DNA of 64,000 nt from Sphingorhabdus rigui (GTDB taxonomy: Bacteria > Pseudomonadota > Alphaproteobacteria > Sphingomonadales > Sphingomonadaceae). Position 1 is the first letter of the stretch. Every line of letters starts with the position of its first letter. The stretch lies in NCBI RefSeq assembly GCF_014196595.1, contig NZ_JACIEA010000001.1, forward strand, positions 1,296,546 to 1,360,545, given 5' to 3'. A program made the translations under genes and the position numbers. Below, one piece after another: positions 1-64,000 of the stretch. The notes beneath the pieces were generated by a model. It was not told where the DNA came from. It ran no database searches and worked only from the letters and a program-made list of their open reading frames with translations.

Positions 1-1101
1 GGCATGGGCATCATGATTGCACCAATATTGGGCCCAATGATTGGCGGCTGGCTGACCGAGAATTACAATTGGCGCTGGGTATTTTACATTAACCTGCCCA
101 TCGGCATTCCGACGCTGGCCCTATTGTGGTGGCTATTGCCTTCACGCCCCATCAATCGCCGTGAACTGGACCGTTTTGGTTTTGCGATGCTCGCTATTGG
201 CCTCGCCACCTTGCAGTTGCTGTTGGATCGCGGCCAACAGGAAGATTGGCTGCAAAGTTGGGAAATCATCATTGAGCTGTTGGTTGTCGTGGCGGCGCTC
301 TGGATGTTTGCGATGCATCAGATGACGACTAATCGTCCGATGTTTGAACGGCTTTTGGTCACCGACCGCAACTTTTTTATCTCGCTAAATATGATGCTGT
401 TGGTTGGCATGATGATGTTCGGTATCTTTGCGTTGCTGCCGCCTATGCTGCAGAATCTCTATGGCTATTCGGTATATGATACCGGCATATTATTGGCGCC
501 CAGAGGTGTCGGCATCGTGCTCGCTATGTTCATCGCGGCGAAAGTTGGCGGTAAGGTAGATCCCCGCATCTTAATCTTCGCCGGCTTTTTGATGACTGCG
601 GCATCGATGTGGATCATGACAAGCTGGTCTTTGAATATGGACTGGCACTTGATTGTGTACACTGGCTTGTTTCAGGGTTTTGGCATGGGCTTTGTCTTCA
701 TCCCCCTGAACGGCGTCGCGTTTTCGACATTGCCCATGCGCCTGCGCACAGATGGCTCCAGCCTGCTTTATCTCTTCCGCAGTCTGGGTGGTAGCTTCGG
801 CATCTCCATCATGACAACCATGTTGGCGCGCAACATGCAGACGAGCCATGAAGACCTGGCATCGCACGTCACGTCTTCATCTATGAGCGCAATTGACCCC
901 GCGAGCGCCGACCGCCTTGGCGGGATCGGAGAGGCTGCATTGCACATGATGAACCTTGAAATCAACAGACAGGCCGCAATGATTGCCTATCTCGATGATT
1001 TCCAACTGATGATGATATTGCTGATCGTCATCAGCCCGCTGATCTTCTTTTTGAAGCCGGGTACAACCGCCCCCGGACAGCAGCCAGTGATGGCTGACTG
1101 A
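1..1101 (+). CDS. DHA2-family MFS multidrug exporter, 3' part
   Basis: Inner-membrane proton-driven drug exporter of the 14-helix DHA2 (EmrB/QacA) group; the family pumps hydrophobic compounds outward, often with an EmrA-type adaptor. The window opens inside the gene, so the N-terminal helices are missing; the reading frame is open from base 1. About 365 residues remain. The early segment GPMIGGWLTENYNWRWVFYI is the helix-5 motif C region typical of antiporters (G-P-x-x-G-G), followed by the conserved WRW-F-IN-P loop. Eight or so hydrophobic segments follow, ending in a short hydrophilic tail. It converges on the isomerase gene with only 9 bases between the two stops. Substrate cannot be read from the sequence. 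Confidence 0.9.
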   Translation, partial: GMGIMIAPILGPMIGGWLTENYNWRWVFYINLPIGIPTLALLWWLLPSRPINRRELDRFGFAMLAIGLATLQLLLDRGQQEDWLQSWEIIIELLVVVAALWMFAMHQMTTNRPMFERLLVTDRNFFISLNMMLLVGMMMFGIFALLPPMLQNLYGYSVYDTGILLAPRGVGIVLAMFIAAKVGGKVDPRILIFAGFLMTAASMWIMTSWSLNMDWHLIVYTGLFQGFGMGFVFIPLNGVAFSTLPMRLRTDGSSLLYLFRSLGGSFGISIMTTMLARNMQTSHEDLASHVTSSSMSAIDPASADRLGGIGEAALHMMNLEINRQAAMIAYLDDFQLMMILLIVISPLIFFLKPGTTAPGQQPVMAD

Positions 1102-1110
1102 CGATAAGGC

Positions 1111-1758
1111 TTATCGCGCAACCAGCCCCTTTTGCTGCATCCGCCATACCGCCATATCAATGCGGTCCTGTCCAAAAAACGGCTCTCCGTCGAATACCAA
1201 AGTCGGGACACCCCAGTGCCCCGATGCTTCGAGAGACGCTTGGTTGGCCGCAATTTCGGTGTCGAGCGCATCAGCATCACTGATGGCTTCAGCATCCAGT
1301 TCAGCTAAGTCTAAACCTGCGCGCGTCGCTGCGCCAGCGAGATGGTCCCCTTCATGCCAGTTTTCGGCACCGCCCCAGATCAGGCGTGATACCTCATCAC
1401 AAAATGCGAGGCTTTTCCCGCGTCGCGCCGCTGCCTGTCCCAAGCGCGTCAGGCGGAAGATATAGGGCTGCTCATCAGCAATTTTGCGGGTGCGGACATC
1501 CTGCACAATCGGGTCGGGCCGTGGCGGGCCGAATGGAATGCCATGAAACTGCGCAACGCGGAACATATCGGTAAAGGTATAGCGCAACCAGTTCGGGTGG
1601 CTGCGTTCAAAAAAGTCCGGCTCACGCACCGCCAAAGGATAGACCGGACGCAAGTTGATGGTCAGGTCATATTGTTCGGCAAGCGCACGATAACGGCGCG
1701 TCGCCAGATAGCTATAGGGGCTGCGAAACGACCAAAAAACATCAGCTTGCAGCCCCAT
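1111..1758 (-). CDS. DsbA-fold 2-hydroxychromene-2-carboxylate isomerase-like protein
   Basis: 215 aa, the usual length of the HCCA isomerase/kappa-class GST family (NahD-like), which isomerises ring-cleavage products with glutathione as cofactor. The N-terminal VFWSFRSPYSYL holds the Ser that replaces the DsbA active-site Cys; near the C terminus GVPTLVFDGEPFFGQDR is the cis-Pro loop and the conserved FxGQDR motif. The ATG is preceded by AAGGG at about 8 bases. It lies 4 bases after the asd stop on the same strand, so the two are probably cotranscribed, though no aromatic-degradation genes are nearby; a general glutathione-dependent isomerase or oxidoreductase role is equally possible. Confidence 0.8.
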   Translation of the reverse strand: MGLQADVFWSFRSPYSYLATRRYRALAEQYDLTINLRPVYPLAVREPDFFERSHPNWLRYTFTDMFRVAQFHGIPFGPPRPDPIVQDVRTRKIADEQPYIFRLTRLGQAAARRGKSLAFCDEVSRLIWGGAENWHEGDHLAGAATRAGLDLAELDAEAISDADALDTEIAANQASLEASGHWGVPTLVFDGEPFFGQDRIDMAVWRMQQKGLVAR

Positions 1759-1762
1759 ATAC

Positions 1763-2788
1763 TTATCCCTTTTTTAAATGCCGCCGTCCAAGCAGTTCGG
1801 CGATTTGCACCGCGTTCAGCGCGGCCCCCTTGCGCAAGTTATCGGAGACGCACCAGAACGCAAGACCATTGTCTACCGTCGGATCTTCGCGCACGCGGCT
1901 TACATAAGTCGCATCGTCGCCAGCGGCTTCAACGGGCGTTGTATAACCGCCATCTTCGCGCTTATCGATCAACATTATGCCAGGCGCCTCACGCAGGATG
2001 TTTTGCGCGGTTTCGGCGGACATTTCGCGTTCATATTCGATATTCACCGCTTCGCTGTGGCCAACAAAGACAGGAACACGCACGCACGTCGCGGTGAGCT
2101 TGATTTTGGGATCGAGGATTTTCTTAACCTCGACCATCATCTTCCACTCTTCCTTGGTATAGCCGTCGTCAAGAAAGCTATCGATGTGCGGAATGACGTT
2201 GAATGCAATCTGCTTGGTGAACTTTTTCGCATCTGCGCTATCACCGACGAAGATGTTGCGGCTCTGCTCGAACAATTCATCCATGCCCTCTTTGCCCGCG
2301 CCAGAGACGGACTGGTATGTCGAGACAACGACGCGTGTGATCTTGGCATAATCGTGCAGCGGCTTGAGCGCGACGACGAGCTGGGCCGTCGAGCAGTTCG
2401 GGTTCGCAATGATATTCTTGCGCTTGTATGTGTCGATCGCGTCTGGGTTAACCTCAGGGACGATCAAAGGGACATCTGGGTCCATGCGGAACAACGAGCT
2501 GTTATCGATGACCACACAGCCCGCAGCAGCCGCAATCGGCGCATATTTCTGGGTTGCTTCGGAACCAATGGCAAAAATCGCCATGTCCCATCCCGACCAG
2601 TCGAAATTCTCGATATTCTGGATTTTGAGCATCTTGTCGGTATCGCCATATTCGATTTCGATGCCTTGGCTGCGCGATGACGCCAGCACAGCCACTTCAT
2701 CGGCAGGGAATGCGCGCTCGGCCAGAATGTTGACAACTTCGCGGCCAACATTGCCCGTCGCGCCTGCAACTACGATACGATAACCCAT
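1763..2788 (-). CDS. asd: aspartate-semialdehyde dehydrogenase
   Basis: Reduces aspartyl phosphate to aspartate semialdehyde with NADPH, the branch point for lysine/diaminopimelate, threonine and methionine. 341 aa, normal length. N-terminal Rossmann motif GATGNVGREV, catalytic Cys in NPNCSTAQLV, and substrate-binding GHSEAVNIE are all present. I chose the ATG at 2788 because GGAAG sits 5 bases upstream; a TTG seven codons further up would swallow that ribosome site. A strong terminator separates it from rplS upstream, so it has its own promoter in the short gap, and it leads a two-gene unit with the isomerase. Its product also feeds the diaminopimelate made by DapF at 8.5 kb. Confidence 0.97.
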   Translation of the reverse strand: MGYRIVVAGATGNVGREVVNILAERAFPADEVAVLASSRSQGIEIEYGDTDKMLKIQNIENFDWSGWDMAIFAIGSEATQKYAPIAAAAGCVVIDNSSLFRMDPDVPLIVPEVNPDAIDTYKRKNIIANPNCSTAQLVVALKPLHDYAKITRVVVSTYQSVSGAGKEGMDELFEQSRNIFVGDSADAKKFTKQIAFNVIPHIDSFLDDGYTKEEWKMMVEVKKILDPKIKLTATCVRVPVFVGHSEAVNIEYEREMSAETAQNILREAPGIMLIDKREDGGYTTPVEAAGDDATYVSRVREDPTVDNGLAFWCVSDNLRKGAALNAVQIAELLGRRHLKKG

Positions 2789-2812
2789 GTTAACTTCCTT
2801 CAATGGCAATAA

Positions 2813-2847
2813 AAAAGGCCGGGCTCTTTATGGGAGCCCGGCCTTTT
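2813..2847 (-). terminator. intrinsic terminator of the rpsP-rimM-trmD-rplS operon
   Basis: A 14-bp perfect stem (2813-2826 with 2834-2847, core GGCCGGGCTC) with a 7-base loop. On the minus strand it ends in a run of six T, directly downstream of rplS and 25 bases before the asd start. The A-rich other flank means it may also act on plus-strand transcripts. Confidence 0.9.
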
Positions 2848-2880
2848 GTGTTTGGTTAGAAACGCAACGCGGCTCCTGCC

Positions 2881-3273
2881 TTATTCGGCAGCCTCGGTGG
2901 TTTTAATAGGACGCGGGTCGCGGCGTTCGGCAATACGTGCCTTCTTACCGGTCAAGCCACGCAGATAGTAAAGCTTCGCACGACGTACGACGCCCTTACG
3001 GACAACTTCGATGCTGTCGATATTTGGGCTGTACAGTGGGAATACGCGCTCAACACCTTCGCCGAACGACATTTTGCGTACGGTGAAGTTGGAGCCCATG
3101 CCCTTGTTCGAACGTGCGATGCATACACCTTCGTAATTCTGAATACGCGTGCGCTCACCTTCGATGACCTTCACGCCCACCTTAACGGTGTCACCTGCAC
3201 GGAATGCAGGAATTTTTTTGTTTTCTGACAAAGCTGCAATAGCTTCGGCTTCGAGTGTTTGGATGAGGTTCAT
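2881..3273 (-). CDS. rplS: 50S ribosomal protein L19
   Basis: Ribosomal large-subunit protein at the subunit interface. 130 aa, starting [13 protein letters not shown]. It carries the signature region [20 protein letters not shown] and the conserved [17 protein letters not shown] segment. It is the last gene of the ffh-rpsP-rimM-trmD-rplS order widespread in bacteria and is closed by a terminator 34 bases on. Its start lies 7 bases after the trmD stop. The C-terminal tail ([14 protein letters not shown]) is a little longer than in E. coli and ends in an acidic/alanine patch. Confidence 0.98.
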
Positions 3274-3280
3274 GCCCCAT

Positions 3281-4021
3281 TTAATCCTTATTCTTTTGTC
3301 GCACGTTAGAGGCAGGCTGAACCCGGGCGTCTTTGTAACGCCCCCAAAGGTCCGGTCTGCGTAACCGAGTATCTTCCTCCGCCCTTTGTTTCCGCCAGGT
3401 GGCTATTTTCGCATGATCCCCCGATCGCAACACTTCAGGGATCATACGCCCTTCCCAATCATTGGGTCGGGTATAGTGCGGATATTCAAGCAATCCTTGT
3501 TCAAAGGACTCCTCATCACCGCTGGAAGTCGCGCCCATTACGCCGGGAAGCAGCCGAATGCAAGCATCTAAGAGCATTAAAGCGCCAATTTCGCCGCCCG
3601 AAAGGACGATATCGCCCATCGAAACCTGTTCAATATGGGGTCGGGCATCAAAAATACGCTCGTCAAAGCCCTCAAAGCGGCCGCAAAGCACCGTAACGCC
3701 TGGGCCTGCAGCAAGTTCGCGAATGCGGCTTTGCGTGATCGTCTTGCCACGCGGCGTCATCGCCAAAACGGGAACATTGGGCTGCTGAGCAGACGCGTGA
3801 TCAACCGCTGCGGCGAGTATATCCGCGCGCAGTACCATCCCTGCCCCGCCGCCTGCTGGCGTGTCGTCAACGGTCCGATGCTTGTCGGTCGCAAAGTCAC
3901 GAATATGGATGGGCGCACATGACCATTTGCCCTCTTCAAGCGCGCGGCCAGCCAATGATATCCCCAGAGGACCGGGAAACATTTCTGGATGTAGCGTCAG
4001 GATCTGGGCGGCGAACGTCAT
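3281..4021 (-). CDS. trmD: tRNA (guanine-N1)-methyltransferase
   Basis: Makes m1G37 next to the anticodon of tRNAs reading CNN codons for Leu, Pro and Arg, preventing +1 frameshifts. SPOUT-fold methyltransferase of 246 aa, normal size. Visible are the AdoMet knot residues [13 protein letters not shown] and the segment [20 protein letters not shown]. The ATG overlaps the rimM stop by 4 bases (ATGA), suggesting translational coupling. Confidence 0.98.
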
Positions 4022-4524
4022 ATGACGAAGTCGGCATCAATGACGATACGTCCGCCCGCTTGTGCGCCCCATTCCGGCACAGCCTCGGCAGTCATTGGGA
4101 CCATGAACTTTTTGCCCGGCTTGCCATCAGCAGACGGCATCTGGATTTCCAGAACGTCGCTCGCGCCGAAATTTTCGACGGCTATGCAGCTACCAAGGTC
4201 GGTGCCATCGGTTGAAATGCAAGGAAGCCCGAGAAGGTCGCTATAATAATATTCGCCCTCACCCAGTTCAGGCAAGGCATCGCGCGGCACGGTCAACAAT
4301 GTGCTGCGCAGTTTTTCCGCCGCATTGCGGTCATTTATTTCGGCAAAGCGCACAATCGCGCCGTCTTTTGTTGGGCGGAGGGACTTAACCGTCAACGCAC
4401 CATCATTAAAACTTTTGTAGCGTTTCAAGCTGTCCACATTTTCTGCAAACAGCTTGAGACGAACTTCACCCGTCACGCCGTGCGCGCCAGAAACGGCGGC
4501 AAGCGTGACGGTTGAGTCAGCCAA
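4018..4524 (-). CDS. rimM: 16S rRNA processing protein RimM
   Basis: Assembly factor that binds S19 and helps mature the 30S head. 168 aa with the N-terminal RimM domain ([16 protein letters not shown]) and the C-terminal PRC-barrel ([11 protein letters not shown] ... [11 protein letters not shown] ... FMVPMT). The frame has no nearby ATG. The start is a TTG at 4524, placed 3 bases after the rpsP stop, with GAGGG about 9 bases upstream inside the rpsP 3' end. A weak start codon here would keep RimM output below that of S16, a known pattern for this operon; that reading is inference. Confidence 0.95.
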
Positions 4525-4527
4525 GGC

Positions 4528-5085
4528 TTAGCCCTCAGCCTTTTCTTCGGTAGCTTCTTCAGCTGCAGGTGCAGCTTCTTCAGCCGCAGGTGCTTCTTCA
4601 GCAGCAGCTTCAGCAGGCGCAGCTTCTTCAGCGGCAGGCGCTTCTTCAACCGCAGGTGCGGCTTCTTCAGCGGCTACTTCTTCAACTACTTCTGGCTCAG
4701 GCTCAGGTGCTGGAGCGGCTGCAGCTGCTGCTGCGGCTTCTTCGGCTTCTGCAAGCTTGGTTGCCTTGTCTTCAGCGCGATCCTTGGCCTTCTGGCCTGG
4801 CTCGCCCTTGTTAGGGTTGCTCTTAACCTTACGCTCTTTGACGCCAGCGACGTCAAGGAAGCGTGCAACGCGGTCCGATGGCTGCGCACCAGCGGCAAGC
4901 CAATGTTTCGCACGCTCGGTGTCGAGGATCATACGCTCTGCGCTGTCCTTCGGAAGCTGTGGGTTGTAGCTGCCGATACGCTCAATGAACTTACCGTCGC
5001 GTGGTGCGCGGGCGTCGGCTACGACGATTTTATAATAAGGACGCTTTTTCGAACCGCCCCGTGACAAACGCATGGATAATGCCAT
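4528..5085 (-). CDS. rpsP: 30S ribosomal protein S16 with long acidic tail
   Basis: Small-subunit assembly protein. Residues 1-82 are the normal S16 fold ([20 protein letters not shown], then [10 protein letters not shown]). The protein then continues to 185 aa, about twice the usual length: a short basic linker (residues 83-110) followed by about 75 residues built almost wholly of Glu, Ala and Pro in near-repeats of EEAAPA. Alphaproteobacterial S16 proteins often carry tails, but this one is strikingly long and acidic. The start ATG has AAAGGTGAG 8 bases upstream. First of the four-gene ribosomal string, 46 bases after ffh. Confidence 0.97.
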
Positions 5086-5131
5086 AAAACTAACTCACCT
5101 TTCTGAAATATTTTTAAATTAAATGTGATAC

Positions 5132-6628
5132 TTATTTCTTTTTACTAAGAAGTCTTGCGAGGTCTGGCGGCATTCCGCCACCGCCGCCCATTCCGGGCAG
5201 ACCGCCGAAACCGGGTGGCAAAGCGCCGGGGGGAAGTCCGTGCATTCCCTCCATCGCGCCACCTAAGTCGCCGCCGCCCATGCCACCTTTGCCGCCACCG
5301 AACATGGCGGCGAGGCCTTTGAGGCCGCCCATCTTGCGAATGCGCTTCATGGCGCTCGCCATTTCCTGGTGCATTTTGATCAGCTTATTAACGTCTTGAA
5401 CGGTCATTCCCGAACCCTTGGCAATCCGGATTTTGCGTTTGGCGTTCAACAATTCAGGCTTGGCGCGCTCTTTTGGCGTCATGGAACCAATGATGGCGTC
5501 CATATGCACGAGCAATTTGTCGTTCATGCCGCCGGCATCCATCGCCTGCTTGGCCTTTTTCATGCCCGGGATCATACCGGCAAGCGCGCCGAGGCCGCCC
5601 ATTTTGGACATTTGGCGGAACTGCATGCGCAGGTCTTCCATGTCGAACTGGCCCTTGGCCATTTTGGCCGCGAGCTTATCCGCGTCCTCTTTTTCGACCA
5701 TTTCGGTCGCACGCTCGACAAGGCCGACAACGTCGCCCATGCCCAATATGCGTCCGGCAACCCGGCTTGGGTTAAACGCTTCGATGGCGTCGAGCTTTTC
5801 ACCGACGCCTGCAAATTTGATAGGCTTGCCAGTAATTGCGCGCATCGATAGCGCAGCGCCGCCGCGTGCATCACCGTCCATGCGGGTTAGCACGATACCG
5901 GTTACATTGACGCGTTCACCGAAGCTTTTGGCGACATTGACGGCATCTTGACCCGTGAGAGAGTCGACCACGAGCAGGATTTCCTGCGGGACGGAGACCT
6001 TTGCCACCGCGTGCATTTCGTCCATCAACTGCTGGTCAACATGCAAGCGGCCAGCGGTGTCGAGGATCAGGACGTCAAAGCCCTGCAACTTTGCAGCCTG
6101 CATCGCACGCTTGGCAATATCGACGGGCTGCTGCCCCTGCATAATGGGAAGCGTCGCAATTTCTGTTTGCGTACCAAGCGTTGCCAGCTGCTCTTGTGCG
6201 GCAGGACGATTGACGTCCAACGAAGCCATCAGGACTTTCTTGCCCTGCTTGGCCTTCAGCATCTTCGCAATCTTGGCCGTGGTCGTCGTCTTGCCTGAGC
6301 CCTGCAGACCGACCATCATGATGATCGCTGGCGGCGCTACAGCAAGGTCTAGGTCGCTTTGTTCCGCGCCGAGCATCTCGACAAGGGCGTCATTGACGAT
6401 TTTGACGACTTGCTGGCCGGGCGTTACTGACTTCAGAACTTGCGCGCCAACGGCCTGCTCGGTAACCTTCTCAACGAAGTCACGAACGACGGGAAGTGCA
6501 ACGTCGGCTTCAAGCAAAGCCACGCGGACTTCGCGCATCGCTTCACGAACGTCAGCTTCGTTCAACGCACCGCGACCGCGCAGGCGATCAAACACCCCTC
6601 CTAACCGGTCGCTCAGCTTGTCAAACAT
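5132..6628 (-). CDS. ffh: signal recognition particle GTPase Ffh
   Basis: Binds signal peptides and 4.5S RNA and delivers ribosomes to FtsY at the membrane. N domain, then G domain with GLQGSGKTTTTAKIAKML (P loop), DTAGRL and TRMDGDARGGAALS, then a Met-rich M domain ending in a Gly/Met-rich stretch and SKKK; 498 aa. I prefer the ATG at 6628 over the one at 6634, because AAGGA lies 6 bases before 6628 but touches the other. It heads the minus-strand ribosomal string, and its receptor ftsY lies 4 kb away on the other strand. Confidence 0.98.
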   Translation of the reverse strand: MFDKLSDRLGGVFDRLRGRGALNEADVREAMREVRVALLEADVALPVVRDFVEKVTEQAVGAQVLKSVTPGQQVVKIVNDALVEMLGAEQSDLDLAVAPPAIIMMVGLQGSGKTTTTAKIAKMLKAKQGKKVLMASLDVNRPAAQEQLATLGTQTEIATLPIMQGQQPVDIAKRAMQAAKLQGFDVLILDTAGRLHVDQQLMDEMHAVAKVSVPQEILLVVDSLTGQDAVNVAKSFGERVNVTGIVLTRMDGDARGGAALSMRAITGKPIKFAGVGEKLDAIEAFNPSRVAGRILGMGDVVGLVERATEMVEKEDADKLAAKMAKGQFDMEDLRMQFRQMSKMGGLGALAGMIPGMKKAKQAMDAGGMNDKLLVHMDAIIGSMTPKERAKPELLNAKRKIRIAKGSGMTVQDVNKLIKMHQEMASAMKRIRKMGGLKGLAAMFGGGKGGMGGGDLGGAMEGMHGLPPGALPPGFGGLPGMGGGGGMPPDLARLLSKKK

Positions 6629-6895
6629 CGACATTCCTTACCACAATGCCCCATTCGAGGCATAAACGAACAAAAAGCCGGTGAGCGAATCTTCGCCAAC
6701 CAGCTTGGAAACAACGGATTTCCAACGAAATATGAAAGACAATATCCTTGCCTTGGATGCGCCTTTACCAACCTTGGCATAGCAAATCAAGTTTTTCCAT
6801 CTGCTGGAACACGCACGCCCTGTGCGCAATCATGGCCGCTCCATTAACATTATGTTGACCATTTTCTCCGAGTGGGGTCGCGGGATGGTAGGGTG

Positions 6896-8494
6896 ATGGT
6901 GCAACAGCAGGACGAGTCCAAGTTAGACGTTTCTGGACAGGATAAACAGGAACGGAATGATGCATTATACAGCGTCATTATGTTTGCAGCAATCACGACG
7001 CTGGTCGTTACCGGCGGACAAGTTGGTGTGCAGGCGGTTCGCACATTTTTGGGTTACAGCCAGGGCACCAACCCGGTCATGGTCACCATTTTTCTGCTGA
7101 ACATTGCGATCATTCTGATGACATGGCGCCGTACCAATGCGTTGCGCAACGAAATCGGCGTGGACCGGCAGGCGGAAGTCCGCGCACAGCATTTGGCAAT
7201 GACCGATCCGTTGACACATCTGTTCAACCGACGCGCCATCAAGGAAAAGACAAGCGAATTAAGCGCGCGCGCATCGCGGCGTGGCAAATCCGTTGCGTTC
7301 CTAATGATTGACCTTGATGGGTTTAAAAAAATCAACGACATCTTCGGCCATGACAGCGGTAATGTAATGTTGCGCGAAATCGCAGACCGTATGCGCGACA
7401 TTGTACCCTCCAGCAGCATCATCGCCCGCCTTGGAGACGACGAATTTGGCATTTGCATAATGTTTGAACCGGAATATCCCGAAACCGTAGATCATATCGC
7501 CGAAGGCCTTGTTGAAACTTTGGCGCGCCCGGTGCCAATTGGCGATTCTGCTCAGTCAGTGACGGCCTCTATTGGCATAAGCCGGCCCGAACGTGGTGGT
7601 GACTCAATCGATATGCTCATACGCCGCGCGGACATTGCGCTTTACGCCGCGAAGGAAAACGGCCGAAACGGTTACAGCTGGTTCGACAACGGTATGGAAG
7701 TTGAGCTTAGGTCGCGCAACTCGCTTGAAGGGGATATCAGGGTCGCCATTCCAAACGATGAATTTGTTCCCTATTTTGAACAGCAAATCGATTTAGCAAC
7801 AGGTGAACTGGTCGGTTTTGAAATGCTGGCACGGTGGGCTTCGCCGGTGCGCGGACTTATTTCACCCGATGATTTTATTCCCGTGGCGGAAGAAACCGGC
7901 ATGATCGGTGATCTTTCGATGAATATCATTCGAAAAGCCATGCTGGAAGCCAAAAATTGGGATCCCAAGCTGACAATGTCGGTCAATATTTCACCGGTGC
8001 AGCTCAAAGACCCATCGCTCGCGCAAAAGATAATGAAGCTGCTGATTGAAACCGGTTTCCCTGCTAGCCGGTTTGAAGTCGAGATTACGGAAAGCTCGCT
8101 GTTTAAAAATCTCAGCCTCGCACAATCGAGCGTTATTAGCCTTAAGAAACAAGGCATTTGTATCGCGCTGGATGATTTCGGCACGGGCTATAGTTCGCTT
8201 GCTTATCTTCGCGCGCTGTCCTTCGACCGCATCAAAATCGACCGTAGCTTTGTCTCGTCAATGTTGGAAAATGCGGAAAGCGCCGCGATTGTAAACGCCA
8301 TCGTTGGGCTGGGTTCAAGTTTGCAGGTACCCATTACTGCCGAGGGTGTGGAAAACGAGAGCATCAACGAGAAGCTGCGCGCATTGGGCTGCAACAAGGG
8401 TCAAGGATGGTTATTCGGGCAACCGCTAAACATTGACCAAGTCCGTGCATTGCTTTTGCAAAAGAACCTTTTGCCACATCGGCATCAACGGTAG
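6896..8494 (+). CDS. membrane GGDEF-EAL protein with degenerate GGDEF motif
   Basis: Cyclic-di-GMP signalling protein of 532 aa. Two predicted membrane helices at about residues 25-52 and 65-85 are followed by a GGDEF domain (about 105-265) and an EAL domain (about 285-525). The cyclase signature reads G-D-D-E-F at residues 180-184 instead of GGDEF, so synthesis may be weak or lost. The EAL core is intact: FEMLARW (ExLxR), SVNISPVQL, EITESSL, LDDFGTGYSSL, TAEGVEN; this suggests a phosphodiesterase, perhaps tuned by GTP binding to the GGDEF part. The ATG at 6896 follows GGTAGGGT closely; GTGs at 6893 and 6872 are alternatives. Preceded by a 267-base gap divergent from ffh in which I see no strong motif. 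Confidence 0.9.
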   Translation: MVQQQDESKLDVSGQDKQERNDALYSVIMFAAITTLVVTGGQVGVQAVRTFLGYSQGTNPVMVTIFLLNIAIILMTWRRTNALRNEIGVDRQAEVRAQHLAMTDPLTHLFNRRAIKEKTSELSARASRRGKSVAFLMIDLDGFKKINDIFGHDSGNVMLREIADRMRDIVPSSSIIARLGDDEFGICIMFEPEYPETVDHIAEGLVETLARPVPIGDSAQSVTASIGISRPERGGDSIDMLIRRADIALYAAKENGRNGYSWFDNGMEVELRSRNSLEGDIRVAIPNDEFVPYFEQQIDLATGELVGFEMLARWASPVRGLISPDDFIPVAEETGMIGDLSMNIIRKAMLEAKNWDPKLTMSVNISPVQLKDPSLAQKIMKLLIETGFPASRFEVEITESSLFKNLSLAQSSVISLKKQGICIALDDFGTGYSSLAYLRALSFDRIKIDRSFVSSMLENAESAAIVNAIVGLGSSLQVPITAEGVENESINEKLRALGCNKGQGWLFGQPLNIDQVRALLLQKNLLPHRHQR

Positions 8495-8526
8495 ACTTGA
8501 TGCGCGGCTGCGCCTAAATCGCCGCC

Positions 8527-9333
8527 ATGACGATGGGTGAATTTCACAAGATGCATGGGCTCGGCAATGACTTTGTCATTATAGACGCACGCCTCCAATC
8601 CATCGAAATATCCCCTACCCGCGCGCAAATGATCGCGGATCGCAAGTTCGGGATTGGCTGTGACCAGCTTATCCTTTTGCTGACTTCAGAAATCGCGGAT
8701 GTCCGCATGCGGATATTCAATCCCGACGGCAGCGAGGTTGAGGCATGTGGCAATGCGTCACGCTGCGTCGTTGCGCTGTTGAACCAAGACCTCAACATTG
8801 AAACATTGGGCGGCATTATTTCGGGCAAGTTGTCGGGCAATGACGTCGAAGTGTCGATGGGTGAAGCCACTTTTGGATGGCAAGACATTCCTCTGGCGTT
8901 CGCTATGAACACTGACGCGATGCCGCTGGCTTGGGACAATCTTGCCGCGCCCATGGCCGTCAATATGGGCAACCCACATGCTGTGTTTTTTGTCGATGAT
9001 GTTGATGCCGTCGACTTGCGCCAGCTGGGCCCGACAATCGAAAACGATTCCGTGTTCCCAGAACGGGTAAACGTAAATGTCGCCTCGATTGCCGGGAACG
9101 AAATCCACCTAAATGTTTGGGAACGCGGTGCCGGCTTGACCGGCGCTTGCGGAACCGGGGCCTGCGCCACCGCCGTTGCGGCGATCCGTCAGGGCAAGGC
9201 GACATCCCCCGTGACAGTCCACCAATCGGGCGGAACCCTGACCATCGACTGGAGCCCGGGACAGCCCGTCATCATGACCGGCAGCGCCACTTATGTGTTC
9301 AAAGGTCAGGCCGACTGGGATGCATTTGGATGA
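8527..9333 (+). CDS. dapF: diaminopimelate epimerase
   Basis: Converts LL- to meso-diaminopimelate, the precursor of lysine and of the peptidoglycan cross-link. 268 aa. The N-terminal KMHGLGNDFVIID and the two catalytic Cys of the racemase pair, in EACGNASRCV and GACGTGACAT, are present. The start could be 8527 or the ATG two codons on; no clear ribosome site distinguishes them. Its stop overlaps the mtaB start (ATGA), opening the dapF-mtaB-ftsY-yciB string. Confidence 0.97.
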   Translation: MTMGEFHKMHGLGNDFVIIDARLQSIEISPTRAQMIADRKFGIGCDQLILLLTSEIADVRMRIFNPDGSEVEACGNASRCVVALLNQDLNIETLGGIISGKLSGNDVEVSMGEATFGWQDIPLAFAMNTDAMPLAWDNLAAPMAVNMGNPHAVFFVDDVDAVDLRQLGPTIENDSVFPERVNVNVASIAGNEIHLNVWERGAGLTGACGTGACATAVAAIRQGKATSPVTVHQSGGTLTIDWSPGQPVIMTGSATYVFKGQADWDAFG

Positions 9334-10595
9334 ACGCGCCCGTCAAAAAGCCTGAAGTCATCAGCATGGGTTGCCGCCTGAACTTGGCGGAGAGCAACGC
9401 GCTGGCTGAACAACTCGCAGGCCGCGATGACATTGTCATCATAAACAGCTGCGCGGTGACCAATGAGTCTGTGCGCCAAACACGGCAAGCCATCCGTCAG
9501 GCGCATCGACGTCGCCCGGACGCGTCTGTCTGGGTCACTGGCTGCGCTGCGCAGGTGGAGCCCGAAACATTTCGGGCCATGCCAGAGGTTGCGGGCGTCT
9601 TTGGCAATCATGAGAAACAAGACGCGACCTTGTTACGCGATTTGATGGATCGTTCCGACAGGCCAGTCATTGTCTCGGACATCATGACCATCGCGCAAAC
9701 CGCGCCGCATCTCGTTACCGCTTATTCCGGCAAAACCCGTGCTTTCGTCGAAGTACAAAATGGCTGTGACCACCGCTGCACATTTTGCATCATCCCATAT
9801 GGCCGCGGCAACAGCCGCTCCGTGCCGGCTGGCAGCGTCATTGAACATATTCAGAAGCTCGTCGACACTGGCTTTAAAGAGGTGGTTCTAACCGGTGTTG
9901 ACGTGACCAGCTATGGCCATGATCTTCCGGGCAGCCCCAATTTAGGATCACTGGTCGAACGGATATTGAAACTCGTTCCCGATCTTGCCCGCCTAAGGCT
10001 GTCGTCGATTGATGGTGTTGAGATTGACGATCGGCTTTTCGATTTGCTCACGGGCGAAGCGCGCGTGATGCCGCATGTTCATCTGTCGTTACAGGCAGGC
10101 GACAATATGATCCTGAAGCGCATGAAACGACGCCATAGCCGCGAACTCGCGATCGATCTGGTCGCGCGGCTTAAAGCAAAGCGTCCCGAGATCGCCATTG
10201 GCGCGGATATTATTGCGGGCTTCCCAACCGAGGACAATGCGATGTTTGCCAACAGCATGGATCTGGTTGCACAATGCGGGATCGTACATGGGCATATATT
10301 CCCATATTCGCCAAAAAAAGGCACGCCAGCCGCGCGCATGCCGCAACTACCCCATCCCGTTATAAAGGCTCGTGCCAAGGCGTTACGCGAAGCTGTAGCC
10401 GCAGAAAAATCTCGCTGGCTGGAGGGGCTGATTGGCACCATCCAGAATGTCGCGGTCGAAAATGGCGGCAGGGGTGGCCACGCGGAAAATTTCGCGTATC
10501 TGCAGCTCGATAAAGTCATGTCCGAAGGCAGCATTGTCGCCGCGCGGGTTTTGCGGTCAGCAGACGGAATATTGCAGGCAGAGGTTGTAGAATGA
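9330..10595 (+). CDS. mtaB: tRNA t6A37 methylthiotransferase MtaB
   Basis: Radical-SAM enzyme that adds a methylthio group to t6A37 of tRNAs reading ANN codons. 421 aa. N-terminal UPF0004 domain with SMGCRLNLAESNAL and further Cys (NSCAVTNES, GCAAQ) for the auxiliary 4Fe-4S cluster; the radical-SAM motif is CDHRCTFCIIPYGRG; a TRAM-like tail follows. An upstream frame extension is open, but the ATG at 9330 overlapping the dapF stop matches the family N terminus. Its own stop overlaps ftsY by 4 bases. Confidence 0.95.
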   Translation: MNAPVKKPEVISMGCRLNLAESNALAEQLAGRDDIVIINSCAVTNESVRQTRQAIRQAHRRRPDASVWVTGCAAQVEPETFRAMPEVAGVFGNHEKQDATLLRDLMDRSDRPVIVSDIMTIAQTAPHLVTAYSGKTRAFVEVQNGCDHRCTFCIIPYGRGNSRSVPAGSVIEHIQKLVDTGFKEVVLTGVDVTSYGHDLPGSPNLGSLVERILKLVPDLARLRLSSIDGVEIDDRLFDLLTGEARVMPHVHLSLQAGDNMILKRMKRRHSRELAIDLVARLKAKRPEIAIGADIIAGFPTEDNAMFANSMDLVAQCGIVHGHIFPYSPKKGTPAARMPQLPHPVIKARAKALREAVAAEKSRWLEGLIGTIQNVAVENGGRGGHAENFAYLQLDKVMSEGSIVAARVLRSADGILQAEVVE

Positions 10596-11521
10596 GCGAG
10601 AATGCTGGGTGGAAAGACCGACTGTTTGGCGGCCTGAAGAAAACATCAGGAAAGCTGACGGAGAATATCGCCGGGCTTGTCACCAAGGCGAAGCTGGAAG
10701 CGCGCGACCTTGACGAAATTGAAGATGCGTTGATTGCTTCGGACCTTGGTCCAGCCATGGCAGCACAAATCCGCGACAAGATTGCTGCTGGACGTTTTGA
10801 CAAAGGTATTGATGCAGAGGGCATTCGGCAGATTGTCGAGGACGAAGTGGCTGCCGTGTTGGCCCCCGTCGCATCGCCGCTCGAAATTGACGCCTTCCCG
10901 CGTCCTCAGGTCATATTGGTCATCGGCGTAAATGGATCGGGTAAGACGACGACGATTGCAAAGCTGGCCCACCTTTTCCTTGAACAGGATTATGGCGTCA
11001 TGTTGGCCGCGGGCGATACGTTCCGCGCTGCAGCCATTGGCCAGTTGAAAGTTTGGGCGGAACGCCTTGGCGTACCCATTGTGACTGGCCCCGAAGGCGG
11101 CGACGCTGCTGGTGTCGTGTTTGACGCGGTAAAAAAGGCAACCGCAGAAGGCATCGACGTGCTGATCGTCGACACTGCTGGACGGCTTCAGAACAAACGC
11201 GAGTTGATGGATGAACTGGCGAAAATCCGCCGGGTGCTTGGGCGTCTTAACCCTGCCGCGCCGCACAATGTGGTGTTGGTTCTGGATGCGACGACTGGGC
11301 AAAATGCGCTATCGCAAATCGAAACCTTTAAAGAAGTCGCTGACGTGACCGGGCTTGTGATGACCAAACTGGACGGCAGCGCGCGCGGCGGGATCTTGGT
11401 CGCAGCAGCCAAACAATTTGGCCTGCCCATTCACGCCATTGGCGTTGGCGAGACCATCGATGACTTGCGCCCCTTCAATGCGCAAGATGTTGCCCGTGCC
11501 ATCAGCGGAGGTTCGTTGTGA
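10592..11521 (+). CDS. ftsY: signal recognition particle receptor FtsY
   Basis: Membrane-associated GTPase that docks SRP-ribosome complexes at the Sec translocon. 309 aa, a short form lacking the long acidic A domain of E. coli. N domain, then G domain with GVNGSGKTTTIAKLAHLF, DTAGRLQNK, TKLDGSARGG and the C-terminal GVGETIDDLRPFNA. Start and stop both overlap neighbours by 4 bases, indicating tight coupling. Partner Ffh is encoded at 5.1-6.6 kb. Confidence 0.98.
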   Translation: MSENAGWKDRLFGGLKKTSGKLTENIAGLVTKAKLEARDLDEIEDALIASDLGPAMAAQIRDKIAAGRFDKGIDAEGIRQIVEDEVAAVLAPVASPLEIDAFPRPQVILVIGVNGSGKTTTIAKLAHLFLEQDYGVMLAAGDTFRAAAIGQLKVWAERLGVPIVTGPEGGDAAGVVFDAVKKATAEGIDVLIVDTAGRLQNKRELMDELAKIRRVLGRLNPAAPHNVVLVLDATTGQNALSQIETFKEVADVTGLVMTKLDGSARGGILVAAAKQFGLPIHAIGVGETIDDLRPFNAQDVARAISGGSL

Positions 11522-12147
11522 GCGACGCAGCCACGCCCAAAAAGCCGTCGGGCACCTTGAACTTCATTCTCGATTTTGGGCCGTTGCTGCTGTTTTTTGT
11601 GGCGTCAAAATTGGGCAGCTCGGACACCGATCCGAAACAAGGCGCGATTGTCGGCACCGCCACATTCATGGTCGCCATTCTGATTGCGGTCATTGTCTCA
11701 AAGGTAAAACTGGGCAAAATTTCGCCCATGCTGAAGCTCACGGCAGCTTTAGGTGTGTTTTTCGGCGCGCTGACGATCTGGTTCCATGACGAACGCTTCA
11801 TCCAGATTAAGCCAACCATCATATACGCCTTTTTCGCGCTCCTGCTGCTTGGGGGATGGGTCCGAGGCAAGGCCATGCTCAAATATGTTCTGGAGCATGC
11901 CTATCAAGGTCTGGACGAAACCGGCTGGTTAAAACTGTCGTTGAGTTGGGGCGTGTTTTTCCTCGTTCTCGCCGGAATGAACGAGATTTTTCGCCGGCCC
12001 GAATGGTTCTCGTTCGATACCTGGCTATCCATCAAGGTGTGGGGCGTAACGGCCTGCACATTCCTGTTCGCGCTTGCCAATATCCCGATGCTAATACGCC
12101 ACGGGCTAAAACTGAGTGATGACACCGAGACACCACCCAAAGCATAA
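11518..12147 (+). CDS. yciB: septation protein A family (YciB/IspZ)
   Basis: Inner-membrane protein of 209 aa with five or six hydrophobic helices, starting with the family signature FILDFGPLLLFFVASK and containing WLKLSLSWGVFFLVLAGMNE. Family members affect septum formation and cell-envelope synthesis; biochemical activity is unknown. The start is GTG, overlapping the ftsY TGA (GTGA). The 170-base gap after it contains a 12-bp palindrome at 12153-12164 with no T run, so no clear terminator. Confidence 0.93.
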   Translation: MSDAATPKKPSGTLNFILDFGPLLLFFVASKLGSSDTDPKQGAIVGTATFMVAILIAVIVSKVKLGKISPMLKLTAALGVFFGALTIWFHDERFIQIKPTIIYAFFALLLLGGWVRGKAMLKYVLEHAYQGLDETGWLKLSLSWGVFFLVLAGMNEIFRRPEWFSFDTWLSIKVWGVTACTFLFALANIPMLIRHGLKLSDDTETPPKA

Positions 12148-12320
12148 ATCAGCGCTGGCCAGCGTTGGCATTGCGACGCACGCCAAGCAAATAAATGGGG
12201 CGTCACCCATTATATTGGTTACCCCATGATTTCGCAGAAATTATGTGACAAGCGCCGCCTACAAAGATAGGCTGCTATCCATCAGGGGCAAAATCACCTG
12301 AATGCCTACAGGAGGAAAAA

Positions 12321-12884
12321 ATGGCGAAATTTTTTGGAAATCTACATCTGGTGCTGGTCGCCGGTCTCGTGCTGTCATTGGCACTTATGTTCGGTTTGCA
12401 CGGCGACGCATTGACCGCGCAGTCTGTCACACGTTGGCTGCATACATTCTTCGGGATCGTCTGGATTGGGCTGTTGTACTATTTCAACCTCGTTCAAATT
12501 CCGACCATGCCGAAAATTCCCGCAGAGCTTAAGCCAGCTGTGTCGAAGCATATCGCACCATCTGCGCTGTTTTTCTTCCGCTGGGCCGCGGCATTGACCG
12601 TGTTGCTGGGACTGATCATTTCGGTTCAGGCCGGTTACGCCCATCAGGCATTCACACTGCAAGATCCTTACAGACTGATCGGTGTTGGCATGTGGCTCGC
12701 AGTTATCATGGCATTCAACGTTTGGTTCATCATCTGGCCTAACCAGAAAAAAGCACTTGGCATTGTTGAAGCCGATGATGCGGCAAAGGCAAAGGCAGCA
12801 ACGACAGCGATGATGACGTCGCGTTTGAACACGTTGCTGTCGATCCCAATGCTCTACACGATGGTCAGCTTTAACGGCGGCTAA
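12321..12884 (+). CDS. PuuD-like membrane-domain protein
   Basis: 187 aa with four hydrophobic segments (about residues 5-25, 38-55, 85-105, 125-142), resembling the membrane half of urate hydroxylase PuuD. Full PuuD carries a C-terminal cytochrome c; there is no CxxCH here, so urate oxidation is not supported by the sequence. The motif WLHTFFGIVWIGLLYYFNLVQIP includes His and Asn residues conserved in this family of haem-like membrane proteins. The start is unambiguous: GGAGG lies 6 bases before the ATG. It is monocistronic and ends at a terminator. Confidence 0.75.
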   Translation: MAKFFGNLHLVLVAGLVLSLALMFGLHGDALTAQSVTRWLHTFFGIVWIGLLYYFNLVQIPTMPKIPAELKPAVSKHIAPSALFFFRWAAALTVLLGLIISVQAGYAHQAFTLQDPYRLIGVGMWLAVIMAFNVWFIIWPNQKKALGIVEADDAAKAKAATTAMMTSRLNTLLSIPMLYTMVSFNGG

Positions 12885-12910
12885 TCGTCACGATCTTCGT
12901 AAAGTTAAAA

Positions 12911-12935
12911 GGGGTGGCCAACGCCACCCCTTTTT

Positions 12936-12937
<2 letters not shown>
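12911..12937 (+). terminator. terminator shared by the PuuD-like gene and pspF
   Basis: 7-bp perfect stem GGGGTGG / CCACCCC with 6-base loop, followed by seven T on the plus strand and preceded by AAAA, so it can act in both directions. The T run overlaps the pspF stop codon at 12936-12938. Confidence 0.85.
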
Positions 12938-13973
<1,036 letters not shown>

Positions 13974-14072
13974 TTTCAAAGATTGGCATATTTCACCATA
14001 GTGTGGCAATAATTACCAGCGCCCGAATGTCACATTTTTTCACAAATGGCGGATTTCCGGCTTTTATTCAAA

Positions 14073-14089
14073 TTGGCACGCTCCCTGCA
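14073..14089 (+). promoter_or_regulatory. sigma-54 (-24/-12) promoter of the psp operon
   Basis: TTGGCACG-N4-CTGCA matches the RpoN consensus YTGGCACGrNNNTTGCW at nearly every position, including the invariant GG and GC at correct spacing. It lies downstream of and divergent from pspF and just ahead of the small gene at 14141. A PspF enhancer site is expected at 13980-14060 but I cannot define it. Confidence 0.9.
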
Positions 14090-14096
14090 ATACATC

Positions 14097-14125
14097 TTGC
14101 AAGCCGGAACATCACCGGCATGCAA
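14097..14125 (+). promoter_or_regulatory. stem-loop at the predicted 5' end of the psp mRNA
   Basis: 11-bp arms TTGCAAGCCGG and CCGGCATGCAA pair with one A/A mismatch around a 7-base loop. With transcription from the sigma-54 promoter beginning near 14099-14101, the hairpin would form nearly at the 5' end of the transcript, where such structures often stabilise mRNA. A DNA-level operator is the alternative. Confidence 0.5.
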
Positions 14126-14140
14126 AAGGGAAGACACAAG

Positions 14141-14329
14141 ATGCGTAAAGATATCGGAACCAGCTACAAGGCAAAGGGAAGCGAAAGCCGTCTATGGCTG
14201 GCGGTCGCATTGTCCCTGTCCATGATCTTCACCAGCTATGCAGTGTCGGTTTTCAACCATTATGACGATATTGACATGAACGCCCCAAATTACACCCATC
14301 GGCCAATCGTTGTCAGCTATCTTGCCTGA
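14141..14329 (+). CDS. small membrane protein, first gene of the psp operon
   Basis: 62 aa, no family I recognise. A basic N terminus (MRKDIGTSYKAKGSESR) is followed by one hydrophobic helix at about residues 18-37 and a short tail with FNHYDDIDMN. AAGGGAAG lies about 9 bases before the ATG. Its position directly behind the sigma-54 promoter and before pspA makes it the first product of the stress response; a terminator-like hairpin follows it. A role in the Psp system is inferred from position only. Confidence 0.75.
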   Translation: MRKDIGTSYKAKGSESRLWLAVALSLSMIFTSYAVSVFNHYDDIDMNAPNYTHRPIVVSYLA

Positions 14330-14341
14330 CGTCGATAGCCT

Positions 14342-14401
14342 GCGACCGGCGTACCCCCGGCTCCCCCTACCTCCTAAAGGTACCCGGTCGCCCCCTTTTT
14401 T
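14342..14401 (+). terminator. terminator-like hairpin inside the psp operon
   Basis: Arms 14342-14355 (GCGACCGGCGTACC) and 14379-14391 (GGTACCCGGTCGC) pair over 13 bp with one bulged base; the 23-base loop is C-rich. CCCC and then six T follow directly. It sits between the small gene and pspA, so it could trim or attenuate transcription of the remaining operon. Confidence 0.65.
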
Positions 14402-14438
14402 CAGTACGCAAATAAACAGTTTTAACCGGAGTTACCCA

Positions 14439-15122
14439 ATGGGCATATTTTCACGAACCCGCGATATCATCGCCGCCAACGTCACGGACTTGCTCGACAA
14501 GTCGCAAGACCCGGCGAAGATGATCCGCATGATCATTCTGGAGATGGAGGAAACGTTGGTTGAAGTCCGCGCTTCCGCAGCCCGGACCATTGCTGACCAA
14601 AAAGAGCTGCGCCGGCACATCGACAAGTTGAACACGCTTGAAGCTGACTGGACCGACAAGGCCCATCTCGCGCTGTCAAAAGATCGCGAAGACCTTGCCA
14701 AGGCGGCCTTGGTCGAAAAGCGCAAGGCGACCGATATGAAGGACCAGCTAACGGCGGAAGTCGATGTTCTCAACGATGCGTTGAAAGCTTCGGAGCAGGA
14801 TATTCACAAGCTGCAGAAAAAGCTCGCCGACGCCCGTAGCCGTCAGAACGCGTTGATGACGCGGCTTGAAAGCGCTGAAAATCAGGTCAAGCTGCGCACG
14901 ATGTATAATGGCGACAAGGTTCGCGAGGCTTTCTCTCGCTTTGACGTGCTCGAACGCCGCGTGGATGAAGCGCAGGGATATGCGGACTCGCTGTCCATCG
15001 GTTCAGACGCCCCACGCAGTCTAGGCGACGAAATCGCAGCGCTTGAATCCTTCGACGTTGTCGATGCCGAGCTGGAAGCGATGAAAAAAGCCATGAAACA
15101 AGACGCAAAGAAGGAAGGTTAA
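14439..15122 (+). CDS. pspA: phage shock protein A
   Basis: Peripheral membrane protein of the PspA/IM30/ESCRT-III family that binds stressed membranes and, in the known system, inhibits PspF. 227 aa, almost wholly helical coiled coil. N-terminal amphipathic helix MGIFSRTRDIIAANVTDLL, then the conserved DPAKMIRMIILEMEETLVEVR. The frame is open upstream to 14310, but the ATG at 14439, with CCGGAG upstream, gives the canonical N terminus. pspB follows after 4 bases. Confidence 0.97.
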   Translation: MGIFSRTRDIIAANVTDLLDKSQDPAKMIRMIILEMEETLVEVRASAARTIADQKELRRHIDKLNTLEADWTDKAHLALSKDREDLAKAALVEKRKATDMKDQLTAEVDVLNDALKASEQDIHKLQKKLADARSRQNALMTRLESAENQVKLRTMYNGDKVREAFSRFDVLERRVDEAQGYADSLSIGSDAPRSLGDEIAALESFDVVDAELEAMKKAMKQDAKKEG

Positions 15123-15126
15123 ACTG

Positions 15127-15414
15127 ATGGAAGATACTGTCGTCCCCATTTTCGTTTGCGGCATACTGTTTATTGGTTTGCCTTGGATCATCCTGCATTA
15201 TGTCACACGCTGGAAAACCGCCGCAACTCTAACCAATGATGACGAGCGGATGCTCGGCGACATGAACGAACTTGCCCGCCGTCTCGAAGATCGCCTCGAT
15301 ACCGTTGAGCGTCTGGTCGCCCAGGAAAATCCTGAATGGCAGCCACGTCGCATCGATCATGAGACAAAAGATTTCGACCCCAAAAATGTCCGCAGGCTGG
15401 AAAGGAACCGCTAA
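15127..15414 (+). CDS. pspB: phage shock protein B
   Basis: 95 aa inner-membrane protein: one N-terminal helix (VVPIFVCGILFIGLPWIILHYV) and a cytoplasmic coiled coil with the PspB signature LARRLEDRLDTVERLVAQENPEW. In enterobacteria PspB and PspC sense envelope stress and draw PspA away from PspF. The C-terminal extension of about 20 charged residues is longer than in E. coli. pspC begins one base after its stop. Confidence 0.93.
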   Translation: MEDTVVPIFVCGILFIGLPWIILHYVTRWKTAATLTNDDERMLGDMNELARRLEDRLDTVERLVAQENPEWQPRRIDHETKDFDPKNVRRLERNR

Positions 15415-15415
15415 A

Positions 15416-15799
15416 ATGGCTGGTACACATACCAAATTCTATCTCGATAAGATGAACGCGAAATGGAAAGGCGTTTGCGCCGGGATTGCCGACTATACCG
15501 GTGTGGACGTTCTCTGGGTTCGGCTTGGCGCGGTGATGCTCACTTTGATGGGCGGTTTTCCGTGGACGCTGATCGCCTATGTGATCACCGCGTGGATGGC
15601 CAACCCGAAGCCAGTGCATCTCTATACCGATGACCGCCAAGACCAGAAATTCTGGCAAGGCGTGCGTCAGTCACCTGCCCGCACAACACGCGACATTCGT
15701 TCGCGCTTCCGCGAAATCGACCGCCGGCTGGCCGAAATGGAAACCTATTATGTCAGCAACAACAAGCAGCTGGCGGACGAGATCGAAAGCCTACGCTAA
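15416..15799 (+). CDS. pspC: phage shock protein C
   Basis: 127 aa with the PspC domain: FYLDKMNAKWKGVCAGIADYTGVDVLWVRL, then a membrane helix (LTLMGGFPWTLIAYVITAWM), then a cytoplasmic tail with a short coiled coil (FREIDRRLAEMETYY). It acts with PspB as stress sensor. An in-frame extension upstream overlaps pspB, but the ATG at 15416 directly follows the pspB stop and matches the domain start. Confidence 0.93.
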   Translation: MAGTHTKFYLDKMNAKWKGVCAGIADYTGVDVLWVRLGAVMLTLMGGFPWTLIAYVITAWMANPKPVHLYTDDRQDQKFWQGVRQSPARTTRDIRSRFREIDRRLAEMETYYVSNNKQLADEIESLR

Positions 15800-15813
15800 A
15801 ATTGGAGGAAATT

Positions 15814-16086
15814 ATGGATCCGTTTCAAATGGTCGTCGCAATCATTGCTATCATCACGATCGGCAGGGTTATCCAGACGAAGCAAAAGGCAAAGCACGGG
15901 ATCGTTGAAGACGAAAACTTCATGGGCACGAAAACCCACCGTCTTTTGAACAATGCGGATACGCAGCAGATGCAGGACGAAATTCGTGCCTTGAAGGAAC
16001 GCATTCAGGTTTTGGAACGCATCGCGACAGACAACAATAGCGCGAGCGATATCAACCGTCAGATTGAGGAACTGCGCAGCCGGTAA
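15814..16086 (+). CDS. PspB-like small membrane coiled-coil protein (first extra copy)
   Basis: 90 aa. N-terminal helix MVVAIIAIITIGRVI, a basic patch, then a coiled coil with LKERIQVLERIATD, close to the PspB signature (LxxRlxxLErI). I chose the ATG at 15814: TTGGAGGA lies just upstream, and the TTG at 15802 is inside that ribosome site. It follows pspC by 14 bases and so shares the operon. No family name is assigned with certainty; it looks like a divergent PspB relative that lost the ENPEW end. Confidence 0.8.
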   Translation: MDPFQMVVAIIAIITIGRVIQTKQKAKHGIVEDENFMGTKTHRLLNNADTQQMQDEIRALKERIQVLERIATDNNSASDINRQIEELRSR

Positions 16087-16112
16087 CGGCGCGCGGACGG
16101 AAAGGAAGGACT

Positions 16113-16355
16113 ATGCAACAGGATCCCAACTTCTACATCATCATCGGCGCCTTTGCCGTGCTGTGTGTCGGCATCGTGTCGTCACTAAGCCTGCGTGGCT
16201 GGCGCGACTGGATTGCGCTTAAGCATGCCGAGCTGGAAACCATGCGGCACGGCAATGATGCACCTGTGCCCTCGGCCACGTCGCGTATTGAAGTCGCCGA
16301 TTTGAAAGAGCGCGTAAAAAGGCTTGAGGCCATAGCGGCAGGGATTGATATCTAA
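16113..16355 (+). CDS. PspB-like small membrane coiled-coil protein (second extra copy)
   Basis: 80 aa with one helix (FYIIIGAFAVLCVGIVSSLSL), an amphipathic linker and a terminal coiled coil LKERVKRLEAIAAG. The layout matches PspB and the gene before it, though the rest of the sequence is different. GGAAAGGA lies upstream of the ATG. It ends the psp set; sufE starts 24 bases on. Function is unknown; inferred accessory sensor or PspC/PspA partner. Confidence 0.78.
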   Translation: MQQDPNFYIIIGAFAVLCVGIVSSLSLRGWRDWIALKHAELETMRHGNDAPVPSATSRIEVADLKERVKRLEAIAAGIDI

Positions 16356-16379
16356 GCATCGCGGCCATATGCGCAGTGC

Positions 16380-16784
16380 ATGACAACATTTGCCGACATT
16401 ACCGAAGAATATGAATTTCTTGAGGCCGATGACCGCTATCGGTTGCTTATCGACCTCGGTCGCGAATTGCCCGAAATGCCCGCCGCGTTGAAAACCGATG
16501 CGACGCTGGTTCGGGGATGTTCCGCAAGTGTGTGGGTCTATCCCGTGACCGCAGATGGCACGCTGACCTTTCTGGCAGACAGCAACGCCGCGATTACCAA
16601 AGGCATCATCGCACTGGTCCTGAAAACGGTTGAGCATAAAAACGCCGCCGAAATTCTGAAGACCGACATCGAGAACGCCCTTGCGCCGTTCGACCTCAAA
16701 AATCAGTTAAGTTCGAACCGGACACAGGGCATTCCCAATATGATCTCGCTTATCCGCGAGACGGCCGCGCGTTACGCCGGCTGA
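16380..16784 (+). CDS. sufE: SufE cysteine-desulfurase activator
   Basis: Accepts persulfide sulfur from SufS for iron-sulfur cluster assembly. 134 aa, standard size, with the acceptor Cys in LVRGCSASVW and the C-terminal NRTQGIPNMISLIR. No other suf genes are near. It lies 24 bases behind the psp set on the same strand, so it may be partly cotranscribed under envelope stress. Its last 13 bases overlap tail-to-tail with the PepSY gene. Confidence 0.95.
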   Translation: MTTFADITEEYEFLEADDRYRLLIDLGRELPEMPAALKTDATLVRGCSASVWVYPVTADGTLTFLADSNAAITKGIIALVLKTVEHKNAAEILKTDIENALAPFDLKNQLSSNRTQGIPNMISLIRETAARYAG

Positions 16785-18112
16785 GCCGGACGCAACCCAA
16801 GCCACATCGCAAGTGCAGGCAATCGGGGCAGCAGCAGCCGGTCGAACAGCCACAGCGCGCATAAAGACGCGGCAAGCAACGGCAAGAGCAACGCCATGAC
16901 GCCGATGATCACCGCAACCCCGCGCATTTTCGGCGGCACCGCAGCAACGGGCGGTGCGCCGAGCGCGTCATCGGGCTTGCGCCGTCGCCACATCAGGAAA
17001 CCCGATATCACCAAGGTGATCAGACCAAGCGCCGTCAGAACGCCGACCAACTGATTGAACCAGCCAAAAAGCTGCCCCTCATGCCATGCAATTCCATAAT
17101 TGACCGCCCGATCAATGACATGCTTGTCGGAAAAGCCTTTCCGCGACATCTCCTTGCCCGTTGCAACATCAAACGTGATCTCGCGGTTCAATGGCCGGTT
17201 CTGCGCCTCCGACTTAATGGTCCATGCCATCGGTGTAGGCGGACCAAAACGCTCAGACGCGCCTGGTGCTTTCACCAACGCCGGATGCGGCAGTCGTTCG
17301 GCTTTCGCTTTGGCGACCATGTCCGCCAAGCCAACCAGCGGAATTCCGGCAGCCTGCATTTTCATCATCGCATCATGGTCATGCTCGGCATGCGGCGCGG
17401 CACTGCCCGTTTTCCAGTCTTGCGCGCCTTGAACGAGGCCCAGCTCAGTCCGAGCCAGCCGGAAAGCTTCGCCCCAGACGCTCGCCCAAGGCAGTCCCGT
17501 GGTCAGCAGAACAAGCGCCAGCCCTGAAACCCAGAAGCCAGTGACCGCATGCAGGTCGCGCAGAAATACGCGATTGCCCTTCCCCAACCGGGGCCACACG
17601 ACACCGGCAAAGCGCTGCCCGCGCGGCCACCACATATACAGACCGGTCAGGATCATGACGATCGCCCAGCACGCCGCCAGTTCAACAATCCAGTCGCCGA
17701 TTTTACCGATCAGCAGCGACCCATGTATCCGCGACACCGTGGCCGATATCCGGCTTTCCGGATCGATGCTGCCCAACACTTTACCCTGCGGTGACACATA
17801 GACGTCGCGCATGGATTGGCCGTCGGCGAGGCCGATATGTATCATCGCCGCGTCACCTGCACGTTCGGGCAAGCGATAGCTTTGGAACTGCGCACCAGGA
17901 TTGGCTGCCATGACAGCGGCCAACTGCACATTGGGCGACACTGCCTGTTCAGTCGGCAGGTTCGTAAATGCGCGCTCTTCCCAACGATCCAATTGCGGCT
18001 TGAACAGATAGATTGCGCCTGTTGTGGCAAGTATGAGGATCAGCGGCATCACGAAGAGCGAAGCATAAAAATGCCAACGCCAGATCGTGCGGTAGAAAGA
18101 CGTATTTTCCAT
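16772..18112 (-). CDS. PepSY-associated membrane protein
   Basis: 446 aa with four main membrane helices and large periplasmic parts containing PepSY-type regions; the family includes FsrB-like and FegB-like reductases or transport aids that accompany TonB receptors for iron or copper. The start motif RTIWRWHFYASLFVMPLIL and the later LRDLHAVTGFW, HGSLLIG and WHEGQLFGW carry conserved His that may bind haem. A periplasmic loop holds HAEHDHDAMMKM, a His/Met cluster suited to metal. The ATG at 18112 has AGGAGAG upstream and lies 10 bases after the TonB receptor stop, so the two are one operon. Confidence 0.85.
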   Translation of the reverse strand: MENTSFYRTIWRWHFYASLFVMPLILILATTGAIYLFKPQLDRWEERAFTNLPTEQAVSPNVQLAAVMAANPGAQFQSYRLPERAGDAAMIHIGLADGQSMRDVYVSPQGKVLGSIDPESRISATVSRIHGSLLIGKIGDWIVELAACWAIVMILTGLYMWWPRGQRFAGVVWPRLGKGNRVFLRDLHAVTGFWVSGLALVLLTTGLPWASVWGEAFRLARTELGLVQGAQDWKTGSAAPHAEHDHDAMMKMQAAGIPLVGLADMVAKAKAERLPHPALVKAPGASERFGPPTPMAWTIKSEAQNRPLNREITFDVATGKEMSRKGFSDKHVIDRAVNYGIAWHEGQLFGWFNQLVGVLTALGLITLVISGFLMWRRRKPDDALGAPPVAAVPPKMRGVAVIIGVMALLLPLLAASLCALWLFDRLLLPRLPALAMWLGLRPAQPA

Positions 18113-18122
18113 CTCTGCTCTC

Positions 18123-20096
18123 CTAAAACCGCGCACGGACGCCGCCGTAGATGGCACGGCGTTCAACCGGGTAGTAAATGGCCGATGTTGCGGAGGCAAG
18201 GATAGCGGCCGACACGTCGCCGATGGCTTTCTCTGCGGTCAGGTTCCGCGCATCAAGAAATAGATCAACCCCCGCCATAACGCGCGCGCCGGCAGATAAG
18301 CCCAAGAGGGTATAGCCTGTCGTGCGTGTCGTGTTCCGATAGTCGGCCCATGCACCCTGCGGCACCCATTCGGCATTCGGGGAAATATGCAAATCGTCAT
18401 TCCCAAGTCGAAGCTCCGACCGCAAGACATGCTTTGGCACCACAGGCAGCCGGTTGTTGCCATATTGGGCATCGGCGACAAAGCGGAAGTCCGAATATTG
18501 CCAGATTTGCCGGAAGCGCAGCCAATCGGTCGGCGCTGCACTAAACGCAGCCTCGACGCCCTGATGCCGTGTTTTATCGGCGTTGAACGTTGTGGCTGGA
18601 ATGTCCCGCCCTACGGTAAATTGCAGCATTTCGCGTTTTATGTTGGCGCGGTACAGGGCAATATCCCAGCTCGCCCATCCCATTTTCCCGCGTGTCCCGA
18701 TTTCGGCTGTCCATGCTGTTTGTTCCTTTACAGGAACAAACGCCGCAATTTGTGCGAGTTCAACGAAGGTCGGGAATTCTGTGGATTTGCTATAATTGGC
18801 AAAAATTTGGACGTCGTCGGACGGTTCCCAGAGGACGCCAAATTTGGGCGAGAAGGCGTCGAACGACGCTGCACCCGTTGTGGCAGACGGAACGATCTGA
18901 AGCTGCTTTCGGAAGCCATCGGCATATATACCGCCTGCAATAAGCGTGACGCCCGCAACCGGCGTTGCACGCAGCTCTCCATACATATTCGACGTCCGGG
19001 CCGTCTGATCAGCATCGAAGGTAAGCGCGCCACGCTTGCCGTTCACATTGATAAAGCGCGTTGAGTCAATCGTTCCCCAACGGGACTCTCCGCCAAGGGT
19101 GAAGCTCCATATATCGCCTTCACGGTCATAACGGGCGAACACGCCGCGATCTGCCGATGTCTGATCAATGACCTGATAAATCGGGTGATATAATTCTTTG
19201 GCGTTCAAGAACGCGCCAACATCCAATTGGCTGTTGCCCCAGTCGAAACGGGTCCGGTTCTGGATACGAACCGAATTGATATCGCGCGCCTGATCCCCGA
19301 CAAAATTGCCGCTGCGTGGCGCAGTCAACGCCGTTGCGCGGGTCAATGCACCGGGCAATTCCTGATTAAGCGTGGTCGCACTTGCGTAAAATCGCGTCGA
19401 CACGACATCCGAAATCCTAAGCCCAACATTTCCGTTAAAGCGGATTGAATTTCGCCGGGCGTGTTGGCGATCCCCCTTGTGGCTATCGGCGCTAATCGCT
19501 GCCCAAGCATTGGCATCGCCGTCACCCACTCCAAAAGACGCCAAGCCGCGATAAAAGTCAGAGCTGCCAACATCGCCGCGAAGGTAAAGACCCGCCGCAT
19601 TATCTCCCGTGGGCGTAACGCCGTTGATTGCGCCGCCCAATGTACCGGAACCAAATCTCAACGCGTTTGCGCCGCGATATACCTCTAAATGGTCGAAGAA
19701 TGTGGGTTCAAGCTCTTGAAAGTCGCCATTGTCGTCGGCCAGATTGATGGGGACCCCATCCTGCAGCAACGTCAGTCCGCGCATGTGGAAGCCACGCGAA
19801 AGACCGGAACCGCGAATGGAAATGCGGACCTCCTGCCCAAAACGCGGCTGGGTATACACGCCGGGCGAAAAAGCCAAAGCATCACGCAACGACACGACGG
19901 TCTTGTCTGCATAATCTTCGTGGCTAACGACGTCGGTGCCGCCTGCGGTGGTGTTTGCCGATACTTCGGCCTCGTCAGCGGCTGCACGGCCGGTAACAAT
20001 AATCGTGGCGTCAGCAGCCTCTTCAGCTGCCGCAGGGGTAATGATGGCAATAACAGAGCACGCGACAGACGCGCGCAAAATGGACAAAAATTTCAT
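18123..20096 (-). CDS. TonB-dependent receptor (metal or siderophore uptake)
   Basis: Outer-membrane active-transport porin of 657 aa. Signal peptide of about 24 residues ending TPAAA, TonB box region ATIIVTGRA, plug domain with VRISIRGSGLSRGFHMRGL and LEVYRGANALRFGSGTLGGAING, then a 22-strand barrel ending in the outer-membrane signature GGVRARF. AGGA lies 8 bases before the ATG. It sits between a DUF2946 protein and a PepSY protein, a context seen in copper and iron uptake loci; the substrate itself cannot be read from the sequence. Confidence 0.9.
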   Translation of the reverse strand: MKFLSILRASVACSVIAIITPAAAEEAADATIIVTGRAAADEAEVSANTTAGGTDVVSHEDYADKTVVSLRDALAFSPGVYTQPRFGQEVRISIRGSGLSRGFHMRGLTLLQDGVPINLADDNGDFQELEPTFFDHLEVYRGANALRFGSGTLGGAINGVTPTGDNAAGLYLRGDVGSSDFYRGLASFGVGDGDANAWAAISADSHKGDRQHARRNSIRFNGNVGLRISDVVSTRFYASATTLNQELPGALTRATALTAPRSGNFVGDQARDINSVRIQNRTRFDWGNSQLDVGAFLNAKELYHPIYQVIDQTSADRGVFARYDREGDIWSFTLGGESRWGTIDSTRFINVNGKRGALTFDADQTARTSNMYGELRATPVAGVTLIAGGIYADGFRKQLQIVPSATTGAASFDAFSPKFGVLWEPSDDVQIFANYSKSTEFPTFVELAQIAAFVPVKEQTAWTAEIGTRGKMGWASWDIALYRANIKREMLQFTVGRDIPATTFNADKTRHQGVEAAFSAAPTDWLRFRQIWQYSDFRFVADAQYGNNRLPVVPKHVLRSELRLGNDDLHISPNAEWVPQGAWADYRNTTRTTGYTLLGLSAGARVMAGVDLFLDARNLTAEKAIGDVSAAILASATSAIYYPVERRAIYGGVRARF

Positions 20097-20147
20097 GATA
20101 TTTTCCTAAATCTAAACGAGAGATAGGCCGCGAAGCAGCCCTGTGGT

Positions 20148-20561
20148 TTAGATGTAAGAAGGTGGCCCTATGGCTGGGGGCGGCGGAGCAGCGAGGCCAG
20201 CACCAACCGATACTTCGCGTTTGGCAAAAACCGGAATGGCAAGCGCAACAGGTGCTAGGGCAATTTGGAAATCAGCGGCCAGAAAATCCGCCGCCATCGC
20301 GGTTCCCGCAAAGGCACAAGGTTGATGCTCAACCGATTTGCCTTTTGATGGATCTTCTTTGTGCAGCTTACCCGATTTGTCCATCCAAACGGTCTGGGTG
20401 TCCATTCCCGTACAGATGGTCAGCGCAAATCCACGCTCCGACGACGGCATGAAACCGGACGGGATGATTACGCGCAAAGCGAGTGCCAGCAATATCAGTG
20501 CTGCAGCTATATTCCGGAAAGGCGAAGATGCGCGAATCACGCGCGCCCTATGCGCTTGCAA
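20148..20561 (-). CDS. DUF2946-like protein
   Basis: About 137 aa: an N-terminal hydrophobic helix (IAAALILLALALRVIIPSGF), the motif GFMPSSERGFALTICTGM, a polar region with HKEDPSK and EHQPCAF, a second hydrophobic stretch and a Pro-rich end. The Cys, Met and His positions are those of DUF2946, a small family often next to TonB receptors and copper genes. The start is uncertain: the frame begins with TTG at 20561 and a GTG lies at 20540. It lies 51 bases upstream of the TonB receptor on the same strand, so a metal-handling role is inferred. Confidence 0.7.
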   Translation of the reverse strand: MQAHRARVIRASSPFRNIAAALILLALALRVIIPSGFMPSSERGFALTICTGMDTQTVWMDKSGKLHKEDPSKGKSVEHQPCAFAGTAMAADFLAADFQIALAPVALAIPVFAKREVSVGAGLAAPPPPAIGPPSYI

Positions 20562-20579
20562 TTTGGCCCACGCAAGAAA

Positions 20580-21113
20580 CTAGCCCTTCCACTCCCGACG
20601 TTCTTCGGCAACGCGCAGCACGTCATAAGCAGCCTGCCCTGCCTGAAAAGCTTTCGCAGCGTCAGCGTTGCCGGGGTTTACATCTGGGTGCGTTTCCTTG
20701 GCGATTTTGCGCCAGGCTTTTTTGGCGTCATCAAACGTGGAGTCGCTTTCAAGGCCCAGAATATCGAGCGCATGCATTTCATCACGGCTTCGGCTACCAT
20801 CGCCGGACCCCGCCCAACCATAATGCGCGGATTCTTTATAGCCCGACGAATCCCTGCGCTCATTGGCTTCGCGCTCGTCCGCTTCTTCTTTGGTCAGACC
20901 TTCGAAATAGTCCCAACCACGGTTATACTCCCCGGCATGTTCTTCACAGAACATCCAGCGGTCCGGGCTGTTGGGTGATTTCGGTGCGGGGCAGTTTCCC
21001 GCTTTCGTGCAACCATAGCGGTCGCACAGACGCACCTGTTGGGCGTCCGTGCTGCTGCCATAGCCACGCCAGCGGGGAAAACCCCAGTCATTTCGTCGAG
21101 TGGTACGCACCAT
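20580..21113 (-). CDS. J-domain protein with N-terminal Cys/His site
   Basis: 177 aa. The C terminus is a J domain (about residues 113-175) with the HPD tripeptide at 142-144, which would stimulate DnaK ATPase. The N-terminal third has Cys30, Cys35, Cys41, Cys56 and His59 (LCDRYGCTKAGNCPAP, then FCEEHAG), arranged like a small zinc site, followed by a charged helix. The order is the reverse of DnaJ, which starts with the J domain. A related architecture occurs in other alphaproteobacteria as uncharacterised J proteins. No dnaK nearby. Confidence 0.85.
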   Translation of the reverse strand: MVRTTRRNDWGFPRWRGYGSSTDAQQVRLCDRYGCTKAGNCPAPKSPNSPDRWMFCEEHAGEYNRGWDYFEGLTKEEADEREANERRDSSGYKESAHYGWAGSGDGSRSRDEMHALDILGLESDSTFDDAKKAWRKIAKETHPDVNPGNADAAKAFQAGQAAYDVLRVAEERREWKG

Positions 21114-21164
21114 GCCGCCGACTTAGCGACGGCACGCGCATTTTGCTAGTGGCGTAAACGCAAT

Positions 21165-21800
21165 TTATGCGCCGGACAGAGCGCCGCCCACCATCCCGCT
21201 GCCGAACAAGGTCGAAAAGGCAATGCCGATCAGGATGCCGGAAATAATGACCGACAGAACGACATAAATGAGCACGATGACAACGGTGAACCCCGCGACC
21301 TTTTCCTTCGGCACGCCGAGCACAGGCTGCAGCCCCAGATAGATCAGGTAAACGACATACGCGATTGCGGCGAAAGAAATTAGACCGCCCAATATGGGAA
21401 TCCAGCTGACCGAGCCCGCTACCCAAGTTGGGGTAGATGCGTATGTCATCAACTTCGTCGACTGAACCATGTCGGACTTGCCATTAAAGCTGGGGGACAC
21501 CGCATTCACGAGGAATGACATCACAAAAAGCGTGAAGAGGGAAAACACATATCCCACCACCGCCATTGCCGCGATGGCGCCAAAGCCCATTTGCATAGCC
21601 CCGCCGCCCATGCCGCCAAGGCTAGCGGTATTAATTCCCAATGCGCCTGTAAATATTATGCCGGCTGCCAAAGGAATAGCTGCCAAGATCATCGCATATC
21701 CGGTGAACAACCCGCCAACCGTTGCGGGTTCGTCCGCAATGACATTCCATTCGTCGGTCGGTTTTAAAATGATATTCTTCGCGCGAGCAACAATCGACAT
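21165..21800 (-). CDS. Yip1-family membrane protein
   Basis: 211 aa with five hydrophobic helices. It opens MSIVARAKNIILKPTDEWNVIADEPAT, the N-terminal pattern of bacterial YIP1-domain proteins (IL-P-EW--I--E), followed by helices in which Gly and Ala are abundant. Function in bacteria is unknown. The ATG at 21800 has GAGGG about 9 bases upstream and fits the family start better than the longer frame. Divergent from the gene at 21893. Confidence 0.8.
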   Translation of the reverse strand: MSIVARAKNIILKPTDEWNVIADEPATVGGLFTGYAMILAAIPLAAGIIFTGALGINTASLGGMGGGAMQMGFGAIAAMAVVGYVFSLFTLFVMSFLVNAVSPSFNGKSDMVQSTKLMTYASTPTWVAGSVSWIPILGGLISFAAIAYVVYLIYLGLQPVLGVPKEKVAGFTVVIVLIYVVLSVIISGILIGIAFSTLFGSGMVGGALSGA

Positions 21801-21892
21801 TGACTTATCCCTCTGAAAAATGTGTTTCTTGGCAGAAGAAAACATAATGGCGCGAATATGTAAATGTTGACGTTCGCGTAAACGGAGGGGTC

Positions 21893-22282
21893 ATGAATAT
21901 AATATTGCGGGTATTGCTGGGTGCAATTGGCGTGTTTGCGCTGTTTGGCGCTGCACAGCATTGGTTTAGCTTCGACGCAGCGTTCACAGGGCGCGGCATT
22001 GCAGCAATCGATGACATCGGCCGCGCAAACCTGCGCGCCGACGTCGGAGGATTGTTTTTGGGAATAGGTGCATTCACCTTGTTCGCCGCCTTCCGGCAGC
22101 ATCGGGGCGCGCTTATTGCGACTGCCGTCCTTTTGAGTGCAACGTTAATCGGCCGTATTGTCAGTATCGCGTTTGACGGGTTCAGCGCCCCCGTTGCCCC
22201 GCCGATCATCGTCGAGGCGGTTGTCCTTGCCATATTGGGCGCCGCTTATTGGGCGTGGGGTAAAAAGCCAGAGGGTCTGTAA
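21893..22282 (+). CDS. DUF4345-like membrane protein overlapping rnpB
   Basis: 129 aa with four hydrophobic helices (about residues 5-20, 50-65, 72-92, 103-121) and the segment RANLRADVGGLFLGIGAF that resembles DUF4345 proteins. Function unknown. GGAGG lies a few bases before the ATG. The last five codons and the stop (22267-22282) lie inside the 3' strand of RNase P RNA on the other strand, so the C terminus KPEGL is dictated partly by rnpB structure. Confidence 0.7.
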   Translation: MNIILRVLLGAIGVFALFGAAQHWFSFDAAFTGRGIAAIDDIGRANLRADVGGLFLGIGAFTLFAAFRQHRGALIATAVLLSATLIGRIVSIAFDGFSAPVAPPIIVEAVVLAILGAAYWAWGKKPEGL

Positions 22283-22644
22283 GCCGGGTTCTGTCCTCCG
22301 CTGCAGCCGAGGCATACGCGGATGTGCGACCATTCATCTAGGCGACGCATTGCTGCGGCACTCATGCAACCAACCCGGGCGACTGGCAGGAGGATGCCAT
22401 ATGCCGCCCCTATTCGGTTTTGCTCCCGGTGGGGTTTGCCTTGCCGCTTCTGTTACCAAAAGCGCGGTGCGCTCTTACCGCACCGTTTCGACCTGGCCGC
22501 ATCGAAATGCGGTGGACTGTTTTCTGTGGCACTTTCCCTAAAATTGCTTCCGCCGGACGTTATCCGGCACCGTTCCTCGCTGGAGCCCGGACTTTCCTCC
22601 CCATAGCAGTTACCCACTAAGCGGCGGTCGCCCAACCCTCTGGC
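22267..22644 (-). ncRNA. rnpB: RNase P RNA (type A)
   Basis: Catalytic RNA that trims tRNA 5' leaders. On the minus strand the universal P4 5' half GAGGAAAGTCCGGGCTCC lies at 22582-22599 and the 3' half ACAGAACCCGGCTTAC at 22279-22294. The ends pair as helix P1 (GCCAGAGGG with CCCTCTGGC), giving about 378 nt; five T follow the 3' end. Open frames within this interval are chance products. The 5' end is only 5 bases after the amidase stop, and the 3' end overlaps the DUF4345-like gene. Confidence 0.97.
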
Positions 22645-22649
22645 ATGGC

Positions 22650-23342
22650 TTAGATAGCAGGTCCGCCCTCATACTCCAAGAGCAAGCTCAGCAATATCGC
22701 CCGGCATTCTCCATCGATCACGCCTTCAATATTTTCGGGGCGAAAACGGCGCTGGAATGCAACCGTCGCCGCACGTCCATCTGAAATGCTGTAACCATAA
22801 CGTTCTAACGCCAAAAGAAACGCGGCGTCGGGCCAACCTGGATCAACCAGCTTTTCCCGCGGCCGCGGAACAGCAAGGCCAAGCTTTGCCAAACGTTCCC
22901 AGTCGAAGTACTCACCCGGATCTTCTTTACGTGTTGGCGCGACGTCGCTGTGACCAACGACGTTTCGCGGATCAATTGCGTAGGTACGGACAAGTTCGGC
23001 GACCAATCGCGTCACTGTGTCCATTTGCGCTTCGGGAAACGGGCGATAGCCAAATTCATGCCCGGGATTGACGATCTCAATACCAATGCTGGCGCTGTTA
23101 CAGTCCGTCACACCGCGCCAATAGGAAAGCCCGGCATGCTGCGCCCTTTGTTCCTCACGTACCATGTGGACCAGTTGGCCGTCTTCATCGACGACATAAT
23201 GCGCCGACACTTTGGACGCGGGGTTCGCAAGCCAATCAATGGCTGCTGCACCCGACTGCATGCCGGTATAATGCAAAACAAGCATCGTGATCGGCAAGCT
23301 GCGCTCGCCAAAATTGGGTGATGGGTTCCAGATCATGGTCAT
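22650..23342 (-). CDS. N-acetylmuramoyl-L-alanine amidase (AmiD/AmpD type)
   Basis: Cleaves the bond between muramic acid and stem peptides. 230 aa: amidase_2 domain with LVLHYTGMQS (zinc His), SAHYVVDEDG, and NVVGHSDVAPTRKEDPG (second His and Asp/Lys site), then a C-terminal peptidoglycan-binding-like segment (ATVAFQRRFRPE). No signal peptide is visible, so it may work in the cytoplasm on recycled anhydro-muropeptides, as AmpD does. The stop is 5 bases ahead of rnpB. Confidence 0.9.
   Translation of the reverse strand: MTMIWNPSPNFGERSLPITMLVLHYTGMQSGAAAIDWLANPASKVSAHYVVDEDGQLVHMVREEQRAQHAGLSYWRGVTDCNSASIGIEIVNPGHEFGYRPFPEAQMDTVTRLVAELVRTYAIDPRNVVGHSDVAPTRKEDPGEYFDWERLAKLGLAVPRPREKLVDPGWPDAAFLLALERYGYSISDGRAATVAFQRRFRPENIEGVIDGECRAILLSLLLEYEGGPAI
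22651..22680 (-). promoter_or_regulatory. candidate rnpB promoter within the amidase gene
   Basis: On the minus strand CTTGGA (22675-22680) and TATCTA (22651-22656) are separated by 18 bases and place the -10 six bases before the P1 5' end. The -10 is a weak match, and the -35 resembles the alphaproteobacterial CTTGAC. The site lies over the last codons and stop of the amidase gene. Confidence 0.4.
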
Positions 23343-23406
23343 AAGGCGACCATAGGTAAGTCGACCGTTGCACGCAATATCAGCCGGTGCGGGAAACTTT
23401 TGCGGG

Positions 23407-24243
23407 TTACGCGCCTTGCCGGTTCGGCGTTAACTCGTAAAAACCGCGAAACGCCCTGCTGGCGCAAAACTTTTGGGTTTGCCCAATGACGGTTTCGGCG
23501 GCACCCAGCATCAAAAGCCCGCCCTCTTCCATCGATGGCGCAATCGCTTCCAAAATATGTGTGCGCTTGTCATCGCTGAGATACATAAGGACGTTTCGGC
23601 ATAAAATGACGTCAAAACGGCCAAAATGGCGCACGGGCGTCAGCATATTATGCTCCGTGAACGTCACCATTTTGCGCAGCGCATCTTTGGCCACCCATTC
23701 TTCGCCCTGTTGTTCGAAATAACGGAGCATGTAAGTTACGGGAAGACCACGCTGAATCTCAAACTGCGAATACCGCCCTTCCCGCGCCTGTGCCAACGCC
23801 GTGGCAGATACATCGGTACCCAATATTTGAATTGTCCAACCCCGCCATTTCTCGGCGTTTTCCAATATTGTAATGGCGAGAGAGTAAGCCTCCTGCCCCG
23901 TCGAGCAGGCCGCCGACCAGATACGCAGCCTTTTGGTGTCCGAACGTAATTCACGAATGTGGTCGAGCACGGGCCCAGCCAGCAGCGCAAAGTTGGGCTG
24001 GTCACGGAAAAAAGAAGTTTCGTTATTCACCATTGCCTCCACGCACGCACGCGTCAATTTGGGGTCCGTATCCGTCTCGATTAACGCAGCGAGCGTTTGT
24101 AGGTCGGGCACAGAGTTACGCCGCATCAATGGCTTAAGCGCCATATCGATTCGCCAATGTCGGTTTGTAGGAACCGTTTGCCCGGTATGTCTTTCCAGCG
24201 CCGCCGATAGCGTCCTGTAAGCTTTGGCATCAGCGATGCTCAT
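23407..24243 (-). CDS. cheR: chemotaxis methyltransferase CheR
   Basis: Methylates glutamates of chemoreceptors with AdoMet. 278 aa: N-terminal helical domain (about 1-75), then a Rossmann domain with RIWSAACSTGQEAYSLAI, GTDVSATALAQAREGRYS and FDVILCRNVLMYL. The ATG at 24243 overlaps the cheB stop (ATGA); the longer frame is not needed. The C-terminal receptor-tether segment NWEF is not needed for it to act on the core receptor site. Confidence 0.95.
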   Translation of the reverse strand: MSIADAKAYRTLSAALERHTGQTVPTNRHWRIDMALKPLMRRNSVPDLQTLAALIETDTDPKLTRACVEAMVNNETSFFRDQPNFALLAGPVLDHIRELRSDTKRLRIWSAACSTGQEAYSLAITILENAEKWRGWTIQILGTDVSATALAQAREGRYSQFEIQRGLPVTYMLRYFEQQGEEWVAKDALRKMVTFTEHNMLTPVRHFGRFDVILCRNVLMYLSDDKRTHILEAIAPSMEEGGLLMLGAAETVIGQTQKFCASRAFRGFYELTPNRQGA

Positions 24244-25322
24244 GATGACGTCGTAAGCCGTGAAAGCATTTCGGTCATGTGGGCTGGTGTCATAATCGCT
24301 GCGGCCAAGCCTTCCTTCACGATTGCACCCGGCATACCCCAGACGACCGAACTTTGCATATCTTGAACGAAAACGGGTGCTGCACATGCGTTAAAGGCGC
24401 GCGCGCCGACGAGTCCATCATTACCCATGCCGCTAAAAACAAGCGCCAATCCATCGCGTCCATAGGCTCGCGCCACCGACACAAGCATGGCATCGACCGA
24501 CGGGCAATAACGGCTTGCGCTATAGCGCGATTGATGGCCGATGATGACATCATTGCCCTCATTGCGGCACACTAAGTGGGCGTGACCCGGCGCGACGTAG
24601 ATATGATTGTGTTTCACCCGCTCTCCGGCTTCAGCGACCTTCACCGTTCGCTTTGTGAGACCATCGAGTTGCCCTGCAAAAAAGTTCATGAATGCAGCGG
24701 GCAGATGCTGCGTGATAAAAATAGGACAGTCGAGAGAGTCATCCAAATTGCGCAATATGTGTTGGATTGCCGGGATGCCGCCCGTCGATGATCCAATCGC
24801 GATACAGCGTGGCTTCGTTAATGCGCGATAATCCGGAAGAGGCCGTGCTGCGTATTTGCTGTCGGTGCGCTCCAGCGCCGACCGACCCAAGCGCAATACT
24901 TTGTCGATCAAAATTTCTGAGAAACGTCCCGAAAAGCCTGCGCGGCCGGGCTTTGCCAAAGTGTCGCATGCGCCAAGCGAAAGGGCCTGAACCGCAGCGG
25001 GGCCGTTCTCCTCAGCAAATGACGACACGACCAGCACCCTCGCGCCATTCGCCTTTGCGAGAATATCGGGAAGCGCATCCAATCCCGAACGCTTCGGCAT
25101 TTCTATGTCCAGCAATATGATGTCGACGTCATTTTCTTCGAGACTGGCAACGGCAGCGTCGCCGTCCGATGCTTCGCAAATGATTTCTATGCCGCCGCAA
25201 TTACCCAGCATGCGTGCAAAAATCGAACGTGCGACAACACTATCGTCGACAAGCATGACCCTAATCGGGGTTACCGCCGCCTGTGGCCAACTGCCATCCA
25301 ATGCTGCCGATCTGCTGCGCAT
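24240..25322 (-). CDS. cheB: chemotaxis methylesterase CheB
   Basis: Removes methyl groups from receptors; activated by phosphorylation from CheA. 360 aa: receiver domain with Asp pair LVDDS and phospho-acceptor Asp72 (LLDIEMPKRSG), a linker, and a methylesterase domain with the catalytic Ser, His and Asp regions IGSSTGGIPAI, TQHLPAAFMNFF and FSGMGNDGLVGA. All key residues are present. It starts 9 bases after the cheY stop, across a 14-bp palindrome, and lacks an obvious ribosome site. Confidence 0.96.
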   Translation of the reverse strand: MRSRSAALDGSWPQAAVTPIRVMLVDDSVVARSIFARMLGNCGGIEIICEASDGDAAVASLEENDVDIILLDIEMPKRSGLDALPDILAKANGARVLVVSSFAEENGPAAVQALSLGACDTLAKPGRAGFSGRFSEILIDKVLRLGRSALERTDSKYAARPLPDYRALTKPRCIAIGSSTGGIPAIQHILRNLDDSLDCPIFITQHLPAAFMNFFAGQLDGLTKRTVKVAEAGERVKHNHIYVAPGHAHLVCRNEGNDVIIGHQSRYSASRYCPSVDAMLVSVARAYGRDGLALVFSGMGNDGLVGARAFNACAAPVFVQDMQSSVVWGMPGAIVKEGLAAAIMTPAHMTEMLSRLTTSS

Positions 25323-25331
25323 TTTGACGCG

Positions 25332-25697
25332 TCAAATGCAGCCAACGATTTGCAGCTTCGACTCAAGCGTTTCGCGGTCAAACGGTTTCATCACATATTC
25401 ATCGGCACCGGCATCTATGGCCGCTTGAATGTGCCCAATGCCATTTTCCGTCGTGCAGAATATCACCTTGGCTGATGGCACCGCATGCATCGAACGATAG
25501 GCCCGCAAAAAATCCATCCCGCTCATGATCGGCATATTCCAATCGAGCAGAATCACGTCGGGCGTCGCCTGCGCAACAAGGTCCAGCGCTTCTTTACCAT
25601 CTGCTGCCTCAGCAACGTCGAACTGCATGGTTTCGAGAATATGACGGGCCACCTTGCGAATGACCTTACTGTCGTCGACAATCAAACAGGATTTCAT
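25332..25697 (-). CDS. cheY: single-domain response regulator CheY
   Basis: Receiver protein that carries phosphate from CheA to the motor or another target. 121 aa with Asp8/Asp9, phospho-acceptor Asp52 (LLDWNMP), Thr82 (FCTTEN) and Lys104 (VMKPFD). The ATG at 25697 follows AAGGTGGG; the frame is open further up. It lies between cheW and cheB on the same strand. Confidence 0.95.
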   Translation of the reverse strand: MKSCLIVDDSKVIRKVARHILETMQFDVAEAADGKEALDLVAQATPDVILLDWNMPIMSGMDFLRAYRSMHAVPSAKVIFCTTENGIGHIQAAIDAGADEYVMKPFDRETLESKLQIVGCI

Positions 25698-25786
25698 GCG
25701 ACATACCCACCTTTTTCCAACCAGAATGGCGACCATATATCGGCCATCTTATCGACACGTTAATTTGCGCAGCAAACGTGTCGAAT

Positions 25787-26224
25787 TTAAGCAGCCAGAG
25801 CGGGTTGACCTGAAACCAACGCCTCTGTTTTTAATATCATCACCAATTCGCCTTGATGCGCGGCGACCTGATCGACGTAACGGTTCCACGCGGTCGGTGG
25901 CAGGATATTTGATTCGGCCTGCGCGATGGCAATTGGAACGACGTCATGGACCTTGTCGACGAGCAGCCCATATTGATGCCCCGCAATTTCCGTGACGACT
26001 GCCAAAGTGCCTTTATGGGCGGGTTGCTGCACGCCCGTAATGAGGAACTGGGTGTCGATCAGCGTCAGGACACGGCTTCTCAGCGCAAAAATTCCCGCGA
26101 TGGACGGATCACACATCGGCACTGGGACGACGTCCGGTAAATGGACAATGGATTCCACGTGGCGGCTGTCAATCGCAACCCGCGAACCTGCCAAGTCGGC
26201 CATCAAATACAACTTATTGCTCAT
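25787..26224 (-). CDS. cheW: chemotaxis coupling protein CheW
   Basis: Adaptor linking receptors to CheA. 145 aa with the two SH3-like subdomains of CheW (RVAIDSRHVESIV, then GIFALRSRVLTLIDT and GLLVDKVHDVVPI). It overlaps the cheA stop by 4 bases, so CheA and CheW are probably made in a set ratio. A gap of about 90 bases separates it from cheY. Confidence 0.93.
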   Translation of the reverse strand: MSNKLYLMADLAGSRVAIDSRHVESIVHLPDVVPVPMCDPSIAGIFALRSRVLTLIDTQFLITGVQQPAHKGTLAVVTEIAGHQYGLLVDKVHDVVPIAIAQAESNILPPTAWNRYVDQVAAHQGELVMILKTEALVSGQPALAA

Positions 26225-28599
26225 GCGCGCCCTGCCAATTTTTCTTCGATAGCGGATATCAAACCTACCCCGTCGTAACGGTAGATGCTGGCAATCGGCT
26301 CGTTCAGACCGTGGCTCGAGTCGCGCAGGTGGAGTGCTCGTGGGTCGGTTGCCCGTTCAGGCGCCGTGGCCACATCACGGTGGAGGATGATGGCCGCACG
26401 GGATTGATCATGTTCATCAAAACTCACCGCATATCCCGATGCTGTCAGCAACGGCGCCAATATCATACGTTCCCATTGGGAATCTTCTGGGCAATCAATG
26501 AAGCACAATGCGTCAGAACTGCGATTTCGGCGCGTGCGATCAGATGTTTCGAAAAACGCGAACATGTTGCGCAGTTCAACCGGCTCTCCAAAGGCATAGA
26601 CGACGCCTTCATGCTGTTCCGGTTGTGCGCTTGGCACCATATCTCCTGCGATGCTAAAGATGTCGATGACGTCGCTGACGGCAAGATAGCAAGCGCTGTC
26701 ACCATCGCTAAGTCTCAACACTTTCACCAAACCATCGTCGGGTGCGGATTCATATTCCCATAAATCATACAATCCACCGTCGGCAGAGACCCGCGTTCTT
26801 CCGCCAACATATTGGATCTGGGCAACCTCGATATCTTCCATGCGCTCGATTGCTGACAAACGAATGGCTTGTTTGCGACCATCCGTGGCAATGAACAGCA
26901 AGGCAGATGGGCTATTCGTGTTGCTCTCGGCATCCGCGCGGCTGTTGGTCTCGTCATCTTCATTGGCTGTGGCAGACAGCCCCATAGCAGTGCCGAGCCC
27001 GCTCGCGTCGAGCAACAACATAGGTCGGCCATTGTCCGGCAGCGAGGTTCCAGCGAACAGACCGTTGCCCATCACCAATGGCGCCCCCGGCTTCACGACA
27101 AGCTCTTCATTGTCGATAACGGCGGCAACTTCCAACACGAATGTGGTTCCCACCGCCGGACGCATCACGATGAGCGTGCGGCTCTCGCCAAGGGTATGTG
27201 CCTCGTGCGCAATCCCCAATATGTCTTCGAGCGATTTGAAAGGATAACGCCTTTTTCGAATGCTCACGATTTTGCGACCGCCCAGTTCTTCGAATTTAAC
27301 GTTGGGGTTCGATGTCGAAACCATCTCAACGACCGAGCTGCGCGCGATGCCAAAAATCTGCGAACCAGCGCGCACCGAAAGCCCTGCGATGATTGAAAGC
27401 GTTAGTGGCAAACGCAAAGTTATTTTTAGCCCATGGCCTTCATGATTCTCTAACTCAATCGTGCCGCCGATGGCTTGCAAATTGTTGCGAACAACGTCCA
27501 TGCCAACACCGCGACCCGATATCGACGTCACGCTATCCGCGGTCGAAAGGCCGGGCGTAAAAATGGTGTTCAGCCGCGCGCGCGGTGACATTTTCTGCCA
27601 TTCACCGACCGTCATTATATTGGCGGCTATGGCGCGAATGCCTAGCTTGTCGACGTTTATCCCCCGCCCATCATCCGCAATTTCAATGATAATCTGGTTG
27701 CCAGACTGGCGGGCAGAGACACGAATATGGCCTACTGGGTCTTTGCCAGCAGCGCGCCGTTCGTCGGTACTTTCAATTCCGTGATCGGCTGCATTGCGCA
27801 GAATGTGCGTTAGGGGATCGCGCAACGCTTCGACCATTTCGCGGTCAACTTCGACTTCGCTTCCGTCGATGCGCAATTCTATTTCTTTGCCAAGTTCGAT
27901 TGCTATGTCGCGAACAAGCCTTGGAAGCGCCGAGAATAATTTGTCGATATGCTGCATGCGCATCATGCCAACGGCATCGCGCAGCTCGGCCACAGTGGAA
28001 GACAAACGCCCAAATGACACATCGAGATCTGCGTTCGAGCTAACCTTGCGAAGCTGACGCGACACTTCGTTGCGGGCGAGCACCATGTCCGAAACACCGC
28101 TCATCAAATTGTCGAGCAGGCTAAGCGACACCCGCACAGTTCGCGTTTTGCCGCGTGATATGGTGTCTTCATGTGCCAGTGTGTCGCCCGATTCATCAAC
28201 GGGGCCGGTGGCCAGATCGGTGGGTTTGTCTCCCAAATATTGGCGCAGGGCCCCAATCAAGATGTCATCGTCATCATAGACAGATGCGCCAGTATCAAGT
28301 GCCTCGGTTAGAATGGCGACACGGTCGATCACGGCGAGCACCGCGGTTACCAGATCTGCCGACACCTCGACCTCGCCATCGCGTGCAGCGCTCAATACGT
28401 CCTCGGCCGCGTGGCTCAGGCGAAGCAGCCTTGGGAGTGACAGGAAACCGCAGCTTCCTTTTACGGTGTGCACAAAGCGAAATACGCTGTCGAGCAATGC
28501 GCGATCATGCGGCCGGCGCTCCCACTCGACCAACTGACTTGTCAGCGCCTCAAGCGTCTCGCGCGTTTCAGCAATAAAGTCTTCTATCAAGTCGTCCAT
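26221..28599 (-). CDS. cheA: chemotaxis histidine kinase CheA with extra C-terminal domains
   Basis: 792 aa. P1 histidine-phosphotransfer domain with His44 in FVHTVKGSCGFLS, a linker without a clear P2, P3 dimer helices, P4 ATPase (HILRNAADHGIE, DDGRGIN, GRGVGMDVV), and P5 CheW-like domain. Beyond residue about 570, where CheA normally ends, come a second CheW-like domain (SALLFIATDGRKQAIRLSAIERM) and a terminal stretch (DALCFIDCPEDSQWERMILAPLL) that looks like a receiver fold without its acidic and Lys sites. It heads the cheAWYBR string 65 bases after chpT. No receptor gene is present in the window. Confidence 0.95.
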   Translation of the reverse strand: MDDLIEDFIAETRETLEALTSQLVEWERRPHDRALLDSVFRFVHTVKGSCGFLSLPRLLRLSHAAEDVLSAARDGEVEVSADLVTAVLAVIDRVAILTEALDTGASVYDDDDILIGALRQYLGDKPTDLATGPVDESGDTLAHEDTISRGKTRTVRVSLSLLDNLMSGVSDMVLARNEVSRQLRKVSSNADLDVSFGRLSSTVAELRDAVGMMRMQHIDKLFSALPRLVRDIAIELGKEIELRIDGSEVEVDREMVEALRDPLTHILRNAADHGIESTDERRAAGKDPVGHIRVSARQSGNQIIIEIADDGRGINVDKLGIRAIAANIMTVGEWQKMSPRARLNTIFTPGLSTADSVTSISGRGVGMDVVRNNLQAIGGTIELENHEGHGLKITLRLPLTLSIIAGLSVRAGSQIFGIARSSVVEMVSTSNPNVKFEELGGRKIVSIRKRRYPFKSLEDILGIAHEAHTLGESRTLIVMRPAVGTTFVLEVAAVIDNEELVVKPGAPLVMGNGLFAGTSLPDNGRPMLLLDASGLGTAMGLSATANEDDETNSRADAESNTNSPSALLFIATDGRKQAIRLSAIERMEDIEVAQIQYVGGRTRVSADGGLYDLWEYESAPDDGLVKVLRLSDGDSACYLAVSDVIDIFSIAGDMVPSAQPEQHEGVVYAFGEPVELRNMFAFFETSDRTRRNRSSDALCFIDCPEDSQWERMILAPLLTASGYAVSFDEHDQSRAAIILHRDVATAPERATDPRALHLRDSSHGLNEPIASIYRYDGVGLISAIEEKLAGRA

Positions 28600-28664
28600 G
28601 TCTGCCGATCCGTTTTAACGGAAACGACATGTGACATCATATGGTTAAAAAGATATTGAGAACG

Positions 28665-29315
28665 CTAGACCTGCGAAGTGCGCACCAGCGCGCCGATGAC
28701 GAGATGTTCAGCGTCGGGTTCAGCGAGCTGGATCATCCCGCCGCCCTGCAGGGCAAGCGTGTGCGCCATCCAGGCCGCAGCGGTGCGGGAATCCACCATC
28801 GAGGCATCAAGCTTCCCCGTCAGCGCGTCACGCACAGCGGAATCCATAACAATTTTGGTTCCACTCGCCCGAATAACGATTTCCTGCTCGTTCAATCCTG
28901 CTTCAGCGCCCACGAATAAAGTGCCGCCACGTACCAGCGCTTCATTTGCCAACAGCACGAGGTTCAAGAGGATTTTGACCGCCCTTTTTGGCATCATCTG
29001 CGCAGGAACAGCCCATTCCAACACCGTGCGACCGCTTGAGGTTATTAGCGGTTCAATCACCATCCGCGCTTCTTTAGGGTCGACTTCTGAACCAAAGCCG
29101 CCGGCAGCACCAAAGGCGAGGCGGAAAAACTTCAGCTTATCGGCCGCAGCCTTGGCGCTTTCCGCCAGCAAATCCATGCACCGTTGCCGCATTTCGGGAT
29201 CATGCTCGTCGGCCAGCAACTCAAGGCCATTATTCATGGCTCCGACAGGGCTCAAAAGGTCATGACACAGGCGCGAGCAAAGCAGGCTGGCAAAATCGAT
29301 TTCCGTGTCGGACAT
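28665..29315 (-). CDS. chpT: ChpT-like histidine phosphotransferase
   Basis: 216 aa. The helix SRLCHDLLSPVGAMNNGLELL carries the phosphorylated His of ChpT, which in Caulobacter passes phosphate from CckA to CtrA and CpdR and so governs the cell cycle; a degenerate ATPase-like domain follows (KILLNLVLLANEAL). AAGGA lies 10 bases before the ATG. Its place directly upstream of cheA, in the same direction, is of interest because CtrA controls motility genes in alphaproteobacteria; a link between the two pathways here is inference. Confidence 0.9.
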   Translation of the reverse strand: MSDTEIDFASLLCSRLCHDLLSPVGAMNNGLELLADEHDPEMRQRCMDLLAESAKAAADKLKFFRLAFGAAGGFGSEVDPKEARMVIEPLITSSGRTVLEWAVPAQMMPKRAVKILLNLVLLANEALVRGGTLFVGAEAGLNEQEIVIRASGTKIVMDSAVRDALTGKLDASMVDSRTAAAWMAHTLALQGGGMIQLAEPDAEHLVIGALVRTSQV

Positions 29316-29379
29316 TAAAAATGGTTCCTTGGGCTGGCTGGCATATTGATGGCGGTCATGGACTGTGTTTTCACGCGAT

Positions 29380-29787
29380 TCAACCCTCGACGATCAGCGG
29401 TACTGGGGTAAATCCCGTGACGTGAGCGCCAAGAGCGATGGGTTGCCATGCCGTAACTGCTCCCCCCGCAATGATGAGCCATATCAGGCCATCGGGTGCG
29501 GCCTGCGCGATGTCAGACGCAGAGGGCCGCGCCAAGCCATTCGGGTGCGAATGAAAATACCCCAAAAGCGGCATGCCGTCCGCTCTGGCATCCTTATGGA
29601 CGGCGATAAGCGCGGCAGGATCGATTTCAAAATTCCGTGATGGATCGGCGGCAACATTGGCTGCCCATTGCACGGAAATGACCTTCCGGTCCCTTCCACG
29701 CAACACGCCACAACATTCATTTTGGTCGGCGTCCGCCGCCCAACGCAGAAGTTGTTTCTGGTCATTGCTTGATAAATGCAGGGCCAT
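29380..29787 (-). CDS. JAMM/MPN-domain metallopeptidase (M67 family)
   Basis: 135 aa zinc isopeptidase of the Mov34/JAB family. Glu24 (NECCGVL) and the JAMM motif HSHPNGLARPSASD with His79, His81, Ser89 and Asp92 are complete. Bacterial members cut C-terminal tails off ubiquitin-like sulfur carriers or act on modified peptides. No ThiS/MoaD or E1-like gene adjoins it. The ATG at 29787 lies 16 bases from the divergent rluD start, so each promoter must lie in the other gene's 5' end. Confidence 0.88.
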   Translation of the reverse strand: MALHLSSNDQKQLLRWAADADQNECCGVLRGRDRKVISVQWAANVAADPSRNFEIDPAALIAVHKDARADGMPLLGYFHSHPNGLARPSASDIAQAAPDGLIWLIIAGGAVTAWQPIALGAHVTGFTPVPLIVEG

Positions 29788-29803
29788 AACCCATGTGTAT
29801 AAG

Positions 29804-30745
29804 ATGGTTGGAGAAAATGCCACATTTACAGGTATTTTGGGCGAAGGAAGGCTCGATAGCGCGCTTGCTGCCGCGCTGCCGCAATTTTCACGCGCGCGTA
29901 TTCAGGCACTGATCGCTGACGCAGCGTTGCGCATCAACGGGCAAAGCTTCGCGGACCCCGCAAGCAAGAAAATGTCCGGGAAGCATTTTGAACTACATGT
30001 CCCTGCCCCCAAGCCTGACAAAGCTATTCCGCAAGATATTCAGCTCGACGTCGTTTATGAAGATGCGCATCTGATCATCGTCAACAAACCCGCTGGATTG
30101 GTTGTGCACCCTGCCGCCGGGCATAGCGATGGCACATTGGTCAATGCGCTGCTGCACCATTGTCACGGCAAATTGTCCGGCATTGGCGGCGTTCAGCGTC
30201 CGGGCATTGTCCACCGTATCGATAAAGACACATCCGGGCTGCTGGTCGTGGCGAAAAGCGACGTCGCGCATGAGGGCCTGGCAAAATTGTTCGCCGCGCA
30301 TGACATCGAACGCAAATATATCGCGATCGTCAGTGGCATCCCTGCCCCACCTGCAGGGACGGTGCGCACGCAAATTGGCCGGTCAACGACCAACCGCAAA
30401 AAAATGGCGGTGCTGCCCGATACCAAGGGCAAGCATGCGGTCACGCATTTTCGTATGACGGAGGCATTTTCCAAAACCGCAGTCGTCGAATGCACGTTGG
30501 AAACGGGACGGACACATCAAGTCCGCGTCCATATGGCCCACATCGGCCATCCACTAATCGGCGATAGCGTTTATTCTAATCGACAAAACCCCTACAGAAT
30601 CGGACCGGATCAGGCTCCGTTCGACCGACAAGCATTGCATGCTGCCTCATTGGGGTTTATTCATCCGATATCCGGCGAAACCTTACGGTTCGAATGCGGT
30701 TTACCAGAGGATATGCAGCTTCTGTTAAGCCAAATGCGTATATAG
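29804..30745 (+). CDS. rluD: 23S rRNA pseudouridine synthase RluD
   Basis: Makes pseudouridines in helix 69 of 23S rRNA. 313 aa: N-terminal S4 domain (LDSALAAALPQFSRARIQALI), then the RluA-type catalytic domain with the Asp motif PGIVHRIDKDTSGLLVVAKS and LETGRTHQVRVHMAHIGHPL. RluD is favoured over RluC from the S4 N terminus and length. The ATG at 29804 is preceded by the JAMM gene start on the other strand. rpoH follows after 72 bases. Confidence 0.92.
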   Translation: MVGENATFTGILGEGRLDSALAAALPQFSRARIQALIADAALRINGQSFADPASKKMSGKHFELHVPAPKPDKAIPQDIQLDVVYEDAHLIIVNKPAGLVVHPAAGHSDGTLVNALLHHCHGKLSGIGGVQRPGIVHRIDKDTSGLLVVAKSDVAHEGLAKLFAAHDIERKYIAIVSGIPAPPAGTVRTQIGRSTTNRKKMAVLPDTKGKHAVTHFRMTEAFSKTAVVECTLETGRTHQVRVHMAHIGHPLIGDSVYSNRQNPYRIGPDQAPFDRQALHAASLGFIHPISGETLRFECGLPEDMQLLLSQMRI

Positions 30746-30817
30746 AGTTTCAAAGGGAACGCTTTGCTAGCGGGTGCTTGATGAGGCCCGGTGGGAAGCA
30801 CAATGAAAGAGGAAAAC

Positions 30818-31723
30818 ATGTCTGAGAAAAAGAATGTTCCGGCTACAATACCTGCCCTTGGGGGGGACGCGAGCCTAAACCGTTACCTAAGCGAAATCCG
30901 GAAGTTTCCGGTTTTGAAGCCTGAGCAAGAATATATGCTCGCCAAACGCTTTCAAGAACATGGCGATACCAAAGCTGCCGAGCAGCTTGTGACGTCACAT
31001 CTTCGCCTCGTATCAAAAATTGCCATGGGCTATCGCGGCTACGGCCTGCCGGTGTCCGAGCTTATTTCCGAAGGCAACATCGGATTGATGCAAGGTGTAA
31101 AAAAATTCGATCCAGACCGCGGTTTCCGCCTCGCGACTTACGCGATGTGGTGGATTCGTGCGTCGATGCAGGAATTCATTCTGCGCAGTTGGAGCCTGGT
31201 CAAAATCGGCACGACTGCCGCGCAGAAAAAGTTGTTTTTCAACCTACGCCGGATGAAGAACAACCTTCAGGCGTTTGAAGATGGCGATCTCAACCAAGAC
31301 GCCTTGCGTAAAATTGCCACCGACCTTGGCGTGTCCGAGGAAGAAGTGAACAACATGAACCGCCGCATGGCGATGGGCGGTGACACGTCACTGAACGTCC
31401 CGATGCGCGAAGATGGCGATGGCCAATGGCAGGATTGGTTGGTCGATGACACGCCATTGCAGGACGAACGCGTTGCCGACGCTCAAGAAGGCGATATGCG
31501 TCATGCCCTGCTCTCCGAAGCAATGGACAGCCTGAATGAGCGCGAGAAGCATATTCTGACACAGCGCAGGCTGATTGAAGAACCGCAAACGCTCGAAGAG
31601 CTGAGCCAGACTTACAGCGTTAGCCGTGAGCGCGTGCGTCAGATTGAGGTGCGGGCTTTTGAAAAACTGCAAAAAGCAATGCTGCGGATCGCTGGCGAAA
31701 AGCGGTTACTGCTCACCGTCTAA
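30818..31723 (+). CDS. rpoH: heat-shock sigma factor RpoH (sigma-32)
   Basis: 301 aa alternative sigma factor directing heat-shock transcription (clp, dnaK, groE and others). Region 2 (LRLVSKIAMGYRGYGLPVSE, RLATYAMWWIRASMQEFIL), the RpoH-specific box QRRLIEEPQTLEEL and region 4 helix-turn-helix (YSVSRERVRQIEVRAFEKL) are clear. I chose the ATG at 30818 with AGAGG upstream over ATG 30803 and GTG 30791. The leader can form a small hairpin (GTGCTT 30774-30779 with AAGCAC 30796-30801). A matching RpoH-type promoter lies upstream of clpP in this window. Confidence 0.97.
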   Translation: MSEKKNVPATIPALGGDASLNRYLSEIRKFPVLKPEQEYMLAKRFQEHGDTKAAEQLVTSHLRLVSKIAMGYRGYGLPVSELISEGNIGLMQGVKKFDPDRGFRLATYAMWWIRASMQEFILRSWSLVKIGTTAAQKKLFFNLRRMKNNLQAFEDGDLNQDALRKIATDLGVSEEEVNNMNRRMAMGGDTSLNVPMREDGDGQWQDWLVDDTPLQDERVADAQEGDMRHALLSEAMDSLNEREKHILTQRRLIEEPQTLEELSQTYSVSRERVRQIEVRAFEKLQKAMLRIAGEKRLLLTV

Positions 31724-31774
31724 TCCCATGTAAAAATAGATGACGGGCGGAGAACGCTGCGCTAGCTTTTGATA

Positions 31775-32476
31775 ATGAAAAAACCGAAGCGCTCGTTTTC
31801 CGCCCGTATCTTTCGTTCCAGCCTGAAAACGGCTATATATCTTACCGGCGGAACGGTCGCGTTGACGGCCATTTATGCCGTTGTTCCCGTGCCGACAACG
31901 CTGACCATGCTGTTCGACAGTCATGGCGCAAAGCGCGACTGGACCTCGCTTTCCGACATCTCACCAAATCTCGTGCGCGCGGTCATTGCCGCCGAGGATG
32001 GCAAATTTTGCAGCCATGATGGTTTTGACCGTGAGGCGATTGAAAAGGCGCTTAAACGTAATCAGCAGGGCGGAAAAATGCGCGGTGGCTCAACCATCAG
32101 CCAGCAAACCGCGAAGAACGTGTTTCTGTGGCAGGGGTCCGGTTGGACGCGTTACCTGCGCAAAGTGCCAGAAGTCTATTTCACATTCCTGATCGAAAAA
32201 ATCTGGGGCAAACGCCGGATTATGGAAGTGTATCTGAATGTCGCTGAAACCGGCATTGGCACCTATGGCGCCGAAGAAGGCGCGCAGCGTTACTTCAACA
32301 AATCTGCCAAAGATCTCACACGCACGGAAGCCGCACGATTGGCTGCTATTCTGCCATTGCCCAAAAAGCGTGCGGTAAACGGCGTGGGTGGTTTTACCCG
32401 CCGGTATGGGAACAGCATCGCTGCGCGCATTCGCGTCGTCAAACGCGACGGCCTCGATAGCTGCATTTACCCATAA
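31775..32476 (+). CDS. mtgA: monofunctional peptidoglycan transglycosylase
   Basis: Polymerises lipid II into glycan strands. 233 aa: short cytoplasmic tail, one membrane anchor (about residues 17-38), then a GT51 domain with the catalytic Glu motif AAEDGKFCSHDGFD, GGSTISQQTAKN, KRRIMEVYLNVAETG and RYFNKSAKDLTRTEAARLAAILP. No penicillin-binding domain follows, as expected for MtgA. The start is the ATG at 31775; no strong ribosome site is seen. It ends at a terminator shared with the TonB receptor. Confidence 0.96.
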   Translation: MKKPKRSFSARIFRSSLKTAIYLTGGTVALTAIYAVVPVPTTLTMLFDSHGAKRDWTSLSDISPNLVRAVIAAEDGKFCSHDGFDREAIEKALKRNQQGGKMRGGSTISQQTAKNVFLWQGSGWTRYLRKVPEVYFTFLIEKIWGKRRIMEVYLNVAETGIGTYGAEEGAQRYFNKSAKDLTRTEAARLAAILPLPKKRAVNGVGGFTRRYGNSIAARIRVVKRDGLDSCIYP

Positions 32477-32509
32477 AAAAAGGGCGAAGCCGAAGCCCCG
32501 CCCTTTTTT
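32476..32509. terminator. bidirectional terminator between mtgA and a TonB receptor
   Basis: Stem AAAAAAGGGCG with CGCCCTTTTTT around a 12-base loop; T runs arise on both strands. It separates two convergent genes and starts at the mtgA stop codon. Confidence 0.85.
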
Positions 32510-32528
32510 AATTTTCTAGTTCAATGAC

Positions 32529-35168
32529 TTAGAATACGAACGTAAGCGTTCCGCTCACGGTGCGTGGTGCACCGATTTGAACGAAGCCGGGGCTACCGTA
32601 AGTCCCAACACCCGTTGCACGGTTATACGTTGCGCTCTGGGCCAAACCGCCGCCAAAACCGCCGACATAGAATTGGTCGAACAGGTTATAGACGTTGAGC
32701 TGGAAGCGGGTCTTGTCGCTCACGCCCAAGAAGCCAAGGTTAACGCTCGCATCAAGGTTGACCATCCAATAAGCAGGCGCAGCTGCACCGAAGATTTCGG
32801 TCCGCGATACTGTACCCAAAGTGCCGGTTGGAACCGCACCAGTTGGAATGAACGTACCTGTGTAGGTTGCTGAACCCGTATCGAAGATGTTCCGTGGGCC
32901 AGTGCGCTTTGCCGTAATGCCAAGTTCAACTGGTCCAACTTCACCGCGGACGGTTCCACCGAACGAATATTTCGGCGAACCACCTTCACGCTGGCCAGCA
33001 GTCGCAGCAAAAACAGGCGTTCCGTCAGTGTTTTCACCGATAGCAACGTTGTTCTTGATTTCCGACTTCATGTACGAACCGAAGACATACAAGGCCAATT
33101 GAGGAATTGGCTGATATGAAATCGAACCATCAACACCGTATTTGTCGACATTACCAAGGTTACGATACACGTTCTGGTCCAGTTCTGGATCGTAAGCCGA
33201 AGCCAAACGGTTCTGGAACTTGGTCAACCAACCCGAAAGCTGTGCCTGGATGTTACCCGAACGGTAACGAGCGCCAAGGTCAACGCTGTCCGTTGTTTCT
33301 GGAGCAGGACGCGCACGTGCGGTCGTGATCGGGAAGAAGAACGCGTTGTACAAGCTGTCTGTGCCTGGAACCGAAAGGCCCTGCGCAAAGCTTGCGAACA
33401 TGCTGAATTCAGGCGTAAACTTGTAGTTGAAGCCTACGTTTGGCAAAATCTTGTCATATTTGAAGACGCGGTTTTGTGGACCAGCCTGCGTTGGGTTGAG
33501 CGTTGCGTTCACGGCGTTCTGGCTTGCATCACCGAAGCACTCAACAAAGCCGCCAGCTGAGCTGGTGAAGCAATAGTTGGTCAGGTCACGCTTGAAGAAC
33601 GGTGCACGAACACCGGCTGTCACGACCAGATTGTTGTCCATGAATTCACCGCGATATTCGCCAGAAACCTGCTGCAAAATTGCATAAGACAGACGGTTAC
33701 GCTTTTGAAGCGTTACGCCGTTGGCAGCAATTTGCGGGCCGTTTACTGGGAAAACATCAAATGGCTCGCCATTGACGTCCAACAAGCCAACTTCGCCTGT
33801 CTGACGGTGACGTGCACGGTCAAAGGTGTAGGCAAGACGAACCGAATGTGCATCGTTGATTTCATAACGCAGCGAGCTGATCACGCCATAACGATGTGTT
33901 TGGGTCTGGCTTGGCGCCATCATGGTAACCTGGTCGAGGATGTCGCCATCGCCGTTCAGATCCTTACCAAAGAATGGTGAACCCGAGAGGTATCCAGCCT
34001 GGCAGTTTACGCCAGCACCGCTTACCACGGTCGTGCAGTTTGCTGTGCCGCCAGTCGGATCGATGTCACGACGTGCTTCACGTGCAGTAACGGTGCCACC
34101 ACCATTTGCCTTTACGTACTGATAGCTTGGATCGACGGTCAACGTCAGCTTTTCACCGAAAGTGAATTTTGACGAACCACGGATGTTGCCGGTGTTTGAC
34201 GGGTTATAACGACGGTCGAATTCCGTACCGCACGTTGTTGCCGACTGAGCCGTTCCGTTAACTGGCGTTACCGTTGTCGTGCAAGGGAAGTTAATCAGAT
34301 ATTCCCGCTCATTGTTGTTCGCTGGAAAACGGTTGGTCGAAGCGGCACCAACAACACGGCCGGCGTCGTTGCGCAATGGCAGCGAACCGAAGAAGTTGTT
34401 GCGGTTTTCATTGTAGCTACCGGAAATCGCAATGAAGTCACCATCGCTGCCAATTGGCTGATAGATTTTTGCGTTATACTGTTGCTTGTCGATAACGCCA
34501 TAATTGTTGAACGGGTTGTTGTTGGTCGCCTTTGAAGCCGAGAAGAACGCGCGTGTTCCGAACGACGTCAGGTTGCCAGTGTTGACCATGCCAAAAAGAC
34601 GATCAAAGTTAAAGTCGCCAAGCGAGCGCGAAACCTTAACACCGAAATCTTCGGTCGGGGTCATCGTGCGGTAGTTGACGGTGCCGCCAACAGCCGATGC
34701 TGTAGGGCTATCGACGTCAGTCGTACCAAGGTTAACGTTAACCTGTTCAATCAATTCAGGGTCAAGCTGCTGGTTCGAATAGATGGCGTAGTTGCCGGAG
34801 TCATTCAAAGGGACACCGTCAAACGTCAGCGAGATACGCGACGAATCAAAACCACGGATGTTCAGCGTGCCGCCCCCCGAGCCATAAGCATCGTTATTCT
34901 GGAAGCTTACGCCTGGAATGACGTTGATGGTGTCGAGAATTGTCTGGCCTGGGTTCTGGCGTTCGATCAGCTCTTGCGTAAGAACTGCTTTTGCCTTGGT
35001 CGAGTCAGGTGCCTGAATTCCGGCAACGTCCTGCGAACGAGAACCGGAAACAACGATTACTTCTTCTTCGAAATCGACTGAACCAGTCGACTGCGCGAAG
35101 GCAGCGCTTGAAAAGCTGCAGATGGTAAGTGCAACCGCACTCGCCGCAAGCTGATAACGAATTTTCAT
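32529..35168 (-). CDS. large TonB-dependent receptor
   Basis: 879 aa outer-membrane transporter. Signal peptide ending SSAAFAQ (about residue 26), TonB-box region EEEVIVVSGSR, plug with TLNIRGFDSSRISLTFDGVPLND and SAVGGTVNYRT, and a barrel ending SGTLTFVF. AAAGGGG lies about 9 bases before the ATG; the 14 codons upstream in frame are not needed. Sphingomonads carry dozens of such receptors for siderophores, sugars, peptides or aromatic polymers, and no neighbouring enzyme points to a substrate. The codon mix is richer in A/T-ending synonymous codons than its neighbours, which may mean high expression. Confidence 0.92.
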   Translation of the reverse strand: MKIRYQLAASAVALTICSFSSAAFAQSTGSVDFEEEVIVVSGSRSQDVAGIQAPDSTKAKAVLTQELIERQNPGQTILDTINVIPGVSFQNNDAYGSGGGTLNIRGFDSSRISLTFDGVPLNDSGNYAIYSNQQLDPELIEQVNVNLGTTDVDSPTASAVGGTVNYRTMTPTEDFGVKVSRSLGDFNFDRLFGMVNTGNLTSFGTRAFFSASKATNNNPFNNYGVIDKQQYNAKIYQPIGSDGDFIAISGSYNENRNNFFGSLPLRNDAGRVVGAASTNRFPANNNEREYLINFPCTTTVTPVNGTAQSATTCGTEFDRRYNPSNTGNIRGSSKFTFGEKLTLTVDPSYQYVKANGGGTVTAREARRDIDPTGGTANCTTVVSGAGVNCQAGYLSGSPFFGKDLNGDGDILDQVTMMAPSQTQTHRYGVISSLRYEINDAHSVRLAYTFDRARHRQTGEVGLLDVNGEPFDVFPVNGPQIAANGVTLQKRNRLSYAILQQVSGEYRGEFMDNNLVVTAGVRAPFFKRDLTNYCFTSSAGGFVECFGDASQNAVNATLNPTQAGPQNRVFKYDKILPNVGFNYKFTPEFSMFASFAQGLSVPGTDSLYNAFFFPITTARARPAPETTDSVDLGARYRSGNIQAQLSGWLTKFQNRLASAYDPELDQNVYRNLGNVDKYGVDGSISYQPIPQLALYVFGSYMKSEIKNNVAIGENTDGTPVFAATAGQREGGSPKYSFGGTVRGEVGPVELGITAKRTGPRNIFDTGSATYTGTFIPTGAVPTGTLGTVSRTEIFGAAAPAYWMVNLDASVNLGFLGVSDKTRFQLNVYNLFDQFYVGGFGGGLAQSATYNRATGVGTYGSPGFVQIGAPRTVSGTLTFVF

Positions 35169-35394
35169 TTCTAAAACCCCTTTGGTTTCCACATGCCAAT
35201 TCACTGGCAACCAAGCGTTTCGCTCGAATCATCCATATGAATTGAACCGCGCCATCCCCTTGGGGCCGGTGAATGACAGTAAAATGACACCCCGCCCCGC
35301 AGATGATTCGCCCTTAACCGACCGCGTCGGACAGGCAAAGTATTGCAGTGCAGCAACCTGTGTAAATTGGCCTATTTAAACATTTTGTTAATAG

Positions 35395-35414
35395 CTGTGG
35401 CCTGTTTGCCACAG
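35395..35414 (-). terminator. hairpin downstream of clpX
   Basis: Perfect 7-bp stem CTGTGGC / GCCACAG with a 6-base loop, 17 bases after the clpX stop on the minus strand, followed by an A/T-rich stretch but no continuous T run. It may be a weak terminator. The rest of 35169-35430 should hold the TonB-receptor promoter, but I see no convincing motif. Confidence 0.45.
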
Positions 35415-35430
35415 TCAGTGGGAAATGCGC

Positions 35431-36702
35431 TTATGCGGCATCCTCTTTGTTCGATTTCGCCGATTTTGCGTAAACGAGGACCGGTGTCTTGCGACCTTCA
35501 ACCACATCCTTGTCCACGACAACCTCGTCAACTCCGTCAAAGGTCGGAAGATCAAACATCGTATCCAACAATATCGCTTCCAGGATCGACCGCAGTCCGC
35601 GAGCACCAGTTTTGCGTTCAATCGCTTTCTTCGCGACCGCTTCCAACGCCTCATCGGTAAAGCTCAGGCCGACATCTTCCATCTCGAACAGTTTGCGATA
35701 CTGCTTCACGAGCGCGTTTTTCGGCTCCGACAGGATCTTGACGAGCGCGGGGATATCGAGATCTTCCAGCGTCGCAGTGACCGGCAAACGACCTACGAAT
35801 TCCGGAATCAAGCCATATTTCAGCAAATCTTCCGGTTCAACCTGCTTGAGGATTTCACCCGTTCCGCGTTCATCAGGATCGGCGACATGTGCGCCGAACC
35901 CAATCGACTTGCCTTCAAGACGATTGGCAATGATCTTTTCCAGCCCGGCAAACGCGCCGCCACAGATGAACAAGATATTCGTTGTATCGACCTGCAGGAA
36001 TTCCTGCTGTGGATGCTTGCGGCCGCCCTGCGGAGGCACACTAGCGGTTGTGCCTTCCATAAGCTTCAGCAAAGCCTGCTGAACGCCCTCACCGCTTACG
36101 TCGCGCGTAATGGACGGGTTTTCGGCCTTACGGCTAATCTTGTCGATTTCGTCGATATACACGATACCGCGCTGCGCCTTTTCGACATTATAGTCAGACG
36201 CCTGCAGCAGCTTCAGGATGATGTTTTCAACATCTTCGCCAACATAGCCCGCTTCGGTCAGGGTCGTCGCGTCGGCCATCGTGAATGGCACGTCAAACGT
36301 CTTTGCCAACGTCTGGGCAAGCAAGGTCTTTCCGCAACCTGTTGGGCCAACGAGCAGGATGTTCGACTTGGCCAATTCAACTTCGGCACCTTTGGCACCA
36401 TGGTTGAGCCGCTTATAATGGTTGTGCACAGCAACCGACAGCACACGTTTCGCCTGCGGTTGACCAATGACATAGTCGTCGAGAACTTCGCAGATTTCCT
36501 GCGGTGTCGGAACTTCACCTTCCTTGCGGCCAGTGAGTGCACCCTTGGTTTCTTCACGAATGATGTCGTTGCAAAGCTCAACACACTCATCACAGATGAA
36601 AACGGTCGGGCCAGCGATCAATTTGCGGACTTCGTGCTGTGATTTTCCACAGAATGAGCAATATAATGTGCTCTTAGTGTCGGATCCGCTTAACTTCGTC
36701 AT
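35431..36702 (-). CDS. clpX: ATP-dependent unfoldase ClpX
   Basis: AAA+ ring that unfolds substrates and feeds ClpP; in alphaproteobacteria ClpXP destroys CtrA during the cell cycle. 423 aa. N-terminal zinc domain with Cys15, Cys18, Cys37 and Cys40, Walker [13 protein letters not shown] at about 119-130, Walker [11 protein letters not shown], sensor GRLPVTATL and the substrate loops. ATG at 36702 with AGGAC upstream. It follows clpP by 134 bases on the same strand, in the common order tig-clpP-clpX. Confidence 0.98.
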
Positions 36703-36836
36703 AATATGTCCTGCTACCACGCCGAAACGGGGCGTACTTTATTGAACCAACATCCTAAAGATGCGTTCCGATTTGGCAATAGCCCAAAATGGGCTGTGCC
36801 ATCTTGGCAAAGGCCTGAGCGCGATTGCTAACGCAA

Positions 36837-37469
36837 TCAGTCTGCGCCTGCCTCAGAATTTAGCGGACGCTTGTCAAACACTTCGTCCACCAGACCAAAT
36901 GCCTTGGCTTCGTCCGCTTCCAAGAACGTGTCGCGATCCATCGCTTTTTCAATGTCCTTCAACGGCTTGCCCGTATATTTGGCGTACAGGTCGTTCATAC
37001 GCTTGCGAATGCGGAGGATTTCATTCGCCTGAATTTGGATGTCGGATGCCATACCACGCGCGCCGCCCGAAGGCTGGTGGACCATGATACGCGAATTGGT
37101 CAGCGCAACGCGCATGCCGGGCTCGCCAGCTGCCAACAGGAAGCTACCCATCGATGCGGCTTGTCCGATGCACACTGTCCCGACCTTTGGACGGATGTAT
37201 TGCATGGTGTCATGAATCGCCATGCCAGCGGTTACAACGCCGCCCGGCGAGTTGATGTACATCCAAATATCTTTCTTTGGATTGTCCGACTCAAGGAACA
37301 ACAGCTGCGCGGTGATAACCGACGCCATATTGTCCTCGACCTCACCCGTCACAAAAATGATCCGCTCGCGCAGAAGACGCGAAAAAATGTCCCAGCTCCG
37401 CTCTCCCCGGTTCGATTGCTCGATAACGACGGGAACTAGGGCTTGTACCGGATCAAATGGGACGTGCAT
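36837..37469 (-). CDS. clpP: ATP-dependent Clp protease proteolytic subunit
   Basis: 210 aa serine protease subunit that forms the double heptamer capped by ClpX or ClpA. Catalytic triad Ser106 (GQAASMGS), His131 (MVHQPSGG) and Asp180 (MDRDTFLEA) is complete, and the oxyanion Gly motif [11 protein letters not shown] is present. A likely RpoH promoter lies 40-70 bases upstream. A small hairpin (GATTGC / GCAATC) overlaps the stop codon. Confidence 0.98.
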
Positions 37470-37508
37470 GAAATACCTCTGGGCTGTTCTGTTTTTACGC
37501 TGATGCCT

Positions 37509-37537
37509 ACATCGGCGCGGGCAGACAAAGTTTCAAG
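37509..37537 (-). promoter_or_regulatory. candidate RpoH (heat-shock) promoter of clpP
   Basis: On the minus strand CTTG (37534-37537), part of CTTGAAA, is separated by 18 bases from CCGATGT (37509-37515), against the alphaproteobacterial sigma-32 consensus CTTG-N17/18-CYTATNT (6 of 7 in the -10). It would start a transcript about 30 bases before the clpP ATG. rpoH lies 6.7 kb away in the window. Confidence 0.55.
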
Positions 37538-37685
37538 CAGGAAAAGGTTAAACTGGCGTGCAATCCACAGAGAGTTCATCAAAATTACGCTGCAATTTAG
37601 ATGGTAACATCGATTAGTTGTTAGATTTTGAATGATCTGGCCATTTAAAAACCAAATGTGACGCACGTCAGAGCGACCGAAACAA

Positions 37686-37713
37686 AAAAGGCCCCGGAAT
37701 CCCGAGGCCTTTT
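37686..37713 (-). terminator. intrinsic terminator of tig
   Basis: 12-bp stem (AAAAGGCCTCGG with CCGGGGCCTTTT on the minus strand, one G-T pair) and a 4-base loop, ending in six T on the minus strand, 21 bases after the tig stop and ahead of the clpP promoter. Confidence 0.9.
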
Positions 37714-37734
37714 CGTTTGTTCAAAACTGGACGA

Positions 37735-39234
37735 TTATTTCTTAGGTGCAGCCTTCTTGGCAGGAGCCTTCTTGGCAGGCGCTTCTTCCGCGTCCTTCTT
37801 AGGAGCAGCTTTCTTTGCAGCAGGCTTAGCTTCCTTTGCAGGCGCCTCTTCCTTTGCTGCAGCCTTTTTCGCAGGAGCCTTTTTCTTCGCCGCTGGCTTT
37901 GCGTCTGGTTCAGCTTCAATCGCTGCTTCAAGAACGTCCTTGGTTACGGTCTTTTCCGTGATCGTCGCCTTGTCGAACAAGAAATCTACAACCTTGTCTT
38001 CAAACATTGGCGCACGCAGCTGGGCCGCTGCCATTGGGTTTTCCTGCAGATACTGCACAAAACGCTGACGGTCTTCAGGACGATATTGCTGCGCAGCTTG
38101 CTGCACCAGCATGTTCATTTCCTGTTGGCTGACTTCAACGCCATTTGCCTGACCGATTTCGGACAGCAACAAACCAAGGCGAACGCGGCGGACGGCGATA
38201 TCGCGATACTCTTCGCGCTCGGCTTCCATTTCCTTCTTCGCAGCTTCGGCGTCTTCTTCGCGGGCAGCTTCCTGCTCCAACTGCGCCCAAATCTGTTCGA
38301 ATTCTGCTTCGACCATCGATGGCGGCACGTCAAAGTCATGATCTGCAGCAAGCTGATCAAGCAACTGGCGCTTCATGTAGGTGCGGGTCAGACCGTTATG
38401 TTCTTGCTCAACCTGAACCTTCATCAGTTCACGCAGCTTGTCGATACCTTCAAGGCCGAACATCTTTGCAAGATTGTCATCCGCTTTCGCTTCGACAGGC
38501 TTGCGCACTTCGGTGACGACGATGTCAAAAGTCGCGGCCTTGCCCTTCAGGTTTTCGGCATTGTAATCTTCGGGGAAGGTTACGTTCAGAACCTTCTCGT
38601 CATTGGCTTTGACGCCAACGAGCTGGTCTTCGAAACCGGGGATCAACTGGCCTGAGCCAAGCTCAACGGCCATGCCTTCGCCCTTGCCGCCTTCAAATGG
38701 TACGCCGTCGACCTTACCTTCAAAGTCGATGACGACGCTGTCGCCCATCTTTGCGGCATATTTCTTGTCAGCCGCTTCAAAGCTCTTTTGTCCTTCAGCA
38801 AGCTTCAGGATCGATTCGTCTACCTGCGCGTCGCTGACTTCAACCGTCAGGCGCTCAAGCGTGATGCCATCGATCGACGGCGCGGTAATGGCGGGCAGGA
38901 CTTCGAGATGGAAATCAACAACCGCGTCTTTGCCTGGCTCGTACCCATTGTCGAGATGCACGTGCGGCTGAGTCGCAGGGCGCAGCTTGTGGTCAGAAAT
39001 CGCCTTTTGGACGCCTTCTTGGATCGAGCTGTTCAGCGCGTCCTGAAGCAACGAATCCTTATGCATTTTCTTGACCAGATTGGCAGGAACCTTGCCAGGA
39101 CGGAAACCGGGCATACGCACCTGAGGCGCGATTTTCTTTACCTCGGCATCGATGCGTGATTCGACGTCTTTCGCGGTAATCGTCATACGATATGCGCGCT
39201 TCAGGCCTTCATTCTGTGTCTCGACGGTTTGCAT
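37735..39234 (-). CDS. tig: trigger factor with Lys/Ala-rich tail
   Basis: Ribosome-bound chaperone and prolyl isomerase at the exit tunnel. 499 aa. Ribosome-binding motif GFRPGKVPANLV near residue 43, PPIase domain with GDSVVIDFEGKVDG and FEGGKGEGM, and the C-terminal chaperone arms. The last 60 or so residues, from about AAKKKAPAKK on, are an Ala/Pro/Lys/Glu low-complexity tail with a strong positive bias, absent from E. coli Tig. The frame is open through the upstream tRNA gene; the ATG at 39234 is the family start. Confidence 0.97.
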   Translation of the reverse strand: MQTVETQNEGLKRAYRMTITAKDVESRIDAEVKKIAPQVRMPGFRPGKVPANLVKKMHKDSLLQDALNSSIQEGVQKAISDHKLRPATQPHVHLDNGYEPGKDAVVDFHLEVLPAITAPSIDGITLERLTVEVSDAQVDESILKLAEGQKSFEAADKKYAAKMGDSVVIDFEGKVDGVPFEGGKGEGMAVELGSGQLIPGFEDQLVGVKANDEKVLNVTFPEDYNAENLKGKAATFDIVVTEVRKPVEAKADDNLAKMFGLEGIDKLRELMKVQVEQEHNGLTRTYMKRQLLDQLAADHDFDVPPSMVEAEFEQIWAQLEQEAAREEDAEAAKKEMEAEREEYRDIAVRRVRLGLLLSEIGQANGVEVSQQEMNMLVQQAAQQYRPEDRQRFVQYLQENPMAAAQLRAPMFEDKVVDFLFDKATITEKTVTKDVLEAAIEAEPDAKPAAKKKAPAKKAAAKEEAPAKEAKPAAKKAAPKKDAEEAPAKKAPAKKAAPKK

Positions 39235-39328
39235 AATATCTTCTCTATCTGCAGGCAAAGCGGCTGGCCTCACCTTAAACGTTAAATGGCTTTCGGGCTC
39301 AACGACAGCCGGGAACTTCCCTATTTCG

Positions 39329-39413
39329 TGGTGCGGGCGAAGGGACTCGAACCCCCACACCTTGCGATGCCAGAACCTAAATCTGGTGCGTCTACCAATT
39401 CCGCCACGCCCGC
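39329..39413 (-). tRNA. tRNA-Leu (anticodon UAG)
   Basis: 85 nt including an encoded CCA. Acceptor stem GCGGGCG / CGCCCGC, D-arm GGCGGAATTGGTAGAC, anticodon stem CCAGA / TCTGG with loop TTTAGGT giving UAG, an extended variable arm typical of Leu, and T-arm GGGGGTTCGAGTCCC. It reads CUA and CUN codons. It lies 94 bases upstream of tig on the same strand and may share its transcript. It is also a substrate class for TrmD (2.8-5 kb) and RNase P (22.3 kb). Confidence 0.96.
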
Positions 39414-39474
39414 TTACGAAAAGCTGCCGTTTCACAAACGACGGGAGCCTCTAACGGGAAAGCCCCGCTAGGGC

Positions 39475-39509
39475 AAGGGCAGAAGCGGCAAAACCGCCGC
39501 TGCGCCCTT
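39475..39509 (-). terminator. hairpin downstream of gatB
   Basis: Imperfect 14-bp stem (AAGGGC-AGAAGCGGC with GCCGCTGCGCCCTT) with an AAAACC loop, 9 bases after the gatB stop. No T run follows, but a second short G/C stem with TTT does (39461-39474). It lies before the tRNA-Leu gene. Confidence 0.5.
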
Positions 39510-39517
39510 ATCATCTG

Positions 39518-40984
39518 TTAACCAAGCGCCTTTTTCAGCAAGTCGTTGATGATTTGCGGATTGGCCTTGCCCTGCATCGCCTTCATCGTCTGGCCCACGA
39601 AGAAACCAAACAATTTGTCTTTGCCGGAGCGGTACTCGGCAACCTTGTCGTCATTGGCGGCCATGATCTTGGCAATCTCTGCCTCAATCGCGCCTGTGTC
39701 ATTGGTCTGCTTCAGGCCTTTTTCTTCGACAATGGCAGATGCGCCCTGCCCCGTCTCAAGCATGATTTCGAAGACCTGCTTGGCGATGCTGCCGCTGATT
39801 GTGCCATCGGCAACCAGGCCAAGAAGCTCGGCAGCTTGCTTTGGATTGACCGGGCTTTCGTCCAAGGTCTTGCCCAGCTTGTTCAGCGCACCGAACAATT
39901 CGGACATCAACCAGTTCGACGCCTGCTTGGCATCGACGCCTTCGGCCAACAAATCTTCAAACCAAAACGCCGTTTCGGCTTCCGCCGTCAGAACAGCGGC
40001 ATTGTATGCGGTGAGGCCCAATGCTTCATAACGCGCACGTTTGGCGTCGGGAAGCTCTGGCAAGGACGCACGGCATTCCTCCAGAAACGCGTCGTCGAGT
40101 TCGACCGGCAACAAATCAGGGTCGGGGAAATAACGATAGTCATGCGCGTCTTCTTTCGACCGCATCGAGCGCGTCTCCATCTTGTTCGGGTCGAACAAGC
40201 GGGTTTCCTGAACCACTGCGCCGCCGCTTTCGATCAGATCCACCTGGCGCTGCGCTTCATACTCAATCGCCTGCATCATAAAGCGGATGGAGTTGACGTT
40301 CTTGGTCTCTGTGCGCGTGCCCAGTTCACCACCGGGCTTACGGACAGACACGTTGACGTCAGCGCGCATGGAGCCTTGTTCCATATTGCCATCGCACGAT
40401 CCGACATAGCGCAGGATAGAGCGGAGTTTCTTGAGATATGCTCCAGCCTCTTGCGGGCTGCTAATGTCAGGACGCGACACGATTTCCATCAGCGCAACAC
40501 CCGAGCGGTTCAAATCAACAAAAGACATTGTTGGATGCTGGTCATGCATCAACTTGCCTGCGTCTTGCTCGACATGGATCCGTTCAATCCCGATTTTCTT
40601 GGTCGGGCTATCGGGGTCTTTTTCGTTGAGCGTGACTTCAATCTCGCCCTCACCCACGATGGGGTGATACAACTGCGAAATCTGGTAGCCCTGCGGCAAA
40701 TCGGCGTAGAAATAATTCTTGCGGTCAAAGCGCGACCAGCGGTTGATCTGCGCATTGATCGCCATGCCGGTGCGCACAGCCTGACGCAGACATTCGCGGT
40801 TTGGCACGGGCAACATGCCGGGCATCGCTGCGTCGACAAGGCTCACATGGCTGTTGGGTTCGGCGCCAAAGCCGGTCGATGAGCCTGAAAAGAGTTTGGA
40901 CTCACTGGTGATCTGCGCATGAACTTCAAGGCCAATCACGACCTCCCACTCACCGGTATTTCCCTGGATGCGGTACTCGCTCAT
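39518..40984 (-). CDS. gatB: Asp-tRNA(Asn)/Glu-tRNA(Gln) amidotransferase subunit B
   Basis: Phosphorylates and amidates misacylated Glu-tRNA(Gln) and/or Asp-tRNA(Asn). 488 aa: the N-terminal cradle begins [14 protein letters not shown], with [16 protein letters not shown] and [11 protein letters not shown]; the C-terminal YqeY-like tail domain ends [14 protein letters not shown]. The ATG at 40984 lies just after the gatA stop; the longer frame within gatA is rejected. Last gene of gatC-gatA-gatB. Confidence 0.98.
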
Positions 40985-40985
40985 A

Positions 40986-42470
40986 TTACCACCACTCTCC
41001 GGCTTCCGCCGTAAATCCTGAACGCTGCTCAATCGCGAGGCCGGCGTTGAGCACAGCCTGTTCGTCAAGCGCCTTGCCGATAATCTGCAGCCCCATAGGC
41101 AGGCCTTGCTTGTCGAGGCCACCCGGAACCGACATCGCGGGCAGGCCAGCCAATGAGGCAGGCACCGCGAACACGTCGTTCAAATACATCGACAATGGGT
41201 CGGCGTTTTTCTCACCCAAGCCAAAGGCCGCGCTAGGTGCGGTTGGCGCGAGGATGAGGTCACAGCTTGCCCACGCATTTTCGAAATCGCGTGCGATCAA
41301 GGCGCGAACCTTTTGCGCCTGCGTGTAATATGCGTCGTAGAAACCAGCGCTGAGCACATAAGTGCCGATCATGATGCGACGGCGCACTTCTTCGCCAAAA
41401 CCGGCGGCGCGGGTTGCGGCATACATATCCTGCAGGCCAGCGCCCTCAGGCAAATCGCGCAAACCAAAACGCACGCCATCATAGCGCGCAAGGTTCGATG
41501 ACGCTTCAGCAGGGGCGATGATGTAATAAGCAGGCAACGCATATTTGGTATGCGGCAGGCTGATGTCGACGATTTCCGCGCCTGCATCCTTCAGCCATGC
41601 GATGCCATTATCCCACATCTTGGCAATATCTTCGTCGATACCATCAAGACGATATTCGCGGGGAATGCCGATGCGCTTGCCCTTCAGATCGCTATTCAAA
41701 GCCGCTTCCCATGCGGGCACAGGCAAATCGAGCGAGGTGGAATCCTTCGGATCAAAGCCTGCCATGGCTTCCAACATGATCGCGCAATCGCGGACGTCGC
41801 GCGCCATTGGGCCAGCTTGGTCAAGCGAACTGGCAAACGCCACAACGCCCCAACGCGAGCAGCGGCCATAGGTTGGCTTGATACCGCTAATGCCGACAAA
41901 TGCGGCAGGTTGGCGGATCGAGCCACCGGTGTCGGTACCCGTCGCAGCAGGGCACAGCCGGGCCGCGATGGCAGAGGACGAACCGCCCGATGAACCACCC
42001 GGCGCAAGTGCGGCGTTGCCACCATCATTGCGACGCCAAGGTGAAATGACGTTGCCGAAATAGCTGGTTTCGTTCGACGAACCCATGGCGAACTGGTCAA
42101 GGTTGAGCTTGCCCAACATCCCTGCCCCAGCCTTCCAAAGATTGGCGGATACCGTCGACTCATAGGTCGGCACGAAACCTTCCAGCATATGGCTTGCAGC
42201 GGTCGTCTGCACGCCTTCGGTGCAGAACAAATCCTTCATGCCAATCGGCACACCGGCCATTTTGCCAAGTGGCTTGCCCGCCGCGCGGTCGGCATCAACC
42301 GCTTGTGCAGCAGCAACGGCCATTTCAGGCGTTTCGACGATAAAGGCGTTGAGTGCCTTTGCCGCAGCAACGCGCGTGTTCAGCGCTTCAGCAACCTCAA
42401 CGGCTTTGAATTCGCCGTTGGCGACACCATCACGAATGGCAGCTACGCCCAGTCTCGAAAAATCAGTCAT
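40986..42470 (-). CDS. gatA: amidotransferase subunit A (glutaminase)
   Basis: Amidase-signature enzyme that frees ammonia from glutamine for GatB. 494 aa. The catalytic triad is recognisable: Lys in [11 protein letters not shown], cis-Ser and nucleophile Ser in [13 protein letters not shown] and [13 protein letters not shown]. Its first base is the last base of the gatC stop. Confidence 0.98.
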
Positions 42471-42757
42471 TATTCAATCACCTTGGGCACGCCAAAGAAG
42501 CTGCCTTCCTTCGCTGGCGCATTGGCAAGCACCTTGTCGCGGACATCGCCATCGGTGACGACGTCATCACGCAGGCGCAGCTTATTGGGGATGACAGCCG
42601 TCATTGGCTCAACGCCAGTGACGTCTACTTCGCCCAATTGCTCCACCCAGGCAAGAATGCCATTGAGTTCGCCGACCATCTTGTCAGCCTCTGCATCGCT
42701 AATCGCGATGCGCGAAAGCCGTGCGATTTTGTTCACGGTATCTTTATCTATAGACAT
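42470..42757 (-). CDS. gatC: amidotransferase subunit C
   Basis: 95 aa clamp that stabilises GatA-GatB. Conserved start [24 protein letters not shown], the region TGVEPMTAV and the end [12 protein letters not shown]. The ATG at 42757 gives the family start. First gene of gatCAB, divergent from the DUF3089 hydrolase across 127 bases that must contain both promoters. Confidence 0.96.
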
Positions 42758-42884
42758 ACGCCAGCCGCTAGCATTGCACCTGCCCCGCTTCAACGGAAAA
42801 GCTTAATCTTTCAGGCTCTATTCAATTTTCCGATGCTATTTCCGTCCAATCGGCTAAATCGCATCAAAATTTCAGGACATAAAC

Positions 42885-43994
42885 TTGGCTCGTAAATTCA
42901 TTTATATCGTTGCAGCACTCATCGTCCTCGTCATTGCGGGTGGTTTCGTTATCCGCATTTATGAGGCTGAGCTCACCGAATTGGCATTCGTGCCAACGGC
43001 AAAGTTCGAAAAACAGGCGGCGTTTGAACCAAACAAATATGCCAGCAACGATATGTGGTTTGCGCGACCGGGCAAAACCGGCAATCCAGCCGACTGGTTG
43101 CCTGCCGGCGCGGCCAAGCCAGACGTGCGGGGCCCCGCGGCGATATTTTTCATTCACCCGACATCTTATATTGGCAGGGACCATTGGAATGCCCCGCTCG
43201 ACGACGCGGAATCGCAGGATCGCGCGAGATTGTTCCTGCGCGGCTTGGCCTCGCCCTTTGCCAGCACCGGCGAAATGTGGGCACCCCGCTATCGTCAGGC
43301 AGCAATAGGCTCGTTCCTAACCACCAAGCCCGAGGGTCAGCAGGCGTTGGACGCCGCATATCAGGACGTTCTTTTGGCGTTCGATGAATTTGTCGCGAAA
43401 GTGCAAAAGGACCGGCCGATTATATTGGCTGGCCATAGCCAAGGCGCGCTGCACCTTACACATCTGCTGAAAGATCGCGTTGCAGGCAAACCAATCGCCA
43501 AACGAATCGTCGCCGCTTATGTTGTTGGCTGGCCAATTTCATTGAACAATGATGTCGCTGCGATGGGGCTGCCCGCGTGCTCGGGTCCAGATCAAACGGG
43601 ATGCATCATGGCGTGGCAGAGCTTTGCCGAGCCAGCCGAGTATGACCGCATATCAAAAGTCTACGACACAACGACGGGTTTCAACGGGCAAAGCCGCAAA
43701 GGCACCGCGATGTTGTGCACAAATCCTTTAAACGGTGGTGCAGCAGCTGCGGCAGACATGAAGGCCAATTTGGGTACATTAAAACCAGACGCCACGCTGG
43801 ACACCGGCGAGCTGGTCGTTGGGGCCGTACCCGCACGATGCGACGCAAAGGGCTTTCTATTGATCGGCGATCCGCCCGAAGTCGGCCCTTATGTGCTGCC
43901 CGGCAACAATTATCATGTGTATGATTTCCCGCTGTTCTGGGCGAATGTGCGGGCGGATGCCACGTTGCGACTGCGGAAGTTTCTTCAGAAATGA
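42885..43994 (+). CDS. DUF3089 alpha/beta-hydrolase
   Basis: 369 aa with an N-terminal membrane anchor or signal ([19 protein letters not shown]). The DUF3089 motifs [11 protein letters not shown] and the nucleophile elbow [12 protein letters not shown] are present; the family is lipase/esterase-like with unknown substrate. Start codon TTG at 42885, supported by AGGA 7 bases upstream; no in-frame ATG lies nearby. The stop overlaps ruvX by 4 bases, so it is the first gene of a ruvX-pyrB-pyrC' string. Confidence 0.82.
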
Positions 43995-44452
43995 TTTTTG
44001 ATGCCGTCGCCGATTTTCTGGAACAGTTGCCCGAAGGCGGCGTGTTGATAGGGCTCGATATCGGCACCAAAACGATTGGCACGGCGTTTTGCGACGCGGG
44101 CTGGACATTCGCATCGCCCGCCGACCTGATCCGCAGGAGCAAGTTTTCCAAAGACAAGGCGTTGCTCAGCGCCGCGATTGCGACCCGCCCTACGCGCGGT
44201 ATCGTCATTGGCCTGCCGCTCAACATGGATGGCAGTGAAAGCCCGCGAAGCCAATCAAGCCGCGCTTTTGCCCGCAACATCGCGGATCTCGGCCTGCCGA
44301 TTTTGTTGCGCGACGAACGTTGGTCGACCCAAGCCGTTGAGCGCGACATGATCGCCGCCGACATGAGCCGCGCAAAACGGGCCGAAAAAATCGACAGCGG
44401 CGCAGCGGCATTCATTCTGCAAGGCGCAATAGATGCGCTGACCATTGGGTGA
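43991..44452 (+). CDS. ruvX: YqgF/RuvX RNase H-fold nuclease
   Basis: 153 aa. RNase H-like fold with the first Asp in [15 protein letters not shown], later [15 protein letters not shown] and LRDERWST; the final acidic residue is in the terminal helix region. The family was named as a putative Holliday-junction resolvase and is involved in 16S rRNA 5' processing. The ATG overlaps the previous stop; pyrB follows after about 75 bases. Confidence 0.93.
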
Positions 44453-44527
44453 CGTTTTTGCTCGGCCACGACCTAGCCGACAAAATGATTGAGTATTGCC
44501 CCCCTTCCCTTTAAGGGCATCGCTTTA

Positions 44528-45523
44528 ATGACATGGACACAGCCTTTTGCAGCCGACAGCTTTCCAAGCGGGTCGGGCGCTTTTCCGCACAAGCATTTGC
44601 TTGGTATCGCTGGACTTCAGAAATGGGAAATTCTCTACATCCTGAAAGAGGCTGAACAATGGGTGGCCTTGAACCGATCCGGCCCTGCAAAGCATGATGG
44701 CCGATTGTCGGGCCTTACGATTATCAATGCCTTTTTTGAAAACTCGACACGCACATTGCTGTCATTCGAAATTGCCGGAAAACGGCTTGGCGCGGATGTC
44801 GTGAATATGCACGCGGCGCAATCGAGCGTCAAAAAGGGCGAAACGCTTATCGACACAGCAATGACGTTAAACGCCATGCGCGCCGATGCCATTGTCATCC
44901 GCCACGGCAGTTCCGGCGCGGTGCAACTGATTTCAAGCAAAGTCGATTGCCCTGTCATCAACGCAGGCGACGGAAGCCACGAACATCCAACGCAGGCCCT
45001 GCTCGATTCGCTGACCATCATGCGCCGCAAAGGGCGGGTTGAGGGCCAAACCGTCGTCATTTGCGGCGATGTGCTGCACAGCCGCGTTGCGCGCTCAAAT
45101 CTGTTCTGCCTGAAAACTCTGGGCGCCGAAGTCCGCGTCGTTGCGCCCCCTGCATTGATGCCAAGCGGTATCGAGGCCTTTGGTGCGCAGACATTTACCA
45201 ATTTTGACGCCGCATTGGATGGCGCGGATGTCGTCATGATGCTGCGGCTTCAGAATGAACGTATGCAGGGGGATTTCATCCCCTCACCCCGCGAATATTT
45301 CCATTTATACGGCCTCGATGAACGCCGGCTCGCCTTGGCCAAGCCCGATGCGCTGGTCATGCACCCGGGCCCAATGAACCGCGGCGTAGAGATTGCGAGC
45401 AATGTCGCCGACCATGTTGAACGTTCCGCCATTACCGAACAGGTCGAAATGGGTGTCGCCGTTCGCATGGCGTGCCTCGATATACTCACCCGAAAAGCAC
45501 GCGGTCAGGAGGGTTGGTCATGA
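44528..45523 (+). CDS. pyrB: aspartate carbamoyltransferase, catalytic chain
   Basis: Condenses carbamoyl phosphate and aspartate, committing carbon to pyrimidines. 331 aa. Carbamoyl-phosphate motif [26 protein letters not shown], and the aspartate site [11 protein letters not shown] with [11 protein letters not shown]. The ATG at 44528 is used; a TTG at 44489 would add 13 residues. The stop overlaps the following pyrC homologue (ATGA), consistent with the complex that such pairs form in pseudomonads. No pyrI is present. Confidence 0.96.
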
Positions 45524-46737
45524 CCGGAATCAGCATCCTGAACGGCCACGCCATTTTGCCCGGCGCGAACAAGGCCGAGCCACTGAATGTGCATATTGAA
45601 AATGGCAAAATTGCCTCAGTTGGAAAAGCCGCCCCGATAGCGAACCAGTTGGACGCAAGCGATCTCATCATCGCGCCGGGTATCATTGATCTGGGCGTAT
45701 TTAAGACCGACAAGCCCGCTTTCCGCTTTGGCGGCATCACGCGCGCCGCATTAATGCCTGACCAGTCGCCTGTGCACGACGACCCGGCAACGGTGCGCTT
45801 TGCTGCGCTGAAAGGGAAACCCGATCTTTGGGTACATCCGCTCGCTGCAGCAACGCAGGGCCTCAACGGGCTGCAGATGGCCGAAATCGCGCTGATGAAA
45901 GAAGCAGGCGCAGTTGGCGTTGCGACGGGACGCAAATGGATTGCCGATAGCGGCATATTGCTGCGCATCATGCGCTACTGCCATGCGCTCGACCTACCCG
46001 TCTTTGTGCACAGCGAAGATGCAGGCCTATCGGGTAACGCGGTTGCAACGGCCGGGGAGACAGCCACGTTGCTGGGCCTATCCAGCGCATCGCCCATCAC
46101 CGAAGCGCTCGCCATCGCCCGCGACCTATTGCTCGCGGAGGAAAGCGGCGTGCATGTGCATTTCCGGCAAGTGACGACCGAACGCGGGCTGGACCTTATT
46201 CGCGCGGCGAAGGCAAAGGGCTTACGCATCACATGCGGCATTACGCCAGGGCATCTGTTCCTGTCCGACAACGCCGTTTCGGATTTCCGGACCTTCGCCC
46301 ATCTGTCGCCGCCCTTGCGTTCGGAAAACGATCGACTGGCCTGTGTCGCCGCCATTACCGATGGCACGATTGACGTGATTGCATCGGGGCACGACCCACG
46401 CGGGCCAGAGGACAAGCGCCTGCCCTATTCCGAGAGCGCGCCGGGCATGGCAGGGGCGGAAACGCTTCTCGCGCTGTCGCTCAACCTCGTGCGGGACAAT
46501 GTGATTTCGATCGGTCGGCTATTCGAACTGCTGGCATCAAATCCCGCGAAGATCTTGGGGCTAAATGCCGGTCAAATAGCAGAAGGATATGAGGCAGATC
46601 TTATCCTCGTCGATCCAGACGCGCCGTGGCAGGTCGATGGCGACCGCATGGCCGCACTTGCGGGCAATACGCCATTTGACCGACTGCCGGTTCAGGGCCG
46701 CGTGCGCCATATGCTAAAGGGCGGCAAGGTCATTTAA
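45520..46737 (+). CDS. dihydroorotase-like protein lacking catalytic residues (PyrC'/PyrX)
   Basis: 405 aa of the dihydroorotase/amidohydrolase fold, but with the metal site gone. Where active enzymes have DxHxHxR after PGIID, this protein has D57-L-G-V-F-K, with Gly and Phe in place of the two His. The later TPHH motif reads TPGH and the DHAPH motif reads GHDPR. Pseudomonas PyrC' (PyrX) proteins with the same loss act as a structural partner of PyrB; the ATGA overlap with pyrB, with AGGAGGG upstream, supports that role here. A true pyrC must exist elsewhere in the genome. Confidence 0.88.
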
Positions 46738-46787
46738 TAGGTCCTGACCCTAAACCCACCGCCCAATAACGTTTCACGGATATCAAT

Positions 46788-48140
46788 TTATCGTGCGGCG
46801 ATCTTACGCCCTGCGGTGTTCGCCATACGGATATTTTGGGGGCCACCATTCGTGCGCACGAAACAATCGCCCCCTTGCGACTTGATCATCTTGCAAGTTG
46901 CCCGTGCGCTTGCTGCGTCCCCGAAACCCATTGCAGTCAAACGAACAAGTTTCTTGCCGTTGACCGTTACGGTCGAGCTGGCGGAGGCAAAGCCGTTCAA
47001 TGCGCGGTAGCGTTTGGCATATTTGTTCCAAGCCGCTTGCGCACTGGCCACAGACGAGAACGCGCCTAGCTGAACCAAGTGGCTTCCCGCAACCGCTGGC
47101 GTTGCTGCCTTCGGCACATATGACACGGCGAGCTTCACCGGCGCGGTCACAAATGACTTTGCGGGAACTTCCGACGCCTTGATAAGTGGCGCTTCGTAAA
47201 CCGGCTGGCTCGGCATTGTCTCGGCAGCTCTCATATAATTCTCAACAGCCGCAAAACCAACACTGTCCGATACAGGTGCCGGACCCACCGCAGCCAACTC
47301 CACTGCTGCTGCAGGTGCAGACGAAACATCTGCAAATTCTGGTGCAGCAGTTGGCGCGACATCAGCCTGCGCAAACCCAATGGCATTGATGCTGCTTAAC
47401 GCGAGGCGCACCGGCTGCCCCGTATCTGACATGTCGGGCTGAACCTTCAACAGGCCTGCTACGCGCGTCGTATAAGCACCGGGACGCGCGAGCTGCGCCC
47501 ATTCGGCGATCCGTTCGTTGACACGCTCCTGCGGCATATCTTGCGATGCCATGATCCGCGCATCGCGCCAGCGACCATCAAGTGCATAGGCCAAAGCCAG
47601 ATTCTGACGTATGCGCGATGTGACATTGTCGGCGCGCACGGCATCGGTCAGGATTTTGACGGCATCCGCCGAACGACCTGCCAAAGCCAAGGTCAACGCA
47701 TAGTCGCTGACAGGCAGAATGGATCGGTTCGAATCGACGAGCAATACGGCAGATTCGGTGTTGCCCAAGGCAATACGCGCCAGAGCGAGGCTGATGACCG
47801 TGCGCGAGTCGACTTGGCCCAGCTCCATAACGTCCATCAACGTCCGTTCTGCTGAGGCAAAACGCCCCTTCGCCATGTAAGCGCGTGCCAGCAACCCACG
47901 ATAGTCGCGGTTTTGCATGTCAGCCTGAACCGCACGCTCTGCAAAGGCCAATGCCTTGTCAGCCTTGCCTTTGGCCAGCGCCCGTTCGGCTGTCTTCGCC
48001 CAGGAAAATGCCTTTTGCGGCGATGCCGTATTGACGGAAGCGTTGGCCGTGCTGCCCGCTCCGGCCGCTGATGCAGTCATTGCCGGCACCGCAACCAACG
48101 CGGCCGACAAAGCCAGCTTTATAACAAAACGGCTATTCAT
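46788..48140 (-). CDS. exported TPR protein with C-terminal SPOR domain
   Basis: 450 aa. Signal peptide ending MTASAAG, TPR-like helical repeats at about residues 45-200 (KADKALAFAERAVQ, GRFASAERTLMDV, GRSADAVKILTDAV), a low-complexity Ala/Pro region, and a SPOR domain at about 350-430 (LVQLGAFSSVASAQAAWNKYAKRY). SPOR domains bind denuded glycan strands at the division septum. It is the third gene behind parA and the RHH-like gene on the same strand. Confidence 0.87.
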   Translation of the reverse strand: MNSRFVIKLALSAALVAVPAMTASAAGAGSTANASVNTASPQKAFSWAKTAERALAKGKADKALAFAERAVQADMQNRDYRGLLARAYMAKGRFASAERTLMDVMELGQVDSRTVISLALARIALGNTESAVLLVDSNRSILPVSDYALTLALAGRSADAVKILTDAVRADNVTSRIRQNLALAYALDGRWRDARIMASQDMPQERVNERIAEWAQLARPGAYTTRVAGLLKVQPDMSDTGQPVRLALSSINAIGFAQADVAPTAAPEFADVSSAPAAAVELAAVGPAPVSDSVGFAAVENYMRAAETMPSQPVYEAPLIKASEVPAKSFVTAPVKLAVSYVPKAATPAVAGSHLVQLGAFSSVASAQAAWNKYAKRYRALNGFASASSTVTVNGKKLVRLTAMGFGDAASARATCKMIKSQGGDCFVRTNGGPQNIRMANTAGRKIAAR

Positions 48141-48171
48141 GGCATCACCTCAAAAAAGCTAAATATAGGCA

Positions 48172-48795
48172 TTAGTGTTTTTTCGCAGGAACATGGGACG
48201 CGAGGTCACCAATTTCCGGCATGGATTCGAGAAGTGCATCAAGCGCATCGGTCACAAGCTGTTGCGCCGACTGGTGACGCACCGCGCATGCCAGCCGCAA
48301 TTTCAAATGCCGTTCGCTATCAAGACGCAAGGTGAAGGCTGCTTTCGCTTTCAAGCCGGGCTTCGCGCGGGCACGCGAACGTGGCGCATCCTTGGCACCC
48401 AAAGGCGAGACTGGCCGCGTTGCCGGCTCAGGCGTCATGGTAACAATTGCGGGTGCATCGGTGACCGATTCCGGCGCATCAGCAACGCTATCAACGCCAG
48501 ATTCGGGTTCAATGTCATTGGAAAGAGCGTTTACGAGACGGTCTTGCATGTGCCTGACCTCAGGAACAGCCGCGGCAAGCGGGTTGGTCCCATTAAAGCC
48601 GTGGTCATAATCCATTGGGGTCGTGGGATCTGGATCGACATCATATCCCATATCGTTCCACCCTAGGTCGTCTTGCGACGCTGCAGCGTTGCCATTGCTC
48701 GACAGCATTGATGGACGGCGCATTGCGGGACGCGCCAGTCCTTTGCGTGCCAACAATATGCCTGACAGCGAAGCGATTGGTTTAGGTTCACCCAT
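48172..48795 (-). CDS. protein with C-terminal ribbon-helix-helix-like domain, parA partner
   Basis: 207 aa. Residues 1-140 are low-complexity and probably disordered, rich in Asp, Pro and Ala. Residues 153-191 (FTLRLDSERHLKLRLACAVR, then SAQQLVTDALDALLE) look like a ribbon-helix-helix fold, as in small DNA-binding partners of ParA proteins. It lies 19 bases after the parA stop. DNA binding is inferred; no centromere-like repeats were seen nearby. Confidence 0.72.
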   Translation of the reverse strand: MGEPKPIASLSGILLARKGLARPAMRRPSMLSSNGNAAASQDDLGWNDMGYDVDPDPTTPMDYDHGFNGTNPLAAAVPEVRHMQDRLVNALSNDIEPESGVDSVADAPESVTDAPAIVTMTPEPATRPVSPLGAKDAPRSRARAKPGLKAKAAFTLRLDSERHLKLRLACAVRHQSAQQLVTDALDALLESMPEIGDLASHVPAKKH

Positions 48796-48814
48796 TATCC
48801 GGCCCTTCCTTCGC

Positions 48815-49531
48815 TTAACCTACGACCCGGCGGCCGAAGCCACCCATGGGACGCGCGGCGGATATTTGCTGGCTTACGGCAGCGGGCGCACTAAAAACGG
48901 TGCGGCGGAAATTCTTCTCGAGACGATCCGAAATATATGTCCACAGCTGGACAACCTCTTGCGAGGACCTGCCATTGGGATCGATTTCCATCACTGTGCG
49001 GCCGTCAATCATGGATGCAGCGAAATCTGTGCGATGGTGGAGCGTAATCGGCGCAACCGTGCCGTGCTGCGACAGTGCCACGGCGGCTTCCGAAGTAATC
49101 CGGGCCTTTGGCGTCGCTGCATTCACAACGAAGATCAGCGGCTTGCCAGCACGCTCACACAGGTCGACAGTCGCACCCACGGCGCGCAAGTCATGCGGGC
49201 TTGGCCGCGTGGGCACGACGATCAGTTCTGATACCGAAATGACGCTCTGGATAGCCATCGTAATGGCAGGCGGCGTATCAATCACCGCCAGTTTAAAACC
49301 TTGCTGCCGCAATACGGCAAGATCGGTGGCGAGGCGGGCCACGGTTGTCTGTGCAAAGGCGGGAAGGTCAGCTTCACGTTCATTCCACCAATCGGCCAAA
49401 GACCCCTGGGGATCGATATCGATAAGCACAACCGGCCCCGCGCCTGCGCGCTGCGCCTGAACCGCCAAATGGCCGGACAGAGTCGTTTTGCCCGATCCGC
49501 CCTTCTGTGATGCCAATGCGAGTACCCTCAC
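48815..49531 (-). CDS. ParA/MinD-family ATPase
   Basis: 238 aa. Deviant Walker A KGGSGKTT at residues 10-17, Asp in VVLIDIDPQGSLADWW, and the later VIDTPP motif. ParA-type ATPases make gradients on nucleoid or membrane to place DNA or protein clusters. The frame reaches an ATG at 49558, but the GTG at 49531 has AAGGGG 7 bases upstream and gives the family start MRVLALASQKGG. There is no ParB; the next gene encodes an RHH-like protein, and no recF/gidAB replication-origin genes are near, so it is not the chromosomal parAB. Confidence 0.88.
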   Translation of the reverse strand: MRVLALASQKGGSGKTTLSGHLAVQAQRAGAGPVVLIDIDPQGSLADWWNEREADLPAFAQTTVARLATDLAVLRQQGFKLAVIDTPPAITMAIQSVISVSELIVVPTRPSPHDLRAVGATVDLCERAGKPLIFVVNAATPKARITSEAAVALSQHGTVAPITLHHRTDFAASMIDGRTVMEIDPNGRSSQEVVQLWTYISDRLEKNFRRTVFSAPAAVSQQISAARPMGGFGRRVVG

Positions 49532-49687
49532 ATCATTCCCCTTTTGCAAATGTTTCAAATGGGGATGTGACAGAACAGGGCTAAAAATAGGTTAACACTG
49601 ATCGGAGGTGTCGGATTTTGCCGTTCGGATGCACCGGCACGCAAAGGTGACGGTATCGGGCCAAGCTTGCTTCGCGATACTGCGGCC

Positions 49688-50212
49688 TTAACCGCAAAGG
49701 CGCTCGATCTCGCGGCCTAGCGTATTACGGGCCGCGCTGTCTCCGGGTTCAATCATGAAATAATGCGTGCCGGAAAGGCTTGCCTTTTCAGAGCAATAGC
49801 TTGCGCACCCGCTTTCAACCGCTCCGGCAAAGCGCAGTTCAATACCGTCATAGCGGGCAGCGAAAGTGCAATTACCTTTACCATTCAATGTAACTTCGAC
49901 CTCATCGCCTTTTACCGACGCTGCTCCGGTTCCTTCGCATTTGCTTTCGGGGCCGAAGACCGCAAGAAAACCGATATCGAAGCGGTTCGCATCGGTTTTC
50001 ACCGCACAGAATTTATCGATGCCAAGATCGCTGCGCGTTTCAAAACGGCCCGCAAATTCTATTTTATCCGGGTTCGGAAGAACACCCGTCTCCACCGCAC
50101 GTGCGTCCAGCGTTGCGCCAGCGTCCGACCCAAGGCTTGACGTAAGTGCGCCGTCACCGCACCCCGCCAACAGCGCGCATAGCGCGAAGATTGGAAATGC
50201 CGTGCGCGTCAC
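49688..50212 (-). CDS. small lipoprotein
   Basis: 174 aa with a lipoprotein signal [13 protein letters not shown]: lipobox L-A-G-C, lipidated Cys near residue 17. The mature part has six further Cys, several in pairs, suggesting disulfides. No family recognised. The GTG start at 50212 overlaps the hisI stop (GTGA); the longer frame within hisI is rejected. GTG start and coupling are inferred from the signal-peptide position. Confidence 0.75.
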
Positions 50213-50568
50213 ACTGGTTCCAATCCATCCTTGTTTATCCTGCGATAAAAGCAGCTGCGGGCGCCGGTATGGCAACTCGGGCCTTGTGGCTCTGCGATTA
50301 TCCAAATGGCGTCCTGATCACAGTCAATGCGCATGTCGACAATGTGCAGGACATTCCCGCTGCTTTCGCCCTTTTGCCAAAGCCGCTGCCGGCTGCGCGA
50401 GTAAAACACCGCAGTGCGGCTCTCCATGCTTTTGGCGAGTGCCTCCGCGTTCATATGCGCCACCATCAATAGGGCACCATCCGCCGCATCAGTGACGACT
50501 GCAGTCAACAATCCGTTGGCGTCAAATTTGGGTGTGAGGGTAAGCCCTGTCTCAATCTCGTCGGTCAT
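50209..50568 (-). CDS. hisI: phosphoribosyl-AMP cyclohydrolase
   Basis: Third step of histidine synthesis: opens the adenine ring of PR-AMP. 119 aa, a stand-alone HisI without the HisE domain. Zinc and substrate motifs [37 protein letters not shown] and [13 protein letters not shown] are present, including the three Cys of the site. ATG at 50568; a TTG two codons up is less likely. Divergent from purF. Confidence 0.96.
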
Positions 50569-50696
50569 TTCCAAGGCCTAACGCAAGGGCAAGTGGCCCG
50601 CCAACATTTTCTTTGTTACATTGCTACGACAAGGGGGAGACAATCGATGACGCCTTGCCTATACGCCAGCCAGCGACGCGCAGCGGGATTCGAATT

Positions 50697-52154
50697 ATGC
50701 TGACCACCGACCCATTTGATGACGACAAACTTCGCGAGGAGTGCGGGATTTTTGGCGTCTACGACGCCGAAGGTGCTTCAGCGATGGTTGCGCTTGGCCT
50801 ACATGCGCTTCAGCATCGTGGCCAGGAAGCCGCCGGCATCACCAGTTACGACGACCATGAATTTCACACGCACCGTGCCATGGGCCATGTTGCGGGCAAT
50901 TTTGACCGTGATGAAATCATCAACGGCCTTGTCGGACGCAGTGCCATTGGCCATGTCCGCTATTCAACGACGGGCGAAACATCGCTGCGTAATGTGCAGC
51001 CCTTATATGCGGACCTTGCCACCGGCGGATTTGCGGTCGCGCATAACGGCAATATTTCAAACGCGGTTGCATTGCGCCGTGACCTTGTCCGCCGCGGATC
51101 GATATTCCAGTCATCATCGGACACCGAAGTCATCATTCATTTGGTGGCGACGTCTGGGTACCGGACGTTGCTGGACCGCCTGATTGATGCGCTGAAGCGT
51201 GTTGAGGGTGCCTATTCGCTCATTTGCCTGACCACCGAGGGCATGATCGCATGCCGTGATCCGTTGGGCATCCGGCCATTGGTCATGGGTAAGCTTGGCG
51301 ATACAATAATCTTCGCATCGGAAACCGTTGCGCTCGATATTGTTGGCGCAGAATTCATCCGTTCTGTTGAACCGGGCGAATTGGTTGTGGTGCATGGTAG
51401 CGAAATTCAGTCGCACAAGCCGTTCATCCCCGTTTCGCAACGCCCCTGCATTTTTGAGCATGTGTATTTCTCACGGCCCGACTCCATTGTTGAAGGCATC
51501 AGCGTCTATTCGGTCCGCAAGGCCATCGGCGCGGAACTCGCGCGCGAAAATGGCGTCGATGTCGATTATGTCATTCCTGTGCCCGACAGCGGCACCCCTG
51601 CAGCCATTGGCTATGCCGAGGCGGCAAAGATTCCGTTTGAGCTGGGTATCATCCGGTCACATTATGTTGGCCGTACGTTCATTCAGCCGGGCGATGGCGT
51701 TCGCCATTTGGGCGTGAAGCTGAAGCATAATGCAAACCGCAATCTGGTCGCGGGCAAAAAGATTGTCCTGATCGACGATTCCATCGTTCGTGGTACGACC
51801 TCGCTCAAGATCGTTCAGATGATGCGCGAAGCGGGCGCTGCCGAAGTGCATATGCGTATTGCAAGCCCGCCAACGATGAACAGCTGTTTCTATGGCGTCG
51901 ATACGCCGGAACGCTCCAAATTGCTCGCGAGCCGCATGGACGTGGAAGAAATGCGGCAGTTTATTCAAGCCGACAGCCTCGCGTTTCTCTCCATCGATGG
52001 GCTGTACCGTGCGTTGGGCGAAGATTCACGCAACAAAAACCAACCGCAATATTGCGATGCGTGTTTCACCGGCGACTATCCCACCACCCTCACCGACCAT
52101 GAGGAGCATGAATCGGGTGATCTCATGATGCTGGGCGAACGGAAGTCTGCGTAA
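50697..52154 (+). CDS. purF: amidophosphoribosyltransferase
   Basis: First step of purine synthesis: PRPP + glutamine to phosphoribosylamine. 485 aa. Class II glutaminase with nucleophile Cys16 (EECGIFGVYD), preceded by a short leader like the cleaved propeptide of B. subtilis PurF; PRPP motif VLIDDSIVRGTTS; C-terminal Cys (YCDACFTG) for an iron-sulfur cluster. The ATG at 50697 fits the family; longer in-frame starts exist. The SDR gene follows after 3 bases. Confidence 0.97.
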   Translation: MLTTDPFDDDKLREECGIFGVYDAEGASAMVALGLHALQHRGQEAAGITSYDDHEFHTHRAMGHVAGNFDRDEIINGLVGRSAIGHVRYSTTGETSLRNVQPLYADLATGGFAVAHNGNISNAVALRRDLVRRGSIFQSSSDTEVIIHLVATSGYRTLLDRLIDALKRVEGAYSLICLTTEGMIACRDPLGIRPLVMGKLGDTIIFASETVALDIVGAEFIRSVEPGELVVVHGSEIQSHKPFIPVSQRPCIFEHVYFSRPDSIVEGISVYSVRKAIGAELARENGVDVDYVIPVPDSGTPAAIGYAEAAKIPFELGIIRSHYVGRTFIQPGDGVRHLGVKLKHNANRNLVAGKKIVLIDDSIVRGTTSLKIVQMMREAGAAEVHMRIASPPTMNSCFYGVDTPERSKLLASRMDVEEMRQFIQADSLAFLSIDGLYRALGEDSRNKNQPQYCDACFTGDYPTTLTDHEEHESGDLMMLGERKSA

Positions 52155-52157
52155 ATC

Positions 52158-52868
52158 ATGACGAAGCTATTTGAAGGCAAAGTGGCGCTGGTGACCGGCG
52201 CAAGCCGCGGGATTGGTGCGGCAACGGCGAAAGCGCTCGCGGCGCAAGGTGCACATGTCATCATCACAGCGCGCACCGCGAAAGACCTAGAAGCCGTTGA
52301 AGACGCGATATTCAACGCTGGTGGTAATGCGACGATTGCGCCTTTGGACCTCACTGATGGCGACAGCATTGCACGGCTCGCCACAGCAGTGACCGAGCGT
52401 TGGGGTAAGCTTGATGTCTTGGTATTAAATGCCGCAATGCTCGGAACGCTCGCGCCGGTTCCAGCCATTGATGGCGCAGAATTTGCGCGTTTGTTCACCC
52501 TAAATGTAACCGCGCAGCAGGTGCTGATCGCGTCATTTGATGCGTTGTTGCGCAAATCAGATGCGGGTCGCCTCGTCGCGCTGACATCCTCGGTTGGCGC
52601 GACACCGCGCGCATTTTGGGGCGCTTATGGCGCATCAAAGGCCGCGCTCGAAACGCTCGTCGCCAGCTATGGCGAGGAAGTGAAGAACCTGTCCGCTGTG
52701 CGCACTATTATTGTGGATCCGGGCCGTACGCGCACCCAAATGCGCGCAAAGGCCTATCCGGGCGAAGACCCGGCGACGGTGAAGGAACCATCGGTTGTGG
52801 CCGATGCAATCGTCGCGATGCTGACGACCGAGTTTGAGACCGGGCATCGTTTGGTGGTCGAGGGCTAA
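52158..52868 (+). CDS. short-chain dehydrogenase/reductase
   Basis: 236 aa classical SDR. Cofactor motif TGASRGIGAATAKAL, NNAG-equivalent NAAMLG, catalytic Ser in LTSSVGATPRAFWGAYGASKAAL with Tyr and Lys (YGASK). Resembles the E. coli YciK type by length and the YciK-like VTGASRGIG start, but the substrate is not identifiable. It follows purF by 3 bases, so it is cotranscribed; no functional link to purines is evident. Confidence 0.9.
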   Translation: MTKLFEGKVALVTGASRGIGAATAKALAAQGAHVIITARTAKDLEAVEDAIFNAGGNATIAPLDLTDGDSIARLATAVTERWGKLDVLVLNAAMLGTLAPVPAIDGAEFARLFTLNVTAQQVLIASFDALLRKSDAGRLVALTSSVGATPRAFWGAYGASKAALETLVASYGEEVKNLSAVRTIIVDPGRTRTQMRAKAYPGEDPATVKEPSVVADAIVAMLTTEFETGHRLVVEG

Positions 52869-52886
52869 CCCTTTAACATTACCGAA

Positions 52887-53008
52887 GTCCTGAGCAGCAG
52901 TCGCATCGCGACTGCGTCTGTCGAAGGACGCCCATCAGTAAACAGCTATGCTGGGCCGAGAAGCGCCCTTCGACTTTTCGCCAGCGCTGCGCGCTGACGG
53001 CTCAGGGC
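52887..53008. repeat. pair of REP-like palindromes in opposite orientation
   Basis: Two hairpin units lie in the gap between two convergent genes. Unit 1 (52887-52929) has outer arms GTCCTGAGC and TGTCGAAGGAC around an inner hairpin GCAGTCGC-atc-GCGACTGC. Unit 2 (52965-53008) has GCCCTTCGAC and GGCTCAGGGC around CAGCGC-tgc-GCGCTG, so it is the inverse of unit 1. The CCTGAGC/TCGAAGG ends match the short palindromic repeats scattered through sphingomonad genomes. Likely also serve as terminators for the flanking genes. Confidence 0.7.
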
Positions 53009-53014
53009 TACGGT

Positions 53015-54412
53015 TTAAGACTTCACCACCTCATGCGCCTTTAACGCACGCTCACGCGCGGCTTTGTGGCCAATGATTTTGCGCGGATAGCTTTTTGGCC
53101 GTGCGCCATATTCGTCGGGGTCATGAATATACGGCTCTTGCAAGCCCGCAAGCTCCGGCACCCATTCGCGGATGTAACGTGCGGCGTCGAATTTCTCTGA
53201 CTGCGACAATGGCGCCATGATGCGCACGAACATATTGCTGTCTACGCCCGTCCCCGCTGTCCATTGCCAATTGACGCTGTTGCTGCCGTAATCGGCATCG
53301 ACCAGCGTATCCCAAAACCATTTTTCGCCTTCGCGCCAATCAATCAGGAGATGTTTGACCAGGAACGACGCCGCAATCATCCGCACGCGGTTATGCATCC
53401 ATCCGGTCGCCCATAATTGCCGCATCCCGGCGTCGACGATTGGGTAACCCGTCCGACCCTTAGTCCATGCCACGAAATCAGCCTTTACCGCCGGATCGGA
53501 TAGATCGCGCCACGGCAGCCTGTCAAACGCATCGCGAGCATTCTTCGCGCCATATTCGGGCATCTGGACGATCACATTCTGCGCATAGTCCCGCCACACC
53601 AGTTCCTTAAGGAACACGTCAACCGACCCGCCGGCATGCATGGTCGCGTGCCAGCACGCAGCAGGTGAAATCTCGCCAAAGTGCAGATGCGGTGACAGGA
53701 ATGACGAACCCGCCACCGATGGCAGATTGCGTTTCTCGTCATAAAATTTGGCCTTGTCGGCAAAATCCTCAAGCCGATGCCGCGCACCAGCTTCACCCGG
53801 GATCCACATATCGGCCATAGCGCCGGACCAATCGGGCTCGGTGGGTAACAGGGCCCAATCATTTAAGCCTTCGCTCGCCGGCCATGTATGGGGCGCAGCG
53901 ACGTGCGCGGGTGCTGCCAGTGGCACGGGCGGCGGCATATGCTGCCAAAGCGCGCGCATGAATGGCGTGTAGATCTTGTACTGACCGCCGGTGCCTGTTG
54001 TGACGCTACCTGCGGGCAACAGATAGTTGCCGTCATGGCACACAAATGCGCAACCCGTGCTTAGCCCACTTGCAACGGCCTTTTCCGCATTCCGCCACCA
54101 TGGTTCGTAATGCCGCATGCAATGAATGGCCGACGCGCCGGTCTCTTCAGCGAGTGCGCATAAAACGTCGTCGGATTTTCCGGCGCGCAGGATCAATCGC
54201 GACCCCAACGCCCGCAAATCTGCGTCGAGCGCCGTCAGACTATGGTGCAACCACCAGCGCGACGCCGCGCCCATCTTGCGATGCTTTGGCGTATCGTCAT
54301 CAAGGATGTAGACGGGGATAACCGGCGCACCACTTGCCACTGCGGCTGCAAGCGCAGCTTGGTCCGCAAGACGCAGGTCGCGGCGCAGCCAGAGGATAAC
54401 TGGGGCCGTCAT
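53015..54412 (-). CDS. phr: deoxyribodipyrimidine photolyase
   Basis: Light-driven repair of cyclobutane pyrimidine dimers with FAD. 465 aa: N-terminal antenna Rossmann domain (VILWLRRDLRLADQAAL) and C-terminal FAD domain with FLSPHLHFGEIS, ELVWRDYAQNV, GYPIVDAGMRQLWATGWMHN, and the signature VDADYGSNSVNWQW. The start overlaps the DUF457 gene stop (ATGA). Confidence 0.96.
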   Translation of the reverse strand: MTAPVILWLRRDLRLADQAALAAAVASGAPVIPVYILDDDTPKHRKMGAASRWWLHHSLTALDADLRALGSRLILRAGKSDDVLCALAEETGASAIHCMRHYEPWWRNAEKAVASGLSTGCAFVCHDGNYLLPAGSVTTGTGGQYKIYTPFMRALWQHMPPPVPLAAPAHVAAPHTWPASEGLNDWALLPTEPDWSGAMADMWIPGEAGARHRLEDFADKAKFYDEKRNLPSVAGSSFLSPHLHFGEISPAACWHATMHAGGSVDVFLKELVWRDYAQNVIVQMPEYGAKNARDAFDRLPWRDLSDPAVKADFVAWTKGRTGYPIVDAGMRQLWATGWMHNRVRMIAASFLVKHLLIDWREGEKWFWDTLVDADYGSNSVNWQWTAGTGVDSNMFVRIMAPLSQSEKFDAARYIREWVPELAGLQEPYIHDPDEYGARPKSYPRKIIGHKAARERALKAHEVVKS

Positions 54413-55371
54413 TTGCTTTCAACTCCAATGGGAAAGAACATACTGAACCGGTCACCCACCAGCGGGTCAGAAAAGCGCTGGTCGGAAACCTTCAACGTCT
54501 TTTTTGCACCGTCGCCAACAATCTCGGCCACCGGCATACGTGACCAGAACAACAATGGCGTACCGCGGGCAATATGTGCCTCAAAAGCCTGGGAATCTTC
54601 ACGTCCCATATAATGGGCGCGAATGTCGTCATCGATGCGCGCGCCATGAAACGGCGTGTACGTGCCCTGCCCATAATGGCTGTCATCGCGCCAAAGCATT
54701 TCACGCTTCCAAAATTGCACAGGCACAGGGTTTGCGACAACCAGAGTCGGCATAATCTTATGCTGTTTCTGAACGGCTTGAGCGGTCAATTGCTCCGCCC
54801 TGCCCGTGATGAGCCCATTGGCCAAGAGATACGCGCAAATGGCGGCAAAACTGGCCAACGCCGGTGTGCGCCAGTTTGCGCGCCCCTTACGTTCGCGGCG
54901 AAGCGAAACCCAAACGCCGCATATCAGCGCAGCCCACAGCCAGATGTCGATGATGAATAACGTATCGCCATAAAACCATTGGTTCGAAAATGGTTCGAGC
55001 AAACGGATCCCGTAACTGTTGAACCAGTCGAAAAGCGGGTGGCTCAAGCATCCAACATAAGCCAGCGCCAACAACCAGCCTTTATGGACGGGCAACCTTT
55101 TCTCAGGCCGCTTTCCGCGTCTTTCTTGCCAGCGATCAAAGCACAGCATGATGCCCCACAACATCAGCGGCAGCACCAGCATCGCGATTGGACCATGCGT
55201 GAGGCCGCGCCGGATCGCCAAATGCTGCTGCCCGCCCAGCAAAGTCGCCACGGCGTCAATATCGGGGATGTTCGCAGCAATAATCAGCGTGGGCATGGCA
55301 AGGCCAGTCCGCCGCTTCAACCCCATTTGCCCGATGAGCGCGCCAACAAGGCTATGAGTGAGATTATCCAT
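54409..55371 (-). CDS. membrane-bound metal-dependent hydrolase (DUF457/YdjM-like)
   Basis: 320 aa with several hydrophobic helices. N-terminal MDNLTHSLVGALIGQ (metal His), NIPDIDAV (Asp pair), RRGLTHGPIAM and CLSHPLFDWFNSYGIRL are the family's conserved His/Asp sites. Predicted zinc-dependent phosphatase-like or nuclease-like membrane enzyme (LexA-regulated YdjM in E. coli belongs here). The ATG at 55371 gives the family start. Together with phr it may be a DNA-damage unit; inference only. Confidence 0.85.
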   Translation of the reverse strand: MDNLTHSLVGALIGQMGLKRRTGLAMPTLIIAANIPDIDAVATLLGGQQHLAIRRGLTHGPIAMLVLPLMLWGIMLCFDRWQERRGKRPEKRLPVHKGWLLALAYVGCLSHPLFDWFNSYGIRLLEPFSNQWFYGDTLFIIDIWLWAALICGVWVSLRRERKGRANWRTPALASFAAICAYLLANGLITGRAEQLTAQAVQKQHKIMPTLVVANPVPVQFWKREMLWRDDSHYGQGTYTPFHGARIDDDIRAHYMGREDSQAFEAHIARGTPLLFWSRMPVAEIVGDGAKKTLKVSDQRFSDPLVGDRFSMFFPIGVESK

Positions 55372-55383
55372 AACAAATTTACT

Positions 55384-55848
55384 CGCACAAAGGCACGAAG
55401 GCACAAAGATAGGATTTAAGCTAAGGGTCGGTAATAATCGTTCGCCAGTCGCTTTACGCCATCGCGAAATGTTTCCATTCCGAAATTCATTAGCAAACCT
55501 AATGGAAGTCTCATCAGCCTCAGATACGTGAGAACCTGCTTTGCATGCACCGCCGCATGCTTTTCCGTCGACTTAATTTCAATCAGCAGGCTGCGTTCAA
55601 CCAACAGATCGGCGCGAAAGCCCTGCTCAAGAACGCGTCCGTTATACGAAATTGGAATGACTTTTTGAACCTCGACAAAAAGCCCGCGATCTTTGAGCGC
55701 CTCACACAAAAGAAGCTCATAGACCGATTCCAAAAGGCCCGGTCCAAGCTCTTTGTGAAGCTTAAAGCCGCAATCTATCGCTGCCTTTGCTAGTGCTTCA
55801 ACGTCGCCCTGCACCAAAACCTCCTTCGTGCCTTCGTGCCTTTGTGCG
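55384..55848. mobile_element. inverted-repeat-bounded GxxExxY cassette
   Basis: A perfect 21-bp inverted repeat, at 55384-55404 and 55828-55848, flanks a single gene of 402 bases. Each arm is built of three tandem 8-base units GCACRAAG. The right arm ends 11 bases upstream of the gene start and the left arm begins 12 bases after its stop. No transposase is present. I read it as a small non-autonomous mobile unit, or as a regulatory repeat that always travels with this gene family. The exact outer edges and any target duplication are not clear. Confidence 0.6.
55416..55817 (-). CDS. GxxExxY protein (PD-(D/E)XK nuclease-like)
   Basis: 133 aa with the family signature GPGLLESVYE at residues 25-34 and a nuclease-like core RADLLVERSLLIEIKS (Asp70, Glu80, Lys82), the pattern of PD-(D/E)XK enzymes. 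Function is unproven in bacteria; members are scattered and often surrounded by direct and inverted repeats. Here it sits inside perfect inverted repeats, between korB and the DUF457 gene, in the same direction as both. Confidence 0.85.
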   Translation of the reverse strand: MVQGDVEALAKAAIDCGFKLHKELGPGLLESVYELLLCEALKDRGLFVEVQKVIPISYNGRVLEQGFRADLLVERSLLIEIKSTEKHAAVHAKQVLTYLRLMRLPLGLLMNFGMETFRDGVKRLANDYYRPLA

Positions 55849-55860
55849 CGTTAAAATCAA

Positions 55861-56907
55861 TTAAGTCTCCGGATGGCCCTCGGCTACGGTCCAGGTTTGT
55901 CCCTTTGCCAGCAGCTTGCCGAGATCAGGTGATTTACCTGCACTGGCCGACTCGTTTTGCGCGATGACGGCGTCGTTAAAGGTCGGGCGTGGATCGTCGT
56001 ACAGGACGCCGAGTGCCATGGGGAATTCGCCAAATGGCATTTCCACAAGCATGTGCGCGAGCGAACGGTTGGTCACGTCATGGACGATAACGCCCGCGCT
56101 CTGCCAATCGCCATCAACGACATCGACAACCTTCAGCGTCAGCCCAACATTGTCGAGCGCAATGCCTTTGGTGCCGCCGGACTTTTCGCTGCCGAACAAC
56201 ATCGGCTCACCATTACGCAGCCACAATTGGTGGCCGTCAGCACCCTTTGGCGCAGCGAAGTCTTCAAACACGTCCTTGTTATACACGATGCAGTTCTGGA
56301 AGATTTCGATGAACGCCGCGCCGCGATGGGCGTGCGCTGCCTTCAGCACGTCAGGCAGATTTTTCGACACATCAAAGCCGCGCGCAACAAACCGCGCGCC
56401 TGAACCCAGCGCAAACGCACATGGCGTGGCTGGACGATCAACCGAGCCATAAGGCGTCGACGGGCTGTTAGTGCCAACGCGCGATGTTGGCGAATATTGG
56501 CCCTTGGTCAGGCCGTAAATTTCATTGTTGAACAGCATGATCTGGCAATCCAGATTGCGGCGCAGCAAATGCATCGTGTGGTTGCCGCCGATCGACAGCG
56601 CATCGCCATCGCCCGTGATAATCCATACATCAAGATCGGGATTGGCGAGCTTTACACCCGTCGCCACCGCAGGTGCGCGGCCGTGGATGGTGTGGAAGCC
56701 ATAAGTTTCCATATAATATGGGAAGCGCGACGAGCAGCCGATGCCGCTGATGAACACGGTGTTTTCGGGCGTGCCGCCGATTTCAGGCATGGTGCGCTGC
56801 ACCGCCTTCAAAATCGCATAGTCACCACAGCCAGGGCACCAGCGAACCTCTTGGTCGGTTTCCCAATCCTTGGGCGTCGTCGCTTTCACGGGGGTCATAT
56901 CGTTCAT
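55861..56907 (-). CDS. korB: 2-oxoacid:ferredoxin oxidoreductase beta subunit
   Basis: 348 aa. Thiamine-diphosphate subunit of 2-oxoglutarate (or pyruvate):ferredoxin oxidoreductase. Cys24 and Cys27 (WCPGCGDYAIL) and Cys58 (GIGCSSRFP) match the 4Fe-4S site; the TPP motif is GDGDALSIGGNH, and LFNNEIYGLTKGQYSPTS is present. It overlaps the korA stop by one base. This type, with fused gamma-alpha subunit, occurs in aerobes as an oxygen-tolerant alternative or supplement to the oxoglutarate dehydrogenase complex. Confidence 0.94.
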   Translation of the reverse strand: MNDMTPVKATTPKDWETDQEVRWCPGCGDYAILKAVQRTMPEIGGTPENTVFISGIGCSSRFPYYMETYGFHTIHGRAPAVATGVKLANPDLDVWIITGDGDALSIGGNHTMHLLRRNLDCQIMLFNNEIYGLTKGQYSPTSRVGTNSPSTPYGSVDRPATPCAFALGSGARFVARGFDVSKNLPDVLKAAHAHRGAAFIEIFQNCIVYNKDVFEDFAAPKGADGHQLWLRNGEPMLFGSEKSGGTKGIALDNVGLTLKVVDVVDGDWQSAGVIVHDVTNRSLAHMLVEMPFGEFPMALGVLYDDPRPTFNDAVIAQNESASAGKSPDLGKLLAKGQTWTVAEGHPET

Positions 56908-58775
56908 TATAAAGCACTCCCAATCGCGGCTTCAATTTCGGCGATAGTAAATGGCTGACCGGACACTTTGTTCACGGGCTGCGCATCCACAAGGAACTGG
57001 TCACGCAATATCGTCTTCAACTGGCCCGTGTTCATTTCGGGGACGATGATCTTGTCAAAGCTCTTCAACAACTCGGCCATGTTTTTCGGCATGGGCCAGA
57101 TATGGCGAATGTGGACATGCGCGACATCAACACCTTCGGCGCGCTTGCGGCGGACGGCTTGCTTGATGGGTCCATAGGTTGAACCCCAGCCAACGACAGC
57201 AAGCTTCGCGCCTGCTGCGCCCTGCTCGACGATCTGGTCGGGAATGCTGTCGGCGACGCCGTTTACCTTGGCCGAACGAATATCGGTCATCGCCTGGTGG
57301 TTGGCCGGTGCATAGTTGATGTGGCCGGTATCGACTTCTTTTTCGATACCACCAATGCGGTGCAGCAATCCGGGCGTGCCGGGCTTCACCCATGGGCGCT
57401 TCAATTTATGGTCGCGCGAATAGGGCTTGAAGCCATCTTCGGGCACGCTTTCCAGAAACTCGACCGGGAATGGCGTATACTCTTCGAGATCGGGCACCAG
57501 CCATGGTTCAGCCGCGTTGGCGATATAGCCATCGGTAAGCAACATCACTGGCGTCATATACTCAACCGCAATCCGCACAGCTTCCACCGCGCAGTCAAAA
57601 CAATCAACGGGCGAGCGTGCTGCGATCACGGGCATCGGTGCATCACCGTTGCGGCCGTACACCGCCTGATACAGATCGGACTGCTCGGTCTTGGTTGGCA
57701 GGCCCGTCGAAGGGCCGCCACGCTGGCTGTTGACGATCACCAACGGAAGCTCGGTCATGATGGCAAGACCCATGGCTTCACCCTTCAACGCAATGCCGGG
57801 ACCAGACGAGCTGGTAACGCCAAGCTGTCCTGCATAGCTTGCGCCAATGGCCGAACAAATCGCGGCAATTTCATCTTCGGCCTGGAATGTGGTGATACCA
57901 TATTCTTTCAAGCGGCTGAGGTGATGCAAAATCGCGGATGCTGGCGTGATGGGGTATCCGCCGAAGAACATCTTCAGGCCAGCGAGTTGTGCGCCAGCGA
58001 CCAAGCCATAAGAAATGGATTCGGCGCCCGTAACCGTCCGATAAAGACCCGCAGGTGCAGGCGCGGCATCGACATGATATTGCTTCAGCGGTCCGGCCAA
58101 TTCAGCGGTCTCACCATAAGCATGGCCAGCATTCAGCGCCGCGATATTGGCGTCGGCCAAAACCTGATTCTTTGCAAATTTCGCGTTCAGCCAATCGATG
58201 ATAGGCTGACGATCACGATCAAACATCCATAACGCAAGACCAAGCGTCCACATATTCTTACAACGCAACGCGTCTTTGTTGCCCATGCCAAACGGCTTGA
58301 CGGCTTCCAGCGTCAGCGCGCTGATATCGAACGCCAGCACCTGCCATTTCGCAAGGCTGCCATCTTCAAACGGGTTGCTGGTATATTTGGCTTTATCGAG
58401 GTTGCGTTGGTTAAACTCGCCTGTGTCCGCGATAATCAAACCGCCTTCGCGCAACGACCCGACATTGGTTTTCAGTGCGGCGGGGTTCATCGCGATCAGC
58501 ACGTCGGGCTGGTCGCCAGCGGTGTCGATTGCGGACGAACCAAAGTTAATCTGAAACGCCGAAACACCGAAAAGCGTGCCGATTGGTGCGCGGATTTCGG
58601 CAGGAAAATCAGGGAATGTGGCAAAGTCATTGCCCGCCAATGCCGACGACAGCGTAAACTGTCCCCCGGTCAACTGCATGCCGTCGCCGCTGTCCCCTGC
58701 AAAGCGCACAACAACTGCGTCGCTTTGCACTGGAGTATGTCCGCTCGTCTGTTCGTCTTTGAATGCCGTAGCCAT
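56907..58775 (-). CDS. korA: 2-oxoacid:ferredoxin oxidoreductase alpha subunit (gamma-alpha fusion)
   Basis: 622 aa. N-terminal gamma domain (VVRFAGDSGDGMQLTGGQF) fused to the pyrimidine-binding alpha domain with GYPITPASAILHHL, FQAEDEIAAICSAIGASYAG, TSSSGPGIALKGEAMGLA and NSQRGGPSTGLPTKTEQSDL. No delta ferredoxin subunit is encoded nearby. I chose the ATG at 58775; the frame runs upstream to 58961 across the divergent esterase promoter. First gene of korAB. Confidence 0.94.
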   Translation of the reverse strand: MATAFKDEQTSGHTPVQSDAVVVRFAGDSGDGMQLTGGQFTLSSALAGNDFATFPDFPAEIRAPIGTLFGVSAFQINFGSSAIDTAGDQPDVLIAMNPAALKTNVGSLREGGLIIADTGEFNQRNLDKAKYTSNPFEDGSLAKWQVLAFDISALTLEAVKPFGMGNKDALRCKNMWTLGLALWMFDRDRQPIIDWLNAKFAKNQVLADANIAALNAGHAYGETAELAGPLKQYHVDAAPAPAGLYRTVTGAESISYGLVAGAQLAGLKMFFGGYPITPASAILHHLSRLKEYGITTFQAEDEIAAICSAIGASYAGQLGVTSSSGPGIALKGEAMGLAIMTELPLVIVNSQRGGPSTGLPTKTEQSDLYQAVYGRNGDAPMPVIAARSPVDCFDCAVEAVRIAVEYMTPVMLLTDGYIANAAEPWLVPDLEEYTPFPVEFLESVPEDGFKPYSRDHKLKRPWVKPGTPGLLHRIGGIEKEVDTGHINYAPANHQAMTDIRSAKVNGVADSIPDQIVEQGAAGAKLAVVGWGSTYGPIKQAVRRKRAEGVDVAHVHIRHIWPMPKNMAELLKSFDKIIVPEMNTGQLKTILRDQFLVDAQPVNKVSGQPFTIAEIEAAIGSAL

Positions 58776-58909
58776 GCGTTCTAGCCCGTCTTTAATTGCA
58801 ACTTTATTGCCTTTTCGCCTAATCCCATTCGCCGCGCACTGCAATGTTAGAAAAACTATAGGTGGATATGCTGGACGCATTGCCCAAGCCACCCTAGGAA
58901 GCGGCTGAA

Positions 58910-59881
58910 ATGGAGAATGCGATGACCGATACCCCACCTTATGTCCGTCCAGACGTGGCATTGTTTCTGCAATTTCTGAACGCGGTACCCGGCCCTAAAT
59001 TTTGGCAAGTGCCCGTTGATGATGCACGCGCGATGACCGCTGCGATGCGCGACGTTGCCGATGCACCCGTTGGCGAACTGGCGGTTATCCGCGATTTATC
59101 GATTCCCGGCCCCGCCGGTGCCATCCCCGCGCGATTATATGACAGCCGCGAAGAGCGCGAAGCTGGCCCTGTCATGGTGTTTTACCATGGCGGCGGATTC
59201 GTTATCGGCAGCCTCTATACCTATGAACCCTATTGCGCAGAAGTTGCGCGCCTTCTCGATTTGCCGGTCATCTCCATCGATTACCGGCTGTCACCCGAAT
59301 ATCCATTCCCTGCCCCGGCCGAAGATTGTGAAGCCGCAACGCGCTGGATTGCAACAAGCCCTGCGGAACTTGGACGGCGGGTGACTGGGCTGATTACGTC
59401 CGGCGACAGTGCTGGCGGTAACCTAGCGATTGTCACCACCATGGCGCTTCGCGACCGTCCGGCCGCCGTGCCTGTGTTGGTGCAACATCCGATTTACCCC
59501 GTCGTGACGCTCGATGCTGACTGGCCGAGCATGCGCGAATTTGCCAACGGCTATTTGCTAACCGACGAAGCAATGGCCTATTTCGGCGAAGGCCACGCAG
59601 CAACACCCGGAGACTATCGTTCCGAGCCGTTGAATTTCAGCCAGCAGGGCATGCCACCGAGCCTTGTCACCACCGCAAGCCTTGATCCGTTGCGCGACCA
59701 AGGCATCGCTTATGTTGAAAAGCTGAAACAGGACGGTGTGCGCGTTGAACATCGCAGTGCCGAGGGCAATATTCACGGGCATATCAACATCCGCCAGGCT
59801 ATCCCATCGGTCCAATCGGACATCGAGGGCAATATCGCCGCGCTCAAAAACCTGCTGGCAGAAGTGGCGGCAACAGCATGA
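58910..59881 (+). CDS. HSL-family alpha/beta-hydrolase (esterase/lipase)
   Basis: 323 aa. Oxyanion motif HGGG at residues 93-96, nucleophile Ser167 in SGDSAGGNL, the Asp in SLDPLRDQGIAYVE and the His in GNIHGHINI complete the triad. Hydrolyses short-chain esters by family; substrate unknown. ATG at 58910 with AGGAAG 8 bases upstream; the ATG at 58922 with GGAG upstream is about as likely. Stop overlaps rppH by 4 bases. Confidence 0.9.
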   Translation: MENAMTDTPPYVRPDVALFLQFLNAVPGPKFWQVPVDDARAMTAAMRDVADAPVGELAVIRDLSIPGPAGAIPARLYDSREEREAGPVMVFYHGGGFVIGSLYTYEPYCAEVARLLDLPVISIDYRLSPEYPFPAPAEDCEAATRWIATSPAELGRRVTGLITSGDSAGGNLAIVTTMALRDRPAAVPVLVQHPIYPVVTLDADWPSMREFANGYLLTDEAMAYFGEGHAATPGDYRSEPLNFSQQGMPPSLVTTASLDPLRDQGIAYVEKLKQDGVRVEHRSAEGNIHGHINIRQAIPSVQSDIEGNIAALKNLLAEVAATA

Positions 59882-60363
59882 GCATATCGTTGGAAGATTT
59901 ACCGTACCGTCCCTGCGCCGGCATCATGCTCGCCAATATGCAGGGCAAGATATTTGTCGGGCAACGCTTGGACAGCCCCGTCGGAACCGATGCATGGCAA
60001 ATGCCACAAGGCGGCATCGACGATGGTGAGGATGCGGAGACTGCGGCGCTACGCGAGCTATTCGAAGAAACCGGCGTGCGCGCGGATTTGGTCGATATTC
60101 TCGCGCGCAGCCGCGATGAACATTTCTATGACTTACCCGATGATATGATTGGCCGCATTTGGAAGGGCAAATATCGCGGGCAACGCCAGCATTGGTTTCT
60201 AATGCGCTTCAAAGGGACCGATGCCGATATCAACATCGAAACGGCGCATCAGGAATTTAGCAAGTGGCAGTGGATCGATGCACCGCAATTGCCCCAACTG
60301 ATCGTCCCGTTCAAAAAGCGGCTGTACGAGAATATTCTCGCGGAGTTTGCAGACCTGATTTGA
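59878..60363 (+). CDS. rppH: RNA pyrophosphohydrolase
   Basis: Removes pyrophosphate from mRNA 5' ends and so starts decay. 161 aa Nudix hydrolase with the box at residues 45-67 (GGIDDGEDAETAALREL, then FEETGV). The starting RPCAGIMLAN and WQMPQGGIDDGE are diagnostic for RppH, as is the length. The ATG overlaps the esterase stop. Confidence 0.95.
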   Translation: MSISLEDLPYRPCAGIMLANMQGKIFVGQRLDSPVGTDAWQMPQGGIDDGEDAETAALRELFEETGVRADLVDILARSRDEHFYDLPDDMIGRIWKGKYRGQRQHWFLMRFKGTDADINIETAHQEFSKWQWIDAPQLPQLIVPFKKRLYENILAEFADLI

Positions 60364-60395
60364 CGCCGTTCCGCGTGCGGAACGCATCCGCGCCC

Positions 60396-60923
60396 TTAAT
60401 TGGGTTGCGGAACCGGCACGCTAGCGACGCTTGGTTTCGCATCGGCTGCGCTTGCCTGCATTTGCGGTTTTTCGCTAGCCTTGCTGGATGCAAGCGCAAG
60501 CCGGTCAACAGCGCTGCAGTCCGCACGGCATAATGTTTTCAGACGCGCGATATTTTTGCCCGCTTGCTCAATTGCCCCCTTGGCAATCATCGCATCGGCC
60601 TGCTCGGCCAATGCAACCTGATCATTGGGTTCAAGTTCCAACGCTTCTGTGTAAAAGCGGATCGCTTTACCATTCAGTCCCTGGGCCTTCACCGCGCGCG
60701 CCATCGCAATATATGCAGGGCGATTGCGCGGGTCTACCGCCAGTGCGGATTCATACCAGCTGATCGCATTGTCGAACCGTCCAGCGCTCGATTCCTGGTC
60801 CCCCGTCTGCATCAGGGCAATGGAGCGAGCGTCGATATCATCATCCGCGCGTCCGCCGATGCTGGCGCTCGACATGACCGCTAATGTGAACGACAGCGCA
60901 ATAGCCGCGGGAGAAAAACGCAT
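60396..60923 (-). CDS. exported TPR protein
   Basis: 175 aa with a signal peptide (RFSPAAIALSFTLAVMSSASI) and two TPR repeats (about residues 45-110: GRFDNAISWYESALAVDP, GLNGKAIRFYTEALELEP), then an Ala/Ser/Pro tail. Two nearby Cys (LCRADC) may form a disulfide. Alternative start: a GTG at 60962 that overlaps the rsmB-like stop as GTGA. Function unknown; periplasmic scaffold by architecture. Confidence 0.78.
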   Translation of the reverse strand: MRFSPAAIALSFTLAVMSSASIGGRADDDIDARSIALMQTGDQESSAGRFDNAISWYESALAVDPRNRPAYIAMARAVKAQGLNGKAIRFYTEALELEPNDQVALAEQADAMIAKGAIEQAGKNIARLKTLCRADCSAVDRLALASSKASEKPQMQASAADAKPSVASVPVPQPN

Positions 60924-60958
60924 AAACAATATCCATATCTTTTTGGAACGTGATGCTA

Positions 60959-62140
60959 TCACAGCTTTTGGAGCCTCGCGAAGAAGAATCCATCGCTGGC
61001 ATCGTGATGCGGGGTCAACAATATGCCGTCGCCGTCGGCACGGCCCATCGACACGCCCGTATCGGCCGCGCGCCAGCCCGGATGCGATTTTAAGAACGCC
61101 GCCACTTGGCCCTTGCCCTCACTCTCAATCAGCGAGCACACGGCATAAACCAGATAGCCGCCGCGCACGACCATGTCGGCGCCAATGTCCAACAGCTTCG
61201 CCTGTTCATCAACAACGCGCTTCAACCGCGCTGCATCCAAACGCCAGCGCGTCTCTGGATTGCGCCGCCATGTCCCGCTTCCCGAACAAGGTGCGTCAAT
61301 GAGGACAAGGTCGCAGCCACCGACCAATTCGGACAGCATTTCTTTTTCTTTGCCCGGATTGAGCAAACGCGTTTCGATATTGGTGGCGCCAGACCGGTTG
61401 GCCCGAGGTTTCAACTGGTCCAGCCGGTTGCGGTTTGTGTCGGTTGCGATCAACCGTCCCTGATTTCGCATCGCGGCGGCGAGTGCGAGGGTTTTGCCAC
61501 CAGCGCCGGCGCACAGGTCAAGCACCGTGCCAGCACCCTTTGCCTGACATGCCTCTACAATCAGCTGGCTTCCCAGATCCTGAATTTCCACCTGACCGTC
61601 TTCCACGGCGGGGTGGCTGTCGATGGCAGTCCCGCCCGGCAGGCGGAGCGCATATTCGAGGTGCGGAAGGACTTCAGCGTCGGGAAACGTCGCGGATACT
61701 TCGGCACGGCTCGCCTTCAACGCATTCACGCGCAAGTCCATAGGAGCGCGGTCAAGCAGGCTTGCCTGCTCGGCCTCGTCAACATGGGCGGAAAACAAAG
61801 GTTTGATCCATTTGGGCAGTCCGCCACCCGTTGATCGCGCTTCGCCGGGCTCAATCGCCGCTGGACCATAATCGGTGCCGTCGAACAATGCCGCCAGTTC
61901 CGGATCGGCATCCGCCATTGCGACAAAGGCAGACCGCGCTGTCGCTGGCCTTTTGCCAAAGCGGCGGATGGCGCCCCACGCCAAATCGCGGACAGCACGG
62001 CGGTCTTTCGAGCCAGCATAACGCCGCTCGGCAAAAAAGCGCTTTGCAAGCTGGTCAGCAGATGCGCCGCCATCACGTGCGGAAAGGATGATTTGGTCAA
62101 CCAATTCAATGGCTGACTGCAGGCGAGCAGCAGGTCTCAT
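60959..62140 (-). CDS. RsmB-type rRNA m5C methyltransferase
   Basis: 393 aa. The N-terminal helical domain is NusB-like; the catalytic NOP2/Sun domain has the AdoMet motif VLDLCAGAGGKTLALAAAM, the Cys motif LIDAPCSGSGTWRRNPE and the nucleophile Cys in VYAVCSLIESEG. The target is expected to be C967 of 16S rRNA, but other paralogues exist. It starts 3 bases after the guaB stop. Confidence 0.9.
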   Translation of the reverse strand: MRPAARLQSAIELVDQIILSARDGGASADQLAKRFFAERRYAGSKDRRAVRDLAWGAIRRFGKRPATARSAFVAMADADPELAALFDGTDYGPAAIEPGEARSTGGGLPKWIKPLFSAHVDEAEQASLLDRAPMDLRVNALKASRAEVSATFPDAEVLPHLEYALRLPGGTAIDSHPAVEDGQVEIQDLGSQLIVEACQAKGAGTVLDLCAGAGGKTLALAAAMRNQGRLIATDTNRNRLDQLKPRANRSGATNIETRLLNPGKEKEMLSELVGGCDLVLIDAPCSGSGTWRRNPETRWRLDAARLKRVVDEQAKLLDIGADMVVRGGYLVYAVCSLIESEGKGQVAAFLKSHPGWRAADTGVSMGRADGDGILLTPHHDASDGFFFARLQKL

Positions 62141-62143
62141 GCG

Positions 62144-63616
<1,473 letters not shown>

Positions 63617-63658
63617 TTAAGCTTTGATTCGTGGCGGCCCATGTAAACAGTAAGTCCC

Positions 63659-64000
63659 TTATTCGCCAGCCTTCTTGGATTTATATTTTCTGGCGTCCGC
63701 AAAATAGCGGCCAAGCGCAATGTGCAAGTCAGCGTCATCGGCCGCGCCGCCAAGCTCCGTCTTATCCGTGAGCTCATCATCAGGGCCATGATAATCGCTG
63801 CCCAGAAACTTTTGCATCAGCTCAAGATCGGCGAACGAACCACCGACCATGAGCGCAGGCACGCCCTTTTGCGCGAGTGCCCAGCCGTCCTGCCTTTGGA
63901 TAAACGCATTTGCATCGGTCGAACTTTCAATCGCCCTACCCGTCTTTTTTGCTACCGCCTCAACCGTGGCATCATATGGGGTGGTTCCGCGACCGATGAT
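63659..64000 (-). CDS. M28-family zinc peptidase, C-terminal part
   Basis: The last 113 codons of a gene entering from the right edge; the frame is open to base 64000. The segment AFIQRQDGWALAQKGVPALM, then VGGSF and YHGPDDELT, is the pattern of M28 aminopeptidases, with the metal His in YHGPDDE. The short frame start at 63862 is an internal GTG codon, not a real start. The tail is Lys-rich (ARKYKSKKAGE). Confidence 0.82.
   Translation of the reverse strand: MIGRGTTPYDATVEAVAKKTGRAIESSTDANAFIQRQDGWALAQKGVPALMVGGSFADLELMQKFLGSDYHGPDDELTDKTELGGAADDADLHIALGRYFADARKYKSKKAGE

Follow-up and report, generated by a model that had tools for sequence, protein, structure and literature searches.

A small GxxExxY gene of Sphingorhabdus rigui lies between two facing arms of an inverted repeat, arms of the same make flank genes of this family in many phyla, and gene-less copies of the arms are far more frequent in genomes that carry the gene. 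This points to an undescribed partnership of a nuclease with the repeats on which it probably acts. On balance we lean towards a nuclease–palindrome system that resembles REP/RAYT, though its nuclease is unrelated, and in which the arms serve as the element recognized.

The cassette was found in a stretch of 64,000 nucleotides, here called the window, and its parts are listed in Table 1. The arms are 24 nt long each and contain three units of the form GCACRAAG. The inverted repeat is perfect over 21 bp, as the preliminary description of this DNA had stated, and shows 90% complementarity over 31 nt. The score of the repeat at this locus (L018) was 47, whereas none of the 1,140 composition shuffles made for the loci under test scored above 27, so a chance repeat could be ruled out. 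The distance between arm and reading frame is 6–7 nt when measured from the full arm and 10–11 nt from the 21-bp perfect core. No reading frame for a transposase is present between the arms, which agrees with the earlier description. According to our own reading, the GxxExxY gene starts with TTG at 55817 or GTG at 55814. The right arm ends in GAAG and GAGG comes next (55817–55824), which places GGAGG a few bases ahead of the TTG or GTG codon. Judging from these letters, the purine-rich right arm may double as the ribosome-binding site of the gene. The YdjM-like left neighbour served us as the marker for the orthologous site in relatives.

Table 1. Arms, gene and neighbouring genes of the GxxExxY cassette in the window
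Feature	Position	Strand	Description	Basis
Left arm	55384..55408	+	C-GCACAAAG-GCACGAAG-GCACAAAG, i.e. C followed by three 8-nt units	sequence, repeat search
Right arm	55824..55848	-	reverse complement of the left arm with one A/G difference in the last unit	sequence, repeat search
GxxExxY / PDDEXK_3 gene	55416..55817	-	133 aa	ORF, profile matches, AlphaFold2 model
YdjM-like membrane protein gene (PF04307)	54409..55371	-	left neighbour; ATG start by our own reading	
2-oxoacid:ferredoxin oxidoreductase beta subunit gene	55861..56907	-	right neighbour	name read from translation only

Sequence comparison supports the view that the repeat belongs to the GxxExxY gene family and not to the window locus alone. 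The gene was found above the cut-off in 15 of 99 genomes of the window's family, in 17 copies. The shuffle test excluded 10 loci whose length was unusual (contig ends, or a match below the cut-off). Of the loci from the window's family that were long enough to test, 15 of 16 exceeded the best shuffle; the same was true for 18 of 22 loci of family f28, which were the best-scoring ones of the phylum search, and thus for 33 of 38 loci together. A control with mismatched loci was uninformative in this test, because some of the loci are homologous to each other.

The preliminary description had pointed out that GxxExxY genes are scattered in bacteria, and the 80 named loci that we collected do come from many phyla. 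It had also made its idea depend on the presence of arms around other genes of the family. A strong flanking inverted repeat (score of 30 or more) was present at 64 of the 80 loci, with a median of 42 for all 80, whereas pairs of control segments taken 1.2 kb further out at the same loci did not reach this score in any of 63 cases (maximum 27). Mismatched pairs reached the threshold in 435 of 3,160 combinations, because the arms of different loci share a consensus. Of the 64 repeats, 54 were pairs of inward arms that each had at least two units, and six were such arms in outward orientation; the remaining four were of another make, one of them of low complexity. Among the 16 loci without a strong inverted repeat, the contig edge is no more than 30 nt away at L089, L122 and L138 and no more than 62 nt away at L075. 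In a separate pattern search, an inward arm of two or more units was found on both sides of 68 of 96 GxxExxY loci, and only 5 of 240 outer control segments contained an arm.

The gene flanked by arms was also seen on a Bacteroides finegoldii plasmid and, at fabD–fabG, on a Sphingomonas plasmid. The plasmid search gave six records altogether, and arms were present in both of the two examined. One relative, again with arms, was found among viral contigs, and the phage search gave no match. The element has terminal inverted repeats, as insertion sequences and MITEs do.

A search of whole genomes for the arms, which the preliminary description had suggested, revealed gene-less arm pairs in the window's genome and in others. 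Besides further single arms, the window's own genome has at least two outward gene-less pairs, one of which lies between genes read as ileS and lspA. Forward and reverse arms numbered 54/51 in G066, 16/15 in G042 and 69/75 in G220. In many of the inward gene-less pairs the starts of the arms are about 115–130 nt apart, and the interiors of such pairs mostly could not be aligned with each other. Pairs written in another letter dialect were nested in the loops of pairs at L180, L181, L182, L243, L245, L251, L262 and L264. We also noticed inverted repeats of a different type (CTTGTCGAAGG and CTGAACTTGTTTCAGGATC) inside or beside arm pairs at L265 and L267 (G042) and L241 (G066), as if palindromes collected in palindromes.

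The presence of arms followed the presence of the gene. With kinship between the genomes ignored, arms were carried by 46/57 gene-positive and 24/242 gene-negative genomes of the phylum sample, and by 13/15 and 15/84 genomes, respectively, of the window's family. Because gene carriers hold gene-adjoining arms by construction, we recounted the genomes with more than two arms per gene; the numbers, likewise regardless of kinship, were then 39/57 versus 24/242 in the phylum sample (p 6e-19) and 12/15 versus 15/84 in the window's family. The association was weaker inside f28 (39/45 versus 16/29, p 0.005), and outside f28 it was 7/12 versus 8/213, both counts again ignoring kinship. Among the arms listed, gene-less arms were closer to the gene arms of their own genome than to those of the other four in four of five genomes, the exception being G066.

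Five genomes (G072, G069, G094, G001 and G021) lack the gene and yet are rich in arms, which leaves room for movement in trans or for relics. In two gene-negative genomes, G021 (L275–L277) and G001 (L259, L260), most arm pairs are outward with about 17–23 nt between them; the pairs in the gene-positive G042 and G054 are inward. The arm-rich genomes without GxxExxY would suit a MITE-like or REP-like repeat that is moved in trans by some transposase, with GxxExxY as a passenger caught long ago, and so would the excess of gene-less arms, which far outnumber the genes in several genomes, and the largely locus-bound gene lineages described below. We nevertheless regard this explanation as unlikely, since a chance passenger does not account for the same arms around the gene in many phyla and the transposase family examined, RAYT, was not associated with the arms. 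RAYT presence and arms were unrelated (3/17 versus 25/82, p 0.38), which rules out RAYT as the mover of the arms, and no PF01797 match was obtained in the window's own genome. The four-helix-bundle profile TIGR02436, considered as a second candidate for a gene between arms, gave no match in the 99 genomes, and the control genomes were without a match too.

The letters of the arms were then compared. The consensus of the unit is NCRCRRAG and is much alike across phyla; the spacing is mostly 8 nt and three units per arm are commonest. These statements rest on a search pattern in which the C, C and A positions were fixed and the R and G positions free or nearly so. The purines at the R positions vary between elements but agree between the arms within each. 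For 40 elements whose arms both have three clean units, the identity of the arms was 93.4% within an element, whereas it was 75.4% on average when the arms were re-paired and did not exceed 81.4% in 5,000 deals of the right arms. At the fabD–fabG locus, the identity was 95.7% within and 82.6% between elements (15 elements, p 2e-4); the YdjM and rnr loci, with two elements each, gave this test no power, and the fourth locus had no such element. It is clear that the two arms of one element change together. At one fabD–fabG locus (L095), all six units in both arms end in CG in place of AG, and L083 shows an AG-to-CG switch as well.

Differences between the arms did not favour G-U over A-C (40 versus 55, p 0.15), so the constraint looks like one of DNA recognition and shows no sign of RNA pairing. 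Similarly, no Rfam family reached the gathering score in 12 element loci or in the searched stretch of the window, and the 21 matches below the threshold belonged nearly all to microRNA hairpin families. These results bear on the idea that the arms are RNA or expression signals of the gene or operon (a stem, a terminator, a processing site or a ribosome-binding site) and that the element is a stable domesticated gene. Such a role would fit the run of the start-side arm into GGAGG, the purifying selection on the protein and the position of several insertions between co-directional operon genes such as fabD and fabG. It would, however, leave unexplained the many arm pairs that enclose no gene, and taken together with the lack of a G-U preference and of an Rfam match this makes the idea very improbable.

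The window protein matched the GxxExxY profile TIGR04256 with 123.1 bits (cut-off 35, E 7e-36) and PDDEXK_3 (PF13366) with 122.3 bits (cut-off 22, E 2e-35). Its AlphaFold2 model consists of a single domain with a pLDDT of 93.5. The closest solved structure was SSO0001 (PDB 4ic1; VIA Z 9.0, 103 residues at 4.8 Å), which we take to be a Cas4. The same entry was the top Foldseek match, a moderate one (E 1.7e-3, TM 0.52), there being no match at or below 1e-3. A second structure titled Cas4, 4r5q, had a Z of 6.4 to the model; restriction-endonuclease-like and Holliday-junction resolvase folds followed at lower Z, and many of the best-ranked chains are titled nucleases or restriction endonucleases. 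The Cas4 sequence profile matched the window protein weakly (E 0.04), and the sequence-profile comparison also pointed weakly towards a Cas4-like fold. In an alignment of 79 GxxExxY sequences, from which L061 and L130 were left out for an in-frame stop, E30, D70, E80 and K82 were among seven invariant columns. These columns and the model together give the D...ExK active site and the typical fold of the PD-(D/E)XK superfamily.

On the strength of the predicted fold, GxxExxY appears to be a small Cas4-like PD-(D/E)XK nuclease with conserved active-site residues, and the gene product is probably a DNA-cutting enzyme. The likeness to Cas4 and RecB-type nucleases lies in the predicted fold and in the order of the active-site residues. 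In Cas4, four cysteines bind an iron–sulphur cluster. The window protein has only two cysteines in its 133 aa, neither at a conserved position, which leaves no room for such a site. The gene is under purifying selection, with a dN/dS of 0.066 between the window gene and that of G405 and of 0.10–0.26 at the rnr locus.

To follow the element in close relatives, we compared 45 genomes of the window's genus, at those loci where both flanks were found. At the window site, the gene and its arms were present in the window's genome (G000), G405 and G407. A short arm pair in another dialect, lacking the gene and in some cases degenerate, was found in G402, G412, G403, G400 and G418. G397 and G398 had a remnant, and G416, G399, G395, G393, G408 and G392 had no element at all. 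A second locus is situated ahead of a gene read as rnr. Here the gene element was found in G405, G412 and G393, a deletion derivative that keeps the gene start in G395, a short pair in G399 and an unrelated insert without arms in G392, whereas the site was empty in G000, G400, G402 and G416. The GxxExxY gene of G415 at this locus (L288) is interrupted by about 750 extra bases, and part of the gene start is repeated. The element at the rnr locus is thus present or absent at an orthologous site in close relatives, as homing endonuclease genes are.

At a third locus, the copy of G405 is full-length with a broken reading frame, that of G395 is intact and that of G415 is longer. Internal-deletion derivatives occurred there in G402 and G418 and remnants in G393 and G392, and another allele with a tiny hairpin was seen in G000, G412, G400, G403 and G416. 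In the orthologs of the L222 site (L290–L294), the element-free allele has a tiny hairpin in which a single unit is paired with its reverse (CTTTGCGT ... ACGCAAAG). In addition, G405, G418 and G403 have a short pair with a 16-nt loop that G000 and G412 lack. These alleles, whether filled, deleted, empty or reduced to a remnant, all come from one genus, so elements are gained or lost and decay within it, and some of the gene-less elements are deletion products of gene elements.

The search for an empty site in relatives, proposed earlier, yielded element-free sites. A comparison by eye of sites with and without the element, made at four loci, gave no clean junction and no target-site duplication. 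Filled and empty alleles differ in their flanks too, so the exact insertion point is undefined.

The states of these sites can be fitted into the following scheme, which belongs to the REP/RAYT-like reading that we favour. The tandem NCRCRRAG units would most likely be the DNA recognition element of GxxExxY, and a single palindromic site would arise where two arms face each other across a short loop. The gene would be seated in the middle of such a palindrome, so that the cassette would be the gene-bearing form of the partnership. We infer that the nuclease recognizes the arms and cuts there, that arm pairs are then copied by break repair to allelic or similar palindromes, and that the nuclease occasionally copies its own gene likewise. 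This would leave a single gene copy or a few at fixed loci, alongside many palindromes that lack the gene, derivatives with internal deletions, and empty alleles. REP/RAYT would work along the same lines, with another enzyme. The gene in the palindrome loop, the short-loop pairs and the nested pairs together suggest that elements are copied by repair into the uninterrupted palindrome, which would be the target.

A stricter form of this explanation, overlapping it, is a drive of the homing-endonuclease type, in which the nuclease would cut the element-free allele or an uninterrupted palindrome and be copied in, the arms being the split site. The gene is located in a palindrome loop, gene-less short-loop palindromes exist (L223, L234, L238), truncated or internally deleted copies are found (L222, L230, L235, L286), related species have filled and empty alleles at shared loci, and the lineages are largely locus-bound, all of which speaks for such a drive. 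Yet the undefined insertion point between alleles with different flanks and the rnr empty alleles (L281–L284), in which no obvious palindrome was seen, speak against it, and we consider the strict form rather doubtful. Homing endonucleases of the I-SspI type are PD-(D/E)XK enzymes. GxxExxY resembles them in being a small PD-(D/E)XK nuclease gene, in its presence or absence at fixed loci and in its decaying copies; it differs in lying outside an intron or intein and in carrying its own repeat arms, which are found elsewhere in the genome too.

The likeness to REP/RAYT is broader. According to one study, RAYT is a chromosomal nuclease gene flanked by inverted short repeats with gene-less doublets elsewhere in the genome, the abundance of the repeats goes with the gene with some exceptions, the repeats around a gene can switch and the association has a long shared history with the host (PMC3686654). 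GxxExxY shares with this system the nuclease gene between inverted repeats, the many gene-less inverted doublets, the switching of flanking repeats and the long history with the host. Repeat abundance also follows the flanked gene, with exceptions (39/57 versus 24/242 in the recount that ignores kinship), which by analogy would put GxxExxY in the place of RAYT. The enclosed gene, however, encodes a PD-(D/E)XK protein (PF13366) and RAYT is an HUH tyrosine enzyme (PF01797); the arms are tandem 8-nt NCRCRRAG units, and the window arms have no GTAG-like 5′ tetranucleotide of the kind that marks REP; and RAYT presence is unrelated to the arms. Since both the enzyme and the repeat are unrelated to those of RAYT, the GxxExxY system is not a member of the REP/RAYT family.

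MITEs are likewise short gene-less elements with terminal inverted repeats, and some GxxExxY elements (L230, L235, L286) derive, like them, from a gene-bearing copy by internal deletion. The GxxExxY elements differ in having no transposase, and the interiors of most aligned gene-less copies are mutually non-homologous; a target-site duplication was not seen at the four loci compared. It is possible, and we put it forward tentatively, that an independent, genome-wide repeat–nuclease system stands beside IS/MITE and REP/RAYT in many phyla. Its Cas4-like nuclease would reside in the loop of the palindrome that it targets, would home to further palindromes and, through break repair, would maintain the likeness between the arms of every copy.

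We also looked at how far the gene itself moves. When GxxExxY copies were clustered by their flanking genes, fabD–fabG accounted for 20, the window site and the rnr site for 6 each and a fourth locus for 5. In a protein tree of 99 sequences, 36 of them in the four locus groups, the four locus labels required three changes, which is the minimum, whereas shuffled labels required 15.1 on average; taken singly, the fabD–fabG group and the window-site group required two changes each. Single forks of this tree are weak, since the alignment has few columns. The sphingomonad lineages are thus largely locus-bound, and the gene rarely changes its locus there, while elsewhere in the tree the phyla are intermingled, which suggests that the gene has passed between hosts of distant kinship. 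In the genomes with several copies, G089 (L022, L028), G066 (L016, L029) and G405 (L192, L221, L222), each copy has its own locus and its own arm letters. The preliminary description had suggested that the cassette may be a minimal unit that spreads by itself, or may be moved in trans. The part of this that held is that the repeat goes with the gene family and that relatives have filled and empty sites; free spread was not supported, the lineages staying largely at few loci and gene-less pairs being numerous instead. One record titled Arthrobacter (L101) has the sphingomonad fabD–GxxExxY–fabG locus and groups with Sphingomonas in the tree; the assembly is probably mislabelled or contaminated.

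In the passages of open-access literature examined, GxxExxY is mentioned in passing, and searches there for the arm sequences and for related wording gave nothing on this arm–gene system. Our reading would provide a common protein family, for which no function was found in that literature, with a DNA partner and with a role open to experiment, and a class of intergenic CRCRRAG-type repeats in distant bacteria would be accounted for. If it is true, the REP/RAYT way of life, in which a cloud of cognate palindromes surrounds a chromosomal nuclease, has had more than one origin, with unrelated enzymes. A 15-mer of the arm sequence also turned up in a paper on fish eDNA.
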